Assembly: GCF_006265225.1 (NCBI RefSeq)
Contig: NZ_VDCS01000011.1
Coordinates: 124,001 to 188,000 of the forward strand
DNA from: Allotamlana fucoidanivorans
Lineage (GTDB): Bacteria > Bacteroidota > Bacteroidia > Flavobacteriales > Flavobacteriaceae
Reading direction: 5' to 3'
Length of the DNA stretch: 64,000 nt
Below the pieces are notes generated by a model. That model worked only from the letters and a program-made list of their open reading frames with translations, was not told the DNA's origin and made no database searches. The stretch's first letter is position 1. Each line of letters begins with the position of its first letter. This document shows positions 1-64,000 of the stretch, piece by piece. Both the position numbers and the translations under genes were made by a program.

Positions 1-1899
1 ATCTTGTTCTGTGCTTGGGTAAGATACACAGAGTTTACCCGAAGGATTTACTGTGCCTCGCAATACATCTGCAATAGCGTGCCCCGCCTCCTCACCAGGA
101 AACCAAGCTTGTACCACGGCCGCACATTGACTTGAGATATTACTAATAACTTGTTGACGCCCACTTAATACAAGCAATACAACGGGCTTTCCTGTGGCTA
201 TTAACTGTTTCACAAAAGCTTCCTGCTCTCCTGGCAAACCAATACCTTTTCTCCAGCGTCCCTCGCCATTTAGATAAAGATTTTCACCCATAGCTGCAAT
301 AATAACATCACTTTCTTTAGCATATCCAAGGGCTTTTTGAAGATTAGGTTGCGGCAACCCTTTAATTGTTCTTAGCTTCAACTGACTTAATCGATCATCA
401 CCAAAACTGGTTGTATCAATTTGAGCATCAAGCCTAGCACTCCAATCGCATCCTCGTTCATGTAAAATTTCTACACTGCTTCCCAACCTGTTTTCTAAAC
501 CTTCTTTAACCGTTATCAGTTTCGGGTGATTTGCATCAAACCCAACTTGATTCCAAAACGATCGCATACCTTGGTAGGTGTAATCTCCTAATAAACCGTA
601 TACCGTTGACGCATTAGGACCAACAAGTGCTATTTTCTTCACATCATCCTTTAAAGGAAGAATGCCGTTATTTTCTAAAAGCACTATAGACTGACATGCC
701 GTTTGGTAAGCCAATTCACGATTTTCTGGTGGATCAAAATCTAAATTACCATCAGTTCCTATTTTTGGATTTTCATCTAGCAATCCTAATTTCGCTTTCA
801 TAATTAATGAACGCTTAACAGCCTCTTCAATGATTTCTTCAGTTACCAAACCTTTCTTTATTGCTTCAGGTAAAAACGGATAAGCTGTTGGAGAGGATAA
901 TTCAATATCAACACCTGCATTCATGGCCATGGCTCCTGCTGTTGGCAAATCTTTAGCTTGTTTATATTTTTTAAATATTTGATTGATGGCACCATAATCA
1001 CTAACCACTAAACCATCAAAACCAACATCGCGTCGTAATATTTGCTGTAGCATGGTGGGATTGGCAGAAATTGGCAACGCCTTGTATACTCCATACGATG
1101 GCATGACACTTTTCGCCCCACCAACTTTAATACAGGCTTCATGTGGCATTAAATACTCTTCATACAATACCTTTTCACTATTATTTTTGGTGCCATATCC
1201 TGCAAAGTGTTTCACGGTTGCTGCAACTCCCGTTTTAAAATCGTCTCCCTGCAAACCTTTTACAAAGGCCACTCCCATGCGCGATGTTAAGTAAGCATCT
1301 TCACCATAACTCTCTTGATGACGGTTCCAATGCGCCGTTCTACTAAGATCAAGCATAGGTGATAAGGCGAACGTAGCACCTACGGCACGCATATTTCCTG
1401 CTGTTGAAGCCGTGTTTTTTTCTACCAAATCTGGATTCCAGGTACAGCCAACTCCAATTTGCTGAGGAAAGGTTGTAGCTGTATAAGTGGCAAAACCTGT
1501 AATGGCTTCTTCATGAAAAATAGCAGGTATTTTTAAGCGTGTTTCAGTCATTAAATAATGTTGCACCTCGCGCACCAAATCTCTTAAGGCTTCTGGGGTA
1601 ATTTCCTGTCTGGATGAAAACTGACAAAAATGACCAATACCATAAGGTATATGTTTACGGCATAACTCTAGCGATACCTTACCATCAACCATGATATCTC
1701 GTAAACGTGTTCCCATAATCTGGGCTAATTTTTCATCCATGGTCATGTCTGCAATCAAGGCGTCTACCTTTGCATCAATTTCTGAGTTTGAAAAAGGAGG
1801 CATCACCTTAACTTCTTTCACTGTTTTATTTGTATGTATACAGGAAAACAGTAGAGTAATCAATAACATACAAACAAACGGCATTTTTAATTTCATCAT
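1..1899 (-). CDS. Glycoside hydrolase family 3 lipoprotein, 3' end beyond window
   Basis: Open on the minus strand from ATG 1899 to the window edge (633 codons, no stop). The N-terminus is a short signal with lipobox LLFSC (Cys20), so it is probably an outer-membrane or periplasmic lipoprotein. The GH3 TIM-barrel domain follows: a KHFAGYG segment near residue 231, YGED near 198, and VVSDYGAI near 298-305, whose Asp301 is the expected catalytic nucleophile. The second alpha/beta sandwich domain begins near 390 and is still running at the edge (PGEEAGHAIADVLRG). This layout fits BglX-type beta-glucosidases or related exo-acting enzymes. It lies 35 bases after the GH2 gene and is probably co-transcribed with it. 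An in-frame ATG at 1911 is an alternative start. Sugar specificity cannot be read from sequence alone. Confidence 0.9.
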   Translation of the reverse strand, partial: MMKLKMPFVCMLLITLLFSCIHTNKTVKEVKVMPPFSNSEIDAKVDALIADMTMDEKLAQIMGTRLRDIMVDGKVSLELCRKHIPYGIGHFCQFSSRQEITPEALRDLVREVQHYLMTETRLKIPAIFHEEAITGFATYTATTFPQQIGVGCTWNPDLVEKNTASTAGNMRAVGATFALSPMLDLSRTAHWNRHQESYGEDAYLTSRMGVAFVKGLQGDDFKTGVAATVKHFAGYGTKNNSEKVLYEEYLMPHEACIKVGGAKSVMPSYGVYKALPISANPTMLQQILRRDVGFDGLVVSDYGAINQIFKKYKQAKDLPTAGAMAMNAGVDIELSSPTAYPFLPEAIKKGLVTEEIIEEAVKRSLIMKAKLGLLDENPKIGTDGNLDFDPPENRELAYQTACQSIVLLENNGILPLKDDVKKIALVGPNASTVYGLLGDYTYQGMRSFWNQVGFDANHPKLITVKEGLENRLGSSVEILHERGCDWSARLDAQIDTTSFGDDRLSQLKLRTIKGLPQPNLQKALGYAKESDVIIAAMGENLYLNGEGRWRKGIGLPGEQEAFVKQLIATGKPVVLLVLSGRQQVISNISSQCAAVVQAWFPGEEAGHAIADVLRGTVNPSGKLCVSYPSTEQD

Positions 1900-1934
1900 A
1901 ATGTTTATCATAATTTTATTTTGAAAACAAGTAT

Positions 1935-4457
1935 TTATTGGATTGCAATGGTAACCATCTGAGGCTCCATACCTTCAGCACTTACCTTTATATTGACATT
2001 TCCGGCACTTTTATTAGCCTGTACAATAGCCAAACAACGCCCTTGATGAGTTAGTACTTTGTTGGTTTGAAAATCTTGTGTGCTTTTATTCCAGCCATTG
2101 TCAACCCCAAGTAAGCGGACATCACCTTCAATATTGAAAACGATTTCCTGCTCAGTTGTTTTTACAGGAAGCCCATCTTTATCGATAAGCTGAACTACAA
2201 GGTGCGCTACATCGTATGCATTGGCAGCAAGTTGTGTTTTATCTACAGTAACCTTAATTTTAGCAGGTGATGATGCTGTTTGTAATTTAGCTTGTGTATT
2301 AACCGCTCTAGCTTCAAGTATTCCTGCTTCATAAGGCACAGCCCAACGCATAATATTATCTTCATAATCAGCCAGTTTTAAACTTCCTAATGATTTACCA
2401 TTCAAAAATAATTCGGCTTCTGGAAGATTAGAAACCACCTCAACAATAACCGTTTCACCTGCTTCATAGTTCCAATGTTCTTTTGACAGGAAATTATTCC
2501 AATTTAAAGCCTTTCTTGATGCAGGTACAACATTACCATCTTCGTCCATTTTAAAAGGCGACTCTGAAAGTGCATGTGTTTGAATTTTCAAAAATGGTTC
2601 ATCCGTCCAAATACTTTTAAAGTGATTATAACCTGCTTTTTCAAACCCTGCTAAATCGAGCATATCTCCAGGCCAAGCCTTTTGAGGCCAATCATCTTGT
2701 GACTCTCCCATGTAATCAATACCAGTCCACATGTACATACTGAATACCATTGGATTGTCTGTTACCGATTTCCATTCACTTAAATACCCTGAGTTTTCAT
2801 TACCCGTAAATAGCATATCAGGATAGTGTTCTTTACACCAGTCATATTGTTTAATTTGATAACTAAAACCTACTACATCAAGGGCATCAGCATATCCTGA
2901 TGCACAACTAGCTACAGGTATTATGAGGTTTGCAGTAACAGGACGTGTGATGTCCATTTCTTTTACCCATTTTGACAAACGATGCGCCGTTTCTGCCAGT
3001 ACATATTTGCGCTCTGGTAAAGCATTATAACGCGCTTTCATTTCTGCTGGTGTTAAATGTGGAATTTTATTCCAATAGCCACCTTTAACCTCGGGATCCC
3101 ATAAACCACTAATATGTTGATAATGCGGATAGGTCCACTCTATTTCATTACCTATACTCCATTGGAATACAGACGGATGATTTCTATCTCGCATTATGGT
3201 TCGTTTTAAATCGCTTTCGCCCCATTCCTGAAAGTGTTCTGTATACCCACGGGTTATATACAACTCACGTGTTTCATTTTTATTAAACTGCTTATCTTTA
3301 GGGTTATCCATTTCATCAAATATTTCATTCTGAACCAGAAAACCCATTTCATCACAGATATCTAAAAACTCCTCAGAAAAAGGATTGTGCGAGGTACGTA
3401 CAGCATTAACACCAGCCTCTTTTAAAATAGATAAGCGACGCTCCCAAACACCACGAGGTACGGCAGCCCCTACCAATCCCGCATCATGATGCAAACAAAC
3501 GCCTTTTACATAGGTAGACTTACCATTAAGATAAAAGCCTGTATCCTTATCAAAACGAAGATCTCTGATACCAAAAGGCGTTATATATTCATCTACAATG
3601 TTTTCATTATGTATAATCGTTGTAACGGCTTTATACATATTAGGATGATCTGTATCCCATAACTTAGGATTTGAAACCGTCATAACCTGATCAACCTTTT
3701 TTTCTTCACCAGAAGTCATAATAACAGCACTTGAAACTGTTGTTACTTCTTTTCCTGAGTTATCAAAAATGGCTGTATTTAAGGTGAAAGAGGTATTTTC
3801 AAAGCCTTGATTAACAACAGTAGCCTCTAGGTTTATTTTGGCTTCCTCTTTTGAAATCTCTGGCGTGGTAATATAGGTGCCCCAAATAGGAATATGTAGT
3901 TTGTTTACCGTTATCAATTTTACATTTCGGTAAATACCGCTTCCTGTGTACCAACGGCTATCAGCATACCGCGAATGGTCTACATAAACCGTCATCACAT
4001 TATCTTCATTACCTTCTTTCAAAAAAGGTGTTACATCAAAATACCTTGGTGAGTAACCATAAGGATTGAATCCAAGATACTGACCATTAATCCAAAATTT
4101 CGCATTATTATACACCCCATCAAATAAAACAAAAGTGCTTTTTTCTTTTTTATTAGCTGGGCTTTTAAAATGTTTTTGGTACACCCCAACACCTCCAGGC
4201 AGATAACCTGTACAACCTTCTAAATTAGAATCAAAAGAAAATTCAACACTCCAATCATGTGGCAAACGTACATCACGCCAATCTGCATCAGGAAGTGGAA
4301 TTTTAGTTAAGGACGTTGTATCTTTTAATAAAGTGAATTTCCAATCGAAATTAAAATCGGCTTCTCTTTGAATTGAAACCATTGAATTTTGTTTACAAGA
4401 TGTCATTAATACGGTAAATACCGTAAGTAGAACAAAACTTAATTTATAAATTTTCAT
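1935..4457 (-). CDS. Glycoside hydrolase family 2 lipoprotein (beta-galactosidase-like)
   Basis: 840 residues. Signal peptide with lipobox LMTSC (Cys21) suggests a lipoprotein. Domain order matches GH2: N-terminal jelly-roll sugar-binding domain (about 35-185), Ig-like domain (about 190-298), TIM barrel (about 300-605), then C-terminal DUF4982-like and bacterial-Ig-like segments. The acid/base is probably Glu438 in WSIGNEIEW; Glu554 in FTGNENSG is the likely nucleophile by position. WTGIDYMGES (577-586) is typical of the Bacteroidota GH2 group that carries the DUF4982 tail. Such enzymes release terminal beta-galactosyl, glucuronyl or related sugars; the exact substrate is not decidable here. 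It sits 50 bases downstream of the DUF5060 gene and 35 bases upstream of a GH3 gene, in one minus-strand unit. Confidence 0.92.
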   Translation of the reverse strand: MKIYKLSFVLLTVFTVLMTSCKQNSMVSIQREADFNFDWKFTLLKDTTSLTKIPLPDADWRDVRLPHDWSVEFSFDSNLEGCTGYLPGGVGVYQKHFKSPANKKEKSTFVLFDGVYNNAKFWINGQYLGFNPYGYSPRYFDVTPFLKEGNEDNVMTVYVDHSRYADSRWYTGSGIYRNVKLITVNKLHIPIWGTYITTPEISKEEAKINLEATVVNQGFENTSFTLNTAIFDNSGKEVTTVSSAVIMTSGEEKKVDQVMTVSNPKLWDTDHPNMYKAVTTIIHNENIVDEYITPFGIRDLRFDKDTGFYLNGKSTYVKGVCLHHDAGLVGAAVPRGVWERRLSILKEAGVNAVRTSHNPFSEEFLDICDEMGFLVQNEIFDEMDNPKDKQFNKNETRELYITRGYTEHFQEWGESDLKRTIMRDRNHPSVFQWSIGNEIEWTYPHYQHISGLWDPEVKGGYWNKIPHLTPAEMKARYNALPERKYVLAETAHRLSKWVKEMDITRPVTANLIIPVASCASGYADALDVVGFSYQIKQYDWCKEHYPDMLFTGNENSGYLSEWKSVTDNPMVFSMYMWTGIDYMGESQDDWPQKAWPGDMLDLAGFEKAGYNHFKSIWTDEPFLKIQTHALSESPFKMDEDGNVVPASRKALNWNNFLSKEHWNYEAGETVIVEVVSNLPEAELFLNGKSLGSLKLADYEDNIMRWAVPYEAGILEARAVNTQAKLQTASSPAKIKVTVDKTQLAANAYDVAHLVVQLIDKDGLPVKTTEQEIVFNIEGDVRLLGVDNGWNKSTQDFQTNKVLTHQGRCLAIVQANKSAGNVNIKVSAEGMEPQMVTIAIQ

Positions 4458-4507
4458 AGTAGCACATTGCTTTAGTATAGTCAGTATTTAGAAGATAACT
4501 TATTTCT

Positions 4508-6160
4508 TTATTTTTTCTTTAATCCTCGAATAATCAAAACGGCATCAGCCTCACCTTTCCAAGGACGCCAATCCCAAAACTCTAAGGCCTTTTTTTCATA
4601 TTTTTCTTCTGCTGTAAATTCTCCAGTAATAGTATTAAACCATTGTTTAGTTGCATGTGTATGATCAAATTTGTCCTTTATAATTCGTGCAGCTCCCACC
4701 CAATTATTTTCCTTAGGGGCATATAACAGCACAATACCATCTTTTTCATTCGTTAAATTATAACCCGCTGTATTATATTTTTCTAAGGGTTTGCAATTTT
4801 GAAAATTAACAGTATCAAACAAGGTTCGCATGTGTTTAAAATACTCAAAATGCGGTTTATCAAAATTATCAGGTTGTTCAAACGGATTATGAATCACGGC
4901 ATTCCATGATGTTCCTTGCCAATAATATGTGGTATAGCCCCCCGCAAAAACGCACATATAGTTTCGTCTTAAACAAGCTTCGGCATCATCATAAGCACCT
5001 GGAAACACAACATATGGAGATGCTTCATACCCGCCATGTTCAATATTAAAAATTGGTTTATTCGGGAACTTATGCTTGGCTTCTAGCATGTGCTGATATA
5101 AGGTATGTTTCCAATTTTGAGTAGATATAAAATCAACTTTATCTGGATTATTTACACAAAACCCATAATCATGAACCGACACCAACCTATGGTAAGTATC
5201 TAGTTTTCTAGTACGTTCTATACGCTCTAAAATATACTCTTTTGTAGCACGCGTGTAGTGTAGTGCTTCCTTTGACACATCCCAGATAATATTTGGAAAG
5301 GCTTGATAACGTTTAACAATGTAATCATAATACATATTATCTGCCTTGGATTCCATATCGGGCCATTCTACCAATTTATTCCACACATAAATCATAAGAT
5401 GACTCACAATCTCTCTATCATGCATGTTTGAAATCACCTTATCAAAATGTTTAAAAAAATCAATGTTTAGCGCACTGTAATCAGGTTTTGAATTGGAGCC
5501 TAAAAACGGGTAAATATCTTCTCTGCTTCCATACTCATGCTCGGGATGCTCGAGTAACCTTTTATCTTTTGGCCAACTCACGTCATAAGAATACACATTC
5601 ATGACTATTTGATTAAACCCGTATTTTTCAACTAAAGACAATAAATGTTCCGTTTTAGGAATATCTTTTTGACCATAATCTAAAGCAAAAAGCCAATCAC
5701 ATTCAAAAGCCAAATTGAAGTAGTGCGTACCATCTTCATAATAAAAATGCTGGGGATCACTTTCATTTAAAACAACACCGCCATGACGATTTTGTTTTTC
5801 ATTGGCACCAACAACTATTTTCCCTTTTTTATGATTGAGCTCTTTTATATCTGATTCAATCACAAAGATTTTCTCTCCTATTTTTGCACTAGAATAACGA
5901 AACACCCATTCACGGTTTCCATTGAAAAACACGGGGACTCTTTGCTCACCTTCTTCTCCGCTAACTACAGCATAAACCTGTTTTTCAAAAGGATTTTTTA
6001 CATCACCTTTAACCTTATAAATGATATCATTGACTTCCCATTGAACGGTTTTAACCACTATGTTACGCTTCGGGTTTTCCCAAGTTTTAATTTGGGCTGT
6101 CCCCTGCAAGCTAACTAAAAAAAAGAGAGTTAATGTGTATATAATATTCTTCATAAACAT
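4508..6160 (-). CDS. DUF5060 / apiosidase-like putative glycoside hydrolase
   Basis: 550 residues with a cleavable signal peptide ending near TAQ (residue 23), so secreted to the periplasm. Residues about 30-120 resemble the DUF5060 beta-sandwich found ahead of a TIM-barrel hydrolase; about 140-480 look like the DUF4038/apiosidase-type barrel. Glu298 in WDVSKEALH and Glu374 in FNIEHGGYE are candidate catalytic acid and nucleophile, judged only from their setting at strand ends. It sits between a GH2 and a GH3 gene in a degradation operon, supporting a role in trimming a branched polysaccharide. Substrate unknown. A second start, ATG 6154, would drop two residues. Confidence 0.78.
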   Translation of the reverse strand: MFMKNIIYTLTLFFLVSLQGTAQIKTWENPKRNIVVKTVQWEVNDIIYKVKGDVKNPFEKQVYAVVSGEEGEQRVPVFFNGNREWVFRYSSAKIGEKIFVIESDIKELNHKKGKIVVGANEKQNRHGGVVLNESDPQHFYYEDGTHYFNLAFECDWLFALDYGQKDIPKTEHLLSLVEKYGFNQIVMNVYSYDVSWPKDKRLLEHPEHEYGSREDIYPFLGSNSKPDYSALNIDFFKHFDKVISNMHDREIVSHLMIYVWNKLVEWPDMESKADNMYYDYIVKRYQAFPNIIWDVSKEALHYTRATKEYILERIERTRKLDTYHRLVSVHDYGFCVNNPDKVDFISTQNWKHTLYQHMLEAKHKFPNKPIFNIEHGGYEASPYVVFPGAYDDAEACLRRNYMCVFAGGYTTYYWQGTSWNAVIHNPFEQPDNFDKPHFEYFKHMRTLFDTVNFQNCKPLEKYNTAGYNLTNEKDGIVLLYAPKENNWVGAARIIKDKFDHTHATKQWFNTITGEFTAEEKYEKKALEFWDWRPWKGEADAVLIIRGLKKK

Positions 6161-6201
6161 ATTTTTATTTTGCTAATTTTATTTCAATCTAAAATATGGC
6201 A

Positions 6202-6252
6202 TAACAAACGGTTTTAGTATGAGTTTGGATTGCATTTACCTAACAAATGGTT
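6202..6252. repeat. Pair of 12-bp direct repeats upstream of the DUF5060 gene
   Basis: TAACAAACGGTT at 6202-6213 and TAACAAATGGTT at 6241-6252 differ at one base and start 39 bases apart in the 113-base gap between the GH3 and DUF5060 genes. On the coding (minus) strand they read AACCRTTTGTTA. This is the longest gap inside the operon, so an internal regulator site or promoter is possible. Function is inference. Confidence 0.4.
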
Positions 6253-6273
6253 AAATTAACTACTCGATTATAC

Positions 6274-8487
6274 TTATCTCAATTGTAACGAAGCCGTTTG
6301 AGGAATTGCTGCGCCTAAATTCACACTTAAATCACCTGGTGAAGCATTTCCTACAACAATATTGTAATACCCTTTACGCCATACCTTTTCACCTTTTTCA
6401 TTTACCACTTTAAGTTGGTCTGGTTCAAGAACAAACTCAAGATTTTTTGATTCTCCTTTATTTAAATGTATACGCTTGAAGGCTTTTAAGGACTTAATAG
6501 GTATGCCTCCCGACACTCCTTTAGGACACACATAGAGTTGCACAACCTCATCAATATTATATTCACCCTCATTTGATACCTCAACCGTGACACTCAACGC
6601 TTGATTTTTCCGTAATTTAGTATCACTAAGATTCAAGTCCTGAAACACCGTTTTTGAATATGTTAAACCAAAGCCAAATGGAAACATGGGATCTTCGGTC
6701 ATATATTTATAGGTACGTCCTTGCATAGAATAGTCGCTATAATCTGGCAGTTGTTCTACATTTTTAGGAAAAGTGATTGGCAAATGTCCTGATGGTGACA
6801 CATCACCAAATAAAATGTCGGCCACAGCATGTCCTCCTTGCTCTCCTGGATACCATATTTGAAGTATGGCATCACAGTGTTCTTCAATACCTTCTAAAGA
6901 CACTGGGCTTCCACTCGCTACTACTAAAACAAGCGGTCCTTTTTTCTTTTCTATAATTTGTTTTACATAGTTAATTTGATTTTCAGGTAATTTTAAATCT
7001 ACTTTATCTCCAATATCGGCTGACGCTATCGCATCAACCTCTTCCCCTTCTCTATCTGCTGTAAGTCCTACTACACAAATGGTTACATCAGATTCTGCCG
7101 CTACATTTGGCGCCCAATTTTTGGGGTTTATATTATCATGAAACGGTAAAGCACCGCTGCGGTAATTTAATGATGACCCTAACGAAACGGCATCTGTTAT
7201 TCCCTCAAGAATGGTTACTAAACTAGAACTCACACCATAATAACTTCCCATAAGCATGTCTGAAGAATTTGCAAATGGCCCCGTAACGTAAGGTACTTTG
7301 ATATCCTTTGAAAGCGGTAGCACATTATCTTTATTCTTTAAGAGTACAATAGATTTTTGGGCTGCTTCTCTGGCCAACGCCACGTGTTCATCACTGTGAA
7401 TGTTATCGGCACTCACATTAAAATATGGATGATCATCTTGTTTATCAAACATCCCTAAACGGAACCTAGTTTTATATAGTTGTTTGGTGCGTTCATGAAT
7501 AAGTTCTTCTGTAACTAACCCTTTTTCTAAAGCTTTAAGAAGATTAGAGTAAGTTTTACCACAATTTAAATTCGTTCCTGCTTTAAGCGAAACCGCAGCA
7601 GCTTCTTCTGGCGTACCAACAAACTTTTGTTTTCCATATACGCCATTTACCGCGCCACAATCTGAAGTAATGTACCCATCAAACCCCCATTGATCTTTTA
7701 ATACCTCTTGAAGTAAAAACGGACTAGCGCATGCTGGTTTTCCGTAAACGGCATTGTATGCCGCCATAACTCCTTCAACTTTAGCTTCTTTTACAAGCGT
7801 CTCAAAAGCTGGAAAATAGGTTTCATATAAATCTTGCTGATTTGGTTCGGCATTAAACCTATGTCTAGATTCTTCAGGACCAGAATGCACAGCAAAATGC
7901 TTAGCACAGGCTGCTGTTTTTAAATATTGTGGATCATTTCCTTGCAACCCCTTAACGAAAGCCACTCCAATTTTAGACATCAGGTAAGGGTCTTCGCCGT
8001 AAGTTTCCTGTCCGCGCCCCCATCTTGGGTCTCTAAAAATATTTACATTGGGAGTCCAAAATGTTAAACCCGCATATTTACTATGATTTCCCATTCTTTG
8101 AGAAATAATATATTTTGCCCGCGCTTCGGTTGATACGGCTGATGCTACGCGCTCTACCAATTCAGGATCAAATGTGGCTCCCATACCAATACCTTGCGGA
8201 AAAATGGTGGCTTTTCCATTTCTAGCAATACCATGAAGGGCTTCATTCCACCAATTATAATTTGGCACCTTAAGCCGCTCAATAGGAGCTGCTCCGTTCA
8301 TTAACTGACTTACCTTTTCTTCGGTTGACATTTGTGAGACCAAAATTTCAACACGTTCTTCTAAAGGTAAATTCTCGTTTAAATACTCAAAATTCACCTC
8401 TTGGGCATGTACTAAAAATCCAAAAAACATAGCCCCAATAAGCCAATGCGCTTTGCTAAGTTTACTCGTTTGCATCTTAAAATTCAT
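6274..8487 (-). CDS. Glycoside hydrolase family 3, beta-xylosidase/beta-glucosidase type
   Basis: 737 residues with a signal peptide ending near HAQ (residue 29) and no lipobox, so probably periplasmic. The N-terminal GH3 barrel shows NWWNEALHGIAR (78-89), DPRWGRGQETYGEDPYL (153-169), KHFAVHSGPE (196-205) and GYITSDCGAV, with Asp276 the expected nucleophile. The alpha/beta sandwich (about 385-585) and C-terminal fibronectin-III-like domain (about 600-720, FGFGLTYSKT) follow. NWWNEALHG is characteristic of the xylosidase-like GH3 subgroup, but exact specificity is uncertain. It starts 6 bases after the end of the decayed BNR gene and is probably part of that transcript. ATG 8475 is an alternative start. 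Confidence 0.92.
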   Translation of the reverse strand: MNFKMQTSKLSKAHWLIGAMFFGFLVHAQEVNFEYLNENLPLEERVEILVSQMSTEEKVSQLMNGAAPIERLKVPNYNWWNEALHGIARNGKATIFPQGIGMGATFDPELVERVASAVSTEARAKYIISQRMGNHSKYAGLTFWTPNVNIFRDPRWGRGQETYGEDPYLMSKIGVAFVKGLQGNDPQYLKTAACAKHFAVHSGPEESRHRFNAEPNQQDLYETYFPAFETLVKEAKVEGVMAAYNAVYGKPACASPFLLQEVLKDQWGFDGYITSDCGAVNGVYGKQKFVGTPEEAAAVSLKAGTNLNCGKTYSNLLKALEKGLVTEELIHERTKQLYKTRFRLGMFDKQDDHPYFNVSADNIHSDEHVALAREAAQKSIVLLKNKDNVLPLSKDIKVPYVTGPFANSSDMLMGSYYGVSSSLVTILEGITDAVSLGSSLNYRSGALPFHDNINPKNWAPNVAAESDVTICVVGLTADREGEEVDAIASADIGDKVDLKLPENQINYVKQIIEKKKGPLVLVVASGSPVSLEGIEEHCDAILQIWYPGEQGGHAVADILFGDVSPSGHLPITFPKNVEQLPDYSDYSMQGRTYKYMTEDPMFPFGFGLTYSKTVFQDLNLSDTKLRKNQALSVTVEVSNEGEYNIDEVVQLYVCPKGVSGGIPIKSLKAFKRIHLNKGESKNLEFVLEPDQLKVVNEKGEKVWRKGYYNIVVGNASPGDLSVNLGAAIPQTASLQLR

Positions 8488-8493
8488 ATGATT

Positions 8494-9251
8494 TTATTTT
8501 ACTATTATCTTTGCTACATCTGTATTTTCAGGCAGTCCATTGCTTATTTTTTGCCATGTTTTTCCTTTATCAGAAGACTTCCATATATAACCGTTTACCT
8601 CATACTTAAATGTACTACGGTATAGTTTATTTATCGATTTATGATTTCCTTTCAAATTTCAAAAATTGCCAGCTCCTGCAAACCATACATTATCATTAGT
8701 AGAATCAACTGCTAATTCACTACGGCGAATTCCTTGTTGCTTGGATACCAACCTCTTGAAAAGTCATTTTCCGTTTCTAAATCAAAGCCATGTTAGGTAT
8801 ATGATGTTCCAAAACCACCTTGTTTATCCCAGCTTCTACCTTTATCATGAGTTTGATAAATCCAGCCATTCCAATCGATAGCCATTCCAAAATCAGGATT
8901 TTGAATGGAGAATTCAATATCTAAAACCCGCTTCATATCCAATCCTAAACCATCAGAATCCTTTAAGGTATGCCAAGATTTTCCACCATCCCATGTACCA
9001 AAACTTACATGCATATCTGGCCCCATAAACATAACATTGGCATCTGTAGGATGACACCAAAACCCTTCACAATACCCAGACATGCCTGGCCCAAAATTAT
9101 TCCATTGAACATTTTGATCGGACTGTACTTTTTGAAGTCTTAACGTTTTAAAAAAATCTTGATTACCGGCATCTTTTTGTCCAAATGACGCTATTGAACA
9201 CAACAAAAAGAAGCACACCAACACTGAGTGGCTAATAGAACTCTTTAACAT
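8494..9251 (-). pseudogene. Decayed BNR-repeat (sialidase-like propeller) secreted protein
   Basis: The gene starts at 9251 with a good signal peptide (ends near SFG) and reads a BNR-type propeller with WDGGKSW and THDKGRSW blades for 152 codons, then hits TAA at 8793-8795. The reading continues after the stop (HGFDLETENDFSRGWYPS), shifts frame near 8735-8743, resumes as IRRSELAVDSTNDN, meets TGA at 8659-8661 where TGG would keep the reading, then runs through another blade (SSDKGKTW) to TAA at 8494. So there are two nonsense codons and one frameshift. The whole is only about 250 codons, short for such proteins, so an internal or C-terminal deletion is also likely. It is the promoter-proximal gene of the glycosidase operon. 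Its former substrate is unknown. Confidence 0.85.
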
Positions 9252-9274
9252 TTTAATTTAAGTTTTAGTTTAGC

Positions 9275-9293
9275 TGAACTACAATTTAGTTCA
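9275..9293. promoter_or_regulatory. Perfect inverted repeat, candidate operator of the glycosidase operon
   Basis: TGAACTA-caatt-TAGTTCA: two perfect 7-base arms with a 5-base spacer, 24 bases upstream of the start of the BNR gene and in the gap shared with the divergent regulator. A related half-site TTGAACTTAA occurs at about 9315. Its position suits an operator; the binding protein is not known. Confidence 0.5.
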
Positions 9294-9343
9294 TATATGA
9301 TGTAAATTTCTATATTGAACTTAAATATTGCAATAAATTTATT

Positions 9344-9359
9344 AGTCTAAAACTAGACT
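9344..9359. promoter_or_regulatory. Second perfect inverted repeat in the divergent gap
   Basis: AGTCTA-aaac-TAGACT: two perfect 6-base arms with a 4-base spacer. It differs in sequence from the repeat at 9275-9293 but lies in the same divergent intergenic region between the glycosidase operon and the TPR/LuxR regulator. Candidate operator only. Confidence 0.4.
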
Positions 9360-9502
9360 CATATAAAAAAAGCTATTCAATAACTATACAACCTGTTTTA
9401 ACGCAACACATAATATATTGATTTTCATAAAAATAAAAAACACACAAAAACATTCAAACTATTCATGGTTCAATTACCACACCTTATTATTACATTTGAA
9501 AC

Positions 9503-11026
9503 ATGACATTAAAATTCAACAAAAACTCTTATTTATTTTTGTTTTTACATTTGATTATGTGTCAATTGCCTTATGCTTTTGCTTCAAATTTAAGTCCTAG
9601 CCAAACCATTGCCTCCCATTTAAATTCAACAAAAAAAGACAGCTTGGCTTACATAAACGAACTAACTCAACTTGGTGACATTGAAAGAACAAAAGGCAAT
9701 TATGACATTGCTTTTGACAAGCTATGGGATGCCATGTTAATTGCTGAACGCAAAGACTACAAAGTACCTTTGGTTCAAATTCATAGAGGACTAGGCATTT
9801 TATATGATATCTACAATAAAGACTCGCTTGCACTGGCACACTTTAAAACCGCTTTAAATTCATCTAAAGTGTTACTAAAAACGGGACTCATAAAACAGCA
9901 AGATATTGTACCTAGTTACTTTAGCTTATCAAATTTTTGGAGAGACAGACAAGATTATGGAACTGCACTTTTATACCTCGATTCTTGTAGTATATACAAT
10001 AAAAAACTAAAGGCGCTGCCATATGCTATGACAGATCGTGGCTATTGTAATTTACAACTAGGCAACCTTAAGGCTGCTGAAACACTTCTTTTTGAAGCAA
10101 AAACACACCTAGAAGCCATAAACTCCCCTTACCTTGTGGTTAATCTAAATTTTATTGGTGATTTAAAACGTGTTAAACATCAATATAATGATGCGCTCAA
10201 GTTTTACACCCAAAGCCTTAACCATCTTGTGAATTACAATGTGCATACAGAATACAAGCCCGATATACTTCAAAAAATAGCAGATATTTATGTTTTAAAA
10301 GGAGATTTACTTGAAGCCATAAATAATATGAGTGCTTCAAAAAAAAGCTATGAAGACCTATTTAGTGCTACCAGTAAGCATAATCAACGTTTATTTGAAA
10401 TTAAAAACAAATACAGAGCAGAGCTTGAAAAAAACAAAACTTTAATTGAAAAACAACAAATTCTTTTAAAACAAAAAAACAAAAAAGTTAGAAACATATT
10501 AATTATATGTGGATGCATTCTTTTATTAAGTTTTATTAGCTACTTAATATACTTTCAAAGAAATAAAATAAAAAAACTATACTTAGTCAATGAGCTTGAC
10601 AGGGAGAAAAATCAAGCCATTTTAAAAGTTAAAAGTAAAGAACTAACTAGTTATACCTTGAAAATAATAAAAATGGAAGAAGCTGTTCAAAGCATACTTG
10701 AAAACACAAAAAAGATTGACCCTAAAGCCTACGAATCATTAAAAAAGACATATGCAAGAGACCACTTAAACACATGGAAAGAGTTTGATAAAAGGTTTTC
10801 TGAAGTGAATACTCATTTTCATGAAACGCTTTGCAAAAAGCACCCTACGTTATCACCAACCGAATTAAAACATTGCTCGTTAATTAAATTGAACTTTAAT
10901 AGTCATGAAATGTCCAAAATACTTAATATTTCATTGCAAAGTGTTCATACATCTCGGTATAGAATACGAAAAAAAATGAAGTTAAGCTCAAACTCAAGTC
11001 TGGAAACTTACATTGGCTCTATATAG
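9503..11026 (+). CDS. Membrane-tethered TPR/LuxR-type transcriptional regulator
   Basis: 507 residues. An N-terminal signal (to about residue 28) is followed by a TPR-rich alpha-helical region (about 45-290), a coiled coil (about 295-330), one transmembrane helix (331-351), a second cytoplasmic coiled coil (355-400) and a C-terminal LuxR/GerE-like helix-turn-helix (about 449-495: LSPTELKHCSLIKLNFNSHE, then SLQSVHTSRYRIRKKM). This predicts a periplasmic TPR sensor joined to a cytoplasmic DNA-binding domain. The type is common in Bacteroidota next to carbohydrate-use loci. It is transcribed away from the glycosidase operon, with two inverted repeats between them, so it probably regulates that operon. 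A TACATTTG box at 9491-9498 is too close to ATG 9503 for a normal leader. Ligand unknown. Confidence 0.82.
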   Translation: MTLKFNKNSYLFLFLHLIMCQLPYAFASNLSPSQTIASHLNSTKKDSLAYINELTQLGDIERTKGNYDIAFDKLWDAMLIAERKDYKVPLVQIHRGLGILYDIYNKDSLALAHFKTALNSSKVLLKTGLIKQQDIVPSYFSLSNFWRDRQDYGTALLYLDSCSIYNKKLKALPYAMTDRGYCNLQLGNLKAAETLLFEAKTHLEAINSPYLVVNLNFIGDLKRVKHQYNDALKFYTQSLNHLVNYNVHTEYKPDILQKIADIYVLKGDLLEAINNMSASKKSYEDLFSATSKHNQRLFEIKNKYRAELEKNKTLIEKQQILLKQKNKKVRNILIICGCILLLSFISYLIYFQRNKIKKLYLVNELDREKNQAILKVKSKELTSYTLKIIKMEEAVQSILENTKKIDPKAYESLKKTYARDHLNTWKEFDKRFSEVNTHFHETLCKKHPTLSPTELKHCSLIKLNFNSHEMSKILNISLQSVHTSRYRIRKKMKLSSNSSLETYIGSI

Positions 11027-11044
11027 ACACGATGTCAAGTATAA

Positions 11045-11072
11045 AAAAAGCAAGCCTTAAAGCTTGCTTTTT
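11045..11072. terminator. Bidirectional rho-independent terminator
   Basis: Perfect 11-bp stem AAAAAGCAAGC / GCTTGCTTTTT with a 6-base loop. U-runs arise on both strands, so it can end the regulator transcript (plus) and the tRNA-Tyr transcript (minus). Confidence 0.85.
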
Positions 11073-11073
11073 G

Positions 11074-11156
11074 TGGGGAGAGCAGGATTCGAACCTGCGA
11101 AGGTAAAAACCAACAGATTTACAGTCTGTCCTCGTTGGCCGCTTGAGTATCTCCCC
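11074..11156 (-). tRNA. tRNA-Tyr (anticodon GTA)
   Basis: 83-base tRNA on the minus strand. Acceptor GGGGAGA pairs with TCTCCCC, discriminator A. The anticodon arm is ACAGA-CTGTAAA-TCTGT, giving anticodon GTA. There is a long variable arm, as expected for bacterial tRNA-Tyr, and a T arm GCAGG-TTCGAAT-CCTGC. CCA is not encoded. A strong terminator follows directly. Confidence 0.97.
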
Positions 11157-11216
11157 AAAACCGACGGCAAATATATCATTGTTTATTAATTCTACAAAAT
11201 AAAAAACAAGACATTT

Positions 11217-13931
11217 TTACAACTCATAACGTATTCTGAACGTTAAATATCTTGGTTGGATATAATATTCTGTGACACTTACAGATATATTGTTTGACGT
11301 ACTATTATTTTGAGATCTGGTATCTAGTAAGTTAGTACCTTTTATTTCATATTCCCATTTACTTTCTTTACTTTTCCTATAAGACAATGATGCATCCCAA
11401 AATTCAAACGTATTTAAAGTCTTTTCTTCATTTCTAAAATTATTATAAGAATAATTTGTCTTAAAGGTAAACGATTTAAAAATCAACGCATCAAATCTTA
11501 CAGAAGGTGCATTGGTGAAAAATTTTGTTCTACTGGAACCCTGGTCATTGTCTTGTATTGAAAACCGATAACCTAATTCAAAATTAGGAGCTTCTCTAAA
11601 ATTGGTTCGTAATCTTGCTCTATAACTCTGCGCATAGTTTTCATTAACCGAAGCCAGACCATTTACAAATTGATTAAACTTATTATAACTTAAATTTGCA
11701 CTTAAAGTGGTTCTAAATTTACCTAATGTTTTTTCAAAATTAGCATTAGCACTAGCACTTTCATCGGCTAAGTCAGAATTAAAAGGTGTACTCACTCTTA
11801 CCACGCCTCCAGGTACAAATTGAGATTGATTTCTTATTCTGTCTATTGTTTTGCTATAGCTTAATCTGGCTCTCACATTGGTATAATTAAACATATTAAA
11901 ACTAAAGTAAGATAAGTTCACGTTATGAGACAAAGCGCTTTCAAGTTCTGGATTTCCTGCAAAAAATGAACGATAACTGTTCATTACTAAACCTCTTGCC
12001 AACTGGTTTACGTCTGTAAAACGTGTTTGCATGCCATAATTAAAAACAATCTGTTCACTATTTTTTAGCTGTACTCTTACATTAAAATCGGGCAATACTC
12101 TAAAAAAGTTATCTGTATATTTTTTTGCAAATTGCTTATTCTTGGCATTGTAAGCATGCCCAGATACGCCTGGTGTCAATGTAAAAATACCAGCCTTAAG
12201 ACGGTAATGTACCCCCAAATATAAATCTGAAAAACTATATCCAATATCATTGATAGCCAAACCATCATTAAAGTTAGGCACTGGATTTAAAGTAGTATCA
12301 TCATCTAAAAACTGAAAAATATTAGAATTAAAATCTTGACGACTATACAGGGTTCCTAAAGTAACATTCAAATCACTTTTTTGATTGAGAATATTCCAAT
12401 AATCTACCTTTGTATCAAGTTGATTTGATTTTACTCGCTTTTGCTGAGCTACGTCATAGGCTATTTGTGTATCATCAAAACCTATTTGAGAAGCAACATC
12501 ATCATAATTGGCTTTTTCTTCAATAAAGGCATTATAAAACGGATCTTCATCTTGTAATAAATGCTGAACTTCTAGAGCAAAAATATTTGTTTCATCTAGT
12601 GTATAATAATAATTTAAATTTTGATGCACACTATACGGTTTAGCACTTTCAAACTCATTGATATTACCATTTACAGAGGAAAAGAACAACTGATCTTGAG
12701 ACTCCTTTGATGTTCTAGCTAGTATATCATAATCTAATTGATTATTGGTATTGGGTTTGTATTTTGTACTAAACTTTAACATCGCTAAATCACTACGCTG
12801 TTGTGTATTGCTTTCTGTTAATTCATCTGGAATATTTAACTCTGGATTGGTATATTGGGTAGCTCTATTTTCTTGAAGCTGCGTTCTACTACTAGAAAAA
12901 ATAGCGAAACCACTTAAATCTAAAGTCTTTTTTGGAGAATAGCTAAAGTTGGCGGCTCCAAATTTGGTGTTTATATCTTTAGCCCTGTTATTTTGCAGCG
13001 TAAGAAAACCCAAATCGTTACTACCTAAATTAATATTGGTACCACTACTCCTACTGGGGCTCCTGAAGCCTCCTGTGAAATTAAAATAATCTCTTCTGCT
13101 AAAAGCAATTTCACCAATGTTATTTAAGTCACCTATTAAGTTTATACTATATTCTGGACTGTAATAAAACAACTTGGGTTGCGCTAAATAAAGAGCCTTG
13201 TCATCTGATACCCCACCACCTCCTGTAATATTACCAAACCAAAAGTTCTTCTTACCTTGCTTTAATTTAATATTGATAGCTACGTTGTCTTGATTATTAG
13301 TAACCCCGCTTAATTGGGTAATCTCTGAAAAGTTTTTTAGCACCTCTACCTTGTCAATGGCATTAGCAGGGATATTCTTGGTAGCGAGCTTAGAATCGCC
13401 ATCAAAAAAATCTTTTCCTTCCACCATCACTTTTCCTACCTTTTTACCTTCAACTTCAATTTCACCATCATCATTAACATCAACACCAGGCAATTTATTT
13501 AGTACATCTTCCAACTTTCGCTCGGTTCCCGAGGTAAAAGAATCGGCATTATAAACAATCGTATCGCCTTTTACGGTAACTGGCATTTCATAAACTAACT
13601 CCACCTCATCAAGGGTGTTATCATACTCTAAAATAAAATCTTTTGCTATATCTAAATCTGTAGTGGTTACCTCTGCTTGCTTTGTTTTCGTACCAATGTA
13701 ACTCACCTGAATTTTGTAGGCTGTATTTTTCTCTAAAGACAACTTATACTGTCCGTCATCATTTGTAATCCCGTATGAATCTAACTTTTGGGTTTCTTGA
13801 TTTATAGCAATAACGTTTGCCAATTCTAAAGGTATACCAAGGCTATCTTTAACAATTCCTTGAATTTTTACTTGCCCATAAACCAAAGGACTTAAAATAA
13901 AAAAGATTACAAATAGTGTGTTTTTAATCAT
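11217..13931 (-). CDS. TonB-receptor-like outer-membrane beta-barrel protein with carboxypeptidase-regulatory-like domain
   Basis: 904 residues. Signal peptide ending near YGQ (residue 20), then a carboxypeptidase-D regulatory-like beta-sandwich (about 22-105), a plug-like domain (about 115-230, with KLEDVLNKLPGVDVNDDGEI and KVMVEGKDFFDGD) and a long beta-barrel rich in alternating aromatic strands to a final FRIRYEL, an aromatic-containing OMP end. This is the OMP_b-brl_3/TonB-dependent-receptor-like architecture. No obvious TonB box was identified. The GLPGLI gene lies 42 bases upstream on the same strand; such pairs are common in Bacteroidota and the two products probably work together, but the cargo is unknown. 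Confidence 0.87.
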   Translation of the reverse strand: MIKNTLFVIFFILSPLVYGQVKIQGIVKDSLGIPLELANVIAINQETQKLDSYGITNDDGQYKLSLEKNTAYKIQVSYIGTKTKQAEVTTTDLDIAKDFILEYDNTLDEVELVYEMPVTVKGDTIVYNADSFTSGTERKLEDVLNKLPGVDVNDDGEIEVEGKKVGKVMVEGKDFFDGDSKLATKNIPANAIDKVEVLKNFSEITQLSGVTNNQDNVAINIKLKQGKKNFWFGNITGGGGVSDDKALYLAQPKLFYYSPEYSINLIGDLNNIGEIAFSRRDYFNFTGGFRSPSRSSGTNINLGSNDLGFLTLQNNRAKDINTKFGAANFSYSPKKTLDLSGFAIFSSSRTQLQENRATQYTNPELNIPDELTESNTQQRSDLAMLKFSTKYKPNTNNQLDYDILARTSKESQDQLFFSSVNGNINEFESAKPYSVHQNLNYYYTLDETNIFALEVQHLLQDEDPFYNAFIEEKANYDDVASQIGFDDTQIAYDVAQQKRVKSNQLDTKVDYWNILNQKSDLNVTLGTLYSRQDFNSNIFQFLDDDTTLNPVPNFNDGLAINDIGYSFSDLYLGVHYRLKAGIFTLTPGVSGHAYNAKNKQFAKKYTDNFFRVLPDFNVRVQLKNSEQIVFNYGMQTRFTDVNQLARGLVMNSYRSFFAGNPELESALSHNVNLSYFSFNMFNYTNVRARLSYSKTIDRIRNQSQFVPGGVVRVSTPFNSDLADESASANANFEKTLGKFRTTLSANLSYNKFNQFVNGLASVNENYAQSYRARLRTNFREAPNFELGYRFSIQDNDQGSSRTKFFTNAPSVRFDALIFKSFTFKTNYSYNNFRNEEKTLNTFEFWDASLSYRKSKESKWEYEIKGTNLLDTRSQNNSTSNNISVSVTEYYIQPRYLTFRIRYEL

Positions 13932-13973
13932 ACTGAGTCATTTGTTTTTAATGTATGTTGAAATGCTTATCAA

Positions 13974-14843
13974 TTAGCGTCTACCACCTCTTCTAGATCT
14001 GAACATTTCACGCATTTCCTCAGTCTTCTCTAAAACAATAGCTTCATATTCTTCTTGTGTCACTTCTTTACCTTTAGTTGGTTCCTTTAATTTCTCTTTA
14101 TCTGAAGGATTAATGATAATTTTTGAACACAATATTGTCGTTCTATCTGCATTAACTTCTAAAATTAAACCCGGCAACCCCCAATACACATCAGGACCTT
14201 GGTTTACAGGGATTTGCGGTGTATACCAAGCTACAACATCAATTTTTTTAGGCGCTTCTGGTTCTTCTTTGGTGGCTTCTTTTGTGTTTTCTGAAGAATC
14301 TTTTGGTTTTGTAGCATTATCTCTTCGTCTGAAACTACTAAAATCTATTCCTGTTTTTTTCTTCACAGCCGTAGCCTTAAAACAGGTGTACTTTCCAATA
14401 ACTTTAGTGTCACCTGTTAAAACCCAATCTAACTTCTGAAGGCTATCCTTTATTAGAAATTTTTTACCAAAAAGTTCTTTTTCCTGAACAACTTTGTTGG
14501 TTTTTACATTTTTATATTGGTCGCCGCCGCCTGATGCCATCATGCTAAAACGCATTCCACCGCTTTGGTTGGATGGAGTATCTAATTTTTCTTCCTCTTT
14601 ATATACGGATTCAGACTGATTAAAACTTAGAATAAATGATTTTTCAAGAGCGCTCTTCATTCTAGCCGCTATCTGCTTTTTACGTTCTTCGCTTAACTGG
14701 CCACCTCCAAAATTGCTCATATCAACAGAGGTTTTAGATTGGTAATACGCCTTTCCTTGAAAGTTATTTTGAGCAGTACTAGTCACAATAGTTAGCAAAA
14801 AAAGCGCCCCTAAGCAACGTTTTAAAATATTAAAATTCAACAT
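13974..14843 (-). CDS. GLPGLI family protein
   Basis: 289 residues from ATG 14843, chosen because it opens a standard signal peptide (LNFNILKRCLGALFLLTIV, cleavage near TAQ); an upstream in-frame ATG at 14873 would add ten residues and spoil the signal. The defining motif WGLPGLILEVN is present near residue 225, after a WYTPQIPVNQGP segment that is also usual in this family. Members are periplasmic Bacteroidota proteins of unknown biochemistry, often next to outer-membrane barrels, as here. The tail is rich in Arg and Gly (FRSRRGGRR). The gene precedes the barrel gene by 42 bases and is probably translated from the same mRNA. Confidence 0.88.
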   Translation of the reverse strand: MLNFNILKRCLGALFLLTIVTSTAQNNFQGKAYYQSKTSVDMSNFGGGQLSEERKKQIAARMKSALEKSFILSFNQSESVYKEEEKLDTPSNQSGGMRFSMMASGGGDQYKNVKTNKVVQEKELFGKKFLIKDSLQKLDWVLTGDTKVIGKYTCFKATAVKKKTGIDFSSFRRRDNATKPKDSSENTKEATKEEPEAPKKIDVVAWYTPQIPVNQGPDVYWGLPGLILEVNADRTTILCSKIIINPSDKEKLKEPTKGKEVTQEEYEAIVLEKTEEMREMFRSRRGGRR

Positions 14844-15020
14844 GATAACAGTATACGTTTGGTAAATACACACATTTAGCCCGGTTACGGGTTACTTTGT
14901 TAGACTTCTAAGCTAAGATGAAGTTTAATCTAGAAGTGTTAAAATAATCTTAAAACCAGACATAAATTGCTACCAGCTCCACGCTAAAACTGGTTTGAAT
15001 TTTGTAATTTTCAAAACCAA

Positions 15021-15800
15021 ATGAAACGCGTATTATATTTTTTATTCTTTGTTTATTTTCCTGTTGCTGCGCAAGAGGAAATAAAAACCACCCTTATAAA
15101 TGAGATTATTTTAAATGCAGATGCATTTATTTCGGTTGATAATTTTGGAAACACCTACTACACTAAAAATAATGTGTTTTATAAAACAAATGGTACGCAA
15201 TCTACTTCTTATAACAATTTACAACTAGGATCTTTATACAGCGTAAATACTTTTAATCCCCTAAAAACAAATTTGTTTTACAAAGATTTTAATACAGTCA
15301 TTTTACTAGATAACAGGCTTGCCGAAATTTTTAAAATTGATTTTAACACCCTCGTTCCTTACAAAAACGTTTCATTCATTTCTGCTGGATATGACAATAG
15401 CCTTTGGATTTTTAATCAGGATTTACAACAATTAGAGCTATTTGATTATAAGTTAAAAAACTCAAAAGTTAAAACCGTTCCCGTGCAAAGCTCTGTTTTA
15501 GATTTAAAAAGCAATTACAATTACTGCTGGTTACTTACCGAAAACTTTTTATACCAATACAACTATTTTGGACGCCTCATTAAAAAAATAAAGAACAACG
15601 GTTTTATTGCAATTGCGGAAAACAATGACACTATAATATTAAAAAAAGAACAGTCATTATTTTATTTAAATGAAAATAGTGATACTATCATTCCTATAAA
15701 CACGGGTAATTTGTTTATAAATGATTTTTTTGTAATCGGCGAAACCTTGTATATTTACACCAAAGAAACCTTACACCTATTCCAACTAAAAACACATTAA
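15021..15800 (+). CDS. Secreted protein of unknown function, possible propeller fold
   Basis: 259 residues with a clear signal peptide (MKRVLYFLFFVYFPVAAQ). The mature part consists of short beta-strand-like stretches rich in Tyr, Phe, Asn and Leu with recurring patterns such as DNSLWIFNQDLQQLELFDYK and NYCWLLTENFLYQYN, which suggests a beta-propeller-like repeat, but I do not recognise the family. It ends 4 bases before the deoxynucleoside kinase gene, so the two are very likely co-transcribed. No function can be assigned from the sequence. Confidence 0.8.
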   Translation: MKRVLYFLFFVYFPVAAQEEIKTTLINEIILNADAFISVDNFGNTYYTKNNVFYKTNGTQSTSYNNLQLGSLYSVNTFNPLKTNLFYKDFNTVILLDNRLAEIFKIDFNTLVPYKNVSFISAGYDNSLWIFNQDLQQLELFDYKLKNSKVKTVPVQSSVLDLKSNYNYCWLLTENFLYQYNYFGRLIKKIKNNGFIAIAENNDTIILKKEQSLFYLNENSDTIIPINTGNLFINDFFVIGETLYIYTKETLHLFQLKTH

Positions 15801-15804
15801 AACT

Positions 15805-16419
15805 ATGCATATTGCCGTTGCTGGAAATATTGGAGCCGGAAAAACAACTTTGACTAAACTGTTAGCAAAGCATTACAAATGGGAAGCGCAACTTGAAGAT
15901 GTGGTTGACAATCCTTATTTAGACGACTTCTATAACCAAATGGAACGTTGGAGTTTTAATTTACAGGTCTATTTTTTAAATAGTAGATTTCGTCAGGTTT
16001 TACAAATTCGAGAAAGCGGAAAAGACATCATTCAGGATAGAACTATTTATGAAGATGCCCATATTTTTGCACCCAACCTGCATGCTATGGGTTTACTTAC
16101 TAACCGTGATTTTGAAAATTACAGCTCACTTTTTGAGCTTATGGAATCTTTAGTACAAGGTCCCGATATTTTAATTTATCTACGAAGTAGTATTCCTAAT
16201 TTGGTATCTCAAATTCATAAACGCGGGCGTGATTATGAAAATTCTATCAGCATTGATTACTTAAGCCGATTGAATGAACGCTATGAAGCGTGGATTCATG
16301 GGTACAACAAAGGTAAGCTGCTAATTATTGATGTAGATCATCTTGATTTTGTTGACAATCCGGAAGACTTAGGGTTAATTATCAATAAAATTGATGCTGA
16401 AATCCACGGCTTGTTTTAA
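15805..16419 (+). CDS. Deoxynucleoside kinase (deoxyadenosine/deoxyguanosine kinase-like)
   Basis: 204 residues, usual length for the family. The P-loop GNIGAGKTT lies at residues 7-15. A lid-adjacent Arg-rich region (RGRDYENSISIDYLSRLNER) and the DRTIYEDAHIFA segment, equivalent to the DRS motif, are present. The enzyme phosphorylates deoxynucleosides with ATP in the nucleotide salvage pathway; which base is preferred cannot be told. The start ATG 15805 gives MHIAVAGNIG, a compact N-terminus. It overlaps the convergent App1-like gene by 4 bases at its 3' end. Confidence 0.9.
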   Translation: MHIAVAGNIGAGKTTLTKLLAKHYKWEAQLEDVVDNPYLDDFYNQMERWSFNLQVYFLNSRFRQVLQIRESGKDIIQDRTIYEDAHIFAPNLHAMGLLTNRDFENYSSLFELMESLVQGPDILIYLRSSIPNLVSQIHKRGRDYENSISIDYLSRLNERYEAWIHGYNKGKLLIIDVDHLDFVDNPEDLGLIINKIDAEIHGLF

Positions 16420-17411
16420 CGAATAAACCCATATTTTTTGGCATGTTTTACTGCCTCGTCGGGATGTTCTATCAGTAACACCGGAATAGTTTTATAGTTT
16501 TCAAAAAGCGCTTTTATCCGTGCCATTTTTCTTTTGTGGTTTACACTCCTTAAGTAAATAGCATGTATTCTATTAGGATATGCTTCTGCAATTTCCAGAT
16601 AAATGTAAGGATCATGTTCTCCGATGTCGCCTATCAAAATAAATTTTAAGGACGTATACGTATTTAAAATATTAATAATCTCCTTTTGCTTTTGAGGTTT
16701 TTCGCCTTTGCGTGTAGAAAAAGGCTTTGGAAAACTCCTTAATATGATTGGTCCTTTAGGAAAGTTGTTCTTTGTGAGAAAAAATTCTAGATATCTGTAA
16801 AGATTCCAAGGGCTATGGCTCACATAAAAAATAGGATTGGCCTCCTGTCCTGTTTTACCCCGATGCAATAAATGATAAAACTCAGGAGCTCCTTCTAGCG
16901 GTATTCGTTTTCCTGCAGAAGTAAGTAAGGTATTAAACAAAACGCGCCATTTTAATACAGAAACAATCCCCGTATGCAGAATAGTATCATCAATATCGCT
17001 AATAACTCCAAACGAAGCATGCTCTGAAGGAATAAGCATTTCACCTGGAAACCTATTATCTGATTGAATGATTCTTGAAAGCTTTTCTAATTGATATGAA
17101 AATTCAAGTTTAACCCAGCCTTCTGTATTAGCGTAATACTTAATATCTTCTACCGTTTCATCAATTATAAAATATCCATTATGGTCGGTTTGTGTATAAA
17201 AAAATCTATCTTCCCCAAGTTTCACTCGAAGCTGTGCCTGTTTCACTTCATCAGTTTCAAAACGCTTCCATGCATTTATAAAGAGTTTCAGTGCGCCTTT
17301 TTGCTCTAAATTAATATTTTCATCTTCTAAAGCTCTCCCTCTTAAGTAAATACGCTTTGTTGTTCCATACGTATGAAAAGCAATAATTTGAAGCGGGTCT
17401 CTTTTAAACAT
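16416..17411 (-). CDS. App1-family phosphatase (DUF2183)
   Basis: 331 residues. The HAD-like catalytic motif is SDIDDTILHTG, with nucleophile Asp139 and Asp141 in the DxDxT pattern, followed by ILIGDIGEHD near residue 255-265, the usual second Asp motif. This is the catalytic domain named after yeast phosphatidate phosphatase App1; bacterial members have no settled substrate. An N-terminal beta-sandwich-like part (about 20-110) precedes it. There is no signal peptide, so it is cytoplasmic. It stands alone between a convergent kinase gene and the terminator after hppA. Confidence 0.85.
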   Translation of the reverse strand: MFKRDPLQIIAFHTYGTTKRIYLRGRALEDENINLEQKGALKLFINAWKRFETDEVKQAQLRVKLGEDRFFYTQTDHNGYFIIDETVEDIKYYANTEGWVKLEFSYQLEKLSRIIQSDNRFPGEMLIPSEHASFGVISDIDDTILHTGIVSVLKWRVLFNTLLTSAGKRIPLEGAPEFYHLLHRGKTGQEANPIFYVSHSPWNLYRYLEFFLTKNNFPKGPIILRSFPKPFSTRKGEKPQKQKEIINILNTYTSLKFILIGDIGEHDPYIYLEIAEAYPNRIHAIYLRSVNHKRKMARIKALFENYKTIPVLLIEHPDEAVKHAKKYGFIR

Positions 17412-17442
17412 TGGCGTTGCTATTGAAAATAAAAGTACAAAA

Positions 17443-17466
17443 AAACCACACTAAAAAGTGTGGTTT
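17443..17466 (-). terminator. Rho-independent terminator after hppA
   Basis: Perfect 10-bp stem AAACCACACT / AGTGTGGTTT with a 4-base loop. On the minus strand it is followed by a run of seven T. It lies 25 bases downstream of the hppA stop codon. Confidence 0.88.
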
Positions 17467-17490
17467 AAAATCAAACTATTAATATAGGTT

Positions 17491-19875
17491 TTAACAACCT
17501 GCTTCTTTTTTATGAAGAACGGTGGTAAATACTTTACTCACTTTTTCACTTTCTTGAATCTTAGCTTTTACTTCTGCTTCTGTTCCTTTAAATGTTTCAT
17601 AAGTGGTAACGGTTTCGCCATTTTCAGTAGTAACGGTTGTTTTTACAGCTTCAACGGTACCATCTTCATTCTTATTCATTTCTACTTTTACTTCTTTTGA
17701 AACAGCAACTTCCTCTGTTTGATTAACATCCTTTACAAAGGCCGTAACAACATCATCATCTACTAAACTAGGAGCAATTACCAAAGCTACAACCGACATT
17801 AATTTCAATAAGATATTTAAAGAAGGACCTGAAGTATCTTTAAACGGATCACCTACAGTATCTCCAACTACAGCCGCTTTATGAGCATCTGTTCCTTTTT
17901 TACCTTGTTCTTCTATGGTTTTCTTAGCATTATCCCAAGCACCTCCAGCATTAGACTGGAAAATAGCCATTAAAACGCCACAGGTAGTTACCCCTGCTAA
18001 CAATCCTCCTAACATTTCGGCACCTCCAATAAATCCAACTGCTACTGGTACTGCTATAGCTAATAAACCTGGTAATACCATTTCCTTAATAGAGGCTTGT
18101 GTTGAGATAGCCACACACTTATCATATTCGGCAACACCATCCGCCTCATGAAATATTTTTTTATCAGCATCAGATGCTTTACTCATATCAGAATCATACT
18201 TACGCATCACTTCAAGCGCTGCTTTTAATTGAGGAATGTCTCTAAACTGTCTTCTTACTTCTTCAATCATGGCCATGGCAGCACGTCCAACCGCATTCAT
18301 TGATAACGCCGAGAACACAAAAGGCAACATACCTCCAACCAATAATCCAGCCATAATATCAGGTCTTGATACATCTATTGCTTTTACGCCTGCTGTCTCC
18401 ATAAAGGCCGCAAATAAAGCCAATGCCGTTAATGCCGCTGAAGCAATAGCGAATCCTTTACCAATAGCCGCTGTAGTATTTCCTACTGCATCTAATTTAT
18501 CTGTTCTTTCACGTACCTCACTTGGTAACTCAGCCATTTCTGCTATACCCCCAGCGTTATCAGAAATTGGACCATAAGCATCTACAGCTAACTGAATTCC
18601 AGTATTAGCCAACATACCTACTGCCGCAATAGCGATACCGTATAATCCTGCAAAATAATGAGACACTAAAATAGCTGCGGCAATCAATAGGATGGGAATC
18701 ATGGTAGACATCATTCCTATACCTAAACCAGCAATAATATTGGTTGCGGCACCTGTTTCCGATTGTCTTACAATAGAATTTACAGGTTTAGTTCCTGTTC
18801 CTGTGTAATATTCTGTTACTTTTCCAACAAGTAATCCTGCTACTAAACCAGCTATAGTTGCCCAAAACACCCCCATAGAAGTATAATCAACGTCTTTAAA
18901 TGTAAAAGTTTCAGGAATAAACGCTTGAATAATAAAATATGACGCAACAACCATTAACCCTGCAGAACCAAATTCTCCTAGATTTAACGCTTTGTGTGGT
19001 GAACCACCATCTTTTACTTTCACAAAAAAGGTTCCCACAATAGACATAACAATACCAACGGCCGCTAATACCAACGGCAAATACACAGCTCCTAAACCAT
19101 TAAAATCTTGTGTAACAATTAAGGCTCCTAAGACCATCGTACCAATGATAGACCCTACATAGGATTCAAACAAATCGGCTCCCATACCTGCAACGTCACC
19201 CACATTATCACCTACATTATCAGCAATAGTCGCTGGATTTAAAGGATGATCTTCAGGAATACCCGCTTCAACTTTACCTACTAAATCAGCACCAACATCG
19301 GCTGCTTTGGTATAAATACCTCCGCCAACACGCGCAAACAAGGCTATAGATGATGCTCCCAGTGAAAATCCAGAAAGCACATTAAGCACTTCGTTTATTC
19401 CCCAACCTTGAGCACTATAAATCATAAATAATCCGCTTAAACCTAAAACGCCTAAACCTACAACTCCAAGCCCCATAACGGCTCCTCCTGCAAAAGCAAC
19501 TTCTAAGGCTTTACCTAAAGAATTTCGGGCGGCACTTGTGGTTCTAACATTAGCTTTGGTGGCTACTTTCATTCCAATAAATCCTGCCAACGCAGAACAT
19601 ATAGCACCTACAATAAAAGACACTGCCACTACACCATTAGACCCTGCTTCAGAACTCCCTTTGAAATACAACAGGATGGCAACAGCAACCACAAAGACTG
19701 ACAATATTTTGTACTCGGCTTTGAGAAAAGACATAGCTCCATCTGCAATATTTTTGGCAATTCTTTTCATTCTGTCATCACCCTGATCCTGTTTGGTGAC
19801 CCATGCACTTTTAATAAAAACAAACGCCAAGGCTAAAACCCCAAATAGCGGTAAAAATTTCACGATTAATTCCAT
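17491..19875 (-). CDS. hppA: Membrane-bound ion-translocating pyrophosphatase
   Basis: 794 residues from ATG 19875 (a TTG at 19881 would add two). A polytopic membrane protein with many helices. The pyrophosphate/Mg site [20 protein letters not shown] and the DNVGDNVGD motif are intact near residues 195-229, and [12 protein letters not shown] near 434. [10 protein letters not shown] near 467-476 has Ala then Gly at the two positions that in this family distinguish potassium-dependent enzymes (Ala, Gly/Ala) from potassium-independent ones (Lys, Thr). Proton versus sodium pumping is not decidable from what I checked. The last roughly 85 residues after the final helix are an unusual hydrophilic, Glu/Lys/Thr-rich tail ending in Cys. 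It hydrolyses PPi to energise the membrane. A soluble pyrophosphatase gene lies 300 bases upstream on the same strand. Confidence 0.96.
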
Positions 19876-19915
19876 TTTCAATCAATTAGTTATTTAAAAA
19901 ATTCATTTTCGATTT

Positions 19916-19923
19916 CAAAAGTA
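19916..19923 (-). promoter_or_regulatory. -7 box of hppA
   Basis: TACTTTTG on the minus strand matches the Bacteroidota -7 consensus TAnnTTTG, 41 bases before the chosen hppA start. No clear TTG at -33 was seen. Confidence 0.5.
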
Positions 19924-20133
19924 TGGAAATTAATGTGATAAAAAAAACCTCAAAACACTAAAGATTGCGCACCAAAACCTACCTTAAATTATAATATTTT
20001 TAATACTATGATTTACGTCAGTTTTTTTGCCTAAATATTAAGGATTTTTAAACAAAAAACACTATAACACACAGGCTTTACTCCTGAAAACATCTGTGAT
20101 TTTTAAAAATATAGTCACGAAATTTAATAAAAA

Positions 20134-20157
20134 AGCCACCTTAGTGAAAAGATGGCT
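20134..20157 (-). terminator. Rho-independent terminator after ppa
   Basis: On the minus strand AGCCATCTT pairs with AAGGTGGCT (one U-G wobble), followed by six T. It lies 23 bases after the ppa stop, so ppa and hppA are probably separate transcripts. Confidence 0.75.
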
Positions 20158-20179
20158 CCTATAATTCATAAATATTCTT

Positions 20180-20731
20180 TTAGATAGTAAAGGTTCTTTT
20201 TCTTTTGTGATCACTTTCCTCATAACGCTTTACACATTCCTGATAAATTTTAACAGCAGCAGCAGCATTACCCCAACCTCCTGTATCTACTTTTTTCTTT
20301 TCTAAATCTTTATAAACCTGAAAGAAATGTTCTATTTCTTTTAATCGATGGGGATTCAAATCTGATATATCTTCTTTCTTACTCCAAATAGGATCTGAAA
20401 CAGGCACACAAATTACTTTTTCATCTGGCCCTTTTTCATCGGTCATATAGAAAACACCAATTGGTCTAACTTCCATAACTACCATTGGATAAGTTGGTTG
20501 GTGTCCTAAAACCAATACATCTAATGGATCCTGATCTAAAGCTAATGTTTCTGGAACAAACCCATAATCTCCAGGATACATCATAGATGAAAACAACATA
20601 CGATCAAATCGAATTTTGTGTAAAGCAAAATCGTATTCATATTTGTTTCTACTTCCTTTTGGTATTTCTATTAAGACATCAAATGTTACTGGTTTCTTAT
20701 TCTTTTCACTCATAGTATTGTTATTTTTCAT
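20180..20731 (-). CDS. ppa: Soluble inorganic pyrophosphatase (family I)
   Basis: 183 residues. Family I hallmarks: EIPKGSRNKYEYD near 20-32 and the metal-binding DQDPLDVLVLG near 85-95, where family members usually have DGDPLDVL (Gly replaced by Gln here), plus GDYGFVPETLA. It splits PPi made in biosynthesis, pulling those reactions forward, in the cytoplasm. ATG 20713 (MSEKNKKPV) is an alternative start. The promoter at 20771-20801 and terminator at 20134-20157 suggest a monocistronic gene. The cell also has the membrane pyrophosphatase next door, so PPi use is split between heat-releasing and energy-conserving enzymes. Confidence 0.95.
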   Translation of the reverse strand: MKNNNTMSEKNKKPVTFDVLIEIPKGSRNKYEYDFALHKIRFDRMLFSSMMYPGDYGFVPETLALDQDPLDVLVLGHQPTYPMVVMEVRPIGVFYMTDEKGPDEKVICVPVSDPIWSKKEDISDLNPHRLKEIEHFFQVYKDLEKKKVDTGGWGNAAAAVKIYQECVKRYEESDHKRKRTFTI

Positions 20732-20770
20732 CTATATCAGCAAGGGTATTCCTCCTTACTTTTAAGCTCA

Positions 20771-20801
20771 CAAATGTACTGAACGCTTCTCCTTAAAGCA
20801 A
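20771..20801 (-). promoter_or_regulatory. ppa promoter
   Basis: On the minus strand TTG (20801-20799), 20 bases, then TACATTTG (20778-20771). This matches the Bacteroidota -33 TTG / -7 TAnnTTTG pattern, about 40 bases before the ppa start. Confidence 0.65.
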
Positions 20802-21108
20802 GTAAATACTCTTGTTTTATGAGATTTTACAATAAGATAAACTCAAATTAAAGTTATTACAAATTTAATACTTCTTTGATATTTTTTAGCTTGTAGTTTA
20901 TCAAACTATCAACTTCATAAGGAACCAATGTTGGTCTTTTTAATATCGTGACCAACAGAACAAAAATGTTTTTCTTTAACTTTACCCAAGCCTTTAGAAT
21001 ATTCAATCATAAAAACGTTCTACTCAAGTAATTGATTCTTAAAAGAAAAGATCTGTAACACCTTTACAAACAAACTTGTGTTTTTTGATATAAAAATTAT
21101 GACAAGCA

Positions 21109-21141
21109 TTTGCTAAAAAGTTTTAAACTTCTGTATATTTG
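21109..21141 (+). promoter_or_regulatory. tRNA-Leu promoter
   Basis: TTTG at 21109-21112, 21-base spacer, TATATTTG at 21134-21141. A good match to the Bacteroidota primary sigma consensus, ending 12 bases before the mature tRNA. Confidence 0.75.
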
Positions 21142-21153
21142 CGGCTCACTTTA

Positions 21154-21238
21154 GCGCACGTGGCGGAATTGGTAGACGCGCTGGCTTGAGGGGCCAGTAT
21201 CCGTTTAGGATGTGGAAGTTCGAATCTTCTCGTGCGCA
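21154..21238 (+). tRNA. tRNA-Leu (anticodon GAG)
   Basis: 85-base tRNA with acceptor GCGCACG / CGTGCGC, discriminator A, anticodon arm CTGGC-TTGAGGG-GCCAG giving anticodon GAG, a long variable arm typical of tRNA-Leu, and T loop TTCGAAT. CCA is not encoded. Confidence 0.97.
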
Positions 21239-21261
21239 CTTTACAACAAAATCACCCCTCT

Positions 21262-23523
21262 TTATTTCTGTTGTGCCAACTGCCCTCTTAATTGATTATA
21301 AAAGGTAACATAGTTTGAATTATTAGGATATAGATTCACAAGCGTTTCGCATACATTGGTGGCCTTTTGTATATCTCCACTTTTAGAATATACGTAAGCC
21401 AACATATATAATAAACTCTCATTTTGAGGCGCCTTTTTCAACCCTAAAGCCGCATATTTCTCTGCATTTTTTAAATCGTTAGATTTATCATACAGCAAAC
21501 TTAAATTATAATAAAGACGAATGTTATTTGGCATGCGATCTATAGCTAATTTCATTTGTGCAATAGCCTCATCATATCTATTTAGTTCTGCTAACAACAA
21601 AGCATATGAAAAATAGGTTTGCCCAAAGTCGGGCTCCTGCTTAATAATTGTTTTAAAGGCTTGCTCTGCTTTTTCAAAATCACCATTTCTGTAATACAAA
21701 TTAGCTAAATTAGTTCTAGCAATATTGTTAATATTATCAATCTCCAGAGCCTTTTCATACCATTTTATTGCTTCCAACAAATTACCCTTCTTTAATTCAT
21801 AATTGGCCCGTTTAACTCTACCTCCAACAAAATCAGACGTTACATTTAAACTCGCATTAAACTCTTTCTTCACTTTGCTGTAAACCTCTTTATAGGCTTG
21901 AGGAATTTGAAGTTCGTCAAAAGCACCTAAAGCAAAAAATGTTTTTACTCTTACTGCACGTTTTTCATCTTTTAACAATGGTAAGTAATACTCTAAATAA
22001 TCTGGAGAATCAAGACTACCCAAAACATCAAGCGTTGCACCTCTTACTAAGGCAGAATCGTCATTAAGAAAACGCAACATGTTGTTAATCACTTCTGGAT
22101 TTAAATAATTGGTCATGCTTTTTACTGCTGACGCTCTTGAAATTTCTGGGTAAATAGTATCGAGAACCAACTCCATTAAACTTTCAATACCATGTTCTGC
22201 ACCTGTTATACCTGGTGCTAATAATTCAGAAAAATGCTTGTTTTTGGGTTTCCCGAACAATGCTTGGTAATTTTCCCAAGCCCACGCATCATCCTTATCG
22301 TCATGACATTGCTTACACGCATTTGGTGAACCATATTTTAAACTTAAATCGGGTCTTGGAATTCTAAAACTATGGTCTCTTCTAAAATCATTTCCCATAT
22401 AATACTTTCCTGTCATATGACAATTAACACACTGAGCACTTTCAGTTCCTGATTCATGAAAATGATGAGAAGGCGTATCATAGGTCTCTGGCACATGACA
22501 TTGTGCACAAAGTTTATTACCTTCAAATTTTAATTTTAATGAATGTGGGTTATGGCAATCTGTACACATAACCCCATTTTGATACATTTTGCTCTGCACA
22601 AATGACCCATAGACATATACCTCATCTAAAATTTGACCATCAGGATAATACAGATTCTCCTCTATTAACTGTGGAAAATAATGATCTAACAAAGAGCCTT
22701 CAAAATTAAAATACTCTGTAATTTGCTCTCGTCTTATATGGCATCTAGCACATTGGTCTATCAACTCTTCTGAATCAATGCCAGGAGTCATTTTTAAGTC
22801 TCCTGCACCTTTATAAGCATCACCTAATTTATTGACTTGTTCAACATGCGTTTTACCAGGACCATGGCAAGCCTCGCAACTTACATTGATAAGCGCATAT
22901 TTAGTGTCATAGCTATGTGTTTGTAAATCATAATTTTTTCTAACATTGGTTGAATGACAATCAGAACACATAGTATTCCAATTTAATCCGCCTCTTGACC
23001 AATGCAGCCATTCTGAATGCACCACTTTAAAATCAGGATATAAATCAAACCATTTATTTTTTTCGGTATCCCAAGCGGTTCTTAAACATTGATAGTGACC
23101 GTTTGGAAATTTAACAATGTATTGCTGCAAGGGTGTGATGCCAAACACATATACAATATTATAATCATGATACTTACCATCTGGGCCTTCTGTGTTAACA
23201 TAATAATCTTCTCCTTTTTTATAAAAACGAGAGGTAACACCTTGACTTTTAAAGGTAACATTATTAAAATCACCCAATACCGTGGAAGCTTTTACCTCCT
23301 GCATCGCCTTATCATGATGAGAACCTTGCCATAGTTTATACTCTGCATCATGACATGCTTTACATTTCTCATCGCCTAAAAAATGACTATCAGGAATTTT
23401 ATCGGTAGATTTAAATACGGTTTCAATAGGTTCTTGGGCAGATATGTACTCTTTTTTTTCCTCTCTGCACGATGTCAGTACAGCTAAAAGTGCACCCACA
23501 AACCATAAACTAAAAGTCTTCAA
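21262..23523 (-). CDS. Octaheme c-type cytochrome lipoprotein fused to HEAT and TPR repeats
   Basis: 753 residues, TTG start giving MKTFSLWFVGALLAVLTSC, a lipobox with Cys19. Eight CxxCH heme-binding motifs lie at about 54, 186, 216, 258, 320, 339, 365 and 403, a layout resembling cytochrome c554/NrfA-related multiheme proteins. Residues about 430-560 look like HEAT repeats (ASAVKSMTNYL, VRGATLDVLGSLD, VRVKTFFALG) and 570-750 form TPRs (AIKWYEKALEIDNINNIART and following). It is probably anchored in the periplasmic face of a membrane and handles electrons, with the C-terminus as a protein-binding scaffold. No partner oxidoreductase or cytochrome biogenesis gene is adjacent. Redox partner and substrate are unknown. 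Confidence 0.88.
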   Translation of the reverse strand: MKTFSLWFVGALLAVLTSCREEKKEYISAQEPIETVFKSTDKIPDSHFLGDEKCKACHDAEYKLWQGSHHDKAMQEVKASTVLGDFNNVTFKSQGVTSRFYKKGEDYYVNTEGPDGKYHDYNIVYVFGITPLQQYIVKFPNGHYQCLRTAWDTEKNKWFDLYPDFKVVHSEWLHWSRGGLNWNTMCSDCHSTNVRKNYDLQTHSYDTKYALINVSCEACHGPGKTHVEQVNKLGDAYKGAGDLKMTPGIDSEELIDQCARCHIRREQITEYFNFEGSLLDHYFPQLIEENLYYPDGQILDEVYVYGSFVQSKMYQNGVMCTDCHNPHSLKLKFEGNKLCAQCHVPETYDTPSHHFHESGTESAQCVNCHMTGKYYMGNDFRRDHSFRIPRPDLSLKYGSPNACKQCHDDKDDAWAWENYQALFGKPKNKHFSELLAPGITGAEHGIESLMELVLDTIYPEISRASAVKSMTNYLNPEVINNMLRFLNDDSALVRGATLDVLGSLDSPDYLEYYLPLLKDEKRAVRVKTFFALGAFDELQIPQAYKEVYSKVKKEFNASLNVTSDFVGGRVKRANYELKKGNLLEAIKWYEKALEIDNINNIARTNLANLYYRNGDFEKAEQAFKTIIKQEPDFGQTYFSYALLLAELNRYDEAIAQMKLAIDRMPNNIRLYYNLSLLYDKSNDLKNAEKYAALGLKKAPQNESLLYMLAYVYSKSGDIQKATNVCETLVNLYPNNSNYVTFYNQLRGQLAQQK

Positions 23524-23745
23524 TGTTTCTTAGAATTATCTATAAAATAAAAGTTAAAAATAACCTATTTGGTAAAACTATAGTGTATCAATACAGATTA
23601 ATTCTGAATTTATTTACCAACATCATCTGTATTAATTGTGTATTTTTTCTTTCAAAAAATAGCGTGATTCATTTAAATCCTTAAATATTCTATTAAAATG
23701 TTCCAAATTTTAAAGAAAAGTATAGTTTATAACTTAATTATTACT

Positions 23746-23763
23746 TAATTTTGTTTAACAAAA
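23746..23763 (+). promoter_or_regulatory. Promoter with overlapping palindrome of the CarH-like gene
   Basis: TAATTTTG (23746-23753) matches the -7 consensus. The palindrome TTTTGTT-T-AACAAAA (23749-23763) overlaps it; its core TTGTTTAACAA recurs at the crtI promoter in the same register. Candidate auto-operator. Confidence 0.6.
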
Positions 23764-23774
23764 ATAAAGTTTTA

Positions 23775-24674
23775 ATGAACAATATTAAGATAAACTTTAG
23801 TATTAAAGATCTTGAAAACCTAACGGGAATTAAAGCACATACCATTAGAATTTGGGAAAAGCGCTATAATTTACTTCAACCGAATAGATCAGACACTAAT
23901 ATAAGAAGTTATAGTTTAGTAAGTTTTCAAAAACTATTAAACATCTCTTATTTAAATAATAATGGGTTAAAAATATCTAAAATTGCTGAACTAAAGGAAG
24001 AGGAAATACCAATAAAAGTAAGAGAAATTGCTTCACGAGCTCAGGTTGAAGACCACGCCATTAATGCCTTAAAAATGGCCATGATTAATTTTGATCAAGT
24101 CCTATTTTATAGTACTTATAACAACTTACTAGAAAACAAAACCTTTAGTGAGATTTTCTACTCAGTGTTTTTACCCTTATTAAATGAGATTGGATTATTA
24201 TGGCAAACCAACACCATAACTCCTGCCCATGAGCATTTTTTGTCTATTCATATAAAGCAAAAGATTTTGCTGAACATTGAGCGCCTTCAACTATTAGAAC
24301 CCAAACCTGTTTCAAAAACCTTTGTTTTATTTTTACCAGATCATGAAATTCATGATATAGGGTTATTGTTTATTAATTATGAATTGAGAAGTAGAGGATT
24401 CCATACCATATTTTTGGGAGAAAGTGTACCCATGCAAAGCTTAAGTGATTTATTAGAGTTTTATGACGATGTTACCTTCATATCCTATTTTACCGTAAAT
24501 CCGGCTCCCGAAGATATTCCAGAATACATTCAAGATTTCAACGAACTCTTACTCCAAAAAGACAGGACTCAACTTCTATTATTAGGCAAAAAGCTTGAAG
24601 ATTTACAAATAGACAATCTTCCTGAAAAGGTAACCATTTATAATTCTATCGAAAATTTAGTAAAAGCTTTATAA
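23775..24674 (+). CDS. MerR-family regulator with B12-binding domain (CarH/LitR-like)
   Basis: 299 residues from ATG 23775; an upstream TTG (23751) lies inside the -7 box and is not used. Residues 6-75 form a MerR-type winged helix (LTGIKAHTIRIWEKRYNLL). Residues about 90-175 fit the four-helix cap of methylcobalamin-type proteins and contain the CarH signature W-x9-EH exactly (Trp143, Glu153, His154). About 180-299 is the Rossmann-like cobalamin-binding domain with EIHDIG at 191-196: the usual DxHxxG has Glu first, but the axial ligand His193 is kept. CarH-type proteins repress carotenoid genes in the dark with adenosylcobalamin and release DNA in light. It precedes crtI on the same strand with a shared palindrome. 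B12 binding and light response are inference; B12-independent relatives exist. Confidence 0.85.
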   Translation: MNNIKINFSIKDLENLTGIKAHTIRIWEKRYNLLQPNRSDTNIRSYSLVSFQKLLNISYLNNNGLKISKIAELKEEEIPIKVREIASRAQVEDHAINALKMAMINFDQVLFYSTYNNLLENKTFSEIFYSVFLPLLNEIGLLWQTNTITPAHEHFLSIHIKQKILLNIERLQLLEPKPVSKTFVLFLPDHEIHDIGLLFINYELRSRGFHTIFLGESVPMQSLSDLLEFYDDVTFISYFTVNPAPEDIPEYIQDFNELLLQKDRTQLLLLGKKLEDLQIDNLPEKVTIYNSIENLVKAL

Positions 24675-24700
24675 AAATTTTATATTGTTTATCTTTTTTT

Positions 24701-24716
24701 TATATTTGTTAAACAA
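24701..24716 (+). promoter_or_regulatory. crtI promoter with overlapping palindrome
   Basis: TATATTTG (24701-24708) is a -7 box; the palindrome TTGTT-A-AACAA (24706-24716) overlaps it exactly as at the regulator's own promoter. It ends one base before ATG 24718, so the transcript would be nearly leaderless. A half-like site TTGTTTATC lies at 24685-24693. Confidence 0.6.
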
Positions 24717-24717
24717 T

Positions 24718-26190
24718 ATGAAAACAACTGTTCACATAATCGGATCTGGCTTCTCATCACTTGCAGCAGCTTGTTATTTAGCCCAAGATGGCTTTAAAGT
24801 TACTATTTTTGAAAAAAACAATACTATTGGTGGTCGTGCAAGACAACTAAAAAAAGATGGCTTTACCTTTGATATAGGCCCCACTTGGTATTGGATGCCC
24901 GACGTTTTTGAGCGCTTTTTTGGAGATTTCAATAAAAAACCATCAGATTACTACACACTTGAAAAGTTAAATCCTGCTTACAGTGTATATTTTGGAAAAA
25001 ATGACCTCATCACAATTGAAGACACCCTTGAAAAAATTTCTAAAGCTTTTGAAAATGAAGAACCAGGCAGCTCTAAAAAATTAGCAACCTTTATACAAAA
25101 TGCAAAAAGCAACTACGATATAGCCATAAAAGACCTTGTTTACAACCCTGGACTTTCGCCACTTGAGTTAATTACCCCAAATACTATCAAAAAAATTAAT
25201 CAGTTTTTTAGTACCATTCAAAAAGATGTAAGAAAAGAATTTAAAAATGACCGTCTGGTTAAAATTTTAGAATTCCCCGTGCTATTTCTAGGTGCCAAAC
25301 CTAGTGACACGCCTTCTTTTTACAGTTTTATGAACTATGCCGATTTTGGTTTGGGCACTTTTCATCCAAAAAAGGGAATGTATCAGGTCATTCTAGCCAT
25401 GGAACATTTAGCTAAAGAACTTGGCGTAACCATAAAAACAAACGCCAATATTGAAAGTATAATTGTTGAAGATAAAACGGCAAAAGGACTTATTTGTGGC
25501 GGTAAAGCGTTTTATTCTAATATTGTTCTCAGTGGTGCAGATTATCATCATACTGAAACCTTACTGGACAAAGCGTACCGACAATACTCTGAAACTTTTT
25601 GGTCTAAAAAAACATTTGCACCAGCTGCCCTACTTTTTTATGTGGGTTTCGATAAAACATTAAAGCATGTAAATCATCATACACTGTTCTTTGATGTAGA
25701 TTTTGAAAACCACGCCAAAAGCATTTATGATAATCCAAAATGGCCCGAAAGCCCCTTGTTTTATGCTAGTTTCCCGAGTAAAACAGATGATTTTTTTGCC
25801 CCTGAGGGTAAAGAGGCAGGCATTTTTTTAATTCCATTAGCACCAGGTATAGAAGACAATGACAACATTAGAAAAGAATACTTTAACAAGATAATAGCTC
25901 GATTTGAACATGTAACCTCTCAAAAGGTATCAGAAGACATCTTGTTTTATGAAAGTTTTTGTATCAATGATTTTATAAAAGATTACAATTCATATAAAGG
26001 GAATGCGTACGGTATGGCCAACACGCTTTTACAAACCGCGTTTTTAAGACCTAAATTAAAAAGCAAAACGGTAAAAAACCTTTTCTTCACAGGGCAGTTA
26101 ACTGTACCTGGTCCAGGAGTACCTCCTTCATTAATATCAGGAAAATTGGCGGCTAACCTTATTTCAAAACAGTTTGGCGTATTAGTTTAA
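24718..26190 (+). CDS. crtI: Phytoene desaturase
   Basis: 490 residues from ATG 24718; the longer in-frame start at 24685 lies upstream of the promoter box and gives no useful N-terminus. A dinucleotide-binding motif HIIGSGFSSLAAACYLAQDG begins at residue 5 and the FAD-linked acidic end is FEKN. NNTIGGRARQL, and the C-terminal signature FFTGQLTVPGPGVPPSLISG, identify bacterial CrtI, which adds double bonds to phytoene to make lycopene (the product range cannot be fixed from sequence). Membrane-associated flavoprotein. First gene of the crtI-crtB-crtZ-crtY unit, behind the CarH-like regulator. Confidence 0.95.
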   Translation: MKTTVHIIGSGFSSLAAACYLAQDGFKVTIFEKNNTIGGRARQLKKDGFTFDIGPTWYWMPDVFERFFGDFNKKPSDYYTLEKLNPAYSVYFGKNDLITIEDTLEKISKAFENEEPGSSKKLATFIQNAKSNYDIAIKDLVYNPGLSPLELITPNTIKKINQFFSTIQKDVRKEFKNDRLVKILEFPVLFLGAKPSDTPSFYSFMNYADFGLGTFHPKKGMYQVILAMEHLAKELGVTIKTNANIESIIVEDKTAKGLICGGKAFYSNIVLSGADYHHTETLLDKAYRQYSETFWSKKTFAPAALLFYVGFDKTLKHVNHHTLFFDVDFENHAKSIYDNPKWPESPLFYASFPSKTDDFFAPEGKEAGIFLIPLAPGIEDNDNIRKEYFNKIIARFEHVTSQKVSEDILFYESFCINDFIKDYNSYKGNAYGMANTLLQTAFLRPKLKSKTVKNLFFTGQLTVPGPGVPPSLISGKLAANLISKQFGVLV

Positions 26191-26226
26191 TTGGAATTGT
26201 TTAACTTTAAAAAGAAAACCAACATT

Positions 26227-27066
26227 ATGAAAGCACTATTTGATACCGTTTCTTACAAGAGCAGCAAGCTTGTAACAACAACCTATAGCACCTCTTTTTC
26301 TTTGGCTACCAAAATGCTATATAAATCGATAAGGAATGATATTTACAATATTTATGGTTTTGTAAGATTGGCTGATGAAATTGTTGATAGTTTTCATGAT
26401 TACAATAAAGAAATGCTTTTTGAAAGGTTCTCTGATGATTTAGAACTTGCTATACATCATAAAGTGAGCTTAAATCCCATTTTAAATGCCTTCCAGCACA
26501 CGTTTCATAAATATAATATTGATAAAGCTTTAGTTGATGCATTCATGCATAGCATGGAATTAGATTTACATAAAACAGAATATCTCACAGAGACCGAGTA
26601 TAGGAATTATATTTATGGATCTGCTGATGTGGTTGGTTTAATGTGCTTAAAGGTTTTTGTTAAGGGAGATACTGAAAAATATGAAGAATTAAAAGACACT
26701 GCCATGGCACTTGGATCTGCCTTTCAAAAAGTTAATTTTCTTCGTGATTTAAAAACTGACTTTGAAGGTTTAAACAGAACGTATTTCCCTAATACCGACT
26801 TAGAAAACTTAGACGAAACATCTAAAAAAGAGATTATTGGTGATATTGAAGCTGATTTTTCTAAAGGATTACAAGGCATAAAAAAACTACCTATCGAAGC
26901 AAAATTTGGTGTTTTTATGGCCTATCGCTATTACCGTCAACTCATGAAAAAACTTAAAAGTACTCCTGCTTTAAAAATAAAAGAATCTAGAATTAGAGTT
27001 TCAAATCCTAAAAAAATTGAACTTTTAGCTAGAAGTTATGTCAAATATCAACTAAATTTATTATAA
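26227..27066 (+). CDS. crtB: Phytoene synthase
   Basis: 279 residues from ATG 26227 (an in-frame TTG at 26191, directly after the crtI stop, is less likely). The two Asp-rich motifs that bind the Mg-diphosphate are present: RLADEIVDSF near residue 57 and NFLRDLKTDFEGLNRTYFP near 165-183. CrtB condenses two geranylgeranyl diphosphates to phytoene, the first committed carotenoid step. It follows crtI by 36 bases and precedes crtZ by 10 bases. No crtE (GGPP synthase) is in the window, so the precursor must come from elsewhere in the genome. Confidence 0.95.
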   Translation: MKALFDTVSYKSSKLVTTTYSTSFSLATKMLYKSIRNDIYNIYGFVRLADEIVDSFHDYNKEMLFERFSDDLELAIHHKVSLNPILNAFQHTFHKYNIDKALVDAFMHSMELDLHKTEYLTETEYRNYIYGSADVVGLMCLKVFVKGDTEKYEELKDTAMALGSAFQKVNFLRDLKTDFEGLNRTYFPNTDLENLDETSKKEIIGDIEADFSKGLQGIKKLPIEAKFGVFMAYRYYRQLMKKLKSTPALKIKESRIRVSNPKKIELLARSYVKYQLNLL

Positions 27067-27076
27067 AATTTACGTC

Positions 27077-27526
27077 ATGCATTTTGTTTATTGGATATTG
27101 ATTTTTTTGGGCACTTATTGTTTTATGGAGTTTATGGCTTGGTTTACACATAAATATATTATGCACGGTTTTTTATGGAGCCTGCATAAAGACCATCATC
27201 ATAAAGACCATGATAGCTGGTTTGAACGCAATGACACCTTTTTTATTTTTTATGCCATTGTGAGTATTGGGTTCTTCCTATTATGGAAATATACAAGTTT
27301 CTGGCCAGGACTGCCCATTGGGTTAGGTATTTTTGCATACGGACTATCTTATTTCTTGGTTCATGATATATTTATTCATCAACGATTTAAAATGTTTAGG
27401 AACGCCAACAACTGGTACGCCAGAGGCGTAAGGCGAGCACATAAAATACATCATAAACATTTAGGAAAAGATGATGGTGAATGCTTCGGAATGCTATTTG
27501 TACCTTTCAAATATTTCAAAAAATAA
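27077..27526 (+). CDS. crtZ: Beta-carotene hydroxylase
   Basis: 149 residues with several membrane helices and the full set of di-iron histidine motifs: HKYIMH near 24-29, HKDHHH near 36-41, HDIFIH near 95-100 and HKIHHKH near 120-126. This is the fatty-acid-hydroxylase-type CrtZ that hydroxylates the beta-ionone rings of beta-carotene to give beta-cryptoxanthin and zeaxanthin. It lies 10 bases after crtB. The product supports zeaxanthin as the pathway end point in the window; no ketolase (crtW) is present. Confidence 0.93.
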   Translation: MHFVYWILIFLGTYCFMEFMAWFTHKYIMHGFLWSLHKDHHHKDHDSWFERNDTFFIFYAIVSIGFFLLWKYTSFWPGLPIGLGIFAYGLSYFLVHDIFIHQRFKMFRNANNWYARGVRRAHKIHHKHLGKDDGECFGMLFVPFKYFKK

Positions 27527-27543
27527 CAGATTATCAGATACGT

Positions 27544-28692
27544 ATGACTCGTGACACCTCCCATTTTGACTATATCATTATAGGAAGTGGATTAGCAGGA
27601 TTTCAGCTCGCTTTAAAAATGGCTTCTGATAGTTTTTTTTCTGATAAAAAAATAGCACTTATAGACCCTTCTAAAAAAACTAAAAATGACAAAACCTGGA
27701 GTTTTTGGGAAAAACAACCTAGTTTTTGGGATGATTTAGTTTTCAAGTCGTGGCAAAAAGCATCCATAATAACCTCTAAGGACTCCATAACACTCAACCT
27801 TGTACCTTATTGTTACAAAACCATTAAATCTATTGATTTTTACAGCTATGCCAAACAAATTCTAAACAACAAAAAAAACTTTATAGTTCATCACGAAACA
27901 GTTACTAACACTTCAGAATTAGAATACGTAAAGGTCACAACAGATAAAAACACCTATACCGCTCATCATGTGTTTGACAGCCGTATTCCTGACACCTTTA
28001 ACATAAATACCTCTAAACATAGTTCCATCATTCAACACTTTAAAGGTTGGGTTATAAGGTGTAATACCAATGTTTTTGACAACCATTGTATGACTATGAT
28101 GGACTTTAGATTAAAAGATGGCAACCAAACCACCTTCACTTATGTTTTGCCGTTTTCAAAAAATGAAGCCTTAATAGAGTTTACTTATTTCACAAAAGAA
28201 ACGGTTGAAGCATCAGTTTATGACGAATATATTGCCCAATATATTACCAATTACTTGAACATTGATTCCTACACTATCGTTGAAACTGAAATAGGACAAA
28301 TACCTATGACCGATTATCCTTTTGAAAAACTCAATACCCTTCGTATCACAAAAATTGGAACCGCTGGAGGTTGGGTAAAAGGCTCTACAGGCTATGCTTT
28401 TAAACACACCGAAAAAAAGGCACATCGAATTATTGAGAACATAAAAGCAAACCGTTTACCAACTTATAAACTTTCAAAAAAACGGTTTAAGTTCTATGAT
28501 AAAATATTTCTTAAAGTTTTACAGGACGAAAACGAAAAAGGCGAATGGATTTTTTATCAATTTTATAAAAAAAACAACGTACAAACCATGTTTAAATTTC
28601 TTGATGAAGAATCCACCTTTTTTGAAGACCTCCAAATCATGTGGTCGTTGTTCTCTTTCAGTTTTATAAAAGCCTTTTTTAAAACTCTTTAA
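27544..28692 (+). CDS. crtY: Lycopene beta-cyclase
   Basis: 382 residues from ATG 27544; an earlier in-frame start at 27481 would overlap crtZ by 46 bases and is rejected. The N-terminus FDYIIIGSGLAGFQLALKMA is the flavin-binding fold, followed by the segment TWSFWE and, near the middle, GWVIRC and the conserved GTAGGWVKGSTGYAF. This is CrtY-type lycopene cyclase, closing both ends of lycopene to make beta-carotene. It is the last gene of the crt unit, 17 bases after crtZ; its stop codon overlaps the convergent TlpA-like gene by 4 bases. Confidence 0.93.
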   Translation: MTRDTSHFDYIIIGSGLAGFQLALKMASDSFFSDKKIALIDPSKKTKNDKTWSFWEKQPSFWDDLVFKSWQKASIITSKDSITLNLVPYCYKTIKSIDFYSYAKQILNNKKNFIVHHETVTNTSELEYVKVTTDKNTYTAHHVFDSRIPDTFNINTSKHSSIIQHFKGWVIRCNTNVFDNHCMTMMDFRLKDGNQTTFTYVLPFSKNEALIEFTYFTKETVEASVYDEYIAQYITNYLNIDSYTIVETEIGQIPMTDYPFEKLNTLRITKIGTAGGWVKGSTGYAFKHTEKKAHRIIENIKANRLPTYKLSKKRFKFYDKIFLKVLQDENEKGEWIFYQFYKKNNVQTMFKFLDEESTFFEDLQIMWSLFSFSFIKAFFKTL

Positions 28693-29258
28693 TTGGCTAA
28701 TAAATTTTCAATAGTTTGTTTCACCTTGTCACTATCCCAATTGGCAGCCCCAGTTTTATCAATGACTATATGACCAGACTTATCAATTAAAAAAGTTCTA
28801 GGGATACTCGACACATTGAAAAGTTTCGGGTATTCTGTTAAAGGTACAAAAGATGGAAAAGAATAATTTTTATCATTTAAAAAAGTCTTTGTCGTTTCAT
28901 GGGTTTCATTAGAAACAAAAACAAACGCTACCTCGTTTTTATAATCTTGAAATAAGGCTTCTAAGCTAGGCATCTCAGCAATACATGGCGGACACCATGT
29001 AGCCCAAAAATTCACCAAAATAACTTTACCTTTTAAATCATCAAAATGTAACAGCGCGCCTGAAGTCGATTGTAAATTCCAAAGATAATCTGTCTCAGAC
29101 AACATTTTTTGATTTGAATCCTTCTCAACCGAAGGTGCTATAAGTGCCAAACCCTTATTTAATAAAATTTGAATAGACTGTCTTGTTTTTGGAATCAACA
29201 ATAGGACTATTATGACTAAAAAAGTAACATTCTTAAGTTGAGCTTTTGATATCTTCAT
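28689..29258 (-). CDS. TlpA/ResA-like thiol-disulfide oxidoreductase
   Basis: 189 residues from ATG 29258, preferred because a -7 box lies just upstream; the ATG at 29324 would add 22 residues. One N-terminal hydrophobic helix (FLVIIVLLLIP, about 12-22) anchors or exports it. The thioredoxin fold carries the redox motif WATWCPPC near 85-92 and the cis-Pro segment SIPRTFLID near 152-160. Such proteins reduce disulfides in the periplasm, for instance in cytochrome c maturation. Orphan: no cytochrome biogenesis gene beside it. Confidence 0.88.
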   Translation of the reverse strand: MKISKAQLKNVTFLVIIVLLLIPKTRQSIQILLNKGLALIAPSVEKDSNQKMLSETDYLWNLQSTSGALLHFDDLKGKVILVNFWATWCPPCIAEMPSLEALFQDYKNEVAFVFVSNETHETTKTFLNDKNYSFPSFVPLTEYPKLFNVSSIPRTFLIDKSGHIVIDKTGAANWDSDKVKQTIENLLAN

Positions 29259-29263
29259 GAATA

Positions 29264-29271
29264 CAAATTTA
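29264..29271 (-). promoter_or_regulatory. -7 box of the TlpA-like gene
   Basis: TAAATTTG on the minus strand, ending 5 bases before ATG 29258, so the mRNA would be leaderless or nearly so. Confidence 0.45.
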
Positions 29272-29313
29272 AAGCATGGTATTACATTTAAACAACCACC
29301 TAAACCTACAAAA

Positions 29314-29337
29314 AAACCTCTCACAGTTGAGAGGTTT
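29314..29337 (-). terminator. Rho-independent terminator after the DUF5606 gene
   Basis: Perfect 10-bp stem AAACCTCTCA / TGAGAGGTTT with a 4-base loop; on the minus strand it is followed by seven T. Confidence 0.85.
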
Positions 29338-29362
29338 AGTAATTATAAGTATGCACTTATTT

Positions 29363-29797
29363 TTATTCCTCTTCATCAGAGGCTTCAGTAACCGTATTTT
29401 CATCATCGGTTAAACCCTCTAACATATTATGTTTTTGTAAAAGGTTATACCATTGAATAACCTTTTTTATATCACTAGGATACACTCTATCCTCATCATA
29501 ATCAGGCAGCACTTCAAAGAAATATTCTTCCAGTTTATCCTTACTATCTTTTGGCTTTACAGATGCAGGCTCTCCGTTTTCCTTTTCTTTAATTTTTTGA
29601 AATACTTCTTTCAACGGCACTTCTTCTGCTAAGGTATATATAGCAATTTCACTTAACATACTCACATTATTTTGAACACTCACAGATACACGTTTGCTAT
29701 CAAGCAAAGATTCTGCAACAAACCCACCTCTGGTTTGCGTGACTAACTTATATAAACCTGGTTTTCCTGAAATTGAAATTACTTTATCTAAACTCAT
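29363..29797 (-). CDS. DUF5606 family protein
   Basis: 144 residues, acidic. MSLDKVISISGKPGLYKLVTQ and the VAESLLDSKRVSV segment are typical of the small Bacteroidota DUF5606 family, whose fold looks SH3- or Tudor-like at the N-terminus (inference). The C-terminal half is helical and ends in an acidic tail (TVTEASDEEE). Cytoplasmic; function unknown. It follows peptide deformylase by 54 bases on the same strand and is followed by a strong terminator, so the two probably form an operon. Confidence 0.85.
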   Translation of the reverse strand: MSLDKVISISGKPGLYKLVTQTRGGFVAESLLDSKRVSVSVQNNVSMLSEIAIYTLAEEVPLKEVFQKIKEKENGEPASVKPKDSKDKLEEYFFEVLPDYDEDRVYPSDIKKVIQWYNLLQKHNMLEGLTDDENTVTEASDEEE

Positions 29798-29851
29798 ATT
29801 TTATATTTTCAAAAGCGCAAATATCATCTGTTTAATACTGTCTTGCAAGTA

Positions 29852-30442
29852 TTATCGTTTCTTTTTTTGGTTTGGAAAACGCATTCTATAATCTACGTTT
29901 ATCTTTCCTTTTGATATATTTGCCAGCCTTCCTTTTATTAATCTTTTTTTTAAGCTAGAAAGTTTATCAATAAATAAAATCCCTTCTATATGATCGTACT
30001 CATGTTGAATAACCCGAGCAATCAAGCCATCGAACGTTTCTGTATGTGGCTGAAAATGCTCATCGAGATACTCTATAGTAACCTTTGGTTTTCTAAACAC
30101 ATCTTCCCTAACATCAGGTATGCTTAAACACCCTTCGTTAAACGCCCATTCATCGCCTTCTTCCTCTAGAATTTGCGCATTAATAAAAACACGTTTAAAA
30201 TCGCCTAAAGCTTTTTGTTCATCGGCTGGTAAATCTTCATCTTCTGCAAATGGCGATGTGTCTACTAAAAACATTCTAATAGGTAATCCAACTTGTGGAG
30301 CAGCCAACCCTACCCCATAAGCATTGTACATGGTTTCAAACATATTCTGTAACAACGCATCGAACTTAGGATAGTCTTTTGTAATGGGTTCAGCTTTCTT
30401 CTTTAATACCGGATCTCCGTAGGCTACTATGGGTAAAATCAT
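29852..30442 (-). CDS. def: Peptide deformylase
   Basis: 196 residues. All three active-site motifs are intact: GVGLAAPQVG near 43-52, EGCLSIP near 122-128 (metal ligand Cys) and QHEYDHIEG near 165-173 (two metal-binding His and the catalytic Glu). It removes the formyl group from the N-terminal Met of new proteins. Start ATG 30442 gives MILPIVAYGDPVLKKKA, a normal N-terminus. Confidence 0.96.
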   Translation of the reverse strand: MILPIVAYGDPVLKKKAEPITKDYPKFDALLQNMFETMYNAYGVGLAAPQVGLPIRMFLVDTSPFAEDEDLPADEQKALGDFKRVFINAQILEEEGDEWAFNEGCLSIPDVREDVFRKPKVTIEYLDEHFQPHTETFDGLIARVIQHEYDHIEGILFIDKLSSLKKRLIKGRLANISKGKINVDYRMRFPNQKKKR

Positions 30443-30463
30443 CTGGAAACAAAATTAATTGTG

Positions 30464-30471
30464 CAAAAATA
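30464..30471 (-). promoter_or_regulatory. -7 box of def
   Basis: TATTTTTG on the minus strand, 21 bases before ATG 30442. A second match TAATTTTG lies at 30457-30450, closer to the start. Confidence 0.5.
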
Positions 30472-30512
30472 CAATTCTATGTGATATTTTATGTCTCTTT
30501 TTGAGAATAAAA

Positions 30513-30545
30513 AACTCCTCTATCTAATATATACATAAAGGAGTT
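30513..30545 (-). terminator. Possible terminator after the broken T9SS gene
   Basis: AACTCCT / AGGAGTT, 7-bp stem with a long 19-base loop; on the minus strand followed by six T. The long loop makes it weak. Confidence 0.5.
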
Positions 30546-30566
30546 GATAGTTTGAGCGAATACCTT

Positions 30567-31149
30567 TTATTTAAGTATAACCACTTTTCTTGTTAAAGCA
30601 TTATTACCTTTATTTATTTTTATCATGTAAATACCATTGGGTAATCCACCAACATTTATAATTTTAGAAAAGGTATTTTTAGATGATGTTTTAAACACAA
30701 ACTTGCCAGTAATAGCATATGGTTCAATGTCCACTGAAGTAGCAATTTCAAAAGACAGATTCATTTCATTTCCATTTACCGCATTTGCAAACACTTTAAA
30801 TTCTTCCTTTATCATGCTAAATTCTTCTGTTGGCAATGTTCCTAAAGAATACTCACAAGTAGAATCAAAACCAGAGGCGACTGTAAAATATTGACCTGTA
30901 ATGGCAGGGCCAGAAGTCTCTTCTTTATTATATACAGAAACTTTTGTTAAGCAAGAAAAGGCATCTAAAATAAAATCCGTAGTAGTATTATTTACAGTAA
31001 TTACACTTGGCCTATCATAACATGCTCAAAAGGTTGCATATAATTTAATTACCATTTGAAGACGTTGTTCCAGAATTTAGGCACTGGTCTGCAAAAACTT
31101 GTGCTAAAGAAAAAAGTAGAGTAAAGTCTAATAAGTAAATTTGTTTCAT
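30567..31149 (-). pseudogene. Broken small secreted protein with T9SS type A sorting domain
   Basis: ATG 31149 opens a signal-peptide-like N-terminus (IYLLDFTLLFSLAQVFA) and reads through QCLNSGTTSSNGN to TAA at 31045-31047. In a neighbouring frame the sequence continues (VIKLYATF, TGA at 31026-31028, then ACYDRPSVITVNNTTTDF and on) without further stops to a C-terminal T9SS type A domain (LPNGIYMIKINKGNNALTRK, then VVILK). So one frameshift near 31045-31055 and one nonsense codon separate signal and sorting domain. The remaining part from ATG 30836 (89 codons) has no signal peptide and cannot be secreted by itself. About 190 codons in all. Confidence 0.75.
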
Positions 31150-31217
31150 ATCATTGGTTATTGATTTCAGATATAAATTTAAGAATTTCCTACAAAGTCT
31201 GACTTATTTTTCCACAA

Positions 31218-31628
31218 CTACTTAGAATACAAATAACTTTGTAAAATCAATGTCGCACTTATCTCATCTACAAGTGCCTTGTTTTTACGTTGTTTTTTAT
31301 TCAAACCACTAGCAATCATAGTTTGAAAGGCTATTTTTGAAGTAAAACGCTCATCTACACGTTTTATAAGAATACTGGGGATTTTTTTATGTAATTTTTC
31401 TAAGAAGGCTTGAATATGAACTTCGCTTTCAGACGCCGAATTGTCCATTTGCTTTGGTTCCCCTACTAAAAAAAGTTCTACATTTTCTTTCTTCACATAT
31501 TCATCTAAAAAAGGAATGAGCTCTTTAGTGTCAACAGTGGTTAACCCTGAGGCTATAATTTGTAACTCATCAGTTACTGCTATTCCCGTTCGTTTGGTTC
31601 CAAAATCTATTGCTAGAATACGCGCCAT
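31218..31628 (-). CDS. ruvX: Putative pre-16S rRNA nuclease / Holliday-junction resolvase-like protein (YqgF)
   Basis: 136 residues from ATG 31628, which places the RNase-H-like first strand MARILAIDFGTKRTGIAVTD at the N-terminus as in homologues; an in-frame start at 31673 is rejected. Catalytic acidic residues are in AIDFGTKR (Asp7), VGEPKQMD and VDERFTS. The family trims the 5' end of 16S rRNA and has been proposed as a recombination resolvase. Cytoplasmic, single gene. Confidence 0.93.
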   Translation of the reverse strand: MARILAIDFGTKRTGIAVTDELQIIASGLTTVDTKELIPFLDEYVKKENVELFLVGEPKQMDNSASESEVHIQAFLEKLHKKIPSILIKRVDERFTSKIAFQTMIASGLNKKQRKNKALVDEISATLILQSYLYSK

Positions 31629-31659
31629 TAGTTTCTTTTGGCACAAATGTAACAAAATA

Positions 31660-31689
31660 AAGAGGGCTATCAATACTGACAGCCCTCTT
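31660..31689 (-). terminator. Rho-independent terminator after the 92-residue secreted protein gene
   Basis: AAGAGGGCT / AGCCCTCTT stem extended by four further pairs (one wobble on the minus strand) with a 4-base loop; T-rich tail on the minus strand. Confidence 0.8.
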
Positions 31690-31718
31690 GTTTAAACCTT
31701 AAATTATTAATATTTGAA

Positions 31719-31997
31719 TTAAGCCTTAACCGCTTTATTAATCTTTGGGAATACAAAACTAATGTTACCTGCTTTTCTCTGACGGTTTAAATAAATTCTA
31801 ATATCACTATTTATTTTAGCAATATTTGCTTTTAGTTCTGTAGCATCAATCAATAATTCACTTTCATTTATCTGGTTAGGCGTCTCGTTTGAAATTACCT
31901 TAACAGTTTCTACACTTACTTTAGAATCATCACTTTGAGCATTTCCAAAAGAGAACGCTAATAAGAAAATTAATAATAAGTAGAAATTTGTTTTCAT
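31719..31997 (-). CDS. Small secreted protein of unknown function
   Basis: 92 residues from ATG 31997 (an upstream ATG at 32051 overlaps the -33 element and is rejected). Signal peptide MKTNFYLLLIFLLAFSFGNA with cleavage near NAQ. The mature part of about 70 residues is charged and helical-looking (ESELLIDATELKANIAKINS) and ends in KAVKA. No family recognised. It has its own promoter (32019-32052) and terminator. Confidence 0.75.
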   Translation of the reverse strand: MKTNFYLLLIFLLAFSFGNAQSDDSKVSVETVKVISNETPNQINESELLIDATELKANIAKINSDIRIYLNRQRKAGNISFVFPKINKAVKA

Positions 31998-32018
31998 GGT
32001 TGTTATTGTTTGATGATT

Positions 32019-32052
32019 CAAATATAGGTTCACTCTAAGCCTGGCACGCAAA
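32019..32052 (-). promoter_or_regulatory. Promoter of the 92-residue secreted protein gene
   Basis: On the minus strand TTTG (32052-32049), 22-base spacer, TATATTTG (32026-32019), 22 bases before ATG 31997. A good Bacteroidota -33/-7 match. Confidence 0.65.
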
Positions 32053-32296
32053 AAATTAGTTGTACAAAACAGAATTTTCGATTATTAGAGAAGCAGTTAT
32101 TTTTAACCGATAAATAGTTAAAACACATGTTTTACCGACTAAAAGCTTTATTTTGTGCATTTCAACCTATTTCAAGCAAGACAAAAAGTTTAACTGCTGT
32201 TTTCATTCCATAAAAAGCACTTTAAACATTATCAATGTTTCATAGAAACCACCTTATAATTTTTTTCATTTCATCGCCTATTTCAAGTATAGCTAG

Positions 32297-32304
32297 TATA
32301 TTTG
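32297..32304 (+). promoter_or_regulatory. -7 box of dapD
   Basis: TATATTTG, 18 bases before ATG 32323. No clear -33 element. Confidence 0.5.
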
Positions 32305-32322
32305 CTGAAAATATTAATACCA

Positions 32323-33138
32323 ATGACTGAATTACAACAAATCATAGAAGACGCTTGGAATAACCGTGCGTTATTAAATGACGAAAAAACAATAGCTGCC
32401 ATAAAAGAGGTAGTAGATTTATTAGACAAAGGAGAATTAAGAGTTGCTGAACCTATTGAAGGTGGTTGGCAAGTTAACGAGTGGGTAAAAAAAGCAGTGG
32501 TATTGTACTTTCCTACGCAAAAAATGGAAACTATTGAGTGTGGTCCACTAGAGTTTCATGATAAAATACCTTTAAAAAGAGGCTATCAAGAAAAAGGTAT
32601 TCGTGTAGTACCTCATGCCGTAGCAAGACATGGTGCTTATATTTCTAGCGGAACTATTTTAATGCCTAGCTATGTAAATATTGGTGCCTATGTAGACGAA
32701 GGTACTATGGTTGACACTTGGGCTACGGTAGGAAGCTGTGCTCAAATAGGTAAAAATGTACATTTATCAGGCGGTGTTGGTATAGGCGGTGTTCTTGAAC
32801 CCCTGCAAGCAGCCCCTGTTATCATTGAAGACAACGCGTTTATTGGAAGCCGATGTATTGTAGTGGAAGGCGTTCGCGTTGAAACTGAAGCTGTTTTAGG
32901 TGCAGGAGTTACCCTAACTATGAGCACAAAAATTATTGATGTAACTGGTGATAAACCTATGGAATACCGCGGTGTTGTACCAGCACGTTCAGTAGTCATT
33001 CCTGGTAGTTATGCTAAAGAATTTCCTTCTGGAACCTTCAACGTGCCTTGTGCCTTAATCATTGGAAAACGTAAAGAAAGTACCAATAAAAAAACATCAC
33101 TTAACGATGCGCTTCGTGAACATGATGTAGCTGTGTAA
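32323..33138 (+). CDS. dapD: Tetrahydrodipicolinate N-succinyltransferase
   Basis: 271 residues from ATG 32323 (MTELQQIIEDAW); the in-frame TTG 32302 overlaps the promoter. Central left-handed beta-helix with hexapeptide repeats (YVNIGAYVDEGTMVDTWATV, then GIGGVLEPLQ and AFIGSRCIVVEG) and the C-terminal GKRKESTNKKTSLNDALREH. DapD uses succinyl-CoA on tetrahydrodipicolinate in the lysine/meso-diaminopimelate pathway that supplies peptidoglycan. Cytoplasmic homotrimer in known members. It stands alone ahead of the glycan cluster. Confidence 0.95.
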   Translation: MTELQQIIEDAWNNRALLNDEKTIAAIKEVVDLLDKGELRVAEPIEGGWQVNEWVKKAVVLYFPTQKMETIECGPLEFHDKIPLKRGYQEKGIRVVPHAVARHGAYISSGTILMPSYVNIGAYVDEGTMVDTWATVGSCAQIGKNVHLSGGVGIGGVLEPLQAAPVIIEDNAFIGSRCIVVEGVRVETEAVLGAGVTLTMSTKIIDVTGDKPMEYRGVVPARSVVIPGSYAKEFPSGTFNVPCALIIGKRKESTNKKTSLNDALREHDVAV

Positions 33139-33231
33139 ACCACAAGACATAGTTTTTAGGATATTTTTACATCAAAAGACACTTAGGCTTTTAAACTACT
33201 AGTTTATAAATATTAAAATCTCGATTATCGA

Positions 33232-34281
33232 GTGAAAATACTGGTTATACAACAAAAAATGATTGGCGATGTGCTTACAAGCAGTATTCTGTTTGAAGTA
33301 CTTCGTCATGAATATCCAAAAGCTCAATTAGATTATTTGATAAACGACTACACCTATCCTGTAGTAGAAAACAATCCTTTTATTGATAATTTTATTTTCT
33401 TCACAAAAAAGGAAGAACAAATCAAACATGGCTTATTCGTACTTGCTAAAAAGATAAAAGCACAACAATATGATGTTGTTATTGATGTGTATTCAAAACT
33501 TTCAAGTAATATAATCAGTTTATATTCTGGCGCCAAAATAAAAATATCCTATTACAAACTCTATACGGCTTGGATTTATAATGAGAATGTAAAACGTAAA
33601 AAGAAAAGTAAAACGAATAACTTAGCCATTACGCATAGGCTTAAACTTTTATGTCCCTTATATATTGACGCTGAACCTCTTCAACCTAAAATATACCTCA
33701 GCAAACAAGAAATTAAAGACAGTGCTCTGTTTTTAACCCAAAATAAACTTAAACTTGAGTTCCCAGTTTTTATGATTAGTGTTTTAGGTAGTACCAAAAA
33801 CAAAACCTATCCTTTTGCCTTCATGGCACATGTGGTTGATACTATTGTTGAAGAGCAACCAAAAGCACAGCTTCTGTTTAATTATATTCCAAATCAAGCA
33901 GAAGACGCCAAAACCATATTCAACCTTTGCAAACCCAAAACTAAAGACCAAATATATTTTAATGTCTTTGGAAAAAGTTTAAGACAATTTTTAGCCATCA
34001 CATACCATTGTGATGCGCTTATTGGTAATGAAGGTGGCGCGGTAAATATGGCTAAGGCAATGAAAGTAAAAACCTTTTCAATATTTTCGCCTTGGATTGA
34101 TAAAGCGTCTTGGAGTCTTTTTGAAGAAGAAAAAAATATTGGAGTTCATTTAAAAGACTATTATCCTGAGTACTATACCAAACCTGAAAAACAATATAAA
34201 AAAGAAGCACTTCAACTTTATCAATTATTCAAACCCGAATTATTCTCAAACCAGCTAAAAACGTTTTTAAAAGCATTGTAA
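33232..34281 (+). CDS. Glycosyltransferase family 9 (heptosyltransferase-like)
   Basis: 349 residues, GTG start. N-terminal Rossmann start MKILVIQQKMIGDVLTSSIL and C-terminal DALIGNEGGAVNMAKAMKV with FSPW fit ADP-heptose:LPS heptosyltransferases (GT9), which add heptose to lipid A-core. It shares TAATG with the next gene (overlapping stop and start), so translation is coupled. First gene of the surface-glycan region. Confidence 0.88.
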   Translation: MKILVIQQKMIGDVLTSSILFEVLRHEYPKAQLDYLINDYTYPVVENNPFIDNFIFFTKKEEQIKHGLFVLAKKIKAQQYDVVIDVYSKLSSNIISLYSGAKIKISYYKLYTAWIYNENVKRKKKSKTNNLAITHRLKLLCPLYIDAEPLQPKIYLSKQEIKDSALFLTQNKLKLEFPVFMISVLGSTKNKTYPFAFMAHVVDTIVEEQPKAQLLFNYIPNQAEDAKTIFNLCKPKTKDQIYFNVFGKSLRQFLAITYHCDALIGNEGGAVNMAKAMKVKTFSIFSPWIDKASWSLFEEEKNIGVHLKDYYPEYYTKPEKQYKKEALQLYQLFKPELFSNQLKTFLKAL

Positions 34282-35039
34282 TGGTAAAAATATCAGGCGT
34301 TATAATAACCTATAATGAAGAAGAACATTTAGAAAAATGCTTACAATCTTTAGTTGGTGTAGTAGATGAAATTTTAGTAGTTGATTCATTTTCAACCGAC
34401 CAAACTCCCGAAATATGTAAACAGTTTAATGTTAGATTTATTGAACATATTTTTGATGGCTATATTGAACAAAAAAACTATGCACTTTCGTTAGCAAAAC
34501 ATGATTATATTTTGTCTTTAGATGGAGATGAAGCGCTTTCTGAAACATTAAAAGACTCTATTTTAAAAGTAAAAGCAAATTGGCAATTTGAAGGATATTA
34601 TTCCAATAGATTAAACAATTATTGTGGCCAATGGATAAAACACTCAGATTGGTATCCCGACCGAAAGCTTCGACTATTCAAAAAAGGGAGTGGCGAATGG
34701 AAAGGTATTAACCCTCACGACAGCTACACCTTAAAAAAAGGACTTAAATCTGGACATTTAAAAGGAGATTTACTACACTGGATTTACAGAGACTACCAAG
34801 AACATAACCTTAAAGTTGAACGGTTTTCAACGATTGCCGCTCATTCGTATTACAAATTGGGTATTAATTCTTCTATATTTAAAATTGTGTTTAGGCCTTC
34901 TTGGGCATTTTTTAAAGCTTATTTTTTAAGACTTGGATTTTTAGATGGATTGAATGGTTTGATTATTTGTATTCAGACCTTTAATGTAACATTTTTGAAG
35001 TATATAAAACTTTACGAGCTAACTAAACGAAACAATTAG
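34281..35039 (+). CDS. Glycosyltransferase family 2 (WaaE/KdtX-like)
   Basis: 252 residues. N-terminal GT-A fold MVKISGVIITYNEEEHLEKC, donor-binding DSFSTDQTPEI, and the metal-binding LSLDGDEAL near 77-85. WYPDRKLRLFKKGSGEW and the HWIYRDYQEH part are typical of the lipopolysaccharide core beta-1,4-glucosyltransferase type (WaaE/KdtX). Its start overlaps the GT9 stop by one base, and its end overlaps the convergent kinase-like gene by 4 bases. Confidence 0.88.
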   Translation: MVKISGVIITYNEEEHLEKCLQSLVGVVDEILVVDSFSTDQTPEICKQFNVRFIEHIFDGYIEQKNYALSLAKHDYILSLDGDEALSETLKDSILKVKANWQFEGYYSNRLNNYCGQWIKHSDWYPDRKLRLFKKGSGEWKGINPHDSYTLKKGLKSGHLKGDLLHWIYRDYQEHNLKVERFSTIAAHSYYKLGINSSIFKIVFRPSWAFFKAYFLRLGFLDGLNGLIICIQTFNVTFLKYIKLYELTKRNN

Positions 35040-35803
35040 TACCTTTTCCAAAATTTTATTTTTTTTTTAAGCTGCTGTTTTCGGTGGTATTTCTTTTGAA
35101 AAACTAATGTTTCACCCCACATCAAATCAAAAATTGCATTAAAGTTTTCTCCAGAGCATTTAGCATATTCATCACTCATTATTTCAACCATAGATTTATG
35201 GGTAGTTAAACGCGAAAAATTTTTTATTCTAGTTTCAAAATCCAAGGTCTTAAATTCCATCCTATTCAGATCAACTAAATAAAATTTATAATCACCGTTA
35301 TTTAATTGAATGAGTGTGTTCCCTGGAGAATGATCTAAAAAATGAACCCCTTTTTCATGCAGCTCAAATGTAAACCGGGTAAATGCTCGGAGAATAGCTT
35401 GGTAATTTGGAATACTAAAATCTGTTGTGAGTTCTCTATAGGTTAATTCACAATCTAACTGCTCACTGATGTAAAAGCTCTTTTTAAACAAAAAAAGGGT
35501 TTTAAACTCGTAATATGCTATGGGTAGTGGGGTTCCAATATTTAAATCCATTAGCTTGTTGGCATACTCATATGACCGTTGTGCCTTACTTTTTCTAAAA
35601 AAACGATACGCAATTTGATTAATAATACTAGGCACTCTAAAAGACTTAACATTAACCGTTTTATCCTCTAACTGAAATAGTTTTAAAGAATTTCTATCTT
35701 GATTACCAAAGTTTTCCCCTTTAGTGTCAAAATTTTCAATAATATCATCAAAAAAAAGTTCGTGCTTATTATAACGACTATGTATAATCTTATTCCCTTT
35801 CAT
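35036..35803 (-). CDS. Lipopolysaccharide kinase-like protein (WaaP/Kdo kinase type)
   Basis: 255 residues with a protein-kinase-like fold. Putative ATP-binding Lys53 (NVKSFRVP), catalytic loop HFLDHSPGN with Asp157 and Asn162 in D-x4-N spacing, and metal-binding VDLNRM (Asp178). This matches the WaaP/InaA/KdkA family that phosphorylates heptose or Kdo in the LPS core. It overlaps the upstream GT2 gene by 14 bases on the same strand and is probably translationally coupled. It acts at the cytoplasmic face on a core sugar; the exact acceptor is unknown. Confidence 0.82.
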   Translation of the reverse strand: MKGNKIIHSRYNKHELFFDDIIENFDTKGENFGNQDRNSLKLFQLEDKTVNVKSFRVPSIINQIAYRFFRKSKAQRSYEYANKLMDLNIGTPLPIAYYEFKTLFLFKKSFYISEQLDCELTYRELTTDFSIPNYQAILRAFTRFTFELHEKGVHFLDHSPGNTLIQLNNGDYKFYLVDLNRMEFKTLDFETRIKNFSRLTTHKSMVEIMSDEYAKCSGENFNAIFDLMWGETLVFQKKYHRKQQLKKKIKFWKRY

Positions 35804-36590
35804 TTAAGTATTTATCTATACCGTTTTCACACCAAACCCTTCTCTCTTCAATGGTCTTTTGCTGAATCGTATCATTAATATTCAATTTTGTTTTTGAACT
35901 TTCTTTGTGCCAAATATGATAGATAATGGCTTTAAATTTCATTCGCTTACCTAAAATACCACTATTTATTATTCTAATGATGAGTTCTGAATCTTCTCTA
36001 CCCCAACCCGTCATATTTTCATTATAGCCATTAACTTTTATAAAATCTGATTTCCAATAAGAAAGATTACAACCTCTTAATTTTCTTGATAATTTATTGC
36101 TCTTCTTATATATTAAACTTCCCAAAAATGGTATATGAAGGTTTCTATTCCGTTTTTTTATACCCTTTGAAAAATAAGAAAACTTAACTATTTTCTTTTT
36201 AAACAATATTGATAAAAAATCTTCTTGAACATTTACTCTAGAACCATACAAATACGTATTTGATTCAACACTTTGCAAATGGTCTTTAATAAATTTTTTA
36301 TGCATTATACAATCCCCATCTAGCTGAATTATATAATCTGCTTTAGTTTTTGAAATTGCTAAATTCAAAATTCCAGATTTTCTAAACCCCTTATCTTCAT
36401 GCCAAACATGCTTCAAAGGCACTGGAAACTCTTTTGCAAAAGCTTCAATCAATTCTTTTGTTTCACTGGAGGAACCATCATCCGCGATAATAACTTCAGT
36501 AGGAAAAACCTCTTGTAATTTAACACTTTTTAAAACGAGTTCAAGTGCTTCCGGCCAGTTATAGGTTGTTATAATGAGTGCAGATGTCAA
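35790..36590 (-). CDS. Glycosyltransferase family 2
   Basis: 266 residues, TTG start that overlaps the stop of the upstream gene as TTGA; no nearer in-frame ATG is available that keeps the first strand SALIITTYNWPEALELVLKS. GT-A motifs: IADDGSSSETKELIE and IIQLDGDCIMH (DxD) near 90-98, and the C-terminal GWGREDSELIIRI (ED motif) that marks galactosyl- or GalNAc-type GT2 enzymes with a GT2-C-like domain. Part of a three-gene minus-strand operon with the kinase-like gene and the next glycosyltransferase. Confidence 0.88.
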   Translation of the reverse strand: MTSALIITTYNWPEALELVLKSVKLQEVFPTEVIIADDGSSSETKELIEAFAKEFPVPLKHVWHEDKGFRKSGILNLAISKTKADYIIQLDGDCIMHKKFIKDHLQSVESNTYLYGSRVNVQEDFLSILFKKKIVKFSYFSKGIKKRNRNLHIPFLGSLIYKKSNKLSRKLRGCNLSYWKSDFIKVNGYNENMTGWGREDSELIIRIINSGILGKRMKFKAIIYHIWHKESSKTKLNINDTIQQKTIEERRVWCENGIDKYLNERE

Positions 36591-37471
36591 AATGATTTCT
36601 TTTTAAAATGGTATCTAAAAAATTGTCCTATGTTCTTTTTTATGATAAAAAACTTAGTTTTATAGAGCCCTTGCTCCTTTTCTATTTTAAAATTATCAAA
36701 TAATTCTTTGAAGTTTTTCCCTTTTACAAAGTCCAGATATTTCCATTTCTCTGGTTCTAAAAAAAAGAAATTCTCTTTTTCTTTATAATTGTGTTCATTA
36801 ACACCATCCCATTTCTTCATAAATGCCTCTATATCAAAATCATTATTATGCCCCCAATTTGTTAGTTTTTGCAACAAATCATCTCGGTTTCTTGCTAAAC
36901 ATTCATGAAGTATTAAGGCATTAAAATATATAACCTGACCTTTTGTTTTTCTACCAACAGTATACTCTGGGTAATTGGTTGCTACCACGGTTTTTGTAGC
37001 TTCATCTACGTACAAATATCCTTCATCAACTTTTTTATATAAACTTACATGAAATGGCTGAATTTGAACTGGGTGCTTCTCTGGATTTATCAAAAGCCTA
37101 GTTTTAGTTCTTAGGTATGTAACAAATCGTTTAAAATTTATAAAATATTCATCGGCGTCTAGTTGAATAATCCAATTACCTATCCCCATTTTATTTGCCA
37201 ACATTTTACGTTCTCTCACCTCGCATTGCATAGTAGATAAATCTTTTACATAAAATTGGTCTTCGTATAAATGAATCTTTTTATCGGTATCGTAAGCCCT
37301 TATCCAATCAAAAAAATTATCAGCTATTTCAATAGTTTCCCCGTTCCACGTTTTTCTATCCTTATCTAAAGCCAAATAAATTGTGTCGGCTTGTTTATAA
37401 ACCAACGGAATAGCATTTTTTAGCAACTCATAATCGTATGATACCAAAAAGCCTACTTGAATTTTATTCAT
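36587..37471 (-). CDS. Glycosyltransferase family 2-like protein
   Basis: 294 residues from ATG 37471 (a TTG at 37480 would add three). IQVGFLVSYDYELLKNAI begins the fold and WIIQLDADEYF near 118-128 gives a DxD-type motif. The C-terminal part, rich in Lys and Phe, ends in FFIIKKNIGQFFRYHFKKKS, possibly membrane-contacting. Overlaps the next GT2 gene by 4 bases. Donor and acceptor unknown; likely surface-glycan assembly by context. Confidence 0.78.
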   Translation of the reverse strand: MNKIQVGFLVSYDYELLKNAIPLVYKQADTIYLALDKDRKTWNGETIEIADNFFDWIRAYDTDKKIHLYEDQFYVKDLSTMQCEVRERKMLANKMGIGNWIIQLDADEYFINFKRFVTYLRTKTRLLINPEKHPVQIQPFHVSLYKKVDEGYLYVDEATKTVVATNYPEYTVGRKTKGQVIYFNALILHECLARNRDDLLQKLTNWGHNNDFDIEAFMKKWDGVNEHNYKEKENFFFLEPEKWKYLDFVKGKNFKELFDNFKIEKEQGLYKTKFFIIKKNIGQFFRYHFKKKSF

Positions 37472-37499
37472 AAATCTCAATATTCAAATAAAATAAAAA

Positions 37500-37507
37500 C
37501 AAATATA
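37500..37507 (-). promoter_or_regulatory. -7 box of the minus-strand glycosyltransferase operon
   Basis: TATATTTG on the minus strand, 28 bases before ATG 37471. Confidence 0.5.
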
Positions 37508-37526
37508 CAATACCTATTTAAAGGTC

Positions 37527-37557
37527 ATTGGGTAAACCAAAAAAAAGACTAAATTTG
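37527..37557 (+). promoter_or_regulatory. Promoter of the plus-strand glycosyltransferase/methyltransferase genes
   Basis: TTG at 37528-37530, 19-base spacer, TAAATTTG at 37550-37557, 18 bases before ATG 37576. It is divergent from, and within about 20 bases of, the box at 37500-37507. Confidence 0.6.
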
Positions 37558-37575
37558 ATTTTAAAAACTTAATTA

Positions 37576-38532
37576 ATGAGGATTTGCCTAATCAGTTTTG
37601 ATTACTGGGACTACGACCACCATATTGTAAACACATTACAAAAGAAAGGAATAGATGCTACCCATATTGATATAAGCAAATACAAGTATGTGTATAAAAG
37701 CGTGTTTGAAAAATTGGGTAATTTTTTATCCAAAACGTTTTTAAAAAAGAATAAAAAAAAAATAAACAGGCAAAAATATATTCTTAATACACTTGAAAAA
37801 ATAGGAAAACAGGATTATATTCTAGTTATAAGGCCTGATTTAATTGATAAGCCTACGCATTTAGCAATAAAAGGTTTTACTAAAAACTATATTGCTTATA
37901 TTTATGATAGTTGTAAACGCTTTCCTATAAACCATCTTTTAAACGATGTTTTTAATCGCATTTTTTCTTTTGATTTAGAAGATGTAAAAACCTACAATTT
38001 TGAGCACATCACAAACTACATTTATTTAGATAAACAAGATATTAGACATGATTTTGAATATGATTTATTTATGGTTATGTCGCCAGACCAAAGAATTAAA
38101 CAATTAAATAAGTTGGCAAAAAAGCTTGATGACAATAATGTAAGCTATAAATTTATAGTTGTTTCTAAAAAAAGACCAAGCAATTTATACAAGGGCATTG
38201 AACACAGTAATAATGATATTGACACGACACAGCTAAATTTATACTTAAACAGATCAAAAGTGATGCTTGATTTAGTTAGAAAAGGACACAATGGTTTAAG
38301 TTTTAGAATCTTTGAAGCCCTAGCCTATCAAAAAAAAATAATCACTACAAACCATACTGTAAAAGAATACGCGTTTTATAAAGCTAATAACATTCTAGTT
38401 TTAAATGACGATGATTTTAGCATTAATCCCCAATTTTTTAAAACCGAATATATTCCTTTAGAGAAGAACATCTATTACAAATTTACTGTTGACCATTTTG
38501 TAGAACAGGTGTTTGATTTACAAAAAAATTAA
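37576..38532 (+). CDS. Glycosyltransferase, CgeB-like/GT-B type
   Basis: 318 residues. MRICLISFDYWDYDHHIVNT starts a GT-B-like Rossmann domain; the C-terminal part has LNRSKVMLDLVRKGHNGLSF and FEALAYQKKIITTNHTVKEY, the pattern of the nucleotide-sugar-binding half of CgeB-like glycosyltransferases. Lysine-rich and strongly AT-rich. It precedes the methyltransferase gene by 40 bases. Sugar unknown. Confidence 0.7.
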   Translation: MRICLISFDYWDYDHHIVNTLQKKGIDATHIDISKYKYVYKSVFEKLGNFLSKTFLKKNKKKINRQKYILNTLEKIGKQDYILVIRPDLIDKPTHLAIKGFTKNYIAYIYDSCKRFPINHLLNDVFNRIFSFDLEDVKTYNFEHITNYIYLDKQDIRHDFEYDLFMVMSPDQRIKQLNKLAKKLDDNNVSYKFIVVSKKRPSNLYKGIEHSNNDIDTTQLNLYLNRSKVMLDLVRKGHNGLSFRIFEALAYQKKIITTNHTVKEYAFYKANNILVLNDDDFSINPQFFKTEYIPLEKNIYYKFTVDHFVEQVFDLQKN

Positions 38533-38572
38533 CCTATACCTTAAATATTACTTATTATGAAAAGCCAAAATA

Positions 38573-39226
38573 ATGGATTACAACAATAAACCAGACGCTT
38601 ATTATAATTTTCCTAGACCAGAAATGCTAGGCTATTTACCTAGGGAAGCTAAACATGTTTTAGAAGTGGGTTGCGGTCAAGGGGCTTTTGCTAGGCAAAT
38701 AAAAGGCTATAATAATGCTGAAATTTGGGGTATCGAATATATGCCTGAGGAAGGAAAGATAGCAAAAAACATATTGGACAAAGTATTTATTGGTCCTTGT
38801 GAGAATTTTATTGAAGAGCTTCCTGATAATTATTTCGACGCCATATTCTTTAATGATGTTCTTGAACATTTAACTTACCCCGATGATGTTTTAAAAAGAT
38901 TAAAACCTAAGTTAAAAGCAGGAGGTATAGTAATTAGCTCTATACCTAACGTTAGAAACTTTAGAATCCTTAAAATGCTAGTATTTAAAGGCGAATGGAA
39001 TTATACAGACCATGGTATTATGGATAAAACACATTTACGATGGTTTACCAAAAAAAGTATTAAAAATATGTATGAAAGTCTAGGGTATGAAGTTGTCAGT
39101 CATGAGGGGATTAATCCTAGTAAATCACTTAAACCTTATTTGTACAACATCCCTTTACTATTTACTGCCATGGATATGAAATATACACAGTTTGCTACGG
39201 TTGCTAAAAAACCACAAGCCGTCTGA
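38573..39226 (+). CDS. Class I SAM-dependent methyltransferase
   Basis: 217 residues. SAM-binding motif I is VLEVGCGQGAF near 29-39, followed by EIWGIEYMPEEGKIA, and motif IV FDAIFFNDVLEHL near 89-101. HLRWFTKKSIKNMYESLGYE is the usual post-motif helix of methyltransferases that act on glycans or lipids. In this setting it probably methylates a sugar of the surface polysaccharide, which is inference. Confidence 0.85.
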   Translation: MDYNNKPDAYYNFPRPEMLGYLPREAKHVLEVGCGQGAFARQIKGYNNAEIWGIEYMPEEGKIAKNILDKVFIGPCENFIEELPDNYFDAIFFNDVLEHLTYPDDVLKRLKPKLKAGGIVISSIPNVRNFRILKMLVFKGEWNYTDHGIMDKTHLRWFTKKSIKNMYESLGYEVVSHEGINPSKSLKPYLYNIPLLFTAMDMKYTQFATVAKKPQAV

Positions 39227-39245
39227 TTTAATCCACAAGAACCCC

Positions 39246-39276
39246 TCAACTTTAATCAAAAACTTTTTTAAGTTGA
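39246..39276. terminator. Weak hairpin between convergent genes
   Basis: TCAACTT / AAGTTGA, 7-bp stem with a 17-base loop, across the end of the minus-strand glycosyltransferase gene. A weak candidate only. Confidence 0.3.
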
Positions 39277-40484
39277 TTTTCTATATGTTGTTTTGAAAAG
39301 GGCTCTATAAACTGTTCTGACAGATTACTGATAGAACTCCACAATGCTTCATCATCATAAAGTTTTAATATTTTAGAGGCTAATAACTCTGCGCTGTTTG
39401 CTATCATTTCTTCTGAAAATGGAGCAAAATTAAAGCCTTCAGCACCAACATCGGTAGTTACAACAGGCAAACTATATTCAAAACTTTGTCCTATTTTTCC
39501 TTTTATTCCTGCTCCATACCGTAATGGCGCTACAAACAACTTTGCCGAGTTAAAGTATGTTGAAACATCTTCAACATAACCTACCACATTAAAATTTTCA
39601 CTGTTTAATTTTATAATTTTTTGTGGCGGATTACTCCCCACAATATCTACTTTTATATCTTTATTTACCTCCCAAACTAAGGGCATTATTTCATTCTTTA
39701 GCCATAAAATAGCATCAACATTAGGTTTATGTTTAAACCCACCAATAAAAAGCAAGTTTTTTCTCTCTGAAAATTCTTTAAATGCTTTTGTTTTCTTTTT
39801 AAACTCATGGAGGTTACCTATGGTAATCATTTTTGAATTCTCTTTGTAAAAGCTTTCTAATGAATGTTTATCCCTTTCTGATATAACTACAATTTTATCA
39901 GCAGCTTTACAATTGTCTATTTCCAACTTTAACATTGCTTCGGCTTTTTGTTTAAGCTTATCGCTTTTTGTTAGCTCCCACTCTCTAATCAATCTTAAAT
40001 AATGAAAATCTACCATGTCATAAATCAAGGTCACTTTACTATTAAGGTCTTTTATTACCGAATGGTAGGCTTCAAAATTTTCAGGTCTATGTAACCAAGC
40101 ATAATCTAGTTTTGATGCGATGTTTTTTATATACTGATTTCTTGTTATTAAGTTATCCGCTTTATCCAAACTTGGCTGATAAACATTAACACCTAATGAT
40201 TTAAACCTCTCAACACATTCATCCTTCTGCTTATATTCTTTTTGATTAGCCATTAAAAAAACAGAGAAGTTATTGTTTAGCATCAACTTAATCAGTTGAA
40301 GTAATCTTTTTGATCCAGAATCTTCATTATATTTGGGAATATAGGTATCTATGATTAAAATACTTTTTTCTCTATAATTAATCGAATTAAAATCAAAAAC
40401 CACATTTTGCTTTTTAAGTTGAAGCTTCAATAGATTATTTCTAAGAATCAATTTTAATCTTTTTTTCATAAACTTTTTAAACAT
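39252..40484 (-). CDS. Glycosyltransferase, GT-B fold (GT4-like)
   Basis: 410 residues. N-terminal domain begins after a basic stretch (MFKKFMKKRLKLILRNN) and has SILIIDTYIPKYNEDSGSKR; the donor-binding domain contains LLFIGGFKHKPNVDAILWL, a VVGYVEDVSTYFNSAKLFVA stretch and YGAGIKGKIGQSFEYSLPVV, the classic E-x7-E-like region of GT4 enzymes. It starts one base into the upstream gene's stop, so it is coupled to the pyruvyltransferase-family gene. Likely surface-glycan assembly. Confidence 0.85.
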   Translation of the reverse strand: MFKKFMKKRLKLILRNNLLKLQLKKQNVVFDFNSINYREKSILIIDTYIPKYNEDSGSKRLLQLIKLMLNNNFSVFLMANQKEYKQKDECVERFKSLGVNVYQPSLDKADNLITRNQYIKNIASKLDYAWLHRPENFEAYHSVIKDLNSKVTLIYDMVDFHYLRLIREWELTKSDKLKQKAEAMLKLEIDNCKAADKIVVISERDKHSLESFYKENSKMITIGNLHEFKKKTKAFKEFSERKNLLFIGGFKHKPNVDAILWLKNEIMPLVWEVNKDIKVDIVGSNPPQKIIKLNSENFNVVGYVEDVSTYFNSAKLFVAPLRYGAGIKGKIGQSFEYSLPVVTTDVGAEGFNFAPFSEEMIANSAELLASKILKLYDDEALWSSISNLSEQFIEPFSKQHIENQLKKVFD

Positions 40485-41359
40485 TAATCTATAAAACGAA
40501 TTAACGCTTCCTTTTTAGATTTCAATTGCTTTACTATATTATTAAGTGTTTCGTCTGAGGATAATCGGAATAGTGATTCATCAATATTCTTTGTTTGGCT
40601 GTAGATTAAGGACTTAACTTTTCTTTTCTTTATAAACCCTCTGGTACTTTTTTTGTTTCTAAGTCCTATATTGATTTCTTTATTTTCATGAAAACCTATA
40701 GACAACAACCAATCATTCCATTTCCATTCAGAAACCATTGTTCCTTCGTGTAAATGTGAATAAAAACGAAACCGCACCCAAGGTACGCGTACTATATCTG
40801 CAATCATTGCTCCATGCATCGCCTCACTTATAATTTGCTCACTTGCTGCTATTTCTGTAATAAATTCTTCTACATTATTCAAGTCTGTTGGCAAAATCAA
40901 ATTCCAAGATAAATCATCACAAATTTTTTGCCAATCCACTTTATCAACAGACATAAAATAAGGGATGAAGCTTATTTTATATTTTTTTGGTGTATTTATA
41001 TATGATTTATATTGAGGTAACAAAGTTAAAAAATAGGCCGCATCTGCTATGTAATGATCTAAATTTCCTTTTAATTTTAAAGAGCTATAAGGGCCTCTTA
41101 AAAAGAAAATATGCCAAGAATCATCAATTTTTATATTTTCATTAATAGATCTAATGCCTGTTCCAAAAACAACCTTTTTTTCACAGGTATTTGCTTGTTC
41201 TATAAATACAGAATCTTCCATTAGAATAGATCCTATTCCAAAAAAAGCAATCTCCTGATGTTCTTGTAAAAAATCTGATCCGAAAATCTGGGGCCACATC
41301 CATATATTTAAATCATCTCCAAAATTTCCTGATTTTGATTTATAATAAACTAATTGCAT
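40484..41359 (-). CDS. Polysaccharide pyruvyl transferase family protein
   Basis: 291 residues. GNFGDDLNIWMWPQIFG near 11-27 and FFGIGSILMED, FGTGIRS and SEAMHGAMIADIVRVPW (residues about 175-195) are the conserved blocks of the polysaccharide pyruvyltransferase (CsaB/WcaK-like) family, which adds pyruvyl ketals to sugars; some members have other roles. The C-terminal 60 residues are basic. First gene of a two-gene minus-strand operon with the GT4-like gene. Confidence 0.85.
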   Translation of the reverse strand: MQLVYYKSKSGNFGDDLNIWMWPQIFGSDFLQEHQEIAFFGIGSILMEDSVFIEQANTCEKKVVFGTGIRSINENIKIDDSWHIFFLRGPYSSLKLKGNLDHYIADAAYFLTLLPQYKSYINTPKKYKISFIPYFMSVDKVDWQKICDDLSWNLILPTDLNNVEEFITEIAASEQIISEAMHGAMIADIVRVPWVRFRFYSHLHEGTMVSEWKWNDWLLSIGFHENKEINIGLRNKKSTRGFIKKRKVKSLIYSQTKNIDESLFRLSSDETLNNIVKQLKSKKEALIRFID

Positions 41360-41378
41360 TCCATTTTATTTAATTTTT

Positions 41379-41386
41379 CAAAGGTA
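41379..41386 (-). promoter_or_regulatory. -7 box of the pyruvyltransferase/GT4 operon
   Basis: TACCTTTG on the minus strand, 19 bases before ATG 41359. Confidence 0.5.
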
Positions 41387-41587
41387 TAACAAAAAATAGG
41401 TTCATTGAACTACCACACATGTTATTAACTGATAATACTCACTGAGAACCTCATATCTTTTTAGTATTCATTTGGTTTACTTTTTAAAAAACAGCTAAGT
41501 AATTCAACTATTTGTACAGCTTTTTGTTACAATTCCATTTTTTAAATTTCATTTAGATATACTAATAAAATCCACTAGATTAAATTG

Positions 41588-41595
41588 TAATTTTG
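41588..41595 (+). promoter_or_regulatory. -7 box of the threonylcarbamoyl-AMP synthase operon
   Basis: TAATTTTG, 32 bases before ATG 41628. Confidence 0.5.
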
Positions 41596-41627
41596 CAAAA
41601 AAAAGAATTCTATTATTCAATAAAAAA

Positions 41628-42188
41628 ATGCAATCAGAACTAAAAAAGGCTATTGATACCTTAAAACAAGGCGGACTTATTCTTTATCCTACAGATACCG
41701 TTTGGGGCATTGGCTGTGATGCATCAAACCCTAAGGCTATAAAAAAGGTATATCAATTAAAAAATCGTGTAGACAGCAAAGCATTAATATGTTTGGTGGC
41801 TGATGACCGCATGCTAAAAAAGTATGTAAAAGAAATACCTGAAGCCGCTAGAAACATTATTGAGATTACCAACAAACCAACTACTATCATTTACGATGAC
41901 GCCCAAAATTTAGCTGATAATTTAATTGCTTCAGATGGCACCATTGCCATAAGAATTCCGGATGACGACTTTTGCTATTGGTTATGCAGAAAATTTAACG
42001 GCGCCATTGTATCCACTTCCGCAAATATAAGTGGTCAACCAACCCCGAAATCATTTAAAGAAATAGCGCCAGAGGTTTTAAAAGGTGTAGACTATGTTGT
42101 AAATTTGCACCACGAAAAAAATTGCGCAAAGCCATCTTCAATTATTAAATTGAGTAATAATGGCTTAGTGAAAATTATTAGAGAATAA
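41628..42188 (+). CDS. tsaC: L-threonylcarbamoyladenylate synthase (YrdC/Sua5 family)
   Basis: 186 residues, the short form without the Sua5 C-terminal domain. [20 protein letters not shown] near 18-37 and the [10 protein letters not shown] and [12 protein letters not shown] segments are diagnostic. It makes threonylcarbamoyl-AMP from threonine, bicarbonate and ATP, the first step of t6A modification of ANN-decoding tRNAs. Cytoplasmic. It lies 17 bases ahead of cca, so two tRNA-maturation genes are probably co-transcribed. The YciO subfamily is a possible alternative. Confidence 0.9.
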
Positions 42189-42205
42189 AACCGCAACACG
42201 CATTA

Positions 42206-43627
42206 ATGAATTTCAAAGAAGCATTAGGCCATCCTGTTTTTAAAATCATATCTAAATCTGCTCAAGAATTACAACTAGATTCTTATGTTATTGGTGGCTT
42301 TGTACGCGACTTTATTCTCAATCGTAGAAACGCCAAAGACATTGATATTGTGGCCATTGGTAATGGTATTACATTAGCCCGACAAGTGGCTAAAAATCTG
42401 CCTACCCAACCCAACGTTCAGGTATTTAAAACCTATGGCACAGCTATGCTTAAATTTGATGATATTGAAATTGAATTTGTTGGTGCAAGAAAAGAATCAT
42501 ATACCGAAGATAGCAGAAATCCTGCCGTTGAAAATGGCTCATTAGAAGACGACCAAAACCGTAGAGATTTTACCATTAATGCCTTGGCTCTTAACCTAAA
42601 CGAAAATCAGTTTGGCGACTTACTTGATCCGTTTGGAGGTATGAATGACCTTGAAAATAAAATCATCAGAACACCTTTAAGTCCAGGTATAACATATTCT
42701 GATGACCCCTTAAGAATGCTTCGTGCTATACGATTTGCAACGCAATTAAACTTTAAAATTGAATCAACGTCTCTTGATGCCATAAAGAATAATAACAAGC
42801 GTATTACCATTATTTCAAAAGAACGTATTGTTACAGAACTTAATAAAATTTTAGAAAGTAACACACCTTCTACAGGGTTCTTGCTACTTGAAAAAACAGG
42901 GCTTTTACATCATATTTTACCTGAATTAACCGCCCTAAAAGGGATTGATGAAATAGAAGGCCAACGTCATAAAGACAACTTTTATCATACCCTTGAGGTT
43001 GTAGACAATATAGCACAGAATACAGATAACTTATGGTTAAGATGGGCGGCATTACTGCATGACATAGGTAAGGCGCCAACAAAAAAGTTTAATAAAAAGA
43101 TAGGATGGACCTTCCATGGCCATGAGTTTGAGGGCTCTAAAATGGTGTACCGTTTATTCAAACGGTTAAAAATGCCTTTGAATGACAAAATGAAGTTTGT
43201 TCAAAAAATGGTTTTAATGAGCTCACGCCCCATTGTATTAGCGCAAGATATTGTAACCGATTCTGCGGTGCGTCGTTTGGTTTTTGATGCTGGTAACTAC
43301 GTAGATGATTTAATGACGTTGTGTGAGGCTGATATCACAACTAAAAATCCAAAGAAGTTTAAAAAATATCATAATAATTTTAAAATTGTTAGAGATAAAA
43401 TTGTAGAAGTTGAGGAACGTGATCATGTTAGAAATTTTCAACCACCAATTTCTGGTGAAGAAATCATGAAAACGTTTAACCTTAAACCTTCAAAAGAGAT
43501 TGGTATTATTAAAGAAGCTATAAAAGAAGCCATTTTAGAAGGAGAAATTCCTAACAATTATGACGCTGCTCACACACTCATGATAAAAAAAGGAAAAAAA
43601 CTAGGACTAACACCAACCGAAATATAA
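42206..43627 (+). CDS. cca: CCA tRNA nucleotidyltransferase with HD domain
   Basis: 473 residues. Nucleotidyltransferase head with [20 protein letters not shown] near 30-49 (the DxD follows as DID), the [15 protein letters not shown] template region near 113-127, and [13 protein letters not shown] near 167-179. A C-terminal HD domain shows [11 protein letters not shown] near 288. It adds or repairs CCA at tRNA 3' ends, needed here because neither tRNA gene in the window encodes CCA. It is followed 6 bases later by ctaA. Confidence 0.95.
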
Positions 43628-43633
43628 CGCTTT

Positions 43634-44653
43634 GTGAAAAAAGAAAAGGATAACAAATTTGTAGTGTACTGGTTATTAACAGGATGCTTTCTCATCTTTA
43701 TTATGGTTATTGTGGGTGGGATTACCCGGTTAACAGATTCTGGTTTATCTATATCCAACTACCGCTTAATAACAGGTACCATACCTCCTATTGGTGACCA
43801 AGAATGGCAAGAAGCGTTTGATTTGTACAAACAACACCCCGAATACCAGTTTTACCATAGCCATTTTAGCATTGAAGATTTTAAGAGCATCTATTTCTGG
43901 GAGTGGATTCATCGTGTTATTGGAAGAGCAATAGGCTTAGTATTTATCATTCCTTTTATTTATTTCTTAATTAGAAAACAACTTACAAAACCCACCATTA
44001 AGAAATGTGTAGTTTTACTTGGTTTGGGGGCTTTTCAAGGCTTTTTAGGTTGGTATATGGTTAAAAGTGGTTTGGTAGACATGCCCGACGTAAGCCATTA
44101 TAGGTTAGCAGCTCATTTAACCACCGCCTTTTTAACTTTTGCAGCAACGCTTTGGGTGGCTTTAGATATCATTTTCCCCAATAAAAAACCGGCAAACAAA
44201 CCTATTAAAAACATAATTATTATCAGTTATATCATTTTAATTGTACAAATTATATACGGTGCTTTTATTGCAGGACTAAAGGCTGGCTTAGTGCATAACC
44301 ATTGGCCCTTAATGAATGATGGTGAATTCATACATCCTTCTGTTTATGTATTAGAACCTTTTTATAAAAACCTTATTGAAAACCCTAGTGGTATACAATT
44401 TGTTCATCGTATTTTGGCATTTCTCGTAGTGGCCTGTGTGTTTTTAATTTGGAAAAAGGCGCAATCTACTTCACTTTCAAAGTACCAAAAACAAAGCGTA
44501 AACGCTTTAGTTATTTTAGTATTTTTTCAATTTGGTCTAGGGGTATTTACCTTAATTTTACACGTACCGCTATGGTTGGGTGTAGCACATCAAGTAGGTG
44601 CGTTTTTAATGTTGAGCGCTATGACTTTTACATTACATCGTTTTACAAAATAA
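43634..44653 (+). CDS. ctaA: Heme A synthase (COX15/CtaA)
   Basis: 339 residues, GTG start. Eight predicted membrane helices; conserved GGITRLTDSGLSI near 27-39, EWIHRVIGRAIGLVF near 95-109, GWYMVKSGL, HLTTAF, and GIQFVHRILAFLVV near 257, with the heme-ligand histidines in place. It oxidises the methyl group of heme O to give heme A for cytochrome c oxidase (aa3 type), implying aerobic respiration. Last gene of the tsaC-cca-ctaA group. Confidence 0.93.
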   Translation: MKKEKDNKFVVYWLLTGCFLIFIMVIVGGITRLTDSGLSISNYRLITGTIPPIGDQEWQEAFDLYKQHPEYQFYHSHFSIEDFKSIYFWEWIHRVIGRAIGLVFIIPFIYFLIRKQLTKPTIKKCVVLLGLGAFQGFLGWYMVKSGLVDMPDVSHYRLAAHLTTAFLTFAATLWVALDIIFPNKKPANKPIKNIIIISYIILIVQIIYGAFIAGLKAGLVHNHWPLMNDGEFIHPSVYVLEPFYKNLIENPSGIQFVHRILAFLVVACVFLIWKKAQSTSLSKYQKQSVNALVILVFFQFGLGVFTLILHVPLWLGVAHQVGAFLMLSAMTFTLHRFTK

Positions 44654-44665
44654 ATTAAAAATAGC

Positions 44666-44673
44666 TACCTTTG
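44666..44673 (+). promoter_or_regulatory. -7 box of the pRiA4b ORF-3-like gene
   Basis: TACCTTTG, 21 bases before ATG 44695. A TTTTAC at 44641-44646 could stand in as a poor -33 element. Confidence 0.5.
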
Positions 44674-44694
44674 TGCCTCAATTATATGCATTAA

Positions 44695-45210
44695 ATGGTT
44701 TACAGATTTAGAGTTATTTTAGACAATGATACTGAAGAGGATATCTTCAGAGATTTAGAAATCTTAGAAACAGATACGCTTGAAGATTTACATAATATTA
44801 TTACGCAATCTTTTGGTTTTGATGGTTCTGAAATGGCTTCTTTTTACATTAGTAATGATGCTTGGGAGCAAGGCGAAGAAATTTCTCTTTTTGATTTAAG
44901 CGATGATAATTCAGCTCGTTTAATGCACGAAACGTCATTAGATTGTGTGGTGCATGAAGCACAAACAAAGCTTATATATATCTACGACTTTTTAAACATG
45001 TGGACATTTTACGTTGAATTAGCAGAAATTGTAGATAAAAACGAAGGCTTAGATTACCCTAACCTTATGTTTGTAAAAGGCCAAGTGCCTGACTCAGCTC
45101 CTGAAAAATTATTTGAGTCTGATAACTTTGACGACGACTTCAATGAGTTTGAAGATGGTTTAGACATTGATGACTATGATAATTTAGGCTTTGATGAACA
45201 CTGGAATTAA
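44695..45210 (+). CDS. Plasmid pRiA4b ORF-3-like family protein
   Basis: 171 residues, strongly acidic. MVYRFRVILDNDTEEDIFRD and the LHNIITQSFGFDGSEMASFY block are the conserved start of the pRiA4b ORF-3-like (IS1096 passenger TnpR-like) family. Despite the name it shows no transposase features and no mobile element surrounds it; in Flavobacteria it is a single chromosomal gene. Function unknown. It ends 7 bases before the end of a convergent gene. Confidence 0.8.
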   Translation: MVYRFRVILDNDTEEDIFRDLEILETDTLEDLHNIITQSFGFDGSEMASFYISNDAWEQGEEISLFDLSDDNSARLMHETSLDCVVHEAQTKLIYIYDFLNMWTFYVELAEIVDKNEGLDYPNLMFVKGQVPDSAPEKLFESDNFDDDFNEFEDGLDIDDYDNLGFDEHWN

Positions 45211-45217
45211 ATGGTAA

Positions 45218-46285
45218 TTACCGCATTTTTAATTTCTCAATATTCACATTTTCGTAATTTCTAGTCAAAAACTCTAAGGAGAACTTTACAATTTGCCCCA
45301 TGTTTTTACTCTTCTTAAAATTAACGTCGTGAGTATAATCAAAAATGGTCATTTTTAAATAATCAACATGCGCTTGCGTAGAGATTTCATCAGCTTCCAT
45401 ACAATACAACAACTTAGCTACCCGATCATTAAAACTTTTTAATCGTTTTACTAACATAGAGCGTTCTTCCGTTTTATACTGATCAATAGATAATTTTTGA
45501 ATACTGGTTGAGACCAATTTAACCATCTCATAGTTTTCTTTAAAAAACTGAGGCCTATAAATGTTAAACTTCCCTTCGTAGGATTGTTGATCAAAATCGA
45601 TAGCTCTTATCTTATAAACAACCTTATCAAAATCGTGCATTGGTACTATCACGTAGTTATAAGAACGCATGTCACCCAGCAATCGTATCATACACCGCTC
45701 ATTAAACTTCACAAACTCCTTTGCTATCTGAGATTTTTCAGACCTGCTACAATTAGGCAACATATTTTTTATAAACTCATCACCTGGTATACCTGCAATA
45801 TGTTCTTCAATGAGGGTGTTTCTATACACCAAAAAATTGAGGTTATACGGTGACAACATATGTTCTAATTCTAGTCCATAAATTCTGGAAGCATCGGCCG
45901 TTTTTATGTAAAAATAGGTAGAGTTATCATTTAAAATATTTCTGATTTTTATTCGGAAAGGTTTTGAATTTCCAAACGTACAGTAATCAATGGCATCAAC
46001 ACTTAAAAAAGGCAATACATTTTCATTTCCATCAGAATGAAAAATGGTATAAACTTTTTTTAATGCCGATTCAATTTCCTCGCGTTCAAATTCATTATAA
46101 TAAACACGAATCCAAAGAGTATCATTTTCGTCTTTATCATACACAACAATAGACCCTTGAAACCGTAACAAATCGTCATAAAAAATAGGAATCTTTACCG
46201 TTCTATTATATTCTGAAAGATAATTATGTAATTTTGAAGTAATTGGAAATGAAGGTTTCCGTTTTGAAATTTTTAAGTCCTGCAT
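45218..46285 (-). CDS. Uncharacterised protein with kinase-like features
   Basis: 355 residues; I do not recognise a named family. From about residue 110 the order of features resembles an atypical protein kinase: a possible beta3 Lys128 (YFYIKTAD), an alpha-C-like stretch with Glu139/Glu141 (GLELEHMLSP), a hinge-like NTLIEEHIAGIPGDEFI at 156-172, a catalytic-loop-like GDMRSYNYVIV with Asp205 and Asn210 in D-x4-N spacing, and a DFG-like AIDFDQQ (Asp230, Asp232). The N-terminal 100 residues look like a separate alpha/beta domain. No signal or membrane segment, so cytoplasmic. It has its own -7 box. Kinase activity is inference. Confidence 0.75.
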   Translation of the reverse strand: MQDLKISKRKPSFPITSKLHNYLSEYNRTVKIPIFYDDLLRFQGSIVVYDKDENDTLWIRVYYNEFEREEIESALKKVYTIFHSDGNENVLPFLSVDAIDYCTFGNSKPFRIKIRNILNDNSTYFYIKTADASRIYGLELEHMLSPYNLNFLVYRNTLIEEHIAGIPGDEFIKNMLPNCSRSEKSQIAKEFVKFNERCMIRLLGDMRSYNYVIVPMHDFDKVVYKIRAIDFDQQSYEGKFNIYRPQFFKENYEMVKLVSTSIQKLSIDQYKTEERSMLVKRLKSFNDRVAKLLYCMEADEISTQAHVDYLKMTIFDYTHDVNFKKSKNMGQIVKFSLEFLTRNYENVNIEKLKMR

Positions 46286-46301
46286 AGCTCATAATCTTAC
46301 A

Positions 46302-46309
46302 CAAATTTA
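46302..46309 (-). promoter_or_regulatory. -7 box of the kinase-like gene
   Basis: TAAATTTG on the minus strand, 16 bases before ATG 46285. Confidence 0.5.
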
Positions 46310-46411
46310 CGGCTTTTCTAGCAAAGGATGTAACAAAAAATAAAGAGTCTCGTCATACCTTTATAACTAACAAAGCTTGCTTATTTATAGCCTGCTCTAA
46401 ACACGTCACGC

Positions 46412-47308
46412 TTGAATTCTATTTTAACCATCAACAATCTTACAAAAAAGTTTGGCTACCTCACTGCTGTAAAAGATTTATCATTTACTATAAACAAAGG
46501 CAATGTTTATGGTATTCTTGGCCCCAATGGTAGCGGAAAATCAACCACACTAGGCATTGTTTTAAACGTAGTCAACAAAACGTCAGGGAGTTTCAAATGG
46601 TTTGATGGAAACGTGTCTACCCATGATGCTTTAAAAAAAGTTGGTGCTATTATTGAGCGTCCAAACTTTTACCCTTATATGACGGCCACTCAAAATTTAA
46701 AATTGGTATGCAAAATAAAGGGTGTTGACTATGCTAAAATTGATGAAAAGCTTGAAATAGTAGGACTTTTAGACAGAAAAGACAGTACATTTAAAACCTA
46801 TTCACTTGGTATGAAGCAACGTTTGGCTATTGCCTCTGCCCTGTTGAATGATCCTGAAATATTAATTCTTGATGAGCCTACAAATGGTTTAGACCCACAG
46901 GGGATTCATCAAATACGAGAAATTATAAAACAAATTGCAACTAAGGGCACTACTATATTATTGGCATCACACCTACTTGATGAAGTTGAAAAAGTCTGTT
47001 CACATGTTATTGTGCTTAGAAAAGGCGTAAAGCTATATTCAGGCAGAGTGGACGAAATGATTTCAAGTCATGGTTTTTTTGAACTAAAATCAAACCAAAA
47101 TGAAAAGTTGATTGAATTACTTCATAATCACCCGTCATTCGATAAAGTGGTTGTAACCCCTGATTTAATTACAGCCTTTTTGAAAGAACCCATGAAATCA
47201 GAAGATTTTAACTCCTTTCTTTTTGATAAAAACATCATTCTTACGCATTTAGTACAGCGCAAAGAAAGCTTAGAAGAACAATTCTTGCAGCTAACCGACA
47301 ACCAATAA
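46412..47308 (+). CDS. ABC-2 type exporter, ATP-binding protein
   Basis: 298 residues, TTG start kept because it gives NSILTINNLTKKFGYLTAVK, the normal N-terminus of this family. Walker A GPNGSGKST near 37-45, Q-loop region, signature YSLGMKQRL near 130-138, Walker B ILILDEPTNG near 150-159, and the H-loop ASHLLDE. The C-terminal extension (about 215-298) matches the DUF4162-like tail of ABC-2 ATPases. It powers the permease that follows 19 bases later. Substrate unknown; drug or peptide export is usual for the type. Confidence 0.93.
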   Translation: MNSILTINNLTKKFGYLTAVKDLSFTINKGNVYGILGPNGSGKSTTLGIVLNVVNKTSGSFKWFDGNVSTHDALKKVGAIIERPNFYPYMTATQNLKLVCKIKGVDYAKIDEKLEIVGLLDRKDSTFKTYSLGMKQRLAIASALLNDPEILILDEPTNGLDPQGIHQIREIIKQIATKGTTILLASHLLDEVEKVCSHVIVLRKGVKLYSGRVDEMISSHGFFELKSNQNEKLIELLHNHPSFDKVVVTPDLITAFLKEPMKSEDFNSFLFDKNIILTHLVQRKESLEEQFLQLTDNQ

Positions 47309-47327
47309 CACATCAAAACCCAACGTA

Positions 47328-48152
47328 ATGTTAAGACTTTTAAGCTTAGAACTACAGAAACTTTTACTTAATAGAACAAGTAAAATTCTAATATTTATTT
47401 CATTTATACTGCCTTTCTTTGTTATTCTACTATCTTCTTTAAAAATTAATGTTTTTGGGTTCTTCACACTAGAACTTGGAGAACTTGGGGTCTTCAATTT
47501 TCCTATTATTTGGCATCTCACTACATTTTTTGCCTCACAGTTTAAATTTTTCTTTGCTATTGTTGTAGTCAGTATGATTGGTAATGAATACAGCAATAAA
47601 ACCATAAAACAAAATCTTATTGATGGTTTGAGTAAAAAAGAATTCATTCTATCAAAATTCTACACCATAGTATTTTTCTCATTAATTTCTACGGTTTTAA
47701 TATGTCTTATTTCTCTATGTATTGGCCTATACTATTCTAGCTATACCGAATTTTCTATAGTACTTAAAGGCACTGAATTTTTAGTAGCCTACTTTGTCAA
47801 GCTAATGGGCTTTTTTAGTTTATGTTTATTTTTTGGTATGCTTGCAAAACGCTCTGCCTTTGCACTAGCCTTTTTATTCATTTTATTTATCATAGAATGG
47901 ATTGTTTTCGGACTCCTTGCATGGCAATTTAATGCTAATGTTGCAGAAAAAACCCAAAACTTTTTTCCTCTTAAATCTATGTACAAATTGATTGATCAAC
48001 CCTTTCAACGTATTGCAATGAGCAAATTTCCAGACAAATCTAATTTGGTCTATGATTATGCTGCCCATGGCTACGAAATGATTATCGTTTTATGTTGGAC
48101 AGGCTTGTTTATATTTTTATCGTATAGATTATTAAAAAAGCGAGATTTATAA
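47328..48152 (+). CDS. ABC-2 type exporter, permease
   Basis: 274 residues with about six membrane helices (for example ILIFISFILPFFVILLSSL near 20-38 and FALAFLFILFIIEWIVFGLL near 183-202). The NEYSNKTIKQNLIDGLSKKE segment after the second helix is the cytoplasmic coupling region common to ABC-2 permeases. Forms an exporter with the upstream ATPase. Just after its stop lies the promoter box of the first T9SS gene. Confidence 0.9.
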   Translation: MLRLLSLELQKLLLNRTSKILIFISFILPFFVILLSSLKINVFGFFTLELGELGVFNFPIIWHLTTFFASQFKFFFAIVVVSMIGNEYSNKTIKQNLIDGLSKKEFILSKFYTIVFFSLISTVLICLISLCIGLYYSSYTEFSIVLKGTEFLVAYFVKLMGFFSLCLFFGMLAKRSAFALAFLFILFIIEWIVFGLLAWQFNANVAEKTQNFFPLKSMYKLIDQPFQRIAMSKFPDKSNLVYDYAAHGYEMIIVLCWTGLFIFLSYRLLKKRDL

Positions 48153-48160
48153 TATCTTTG
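48153..48160 (+). promoter_or_regulatory. -7 box of the first T9SS type B gene
   Basis: TATCTTTG directly after the permease stop, 18 bases before ATG 48179. Confidence 0.45.
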
Positions 48161-48178
48161 GTAGCCTTGCTATTAAAG

Positions 48179-50887
48179 ATGAAAAACATTCTTTTTTACA
48201 TTTGTTGTGCTACTTTTTTTTGTGGTTTTACTCAAAATGAAGCTTCCAATTGGTATTTTGGTTTTAATAGTGGCATAACTTTTAATTCAGCCAACAATAC
48301 AGTAACCCCTTTAACTAATGGAAGTTTGAGCACTATTGAAGGTTGTGCTTCAATATCAGACGACACTGGAAATCTGTTATTTTATACTGATGGCATAACT
48401 GTATGGAATAAAAATCATGCTGTAATGACCAATGGTTTAGGGCTACTTGGCGATCCTTCAAGCACACAATCGGCCATTATTGTCCCCAAGCCTGATAGTG
48501 ATACTATTTTCTACATTTTCACGGTAGACGACTACACCTTTGAACAACCCCACTTTGGGTTAAACTACTCTACAGTTGATATGTCTCTAGATAATGGTTT
48601 AGGAGCCATTACCAATAAAAACGTTCAACTTTTAAAACAATGCTCAGAAAAAATTACAGCTGTTATTAAAGACTGTATTTCAGGATCTATTTGGGTGATT
48701 GCCTTTGCCGATGCGAGTGGCGATTTAGATTTCTTTAACACCTTTCACGCCTTTGAAGTAAACAATCTTGGTGTGGAGATTAAGGCGGTAACATCAACAT
48801 TTTTACAATCTATTTTTGATCCTCGGGGCTACCTCAAACTATCTCCTGATGGTACTAAAATGGTCTGCGCCAATATGACGGATGGACTTTTTGTATATGA
48901 CTTTGATTCTAAAAACGGCACAGTAAGTAATCAACAAGAAATTGTAATTCAAGGTGCTAGTAATTATCCCTACGGTGTAGAATTTTCACCAAGTGGAGCA
49001 TTGCTTTATGTACACTCTTCTAACGATTATTTTGATTTTGAAAACCGAGAAAACAATAATAATCCGGCTTCTCATAAATCGGTTCTTACGCAATTTAATC
49101 TGTTAGCACTAGATATATCTGCATCAGCTATTATACTTGACAATAGAAACCTGTATCGTGGTGCTTTACAATTAGGGCCCAATGGAAAAATATACCGCGC
49201 ACTTAGTAAAACATATAATACTGGTACATCTTTTTTGGGTGCTATAAATACTCCAGACCAGATAGGTATAGGCTGTAACTATCAACATAATGCGATAAAT
49301 TTAGGTTCAAAACTGTCCTCTCAAGGTTTACCTCCTTTTATCGCTTCATTTTTTGGAGAAAAAATCGATATCATAAAAAATGGGGAAAGTTCCAAAAATC
49401 TAGCGCTCTGTGATGGTACTATATATACGCTATCTGCCAATACCTATCCTGGTGCTTCCTACGTTTGGAGTAAAGACAAAACCATCTTATATGAAACAAG
49501 CAATCAATTAGAAGTTTCAGAATCTGGCCAATACGAACTTTATATCAACCCAAATAATGGTGATTGTGCTATTGAAGGTGAAGCTTACGTGCAATTTTAT
49601 CCAAATCCAGAGGCCTTTGATTATCTTTTATTACAATGCGATGAAGATGGCTTATTAGATGGTAAAACATTTTTTAACCTTAATGAAGCTTCGGCGGCAT
49701 TATCAGGTAATTCAAAAGATGTCTTTATTAAGTTTTACACTGATATATCAAGAACAAACGAAGTTAATGGTGATGTTTTTCAAAACACCTCCAATCCCCA
49801 AACTATTTATAGTGAAGTAATTAACTCTAAAACAGGTTGTTTTAGCCATTCAGAATTGACCTTACAAGTTAGCCTGACCGACAGCAATGATATAACCATT
49901 TCTCATTGTGATGATGATGGTCTTGATGATGGTCACTATCAATTTAACCTCAACGATTATAAAAATAAGATTACCGAAGGCTTACCAACAGGATTAGACA
50001 TTGCTTTCTATGAAAACTATGACGATGCTTTGCTTGAACAAAATAAATTAGATTCGCTCTATACCAACACCATTGCGTCTTCACATAGTATTTTTGCACG
50101 TGCTGAAAATACTAATGGCTGCTATGGCATTAGTTCCATTTTGCTCACCGTATTCCCGCTTCCTAACATGAAAAGCGACGAGACACCTTATTATTGCTTA
50201 AACAAGTTTCCTGAAATGATCACACTTGATGCTGGTATTATTAACGATTCCCATTCAAACTATACCTATAACTGGTCTAACGGGGCAACGAGCTATAGCA
50301 TAAATGTAAATACCATTGGCTCATATACCGTCACTGCAACAAATGCCAATGGTTGCCAAAAAAGCAAAACAATTACCATTGAGCCCTCAAATGTGGCAAC
50401 GCTTAATGATATAAACATTACGGATGCCTCTTCAAATAACACCATTACTGTTCTTGCAAGTGGTGAAGGCATCTATCAATATCAACTGGTGGACGATAAA
50501 AACAATGTGATTGCTCCATTTCAAGAAGACAACATATTTTACCATGTCTTCCCTGGTATTTACAGGGTTTATATCAAAGACATTAAGAATGATTGTGGTG
50601 AAATATCTAAGTCATTATCTGTTATTGGCTTTCCTAAATACTTTTCACCAAATAATGATGGTGTTAATGATACGTGGCAGATTTACGGTATTACAGAAGC
50701 TTTTCAACCCAATACTAAAATTCAAATTTTTAATAGATTTGGTAAACTTATAAAAGAAATTTCTCCTTTAGGTGAAGGTTGGAATGGGCAGTTAAATGGA
50801 CAATATTTACCTAATGATGATTATTGGTTTATGGTAAAATTACAAGATGGTCGTGTTTATAAAAATCATTTCACATTAAAACGATAA
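48179..50887 (+). CDS. Secreted T9SS type B protein with N-terminal propeller and two shared modules
   Basis: 902 residues from ATG 48179, which opens a signal peptide (NILFYICCATFFCGFTQ); the in-frame TTG at 48158 lies in the -7 box. Residues about 25-400 look like a beta-propeller (NWYFGFNSGITF, FYTDGITVWNKNH, NGKIYRALS). Two copies of a module of about 95 residues starting with a Cys-Asp-rich DG pattern (LQCDEDGLLDGKTFFNLNE; SHCDDDGLDDGHYQFNLND) occupy about 474-663, then an Ig-like domain, and a C-terminal gliding-motility/T9SS type B sorting domain beginning KYFSPNNDGVNDTWQIYG and ending HFTLKR. Exported to the cell surface or medium; adhesion or surface role is inference. Confidence 0.88.
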   Translation: MKNILFYICCATFFCGFTQNEASNWYFGFNSGITFNSANNTVTPLTNGSLSTIEGCASISDDTGNLLFYTDGITVWNKNHAVMTNGLGLLGDPSSTQSAIIVPKPDSDTIFYIFTVDDYTFEQPHFGLNYSTVDMSLDNGLGAITNKNVQLLKQCSEKITAVIKDCISGSIWVIAFADASGDLDFFNTFHAFEVNNLGVEIKAVTSTFLQSIFDPRGYLKLSPDGTKMVCANMTDGLFVYDFDSKNGTVSNQQEIVIQGASNYPYGVEFSPSGALLYVHSSNDYFDFENRENNNNPASHKSVLTQFNLLALDISASAIILDNRNLYRGALQLGPNGKIYRALSKTYNTGTSFLGAINTPDQIGIGCNYQHNAINLGSKLSSQGLPPFIASFFGEKIDIIKNGESSKNLALCDGTIYTLSANTYPGASYVWSKDKTILYETSNQLEVSESGQYELYINPNNGDCAIEGEAYVQFYPNPEAFDYLLLQCDEDGLLDGKTFFNLNEASAALSGNSKDVFIKFYTDISRTNEVNGDVFQNTSNPQTIYSEVINSKTGCFSHSELTLQVSLTDSNDITISHCDDDGLDDGHYQFNLNDYKNKITEGLPTGLDIAFYENYDDALLEQNKLDSLYTNTIASSHSIFARAENTNGCYGISSILLTVFPLPNMKSDETPYYCLNKFPEMITLDAGIINDSHSNYTYNWSNGATSYSINVNTIGSYTVTATNANGCQKSKTITIEPSNVATLNDINITDASSNNTITVLASGEGIYQYQLVDDKNNVIAPFQEDNIFYHVFPGIYRVYIKDIKNDCGEISKSLSVIGFPKYFSPNNDGVNDTWQIYGITEAFQPNTKIQIFNRFGKLIKEISPLGEGWNGQLNGQYLPNDDYWFMVKLQDGRVYKNHFTLKR

Positions 50888-50968
50888 AAGCAATAATTTA
50901 CTTTTTATCGATATTTTTTGCATTTCATCTATTTAATACCTATTTTTCGACACTATAAATGGCATGTT

Positions 50969-50976
50969 TATTTTTG
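50969..50976 (+). promoter_or_regulatory. -7 box of the second T9SS type B gene
   Basis: TATTTTTG, 31 bases before ATG 51008 and 13 bases before TTG 50990. Confidence 0.45.
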
Positions 50977-51007
50977 CTGAGAAACCAAATTGAAAAACCT
51001 ACAAGCA

Positions 51008-54000
51008 ATGAGATTTGTTTATTATGTTATATGTATTCTACTTTGCTTAGCCAACACAGCCTATTCTCAGCAAATATCTGTAAATGATGGTGTTGATCTA
51101 GAAACCTTAATACAAGATAATCTTGTTGACGGTTGTGTTGACATCAGTAATATTACCTCTTCTGTAAATGGAGCATCAAGTGGATTTTCAAGTTATGGCT
51201 ATTTTGAAAGAGGCAACTCCAATTTTCCTTTTGAAAATGGTATCATGCTCTCTACTGGTGCTGTTGCTTCAGGCGGAAATACGGAACAGTCTGCCGCGCT
51301 TAGTGATGGTTCTGCTTCGTGGGGATCAGATCCAGATTTAGAAACTGCCTTAGGAACTACTAATGGTTATGTAAATGCTACGGCTATTGAATTTGATTTT
51401 GTATCCATTTCTAATCAGTTTCAATTTAATTATTTATTGGCTTCAGAAGAATATTATGACACCTACCCCTGTCAATTTTCAGATGGTTTTGTGTTTCTTA
51501 TAAAGGAAGCAGGTACAAACGATCCGTATCAAAATATAGCACTCATTCCAGGAACCTCAATCCCCGTAAACACCAACACCATTCACGATGAAATTTTCGG
51601 TATTTGTCCTCCCGAAAACGAACAATATTTTGAAGGTTACGGCATTGGTGACACCAATTATAATGGGAGAACTACAATACTAACAGCTTCAGGAACTATT
51701 CAACCCAATGTGACCTACCATATTAAACTCATTATAGCCGATCAAACAGATTCTTTAAATGGTGGTTTTGATTCGGCAGTGTTTATTGAAGGTGATAGTT
51801 TTAGAGTTTTAGATTTAGGTGAAGACGTATCAACCTGTTCGGGCTCCGTTACCCTAAATGCCGATATTAATAATCCTTTGGCATCATATGTTTGGTATCG
51901 AGATAATACAGTTATAACAGGAAGCACTAGTTCTAGCTTTATAGCAACCCAAAATGGCACTTACAGGGTAGAAGTTACCGTACCCGTTAATGGTAATGAT
52001 TGTGTTGAAACAGATGAAATAACTGTGGTTTTAAACACCGAAGAAGCTATGAATCCATTATTGGATTTTGAATTATGTGATGATGCTAGCGGTGATCAAA
52101 TTGAAACGTTTGATTTGAATCAAAAAAATTCAGAAGTCCTTTCAAATGCCCCGTTTTCAAATCCATTGTTTAGTTATCATTATTCTGAAACCGAAGCAAG
52201 AAGCAATCAAAACCCAATTACCTCTCCTATTCAAAACACAACAAACCCCCAAACCATTTTTATACGAATAGAAGATCGTAGTTCAGGGTGTTTTGCATTC
52301 TCTAGTTTTAATTTAGTTGTTAATAGCAGACCTTCAATTACACCGCCTTCAGATTTAGATATTTGTGATGCTGATGAGCAACCAGATGGCAGAACTGACA
52401 TTGACTTAACCGAAAAAAATGACGAAATCACCTCTGGTGATAGTAACTTAAGAGTCACCTATCATTACACAGCCTTCGATGCTTCTAATGGTAATAACCC
52501 CATTTCCATGCCTTATAGAAATACCAACACTCCATCAGATCAGGTATTTGCAAGGGTTATCAATAGTAATACGGGCTGCACCACAACAACAACTTTAAAC
52601 ATTAATATTACAACAAGCCCTATAGTAAACCGAGAACCTCAATATTTAAATGCTTGCGATAGCGATTTAAATGGAAATGCTTTTTTCGATTTAACAGAAG
52701 TACTCCCGGCTATTCTGGGCGGATTAACTCAAGTTACGCCAACATTTCATTCTTCTATTTCTGATGCCGAGGCTGGTATTAACCCTATTACAAATGTAAC
52801 CAACTATGAATACACTAACGGAAGTCCAGAACCTGGATTTGCCACACTTTATTTAAGGGTTTTAGATGATAATACCCAATGTGCCTCCGTCATTCCTTTT
52901 GAAATACATACTAACTTACTTTTAACTGGTACCGATATAGGCGACTTTGCTTTATGCGATAATGATACAGACTCAACTAACTCTTTAGATTTTAACCTTT
53001 TTACGGTTGAAAGTTCTATTGCCAATAATCTAGATACTCCAAACGGACTTCCAAACTCTATAAATGTTACATTTTACCAAAGTGAATCTGATAGAAATAA
53101 CGGCACTAATGCCCTAGACAAATCACAGCTTTACGCAGCACTTAGCCCAAGCCTCTTATATATTACCATTGACGATGGAAGTTGTATCCAAGAAACAGAA
53201 ATTACATTATTAATAAATCCTATATTACTATTCAACAACGTGGTTATCCCGTATTGCGATAATGATGACGATGGTATTACTAGTATAGATTTAGAATCTC
53301 TTGATGGTATTATTACTGGAGGTAACACAAACTTTACCGTATCGTATTTTGCTAATCAAGTTGATGCCGATAATAATAACACGTCAAATCAATTACCCCG
53401 TTATTTTGTAAACGACGATCCCGTTGAAACACTTTATGCCAGAATAACCAGCTTGGGAGCTTCGGGCTGTTCTACGGTAAATCCTTTTAGAATAGAAGTA
53501 TTTACAGCGCCTACAACCACTGAACCTACAAATATTGTGGTTTGTGATGATGACCAAGATGGTATTTCAATTGTAAACCTTAACAATAAAATATCTGAAA
53601 TTGTTTCTAGCACCTCTGGATTAGATATTGATTTTTTTACCACGTATGAAGACGCCGATAATAAAACCAACGAAATTCCTGAAAGTGAAAGAACAGCGTA
53701 CACGTCAAATACCCAAACCATTTATACGCGCGTTGAAGATATAGTAAGTGGCACAAACTGCTATGCTATAGTACCATTTGAAGTTATAGTTAACACCTTA
53801 CCTATAATACCAACCATAACCGATTACAAAATCTGTGAGCCCTCAGGGACAAGTGTTTCCAATTTTACTTTTTCTGAAAAAGACAATGAAATATTAAATG
53901 GGCAAGCAGGTAAAGAGGTATTCTATTTTGAAGATAGTAGTTTTACAATGCCTATTGATAAAGAATCTTACCAGAATACCTCAAGTCCGCAGACTATCTA

Positions 54001-55936
54001 TGTTCGGGTTGAAAATAGCACCGATGCGTCTTGTTTTGAAACGGCATCATTTACCATACTGGTTTCTCCAAATCCTATTTATAATGCATTTAGTAATTAT
54101 ACCATTTGTGACGACGATAGTAATGATGGAAAACATCTATTTAATTTAGATGAAAAAGCCCAAGAAATCAGGCAAGGCATGACTGATGATTTAACCATTT
54201 CATTCCACGAAACTTTTGATTATGCTGATAATAATTTAAATCCAGTAAACTCAAGCTATACTAATATTACCAATCCTCAAACCCTATATGTTAGAATAGA
54301 AAACAACAATTCACTGTGTCATGTTATTGAAGAATTAGGCATCAATATATTAGCCGCACCAAATATTACTGAGGCCTCAGATATGATGAATTGTGATGCC
54401 GATTATGATGGTATTACAAACTTTGATTTAACCACAGCAAATTTTCAGATTTTAGATAGAGTTCAAAGCAATTTAATCATTAACTATTTTGAAAATTTTG
54501 AAGACATCAATCAGGAGGATGGCTTAGATAATTCCAATGAAATTACAAATCCTACTAACTTTATATCTGAAACGCAAACCGTTTACATTAAAGTAGCCAA
54601 TACATTAACAACTTGCTTTAGTGTTATTCCCTTAAATTTAGTAGTAAATATACCGCCAGAATTCAATATCATAGGTACCATTGACATCTGTGATAACCCA
54701 ACAAACACCTATGATTTATCTTTAGTTGACAACAGGATTGTTAATAACCTAAGCCTTGTTACTATATCCTACCATGAAACCATTGCCGATGCACAAAATA
54801 ATACAGCTCCTTTAAACAGAAGTTTTAATTATACCTCCAACCAACATACCTTTTTTGTTAGAATATCCAATAATCTAACAGGCTGCCCTATTATAACATC
54901 ATTCACGTTGAATATAAACCCCAATCCCGTGGCATATGCCCCATCTAACTTAGTATATTGTGATGATAACACCAACCAAACGGATACTCTTATTTTTAAT
55001 CTTTTAGATAATGAAAATGATATTTTAGGCTCTCAAAATTCAAATGATTTCACGGTAAGCTTTCATCAAAACTTAGAAGATGCATCTGATAATTTAAACC
55101 CTTTAAATACATCATATGCTGGTTATAACCAAGAAACTATCTTTGCTCGAGTAGAAAACAACACCACAGAATGTTACGATGTTACAAGCTTCAATTTAAC
55201 CATTAATCCCATTCCAAATATTGCCATTGAAGATATTGTACCACTATGTAACAATTTCCCTGTAGAAATAATTGCAGACACTGGTTTCCCTGATGATATT
55301 TATGAATGGTCTACAGGTGAAACCACCCCTTCTATTGTGGTACAGCCTTCAGACCTAAACAGTGGACGTTTAGATTTATGGGTACATGTAACTCGCCCTT
55401 ATATTACGGGAGACTGCGAAAACAATAAAACATTTACTGTTCTGGCTTCTGATGAAGCAGAAATTAACTTAACCTCTACCGTGAATTTTTCTGATCCCAA
55501 TAGCATTACCGTTGAGATTAACAACAACCGCATTGGAAATTATGTATTTATCTTGGATGGGGGCACACCGCAAACATCACATGTTTTTGAAAATGTATCG
55601 TTTGGTAATCATCTTGTTACGGTAAAAGATTTAAACGGATGCATGGATGTATCTCAAAATGTATTTGTTTATGATATTCCTAAGTTTTTCACGCCCAATA
55701 GTGATGGATTTTATGATACCTGGCATATTATTGGAGCAGAGCAACTCCCAGGATCAAGCTTACATATTTTTAACCGCTATGGTAAGCTGTTAAAAACACT
55801 TCAACATAATTCTCCTGGTTGGGATGGTACCTACAACGGACAAAACATGCCATCAGACGACTACTGGTTTCATGCTGAGATTGTTCAAAATGGAAACACC
55901 TTTGATGTAAGAGGTCATTTTGCATTAAAACGATAA
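51008..55936 (+). CDS. Giant T9SS type B protein with choice-of-anchor L domain and eleven tandem modules
   Basis: 1642 residues from ATG 51008, signal peptide RFVYYVICILLCLANTAYS; TTG 50990 would add six. Residues about 30-265 match the choice-of-anchor L domain (YFERGNSNFPFENGIMLSTG; FQFNYLLASEEYYDTYPCQF; GGFDSAVFIEGDSF). An Ig-like segment follows, then eleven consecutive copies of a module of about 96 residues (about 348-1402), each with a CD-rich DG start, an FDL/FNL strand, a DA helix-turn, an NPQTIYVRVEN-like strand and a final Cys strand. The C-terminus is an Ig-like domain and a T9SS type B sorting domain from KFFTPNSDGFYDTWHIIG to HFALKR. Likely a long cell-surface or released fibre-like protein; ligand unknown. 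Confidence 0.9.
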   Translation: MRFVYYVICILLCLANTAYSQQISVNDGVDLETLIQDNLVDGCVDISNITSSVNGASSGFSSYGYFERGNSNFPFENGIMLSTGAVASGGNTEQSAALSDGSASWGSDPDLETALGTTNGYVNATAIEFDFVSISNQFQFNYLLASEEYYDTYPCQFSDGFVFLIKEAGTNDPYQNIALIPGTSIPVNTNTIHDEIFGICPPENEQYFEGYGIGDTNYNGRTTILTASGTIQPNVTYHIKLIIADQTDSLNGGFDSAVFIEGDSFRVLDLGEDVSTCSGSVTLNADINNPLASYVWYRDNTVITGSTSSSFIATQNGTYRVEVTVPVNGNDCVETDEITVVLNTEEAMNPLLDFELCDDASGDQIETFDLNQKNSEVLSNAPFSNPLFSYHYSETEARSNQNPITSPIQNTTNPQTIFIRIEDRSSGCFAFSSFNLVVNSRPSITPPSDLDICDADEQPDGRTDIDLTEKNDEITSGDSNLRVTYHYTAFDASNGNNPISMPYRNTNTPSDQVFARVINSNTGCTTTTTLNINITTSPIVNREPQYLNACDSDLNGNAFFDLTEVLPAILGGLTQVTPTFHSSISDAEAGINPITNVTNYEYTNGSPEPGFATLYLRVLDDNTQCASVIPFEIHTNLLLTGTDIGDFALCDNDTDSTNSLDFNLFTVESSIANNLDTPNGLPNSINVTFYQSESDRNNGTNALDKSQLYAALSPSLLYITIDDGSCIQETEITLLINPILLFNNVVIPYCDNDDDGITSIDLESLDGIITGGNTNFTVSYFANQVDADNNNTSNQLPRYFVNDDPVETLYARITSLGASGCSTVNPFRIEVFTAPTTTEPTNIVVCDDDQDGISIVNLNNKISEIVSSTSGLDIDFFTTYEDADNKTNEIPESERTAYTSNTQTIYTRVEDIVSGTNCYAIVPFEVIVNTLPIIPTITDYKICEPSGTSVSNFTFSEKDNEILNGQAGKEVFYFEDSSFTMPIDKESYQNTSSPQTIYVRVENSTDASCFETASFTILVSPNPIYNAFSNYTICDDDSNDGKHLFNLDEKAQEIRQGMTDDLTISFHETFDYADNNLNPVNSSYTNITNPQTLYVRIENNNSLCHVIEELGINILAAPNITEASDMMNCDADYDGITNFDLTTANFQILDRVQSNLIINYFENFEDINQEDGLDNSNEITNPTNFISETQTVYIKVANTLTTCFSVIPLNLVVNIPPEFNIIGTIDICDNPTNTYDLSLVDNRIVNNLSLVTISYHETIADAQNNTAPLNRSFNYTSNQHTFFVRISNNLTGCPIITSFTLNINPNPVAYAPSNLVYCDDNTNQTDTLIFNLLDNENDILGSQNSNDFTVSFHQNLEDASDNLNPLNTSYAGYNQETIFARVENNTTECYDVTSFNLTINPIPNIAIEDIVPLCNNFPVEIIADTGFPDDIYEWSTGETTPSIVVQPSDLNSGRLDLWVHVTRPYITGDCENNKTFTVLASDEAEINLTSTVNFSDPNSITVEINNNRIGNYVFILDGGTPQTSHVFENVSFGNHLVTVKDLNGCMDVSQNVFVYDIPKFFTPNSDGFYDTWHIIGAEQLPGSSLHIFNRYGKLLKTLQHNSPGWDGTYNGQNMPSDDYWFHAEIVQNGNTFDVRGHFALKR

Positions 55937-56074
55937 AATTTTTAACGGAAATCGTTTGTTTTTATCATTTTAACAGAAAAGGATAAACCTTTTTAGTTTT
56001 CTTAAGTCTTATATGCTTAAAAAGCATATTTTTAACACCCTAAACTAATTAATTAAGAATACTAATTATAAAAA

Positions 56075-59000
56075 ATGCAGACTCCCCATCATATCAAGCC
56101 TCTATTGTTTGTGTTTTATCTGCTTATAGGAAACTTCGTATTTGCACAATTAAGCAAAACACATTATATCCCTCCTTTAACAAGTGGACCTGATAATGCA
56201 ATTCCCCAAGATCAATATATTTATATATCTACCCCTAATTCTTCTTTAGTGCCATATACAATTACTGAAGTAGGTGGAGCAACTATTACCGGGTCTGTTT
56301 CCAATACCGCACCTCAGGTTGAAATAGTTTCTTTAACTGGGGGAGATAACACCCAATTGTTCATTCCACGTGGCTCTACAAGTACTGTTTATAGTAACAA
56401 AGGTTACATTATTGAAGCCGAGGCACCTATTTATGTATCCGTAAGAATGAATGCTGGAGGCGCTCAAGCTGGTGCTTTAGTGAGTAAAGGGATTTCCGCT
56501 TTGGACAAAACGTTTAGAATAGGTGCTTTCACTAATCAGGCTGGTAGAATAATAAACAATAATGGAACACCTTCGGAAAACTTACTAAGTTTTTTATCTG
56601 TAATGGCTACCGAGGATTTAACCACTGTACATTTTTCAGGCATTTCAAATAATACAGAAGTAGAAAACTTTAATCGTACATTTCCGTATGAGATAGTTCT
56701 GAACAAAGGAGAAAGCTACTGTATTGCAATGAATAGTTATTCCGCGGTACACCCTACTAATAATAAAGTTGGGCTCATAGGGTCTCTAATTACATCGGAT
56801 AAGCCCATAGCAGTAAACTGTGGTTCGGCCAATGGGAGTTTTCATAATGGTGGTGGTAGAGATTATGGAATAGATCAAATTGCTGGACTTTCTAAAGTAG
56901 GTAAAGAATATATTTTTGTAAGAGGTAATGGAAATGATAGTTGGGAAAACGTTTTGGTTGTTGCGCATTATGATAACACATCAATAACAATTAATGGAGC
57001 AGCCAATCCTGTAACAACACTAAATGCTGGTGAGCATTATGTTATTGAAGGTAATTATTACATAAATGGTAACATGTACGTAGAAACCTCTGAAGACACA
57101 TTTATGTATCAAGGTGTTGGAGGTTTAAATACCAATGGTCAACCAAGTGAAGCTAACCAAGGTATGTTCTTTGTACCACCGCTAAGCTGTGAAACCAGAG
57201 GAAACATAGATAATATTGCAAGTATTGACAAAATTGGAAATCTTACCTATAATGGAGGTATTTCTATTGTCACTAAAACGGGTGCCAATGTTACGGTTAA
57301 TAATCAAGCTTTATCCAACTTCTCTACCATAGGTCCGAGCAGTGTTATAGGAAACACAGATTACGTTACTTATAAAGTAACTGGTCTAACAGGAAATGTT
57401 TCCGTTCAAGGTGATGATGAGTTGTATGTTGCCTATTTTAATCAAAATGGTGCTGCAACGTCAGGTAGTTTCTATTCTGGGTTTCAGTCTAAACCAGAAT
57501 TTAATTTTGATGTACAACATGCTATCTTAGGGAATTGTATTGGCAACAACTTAACACTATCTGTTGCAAATGCGCTAAACTTTGAAAGCTTTGAATGGCA
57601 ATTTGATGACGGATCAGGGTATATTATATTGCCCATAACAGATTCATTCATAACACCAACACTTCCAGGAAAATATAAACTAGTAGGAGAACTACCCTGT
57701 AATGGTGGTTTTCTTGAATCAATAGAAGTTCCTGTGAGTATTTGTCCAGATGATAATGATAATGATGGTATTATAGACAACTTAGATATTGATAATGATA
57801 ACGATGGAATACTAAATTGTACAGAATCCAGAGGTGATGTGACTATCAATCTAAACAATTTAAACAATCCAATTTTAGAATTTCAGGATACTACTACTAA
57901 TTCATCAATTACCAGCGGAATATATGCTACCAGTAGTAGTTCTAATGGCTCCAACACCTTTGTTGGTAATAATTTAGGAAACTTTACAAGTAAGGTAGAA
58001 GCTGCTGCAAGTGCAGAGGGAAACTATTCTATGACATTTACAGAACCTGTAAATGTTAAACTATCTGAAGACACTAGCTACACGCATTCTTCCGTAGATG
58101 GTGAATATTTTGTTGTTAAAATTTTTCCAGCTAATAAAAACATTACTTTGGTAGATCCTGATGACAGACTACTTGTAGATTCTAATTTTGATGGTCTTTT
58201 TGAAACTGGTATTACACAAATTTCAGGTTCTGAGATTCACTTTAAACATAACCCTGCCGCAACGGGCTCCACTCCATTTGAGATTTTCGCAAATCAAGTA
58301 AATGGATTGGAATTCATTCATAGACTAAGCAATTTATCGAACAGCTCTAATTTTCAAGCCAATATATCCTTAACCTGTTTCAAAAAAGATTCAGACCTTG
58401 ATGGTGTTCCTGATTCCTTGGATTTAGACAGTGATAATGATGGTATACCAGATAGCATTGAAAACCAAGGCTTGTTAATAACCTTATCTGATACTGATGC
58501 AGATCTAAATGGGCTGGACGATATTTTTGATATAAATATAACACCTGTAGATTCAGATAATGACGGTATTCCTGATTACCTTGATCTAGATAGTGATAAT
58601 GATGGTATTACCGATTTAATCGAAACAGGTCAACTTGGCAATTTTTCTGACACCGATTTAAACGGCGTGGTTGACGGTCCAGATTTTGGTTCTAATGGAT
58701 GGATTGATACTGCTGAAACGAGTCCTGACAGCAATCTTATAGGCTATACACTCGATGACACTGATGCCGATGGTATATTTTCTTATCGTGATGCTGATGC
58801 TGATGGAGACAGCTGTAGTGATGTGATTGAGGCTGGTTTTTCAGATGTAAACGGTGATGATTTTCTAGGCGACAATATCCCAACAGTTGATGCCAATGGT
58901 CTCGTAAATAATGCCAATGGTGATGGCTACACCATACCAAATGCAGACTACCTGAATTTTGCTCCGCTCGCTATAACAACCCAACCTATAAATACACCTA

Positions 59001-61246
59001 TTTGCTTGTTAGATGCTGGTCAAATCTTTGTGGAATCAATTGAGGCTGAATTATTTCAATGGGAAGTGAGTACAGATGGTATAAATTGGTCTGTAATTTC
59101 AGATGATGCCATATACAGTGGCACTCAAACCAATACGCTGAGTTTTTCAAATGCACCTGCCAATTTTAATAACAATGTATACCGAGTAAAGTTAGATAGA
59201 GCAGGAAATTCCTGTGGGTTATATTCAGATGAAGTAATTCTTACTATTTACGACCTACCTTTAGTAAGTACTCCGAGCACCTATAAGCAATGTGATGATG
59301 CTTCTAACGACGGGCAGGCGTTTTTTAATCTTACTTTAGATAACATAAAAACTGAAATTAACCCGAATTATGGGGCTGAAAGTTTAGTATTCACCTATTT
59401 TGAAACGCAACTTGATGCTGAAATGGGTACCAATGCCATTACTAGTCCAGAAGCTTATCAAGATGCTGTTGGATTTTCAAATGAGACCGTTTGGATTAGA
59501 GTTGAAAACTCCAATGGATGCCACCAAGAAGTTTCTTTAGAACTACAGGTTAATCCATCGGGTACAGCACTTACTAATTATACACCAAACACCTACTATG
59601 AATGTGATGACGGTACTGATGTAAGAGACGGCATTTCAAGCTTTGATTTTTCTGATATGAGAACCCATATAAATGATGTACTTTTTCCATCATTAAACGT
59701 ATCGGTTCACTTTTTTGAAAGCCAATTAGACGCAGAATTAGAAACGAATGAAATTCCTGATATTTCTGCGCATCAAAATAGTAATTCACCTAATCGTCAA
59801 GATATATGGGTTCGGGTAAAAAGTGACCTAGATAATGATTGTCTGGGGTTAGAGGTTTTTCCTGATTTACTCATTGTTGAAGCACTTCCTGTTGCCAATC
59901 CTGTTACCATAGCAAGACAATGTGATTATGATCTATCTGATACAGTCTTATCTTACCCTTTTGATACGTCTCAAATTGAAAGTACTATCTTAGGCAATCA
60001 AAACCCAGCCAACGTAAGTATCACTTATTTTGACGAACAAGGAAACACACTGAGTAGCCCGCTTCCTAATCCCTTTATAACAGAGAGTCAAACCATTTCA
60101 ATTGTAGTAACTAACAACATTTCTAACGACTCTGATGGTGCTTGTTTTGATCAAACCTCCCTTGAGTTTATTGTAGATGCACAACCAGTTGCCAACCCAA
60201 TTTTACCTATTGAAGTTTGTGATGGAGCGCTTGGAGATATTGATAATGATGGCTATAGCTCATTTGACACCTCTAGTTTCACCAATACTATTCTTGGAAA
60301 TCAATCTGGTATGGAAATTTATTATGATTATATAGACGAAAACGGAGGACAGATTGTAGATGCCACAGCATTGCCCAACCCTATCATATCGGCCACGCAA
60401 ACCATTCAAGTTCGTGTTATCAATCCGATAAATCCTATGTGTTATGCAAACACTAATATAGAGATAATTGTTAACCCACTGCCTAATTTTACGGTTGAAA
60501 CACCTCAAATTGTTTGTTCTTCAGATCCTACATTCTCAATTATTTTGGATCCCATTGAAGCAAATATAACCGAGACCTTTAATTATGAATGGTATTGGAC
60601 AAGTTTAGACGGTTCAACCGTTAATCAGTTTGTTTCAAATCAAAGTACCATTACCGTTTCAACTCCTGGCACCTATACGGTAACACTCACAAAAACTGAT
60701 GGAACGGGATGTTCTAGATCTGAAACCATTTTTGTTGATGCCTCTGAATTAGCAACAATCACCCAAGATGATGTGACTATTGAAGATATCAAAGAAAACA
60801 ATTCGGTTAGCATTGACCCCACACATTTAGGCAGAGGTGACTATGAATATGCATTACAATTAGAAAACTCCAACTTTATAAATTACCAAGAGGAACCTTA
60901 TTTTGAAAACGTAAGACCTGGATTTCATACCATTCATGTGCGCGATAAAATTTGTGGTACAGCTAGCTTGAAAATTTCTGTGATTGGCTATGATAAATTT
61001 TTCACACCAAACGGAGACGGCTTCAATGACACCTGGAAAATAAAAGGCGTTAATGCAGCATTTCAGCCTAATACTACCGTACTTATTTTTGATCGTTACG
61101 GAAAACTGTTAAAACAATTATCGGTAGCTTCTGATGGCTGGGATGGTACGCTTAATGGGTATAGATTACCTACAGACGACTATTGGTTTAGAGTGGTGCT
61201 TGAAGATGGCAGAACTTTTTCAGGACACTTTACATTAAAACGTTAG
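56075..61246 (+). CDS. Giant T9SS type B protein with IgGFc-binding-like domain, calcium-type repeats and four shared modules
   Basis: 1723 residues. Signal peptide ends near VFAQ (residue 25). About 30-480 match an IgGFc-binding-protein-like N-terminal domain (DQYIYISTPNSSLVPYTITE, SKGYIIEAEAPIYVS-like strands, FFVPPLSCETRG). Thrombospondin type 3-like acidic repeats at about 558-583 (DNDNDGIIDNLDIDNDNDGI), 772-797 and 826-853 should bind calcium. A region with DADADGD repeats follows, then four modules of the type shared with the two upstream proteins (about 1062-1480), an Ig-like domain and a T9SS type B sorting domain (KFFTPNGDGFNDTWKIKG to HFTLKR). Surface or secreted; likely adhesive, by analogy. 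Confidence 0.9.
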   Translation: MQTPHHIKPLLFVFYLLIGNFVFAQLSKTHYIPPLTSGPDNAIPQDQYIYISTPNSSLVPYTITEVGGATITGSVSNTAPQVEIVSLTGGDNTQLFIPRGSTSTVYSNKGYIIEAEAPIYVSVRMNAGGAQAGALVSKGISALDKTFRIGAFTNQAGRIINNNGTPSENLLSFLSVMATEDLTTVHFSGISNNTEVENFNRTFPYEIVLNKGESYCIAMNSYSAVHPTNNKVGLIGSLITSDKPIAVNCGSANGSFHNGGGRDYGIDQIAGLSKVGKEYIFVRGNGNDSWENVLVVAHYDNTSITINGAANPVTTLNAGEHYVIEGNYYINGNMYVETSEDTFMYQGVGGLNTNGQPSEANQGMFFVPPLSCETRGNIDNIASIDKIGNLTYNGGISIVTKTGANVTVNNQALSNFSTIGPSSVIGNTDYVTYKVTGLTGNVSVQGDDELYVAYFNQNGAATSGSFYSGFQSKPEFNFDVQHAILGNCIGNNLTLSVANALNFESFEWQFDDGSGYIILPITDSFITPTLPGKYKLVGELPCNGGFLESIEVPVSICPDDNDNDGIIDNLDIDNDNDGILNCTESRGDVTINLNNLNNPILEFQDTTTNSSITSGIYATSSSSNGSNTFVGNNLGNFTSKVEAAASAEGNYSMTFTEPVNVKLSEDTSYTHSSVDGEYFVVKIFPANKNITLVDPDDRLLVDSNFDGLFETGITQISGSEIHFKHNPAATGSTPFEIFANQVNGLEFIHRLSNLSNSSNFQANISLTCFKKDSDLDGVPDSLDLDSDNDGIPDSIENQGLLITLSDTDADLNGLDDIFDINITPVDSDNDGIPDYLDLDSDNDGITDLIETGQLGNFSDTDLNGVVDGPDFGSNGWIDTAETSPDSNLIGYTLDDTDADGIFSYRDADADGDSCSDVIEAGFSDVNGDDFLGDNIPTVDANGLVNNANGDGYTIPNADYLNFAPLAITTQPINTPICLLDAGQIFVESIEAELFQWEVSTDGINWSVISDDAIYSGTQTNTLSFSNAPANFNNNVYRVKLDRAGNSCGLYSDEVILTIYDLPLVSTPSTYKQCDDASNDGQAFFNLTLDNIKTEINPNYGAESLVFTYFETQLDAEMGTNAITSPEAYQDAVGFSNETVWIRVENSNGCHQEVSLELQVNPSGTALTNYTPNTYYECDDGTDVRDGISSFDFSDMRTHINDVLFPSLNVSVHFFESQLDAELETNEIPDISAHQNSNSPNRQDIWVRVKSDLDNDCLGLEVFPDLLIVEALPVANPVTIARQCDYDLSDTVLSYPFDTSQIESTILGNQNPANVSITYFDEQGNTLSSPLPNPFITESQTISIVVTNNISNDSDGACFDQTSLEFIVDAQPVANPILPIEVCDGALGDIDNDGYSSFDTSSFTNTILGNQSGMEIYYDYIDENGGQIVDATALPNPIISATQTIQVRVINPINPMCYANTNIEIIVNPLPNFTVETPQIVCSSDPTFSIILDPIEANITETFNYEWYWTSLDGSTVNQFVSNQSTITVSTPGTYTVTLTKTDGTGCSRSETIFVDASELATITQDDVTIEDIKENNSVSIDPTHLGRGDYEYALQLENSNFINYQEEPYFENVRPGFHTIHVRDKICGTASLKISVIGYDKFFTPNGDGFNDTWKIKGVNAAFQPNTTVLIFDRYGKLLKQLSVASDGWDGTLNGYRLPTDDYWFRVVLEDGRTFSGHFTLKR

Positions 61247-61261
61247 CTTCTTTATTTTGCG

Positions 61262-61269
61262 TAATTTTG
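61262..61269 (+). promoter_or_regulatory. -7 box of uvrB
   Basis: TAATTTTG ending 4 bases before ATG 61274, which would give a leaderless uvrB transcript. Confidence 0.45.
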
Positions 61270-61273
61270 CAGA

Positions 61274-63277
61274 ATGAAATTTAAAATCAAATCTGAATTT
61301 GATCCTACAGGTGATCAGCCCCAAGCTATAAAGCAGCTTGCCGATGGTATTGTAGCCAATGAAAAGTATCAAACACTTCTTGGTGTTACTGGGTCTGGAA
61401 AAACCTTCACCGTTGCCAATGTGATTCAAGAAGTACAAAGACCTACTTTGGTTTTGGCACACAATAAAACGTTGGCAGCACAACTGTACTCAGAATTCAA
61501 GCAGTTTTTCCCAGATAATGCTGTAGAATACTTTGTGTCGTATTATGATTATTACCAACCCGAGGCTTATATTCCCGTTTCGGGTGTTTATATTGAGAAA
61601 GATTTATCTATAAACGAAGAAATTGAAAAAATGCGATTGAGTACAACGTCTTCGCTGCTTTCGGGAAGACGAGATGTTTTGGTCGTGGCTTCTGTGTCTT
61701 GTTTATATGGTATTGGAAATCCCGTTGAGTTTCAAAAAAATGTTATTTCACTTGAACGCGATCAGGAAATTTCAAGAACAAAATTACTGCATCAACTTGT
61801 TCAAAGTTTATATTCTAGAACGGAACATGAATTCAACCATGGAAATTTCAGAATTAAAGGCGATACAGTAGATGTTTTTCCGAGTTATGCAGATGATGCC
61901 TTCAGAATTCATTTTTTTGGTGATGAGATTGAAGATATTGAATCCTTTAACATCCAAACAAACCAAATTGTTGAGAAATATGACCGTTTAAATATTTATC
62001 CGGCAAATATGTTTGTTACATCGCCTGAGGTTCTTCAAGATGCTATTAAAGACATTCAAGATGATTTAGTTAAACAATATGACTATTTTAAGGACATAGG
62101 AAAACATCTTGAAGCCAAACGTTTAAAAGAACGTACGGAGTTTGATTTAGAGATGATACGTGAACTAGGATATTGCTCTGGTATTGAAAACTATTCCAGG
62201 TATTTAGATGGCAGACAGCCTGGTACCCGCCCTTTTTGTTTATTAGATTATTTTCCTGATGATTTCCTAATGGTTGTAGATGAAAGTCATGTTACAATCT
62301 CTCAAGTCCATGCCATGTATGGCGGCGATAGAAGCAGAAAAGAAAATTTAGTAGAATATGGTTTCAGACTTCCTGCTGCTATGGACAATAGACCCTTAAA
62401 ATTTGAAGAATTTGAAGCGTTGCAAAATCAAGTGATTTATGTAAGTGCCACACCTGCAGACTACGAATTAGAAAAATCTGATGGCATTTATGTAGAACAA
62501 ATTATCCGCCCTACAGGATTGTTAGATCCTATTATTGAAGTAAGACCAAGTCTCAATCAAATAGATGATTTAATTGAAGAAATTCAGCAGCGTGTTGAGA
62601 AAGATGAACGTACTTTGGTGACCACACTTACCAAGCGTATGGCAGAAGAATTGACCAAATACTTAGATCGTATTCGAATAAGATGTCGATATATTCACAG
62701 CGATGTAGACACCCTAGAGCGTGTTGAGATTATGCAAGACTTGAGAAAAGGACTTTTTGATGTTCTAGTTGGTGTGAATCTACTAAGAGAAGGGCTTGAT
62801 TTACCCGAAGTCTCTTTGGTCGCTATTTTAGATGCCGACAAAGAGGGTTTTTTACGTTCAACCCGCTCCTTAACGCAAACCGTGGGTAGAGCAGCAAGAA
62901 ACCTAAATGGTAAAGCTATTATGTATGCAGATAAAATTACAAACAGCATGCAAAAAACCATTGATGAAACAAACTACCGCAGAGAAAAACAAATTGCTTA
63001 CAACACCGAAAACAACATAACCCCAAAAGCTTTAAACAAAAGTTTAGATAATGCCTTAGCCAAAAACTCTGTAAGTACGTATAGTTATGAGCTGGAAGCG
63101 TCCAAGGCTGCTGAACCAGAAAGCGCCTATTTAAGTAAGCCTGAATTAGAAAAGAAAATAAGGGAAAAACGAAAACTTATGGAAGAAGCAGCCAAAGCAT
63201 TGGACTTTATTGTTGCTGCTAAACTGCGTGATGAAATTAAAGGCTGTCAAGAAAAATTAGAAAAGCTAAAAGTATAA
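61274..63277 (+). CDS. uvrB: Excinuclease ABC subunit B
   Basis: 667 residues, normal length. Walker A GVTGSGKTFT near 36-45, the beta-hairpin region YYDYYQPEAYIP near 92-103, VDESHVTISQVHAMYGGDRS (motif II) near 337-356, helicase motifs V and VI (LREGLDLPEVSLVAILDADK; QTVGRAARN) and the C-terminal UVR domain (about 630-665). It verifies damage and loads UvrC in nucleotide excision repair. The final codons overlap the stem of a terminator hairpin. Confidence 0.97.
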   Translation: MKFKIKSEFDPTGDQPQAIKQLADGIVANEKYQTLLGVTGSGKTFTVANVIQEVQRPTLVLAHNKTLAAQLYSEFKQFFPDNAVEYFVSYYDYYQPEAYIPVSGVYIEKDLSINEEIEKMRLSTTSSLLSGRRDVLVVASVSCLYGIGNPVEFQKNVISLERDQEISRTKLLHQLVQSLYSRTEHEFNHGNFRIKGDTVDVFPSYADDAFRIHFFGDEIEDIESFNIQTNQIVEKYDRLNIYPANMFVTSPEVLQDAIKDIQDDLVKQYDYFKDIGKHLEAKRLKERTEFDLEMIRELGYCSGIENYSRYLDGRQPGTRPFCLLDYFPDDFLMVVDESHVTISQVHAMYGGDRSRKENLVEYGFRLPAAMDNRPLKFEEFEALQNQVIYVSATPADYELEKSDGIYVEQIIRPTGLLDPIIEVRPSLNQIDDLIEEIQQRVEKDERTLVTTLTKRMAEELTKYLDRIRIRCRYIHSDVDTLERVEIMQDLRKGLFDVLVGVNLLREGLDLPEVSLVAILDADKEGFLRSTRSLTQTVGRAARNLNGKAIMYADKITNSMQKTIDETNYRREKQIAYNTENNITPKALNKSLDNALAKNSVSTYSYELEASKAAEPESAYLSKPELEKKIREKRKLMEEAAKALDFIVAAKLRDEIKGCQEKLEKLKV

Positions 63278-63292
63278 TTTTACTTTTAGCTT
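63263..63292 (+). terminator. Hairpin at the end of uvrB
   Basis: Perfect 12-bp stem AAGCTAAAAGTA / TACTTTTAGCTT with a 6-base loop. The left arm contains the last four sense codons of uvrB. The downstream T-run is short, so termination strength is uncertain. Confidence 0.6.
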
Positions 63293-63332
63293 CATTTAAC
63301 TAATAACACATCAAAAACCTTTTTAGAAATCC

Positions 63333-63746
63333 TTAATTATATTGGGTTTTGAATATGTCAATCAACACATCTGGGGGCACAATATTATTAGGAAAACTTT
63401 CCATTAAATAAAGCACTTTACTAATAGACTCATGACTTAACCCCATTCTTAATCCGAAGTTATATAATTTGATACGTCCTTTTGAATTAATATCTTCTCC
63501 AAATTTTTGTTCAATATTCATTAAAAGTACTAAACGATGAAACTGCACAATGCGTTCACTATGCGATTTTAAATGCGTATAAGAAACAGGATGCTCAATA
63601 AGATATTCAAAATCTTCACGTGAAATATCTAATTGTTTGGCAACACCAAGCAAAAAATTATACTCTATCTTTTTTATGTCTTTGTCATACTTGGCAAATG
63701 CTATCATTTCAGACAAAAGACTCAATTTTTCGACTCTATTGATCAT
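63333..63746 (-). CDS. TerB-like protein
   Basis: 137 residues, all-helical. MINRVEKLSLLSEMIAFAKY, with the KKIEYNFLLGVAKQLDISRE stretch, resembles the TerB helical-bundle family (tellurite-resistance-type), in the small form common in Bacteroidota; the acidic metal-binding positions of classical TerB are not evident, so tellurite resistance should not be inferred. Cytoplasmic. Convergent with uvrB. Confidence 0.75.
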   Translation of the reverse strand: MINRVEKLSLLSEMIAFAKYDKDIKKIEYNFLLGVAKQLDISREDFEYLIEHPVSYTHLKSHSERIVQFHRLVLLMNIEQKFGEDINSKGRIKLYNFGLRMGLSHESISKVLYLMESFPNNIVPPDVLIDIFKTQYN

Positions 63747-63797
63747 CTTGGAGTAGGGATTAATTAATTACAATATAAAGTTACGCAGAAGTTCCCT

Positions 63798-63896
63798 TTA
63801 ATAATCGAGCTTAAACGCAAATCGTCGAAAAGTAGCTAGCCGTTTATCGTAGTTTTCTCTAAGTTCATCAAAAATATAAATTTGTTTATCTAACAA
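63798..63896 (-). other. Possible tiny ORF or C-terminal gene remnant
   Basis: Minus-strand reading of 32 codons, TTG to TAA: after the first codons it reads QIYIFDELRENYDKRLATFR then RFAFKLDY. The composition is protein-like and charged, but there is no ATG and an in-frame TGA lies four codons upstream of the TTG. It may be a small protein, a remnant or chance. Confidence 0.25.
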
Positions 63897-64000
63897 AAGT
63901 GCTATTCATCAATTTAAAAACTGTACATCCCCCTTTTATAAACCGAACAAAAAGCACTGATAATCAATATGTTGAATTAAAAAATATATAATCTACGCCT

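Follow-up and report, generated by a model that had tools for sequence, protein, structure and literature searches.

A predicted CarH-type operator of two inverted half-sites at carotenoid and photoprotection genes of Flavobacteriaceae

Introduction

What controls a CarH-like regulator gene and the carotenoid genes that follow it in Allotamlana fucoidanivorans? The question is raised by a stretch of 64,000 nucleotides (contig NZ_VDCS01000011.1, positions 124,001 to 188,000), referred to here as the window. Its plus strand carries a gene for a 299-aa regulator with a MerR HTH and a B12-binding region (carH, 23775..24674), followed on the same strand by crtI for phytoene desaturase (24718..26190; NCBIfam NF058655, above cut-off), crtB for phytoene synthase (26227..27066; Pfam SQS_PSY), a probable crtZ for beta-carotene hydroxylase (27077..27526; by inference from His-rich motifs and place in the cluster, with no Pfam match) and crtY for lycopene cyclase (27544..28692; Pfam Lycopene_cycl). 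An earlier note on this DNA had seen a short palindrome at the promoters of carH and crtI, and had proposed it as the operator of a light/B12 switch acting on the regulator gene itself and on the crt genes. We find the idea to be essentially right; the operator as drawn was wrong, and the rest of the regulon had been missed.

Results

The 11-bp palindrome TTGTTNAACAA is perfect at both promoters. On the carH side, TTGTTTAACAA (23751-23761), nested in the 15-base palindrome TTTTGTTTAACAAAA (23749-23763), lies 13 nt upstream of the ATG of the regulator gene (23775); on the crtI side, TTGTTAAACAA (24706-24716) lies 1 nt upstream of the ATG of crtI (24718). Each copy overlaps a TAnnTTTG box, TAATTTTG at 23746-23753 and TATATTTG at 24701-24708, with the left TTG of the palindrome common to the box. 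In all of this the sequence reads as the earlier note had described it, including the position of the left arms on the TTTG of the boxes. These two are the only exact matches in the whole window. The note had also estimated well under one chance copy and had called two copies notable; dinucleotide shuffles of the window agree with the first statement (mean 0.41 copies), and the second is weakened, because two or more copies arose in 7/100 shuffles, making a count of two in 64 kb only marginally unusual. Across the genome (4.02 Mb) the 11-mer occurs at 23 places, as compared with 21 for the reversed control. This lack of enrichment is the random scatter that the note had itself named as counting against its proposal, and we dropped the 11-mer as a genome-wide signal. 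The pattern TAnnTTTGTTWAAC alone was not specific either (5/6 matches versus 7/5 for the control). What makes the two copies significant is where they lie and that they are conserved; the 11-mer is not itself the unit of conservation.

We compared 80 orthologous loci for conservation of the carH-crtI region. The gap between the two genes contains two inverted arms, TTGTTTAAC-N14-GTTAAACAA, the second directly after TATATTTG. A search of 201 genomes of the family for this pattern of 9-bp arms, allowing spacers of 12 to 16 and using the reversed pattern as a control, gave 46 matches versus 3 for the control; the spacer is nearly always exactly 14, and 22 of the 30 places that were fetched lie between carH and crtI. 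The core that is constant over all operators is TTGTTTA-N18-TRAACAW (also written TTGTTTA-N18-TRAACAA), and both of its arms contain TnnACA, in opposite directions, in 97-100% of aligned operators. TnnACA is the half-site of CarH, whose known operators are 11-bp direct repeats, nnnnTnnACAn (PMC9304148). An offset scan found no 11-bp direct repeats at the operators studied here, which excludes that arrangement; the only constant features are the two inverted arms. Hence a predicted operator that is larger than the 11-mer, consisting of two inverted CarH-type half-sites in the form TTGTTTA-N18-TRAACAA, is well supported by the comparison. A non-exhaustive search of the open-access literature found no CarH operators in Bacteroidetes or flavobacteria, and the predicted element adds a new form to the operators of CarH/LitR regulators.

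At crtI, the predicted operator is TTGTTTA-N18-TAAACAA (24685..24716, plus strand), with its left arm at 24685-24691 and its right arm at 24710-24716; it is conserved base by base across orthologous carH-crtI gaps. The predicted -7 box, TATATTTG (24701..24708, plus strand), called from sequence and conservation, lies inside it, together with the spacer and the predicted transcription start. The element is present in 56 of the 71 carH-crtI gaps that are long enough (37-120 nt). Of the 15 gaps without it, three were judged by eye to contain a version whose spacer is longer by one base, and about 12 of the 71 gaps are without any form of the element. It is also absent from the nine loci, mostly of Maribacter, with a gap of 36 nt or less, an arrangement that fits a single carH promoter serving both genes. 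The distance from the -7 box to the ATG of crtI is 9 nt in the window and 7-10 nt in 52/56 loci; so short a distance predicts a crtI mRNA with almost no leader.

At carH, the predicted operator, TTGTTTA-N18-TGAACAA (23751..23782, plus strand), spans the region from the -7 box to the start codon. Its left arm (23751-23757) overlaps the predicted -7 box TAATTTTG (23746..23753, plus strand), in which TA and TTTG are near-invariant among 79 orthologous upstream regions, and its right arm (23776-23782) is formed by the start codon together with codons 2 and 3 (aTGAACAA). The assignment draws on arm spacing and on conservation of codon 2. In 74/81 carH orthologues the arm and the ATG are 24 nt apart, and codon 2 is AAC in 77 of the 79 orthologues with Asn there, as compared with 664 of 2008 Asn codons (33%) elsewhere in carH and 21/72 Asn second codons of other ORFs in these loci; the sequences are related, such that p values for these statistics are nominal, and the pattern recurs across lineages. 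In one exceptional locus (L041) codon 2 is AAT, and the whole element is displaced upstream by 21 nt; in two others (L057 and L081) the element is fully upstream of the gene, and the proteins start MSS and MES. These lineages behave as natural mutants, in which moving the operator elsewhere is accompanied by loss of the start-codon signature. In four loci (L059, L063, L065 and L066) the gene starts one codon earlier (ATG ATA AAC AA), and a perfect TAAACAA arm is therefore possible. Operator-like DNA is conserved at both promoters, that of the MerR/B12-type regulator gene and that of crtI, and comparison gives good support to the proposed CarH switch on its own gene and on crtI.

Two observations concern the surroundings of carH. 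Contigs labelled as Klebsiella or Rhizobium MAGs (L065, L070 and L076) carry carH loci that are flavobacterial, and the labels are for that reason probably the result of mis-binning or mislabelling. In the window, a gene for a multihaem cytochrome/TPR protein (21262-23523, minus strand) is divergent from carH and about 230 bp away; a second exact element was not seen on that gene's side of the intergenic region.

In the window's genome, TTGTTTA-N18-TRAACAW has exact matches at eight places. Counted by strand there are 12 hits versus 3.7 expected from a Markov model of the window, a modest excess that is not decisive alone. Besides carH and crtI, the exact matches lie upstream of a TetR-AarF-flavin reductase-NmrA operon, upstream of a DUF-folE-SDR-GPx-TspO-photolyase cluster, and upstream of two fasciclin genes, the first with two tandem copies and the second with a tandem partner at one mismatch. 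At the TetR and DUF genes a separate -7 box closely follows the element. The element was present at the TetR-AarF operon in 16/16 carH-containing relatives read, and at the DUF-folE-photolyase cluster in 30/30 within two mismatches, 26 of them exact, with a spacer that varies in sequence. A blind search of other genomes led to non-crt places that are mostly linked to fasciclin, TetR-AarF, folE, SDR/CIA30, SRPBCC or photolyase genes, with a few unrelated ones among them. The relatives thus repeat the target set of the window's genome, and the predicted regulon is unusually clear. Another of the eight places precedes a mevalonate kinase gene (L217 2901-2932; C140:213400), where only 7/30 relatives have the element; in some species, carotenoids and the supply of isoprenoids may be under joint control.

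Two further features of these targets were seen. The two genes with a fasciclin domain (FAS1; L142 6947-7021 and L216 3578-3648) each have the element twice in tandem, at a distance of about 40 bp. The first gene of the folE-photolyase cluster, behind one of the best-conserved operators, codes for a conserved 142-aa protein (L143 11059-11487) that matches nothing in Pfam or NCBIfam.

The exact element occurs in 43 of 165 genomes with carH and in 1 of 36 without (p=0.0014; the genomes are related and not independent, and some of those without carH are incomplete). Seven genomes in which a clear carH was not found have no element before crtI, and it was also absent at crtI in the cases read where carH is unlinked to crtI. 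Dependence of the operator on carH is thereby upheld: the element is gone where carH is missing. The sole genome without carH that has an exact element (G080) is 81% complete, and carH may be missing from the assembly; there (L098 and L183), the exact element precedes a gene for a GLPGLI-type protein, and a version with three mismatches precedes tetR.

The earlier note's assignment of the regulator to the CarH type is borne out by Pfam, alignment, orthologue motifs and a fold match. The protein has Pfam domains MerR_1 and B12-binding_2, it aligns to Thermus CarH across HTH and cap and over part of the Rossmann domain, and its closest solved structure, both by sequence and by fold, is CarH. In a structure search with an AlphaFold model based on 53 orthologues (mean pLDDT 84.9), Thermus CarH structures rank first, and the B12 region matches CarH cobalamin domains with target TM-scores of about 0.77-0.85; the modelled protein matches CarH throughout and has the class I CarH/LitR architecture of MerR HTH, four-helix cap and Rossmann fold. 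No second CarH paralogue was found in the genome, carH being the sole gene of its kind. The HTH motif, RxWEKRY, is close to the RxWERRY of CarH; Wx9EH, which contacts the adenosyl group, is present in 81/81 orthologues; and the axial-His motif E/DxHxxG appears as EIHDIG or variants in 80/81, with His193 in 81/81. The residue after the Trp, which is His132 in Thermus CarH, is Gln in 81/81. Where the rest of the B12 motif (x41 SxT/V x22-27 GG) would lie, reading by eye from translation and conservation gives S237-Y-F-T240 and G271-K; the SxT and GG parts look degenerate, and the Rossmann B12 Pfam domain had no match in the regulator even at E<1. The best-matching NCBIfam family is the CarH equivalog NF052513, at 68 bits versus a curated cut-off of 400, and by that rule the regulator is classed as a distant relative, not an equivalog.

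In Thermus CarH, His132 is the upper ligand after photolysis and is important for tetramer disassembly, and the H132A mutant mostly remains tetrameric in the light (PMC10442372). The light-state His is absent from two proteins that were picked out by a light-response signature and then tested, CtMerR (with Arg there) and the photocobilin SasPcob (with Gln); this residue is variable even among confirmed photoreceptors of the fold, and is not strictly defining (PMC11796333). Given the invariant Wx9EH and axial His, the Gln in place of His132, and the precedents of CtMerR and SasPcob, we consider B12 binding by the flavobacterial regulator likely and light sensing plausible, with a photochemistry that probably differs from the Thermus type. 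The genome encodes an ATP:cobalamin adenosyltransferase, which would supply AdoCbl.

Discussion

Our favoured reading, which we hold with considerable though not full confidence, is that a CarH-type repressor uses the element TTGTTTA-N18-TRAACAA to control its own gene, crtIBZY and other targets. The shape of the element, its conservation, its target set and its dependence on carH come from comparison of genomes, and from these we infer binding by a CarH-type protein, repression, and control by B12 and light. A flavobacterial CarH-type protein, probably oligomeric, would bind the two inverted TnnACA half-sites; most likely, the promoter is blocked by an oligomer that bridges the half-sites, which are separated by 27 bp when measured from the centre of TGT to that of ACA. 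Lying over or beside the -7 box, the bound repressor would keep RNA polymerase out. Because the placement of the element varies, we prefer a repressor to a classical MerR activator. Autorepression of carH would act through the operator that has the start codon as its right arm; the further repressed targets would be crtIBZY, the TetR-AarF operon, the DUF-folE-photolyase cluster and the two fasciclin genes, with mevalonate kinase added in some species. The analogy of CarH/LitR suggests that the protein would bind in the dark, in its AdoCbl form, and be released by light. We lean towards a broader interpretation, that this is a distinct flavobacterial branch of CarH, with inverted half-sites, an autoregulatory operator at the start codon that dictates the first residues and codons, and signalling without a bis-His switch.

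An alternative possibility is that the CarH-type protein binds the element and responds not to light but to B12 supply or redox state. The Gln that replaces the light-state His in every orthologue, the behaviour of Thermus H132A (PMC10442372) and the partly degenerate B12 Rossmann motifs are consistent with this. We nonetheless consider it rather unlikely, since the targets are photoprotective (photolyase, carotenoids, folE), the reader of the adenosyl group, Wx9EH, is invariant, and photoreceptors of the same fold with Gln or Arg at this position exist (PMC11796333).

The element might instead be the operator of the TetR-family protein of the AarF operon, regulating itself and the crt genes. 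TetR proteins commonly bind inverted repeats and regulate their own genes, and the element is upstream of tetR in all 16 carH-containing relatives read. The distribution of the two regulators makes this improbable: G060 (99% complete) lacks carH and has both crtI (80% identity) and the TetR gene (54% identity), with no element at either, whereas several genomes with carH and the crtI element, such as G019, have no detectable TetR. In addition, the arms match CarH half-sites. Genomes without one or the other regulator thus speak against TetR as the binder.

Slightly more improbable still is that TTGTTNAACAA itself is the operator, with one copy per promoter, as the earlier note had it. The palindrome is perfect at both promoters of the window and conserved at many crtI promoters. 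Nonetheless, besides lacking genome-wide enrichment, it lacks its right half in most carH orthologues, is rarely kept at other targets of the element (2-3/28 and 2/15 sites), and is seldom seen at operators lying clear of a -7 box. Most of its left half is the TTTG of the -7 box; at crtI, the 11-mer is the right arm of the element plus TT of the -7 box, and its inner half coincides with the TTTG. Least probable of all is an extended flavobacterial core promoter that is no regulator site: TAnnTTTG, the Bacteroidota -7 box, does overlap the element at crtI and carH, but at the TetR and DUF genes the entire element is upstream of a separate -7 box, the right arm at carH is within coding sequence, and the same genes in genomes lacking carH are without the element.

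Returning to the CarH-type repressor, its closest known counterparts are CarH of Thermus thermophilus, Bacillus megaterium and myxobacteria, which share the MerR HTH and B12-binding domains, Wx9EH, the axial His and the fold, as well as the TnnACA half-site, a gene beside crt genes and an operator over promoter elements (PMC9304148, PMC10442372). Those systems have at least three tandem 11-bp direct repeats, whereas here there are two inverted half-sites 18 bp apart; Thermus CarH has His132 where the flavobacterial protein has Gln; and the overlap with the start codon is not described for CarH in these papers. LitR/PplR class II of Pseudomonas, of the same superfamily, also has two half-sites per operator, and the genes induced by light there are of the same kinds, namely photolyase, cryptochrome, folE and short-chain dehydrogenase; unlike the system proposed here, these regulators are thought to be B12-free and to act with a LOV protein, and their sites are TGTACA-N12-TGTACA (PMC9758184). 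The crt operator of CarA of Myxococcus xanthus, a CarH relative, has also been described as inverted repeats, but CarA is B12-independent, is without the Trp of Wx9EH, and needs CarS for release (PMC9304148). Lastly, Chryseobacterium lacus, of the same order, is white in the dark and yellow in the light, with crt genes that are light-induced, although its authors found no car or lit genes (PMC7064467).

The comparison supplies a predicted CarH operator for Bacteroidota, together with its regulon and natural mutants, in a group that is common in sunlit water and in which at least one relative has been reported to make carotenoid only in the light. The start-codon operator would clearly exemplify regulatory DNA that determines the sequence of a protein as well as its choice of codons, and the compact inverted operator may be of use in optogenetics. 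For the flavobacteria themselves, the regulon predicts which genes would be turned on in the light, and B12 supply would be tied to photoprotection.
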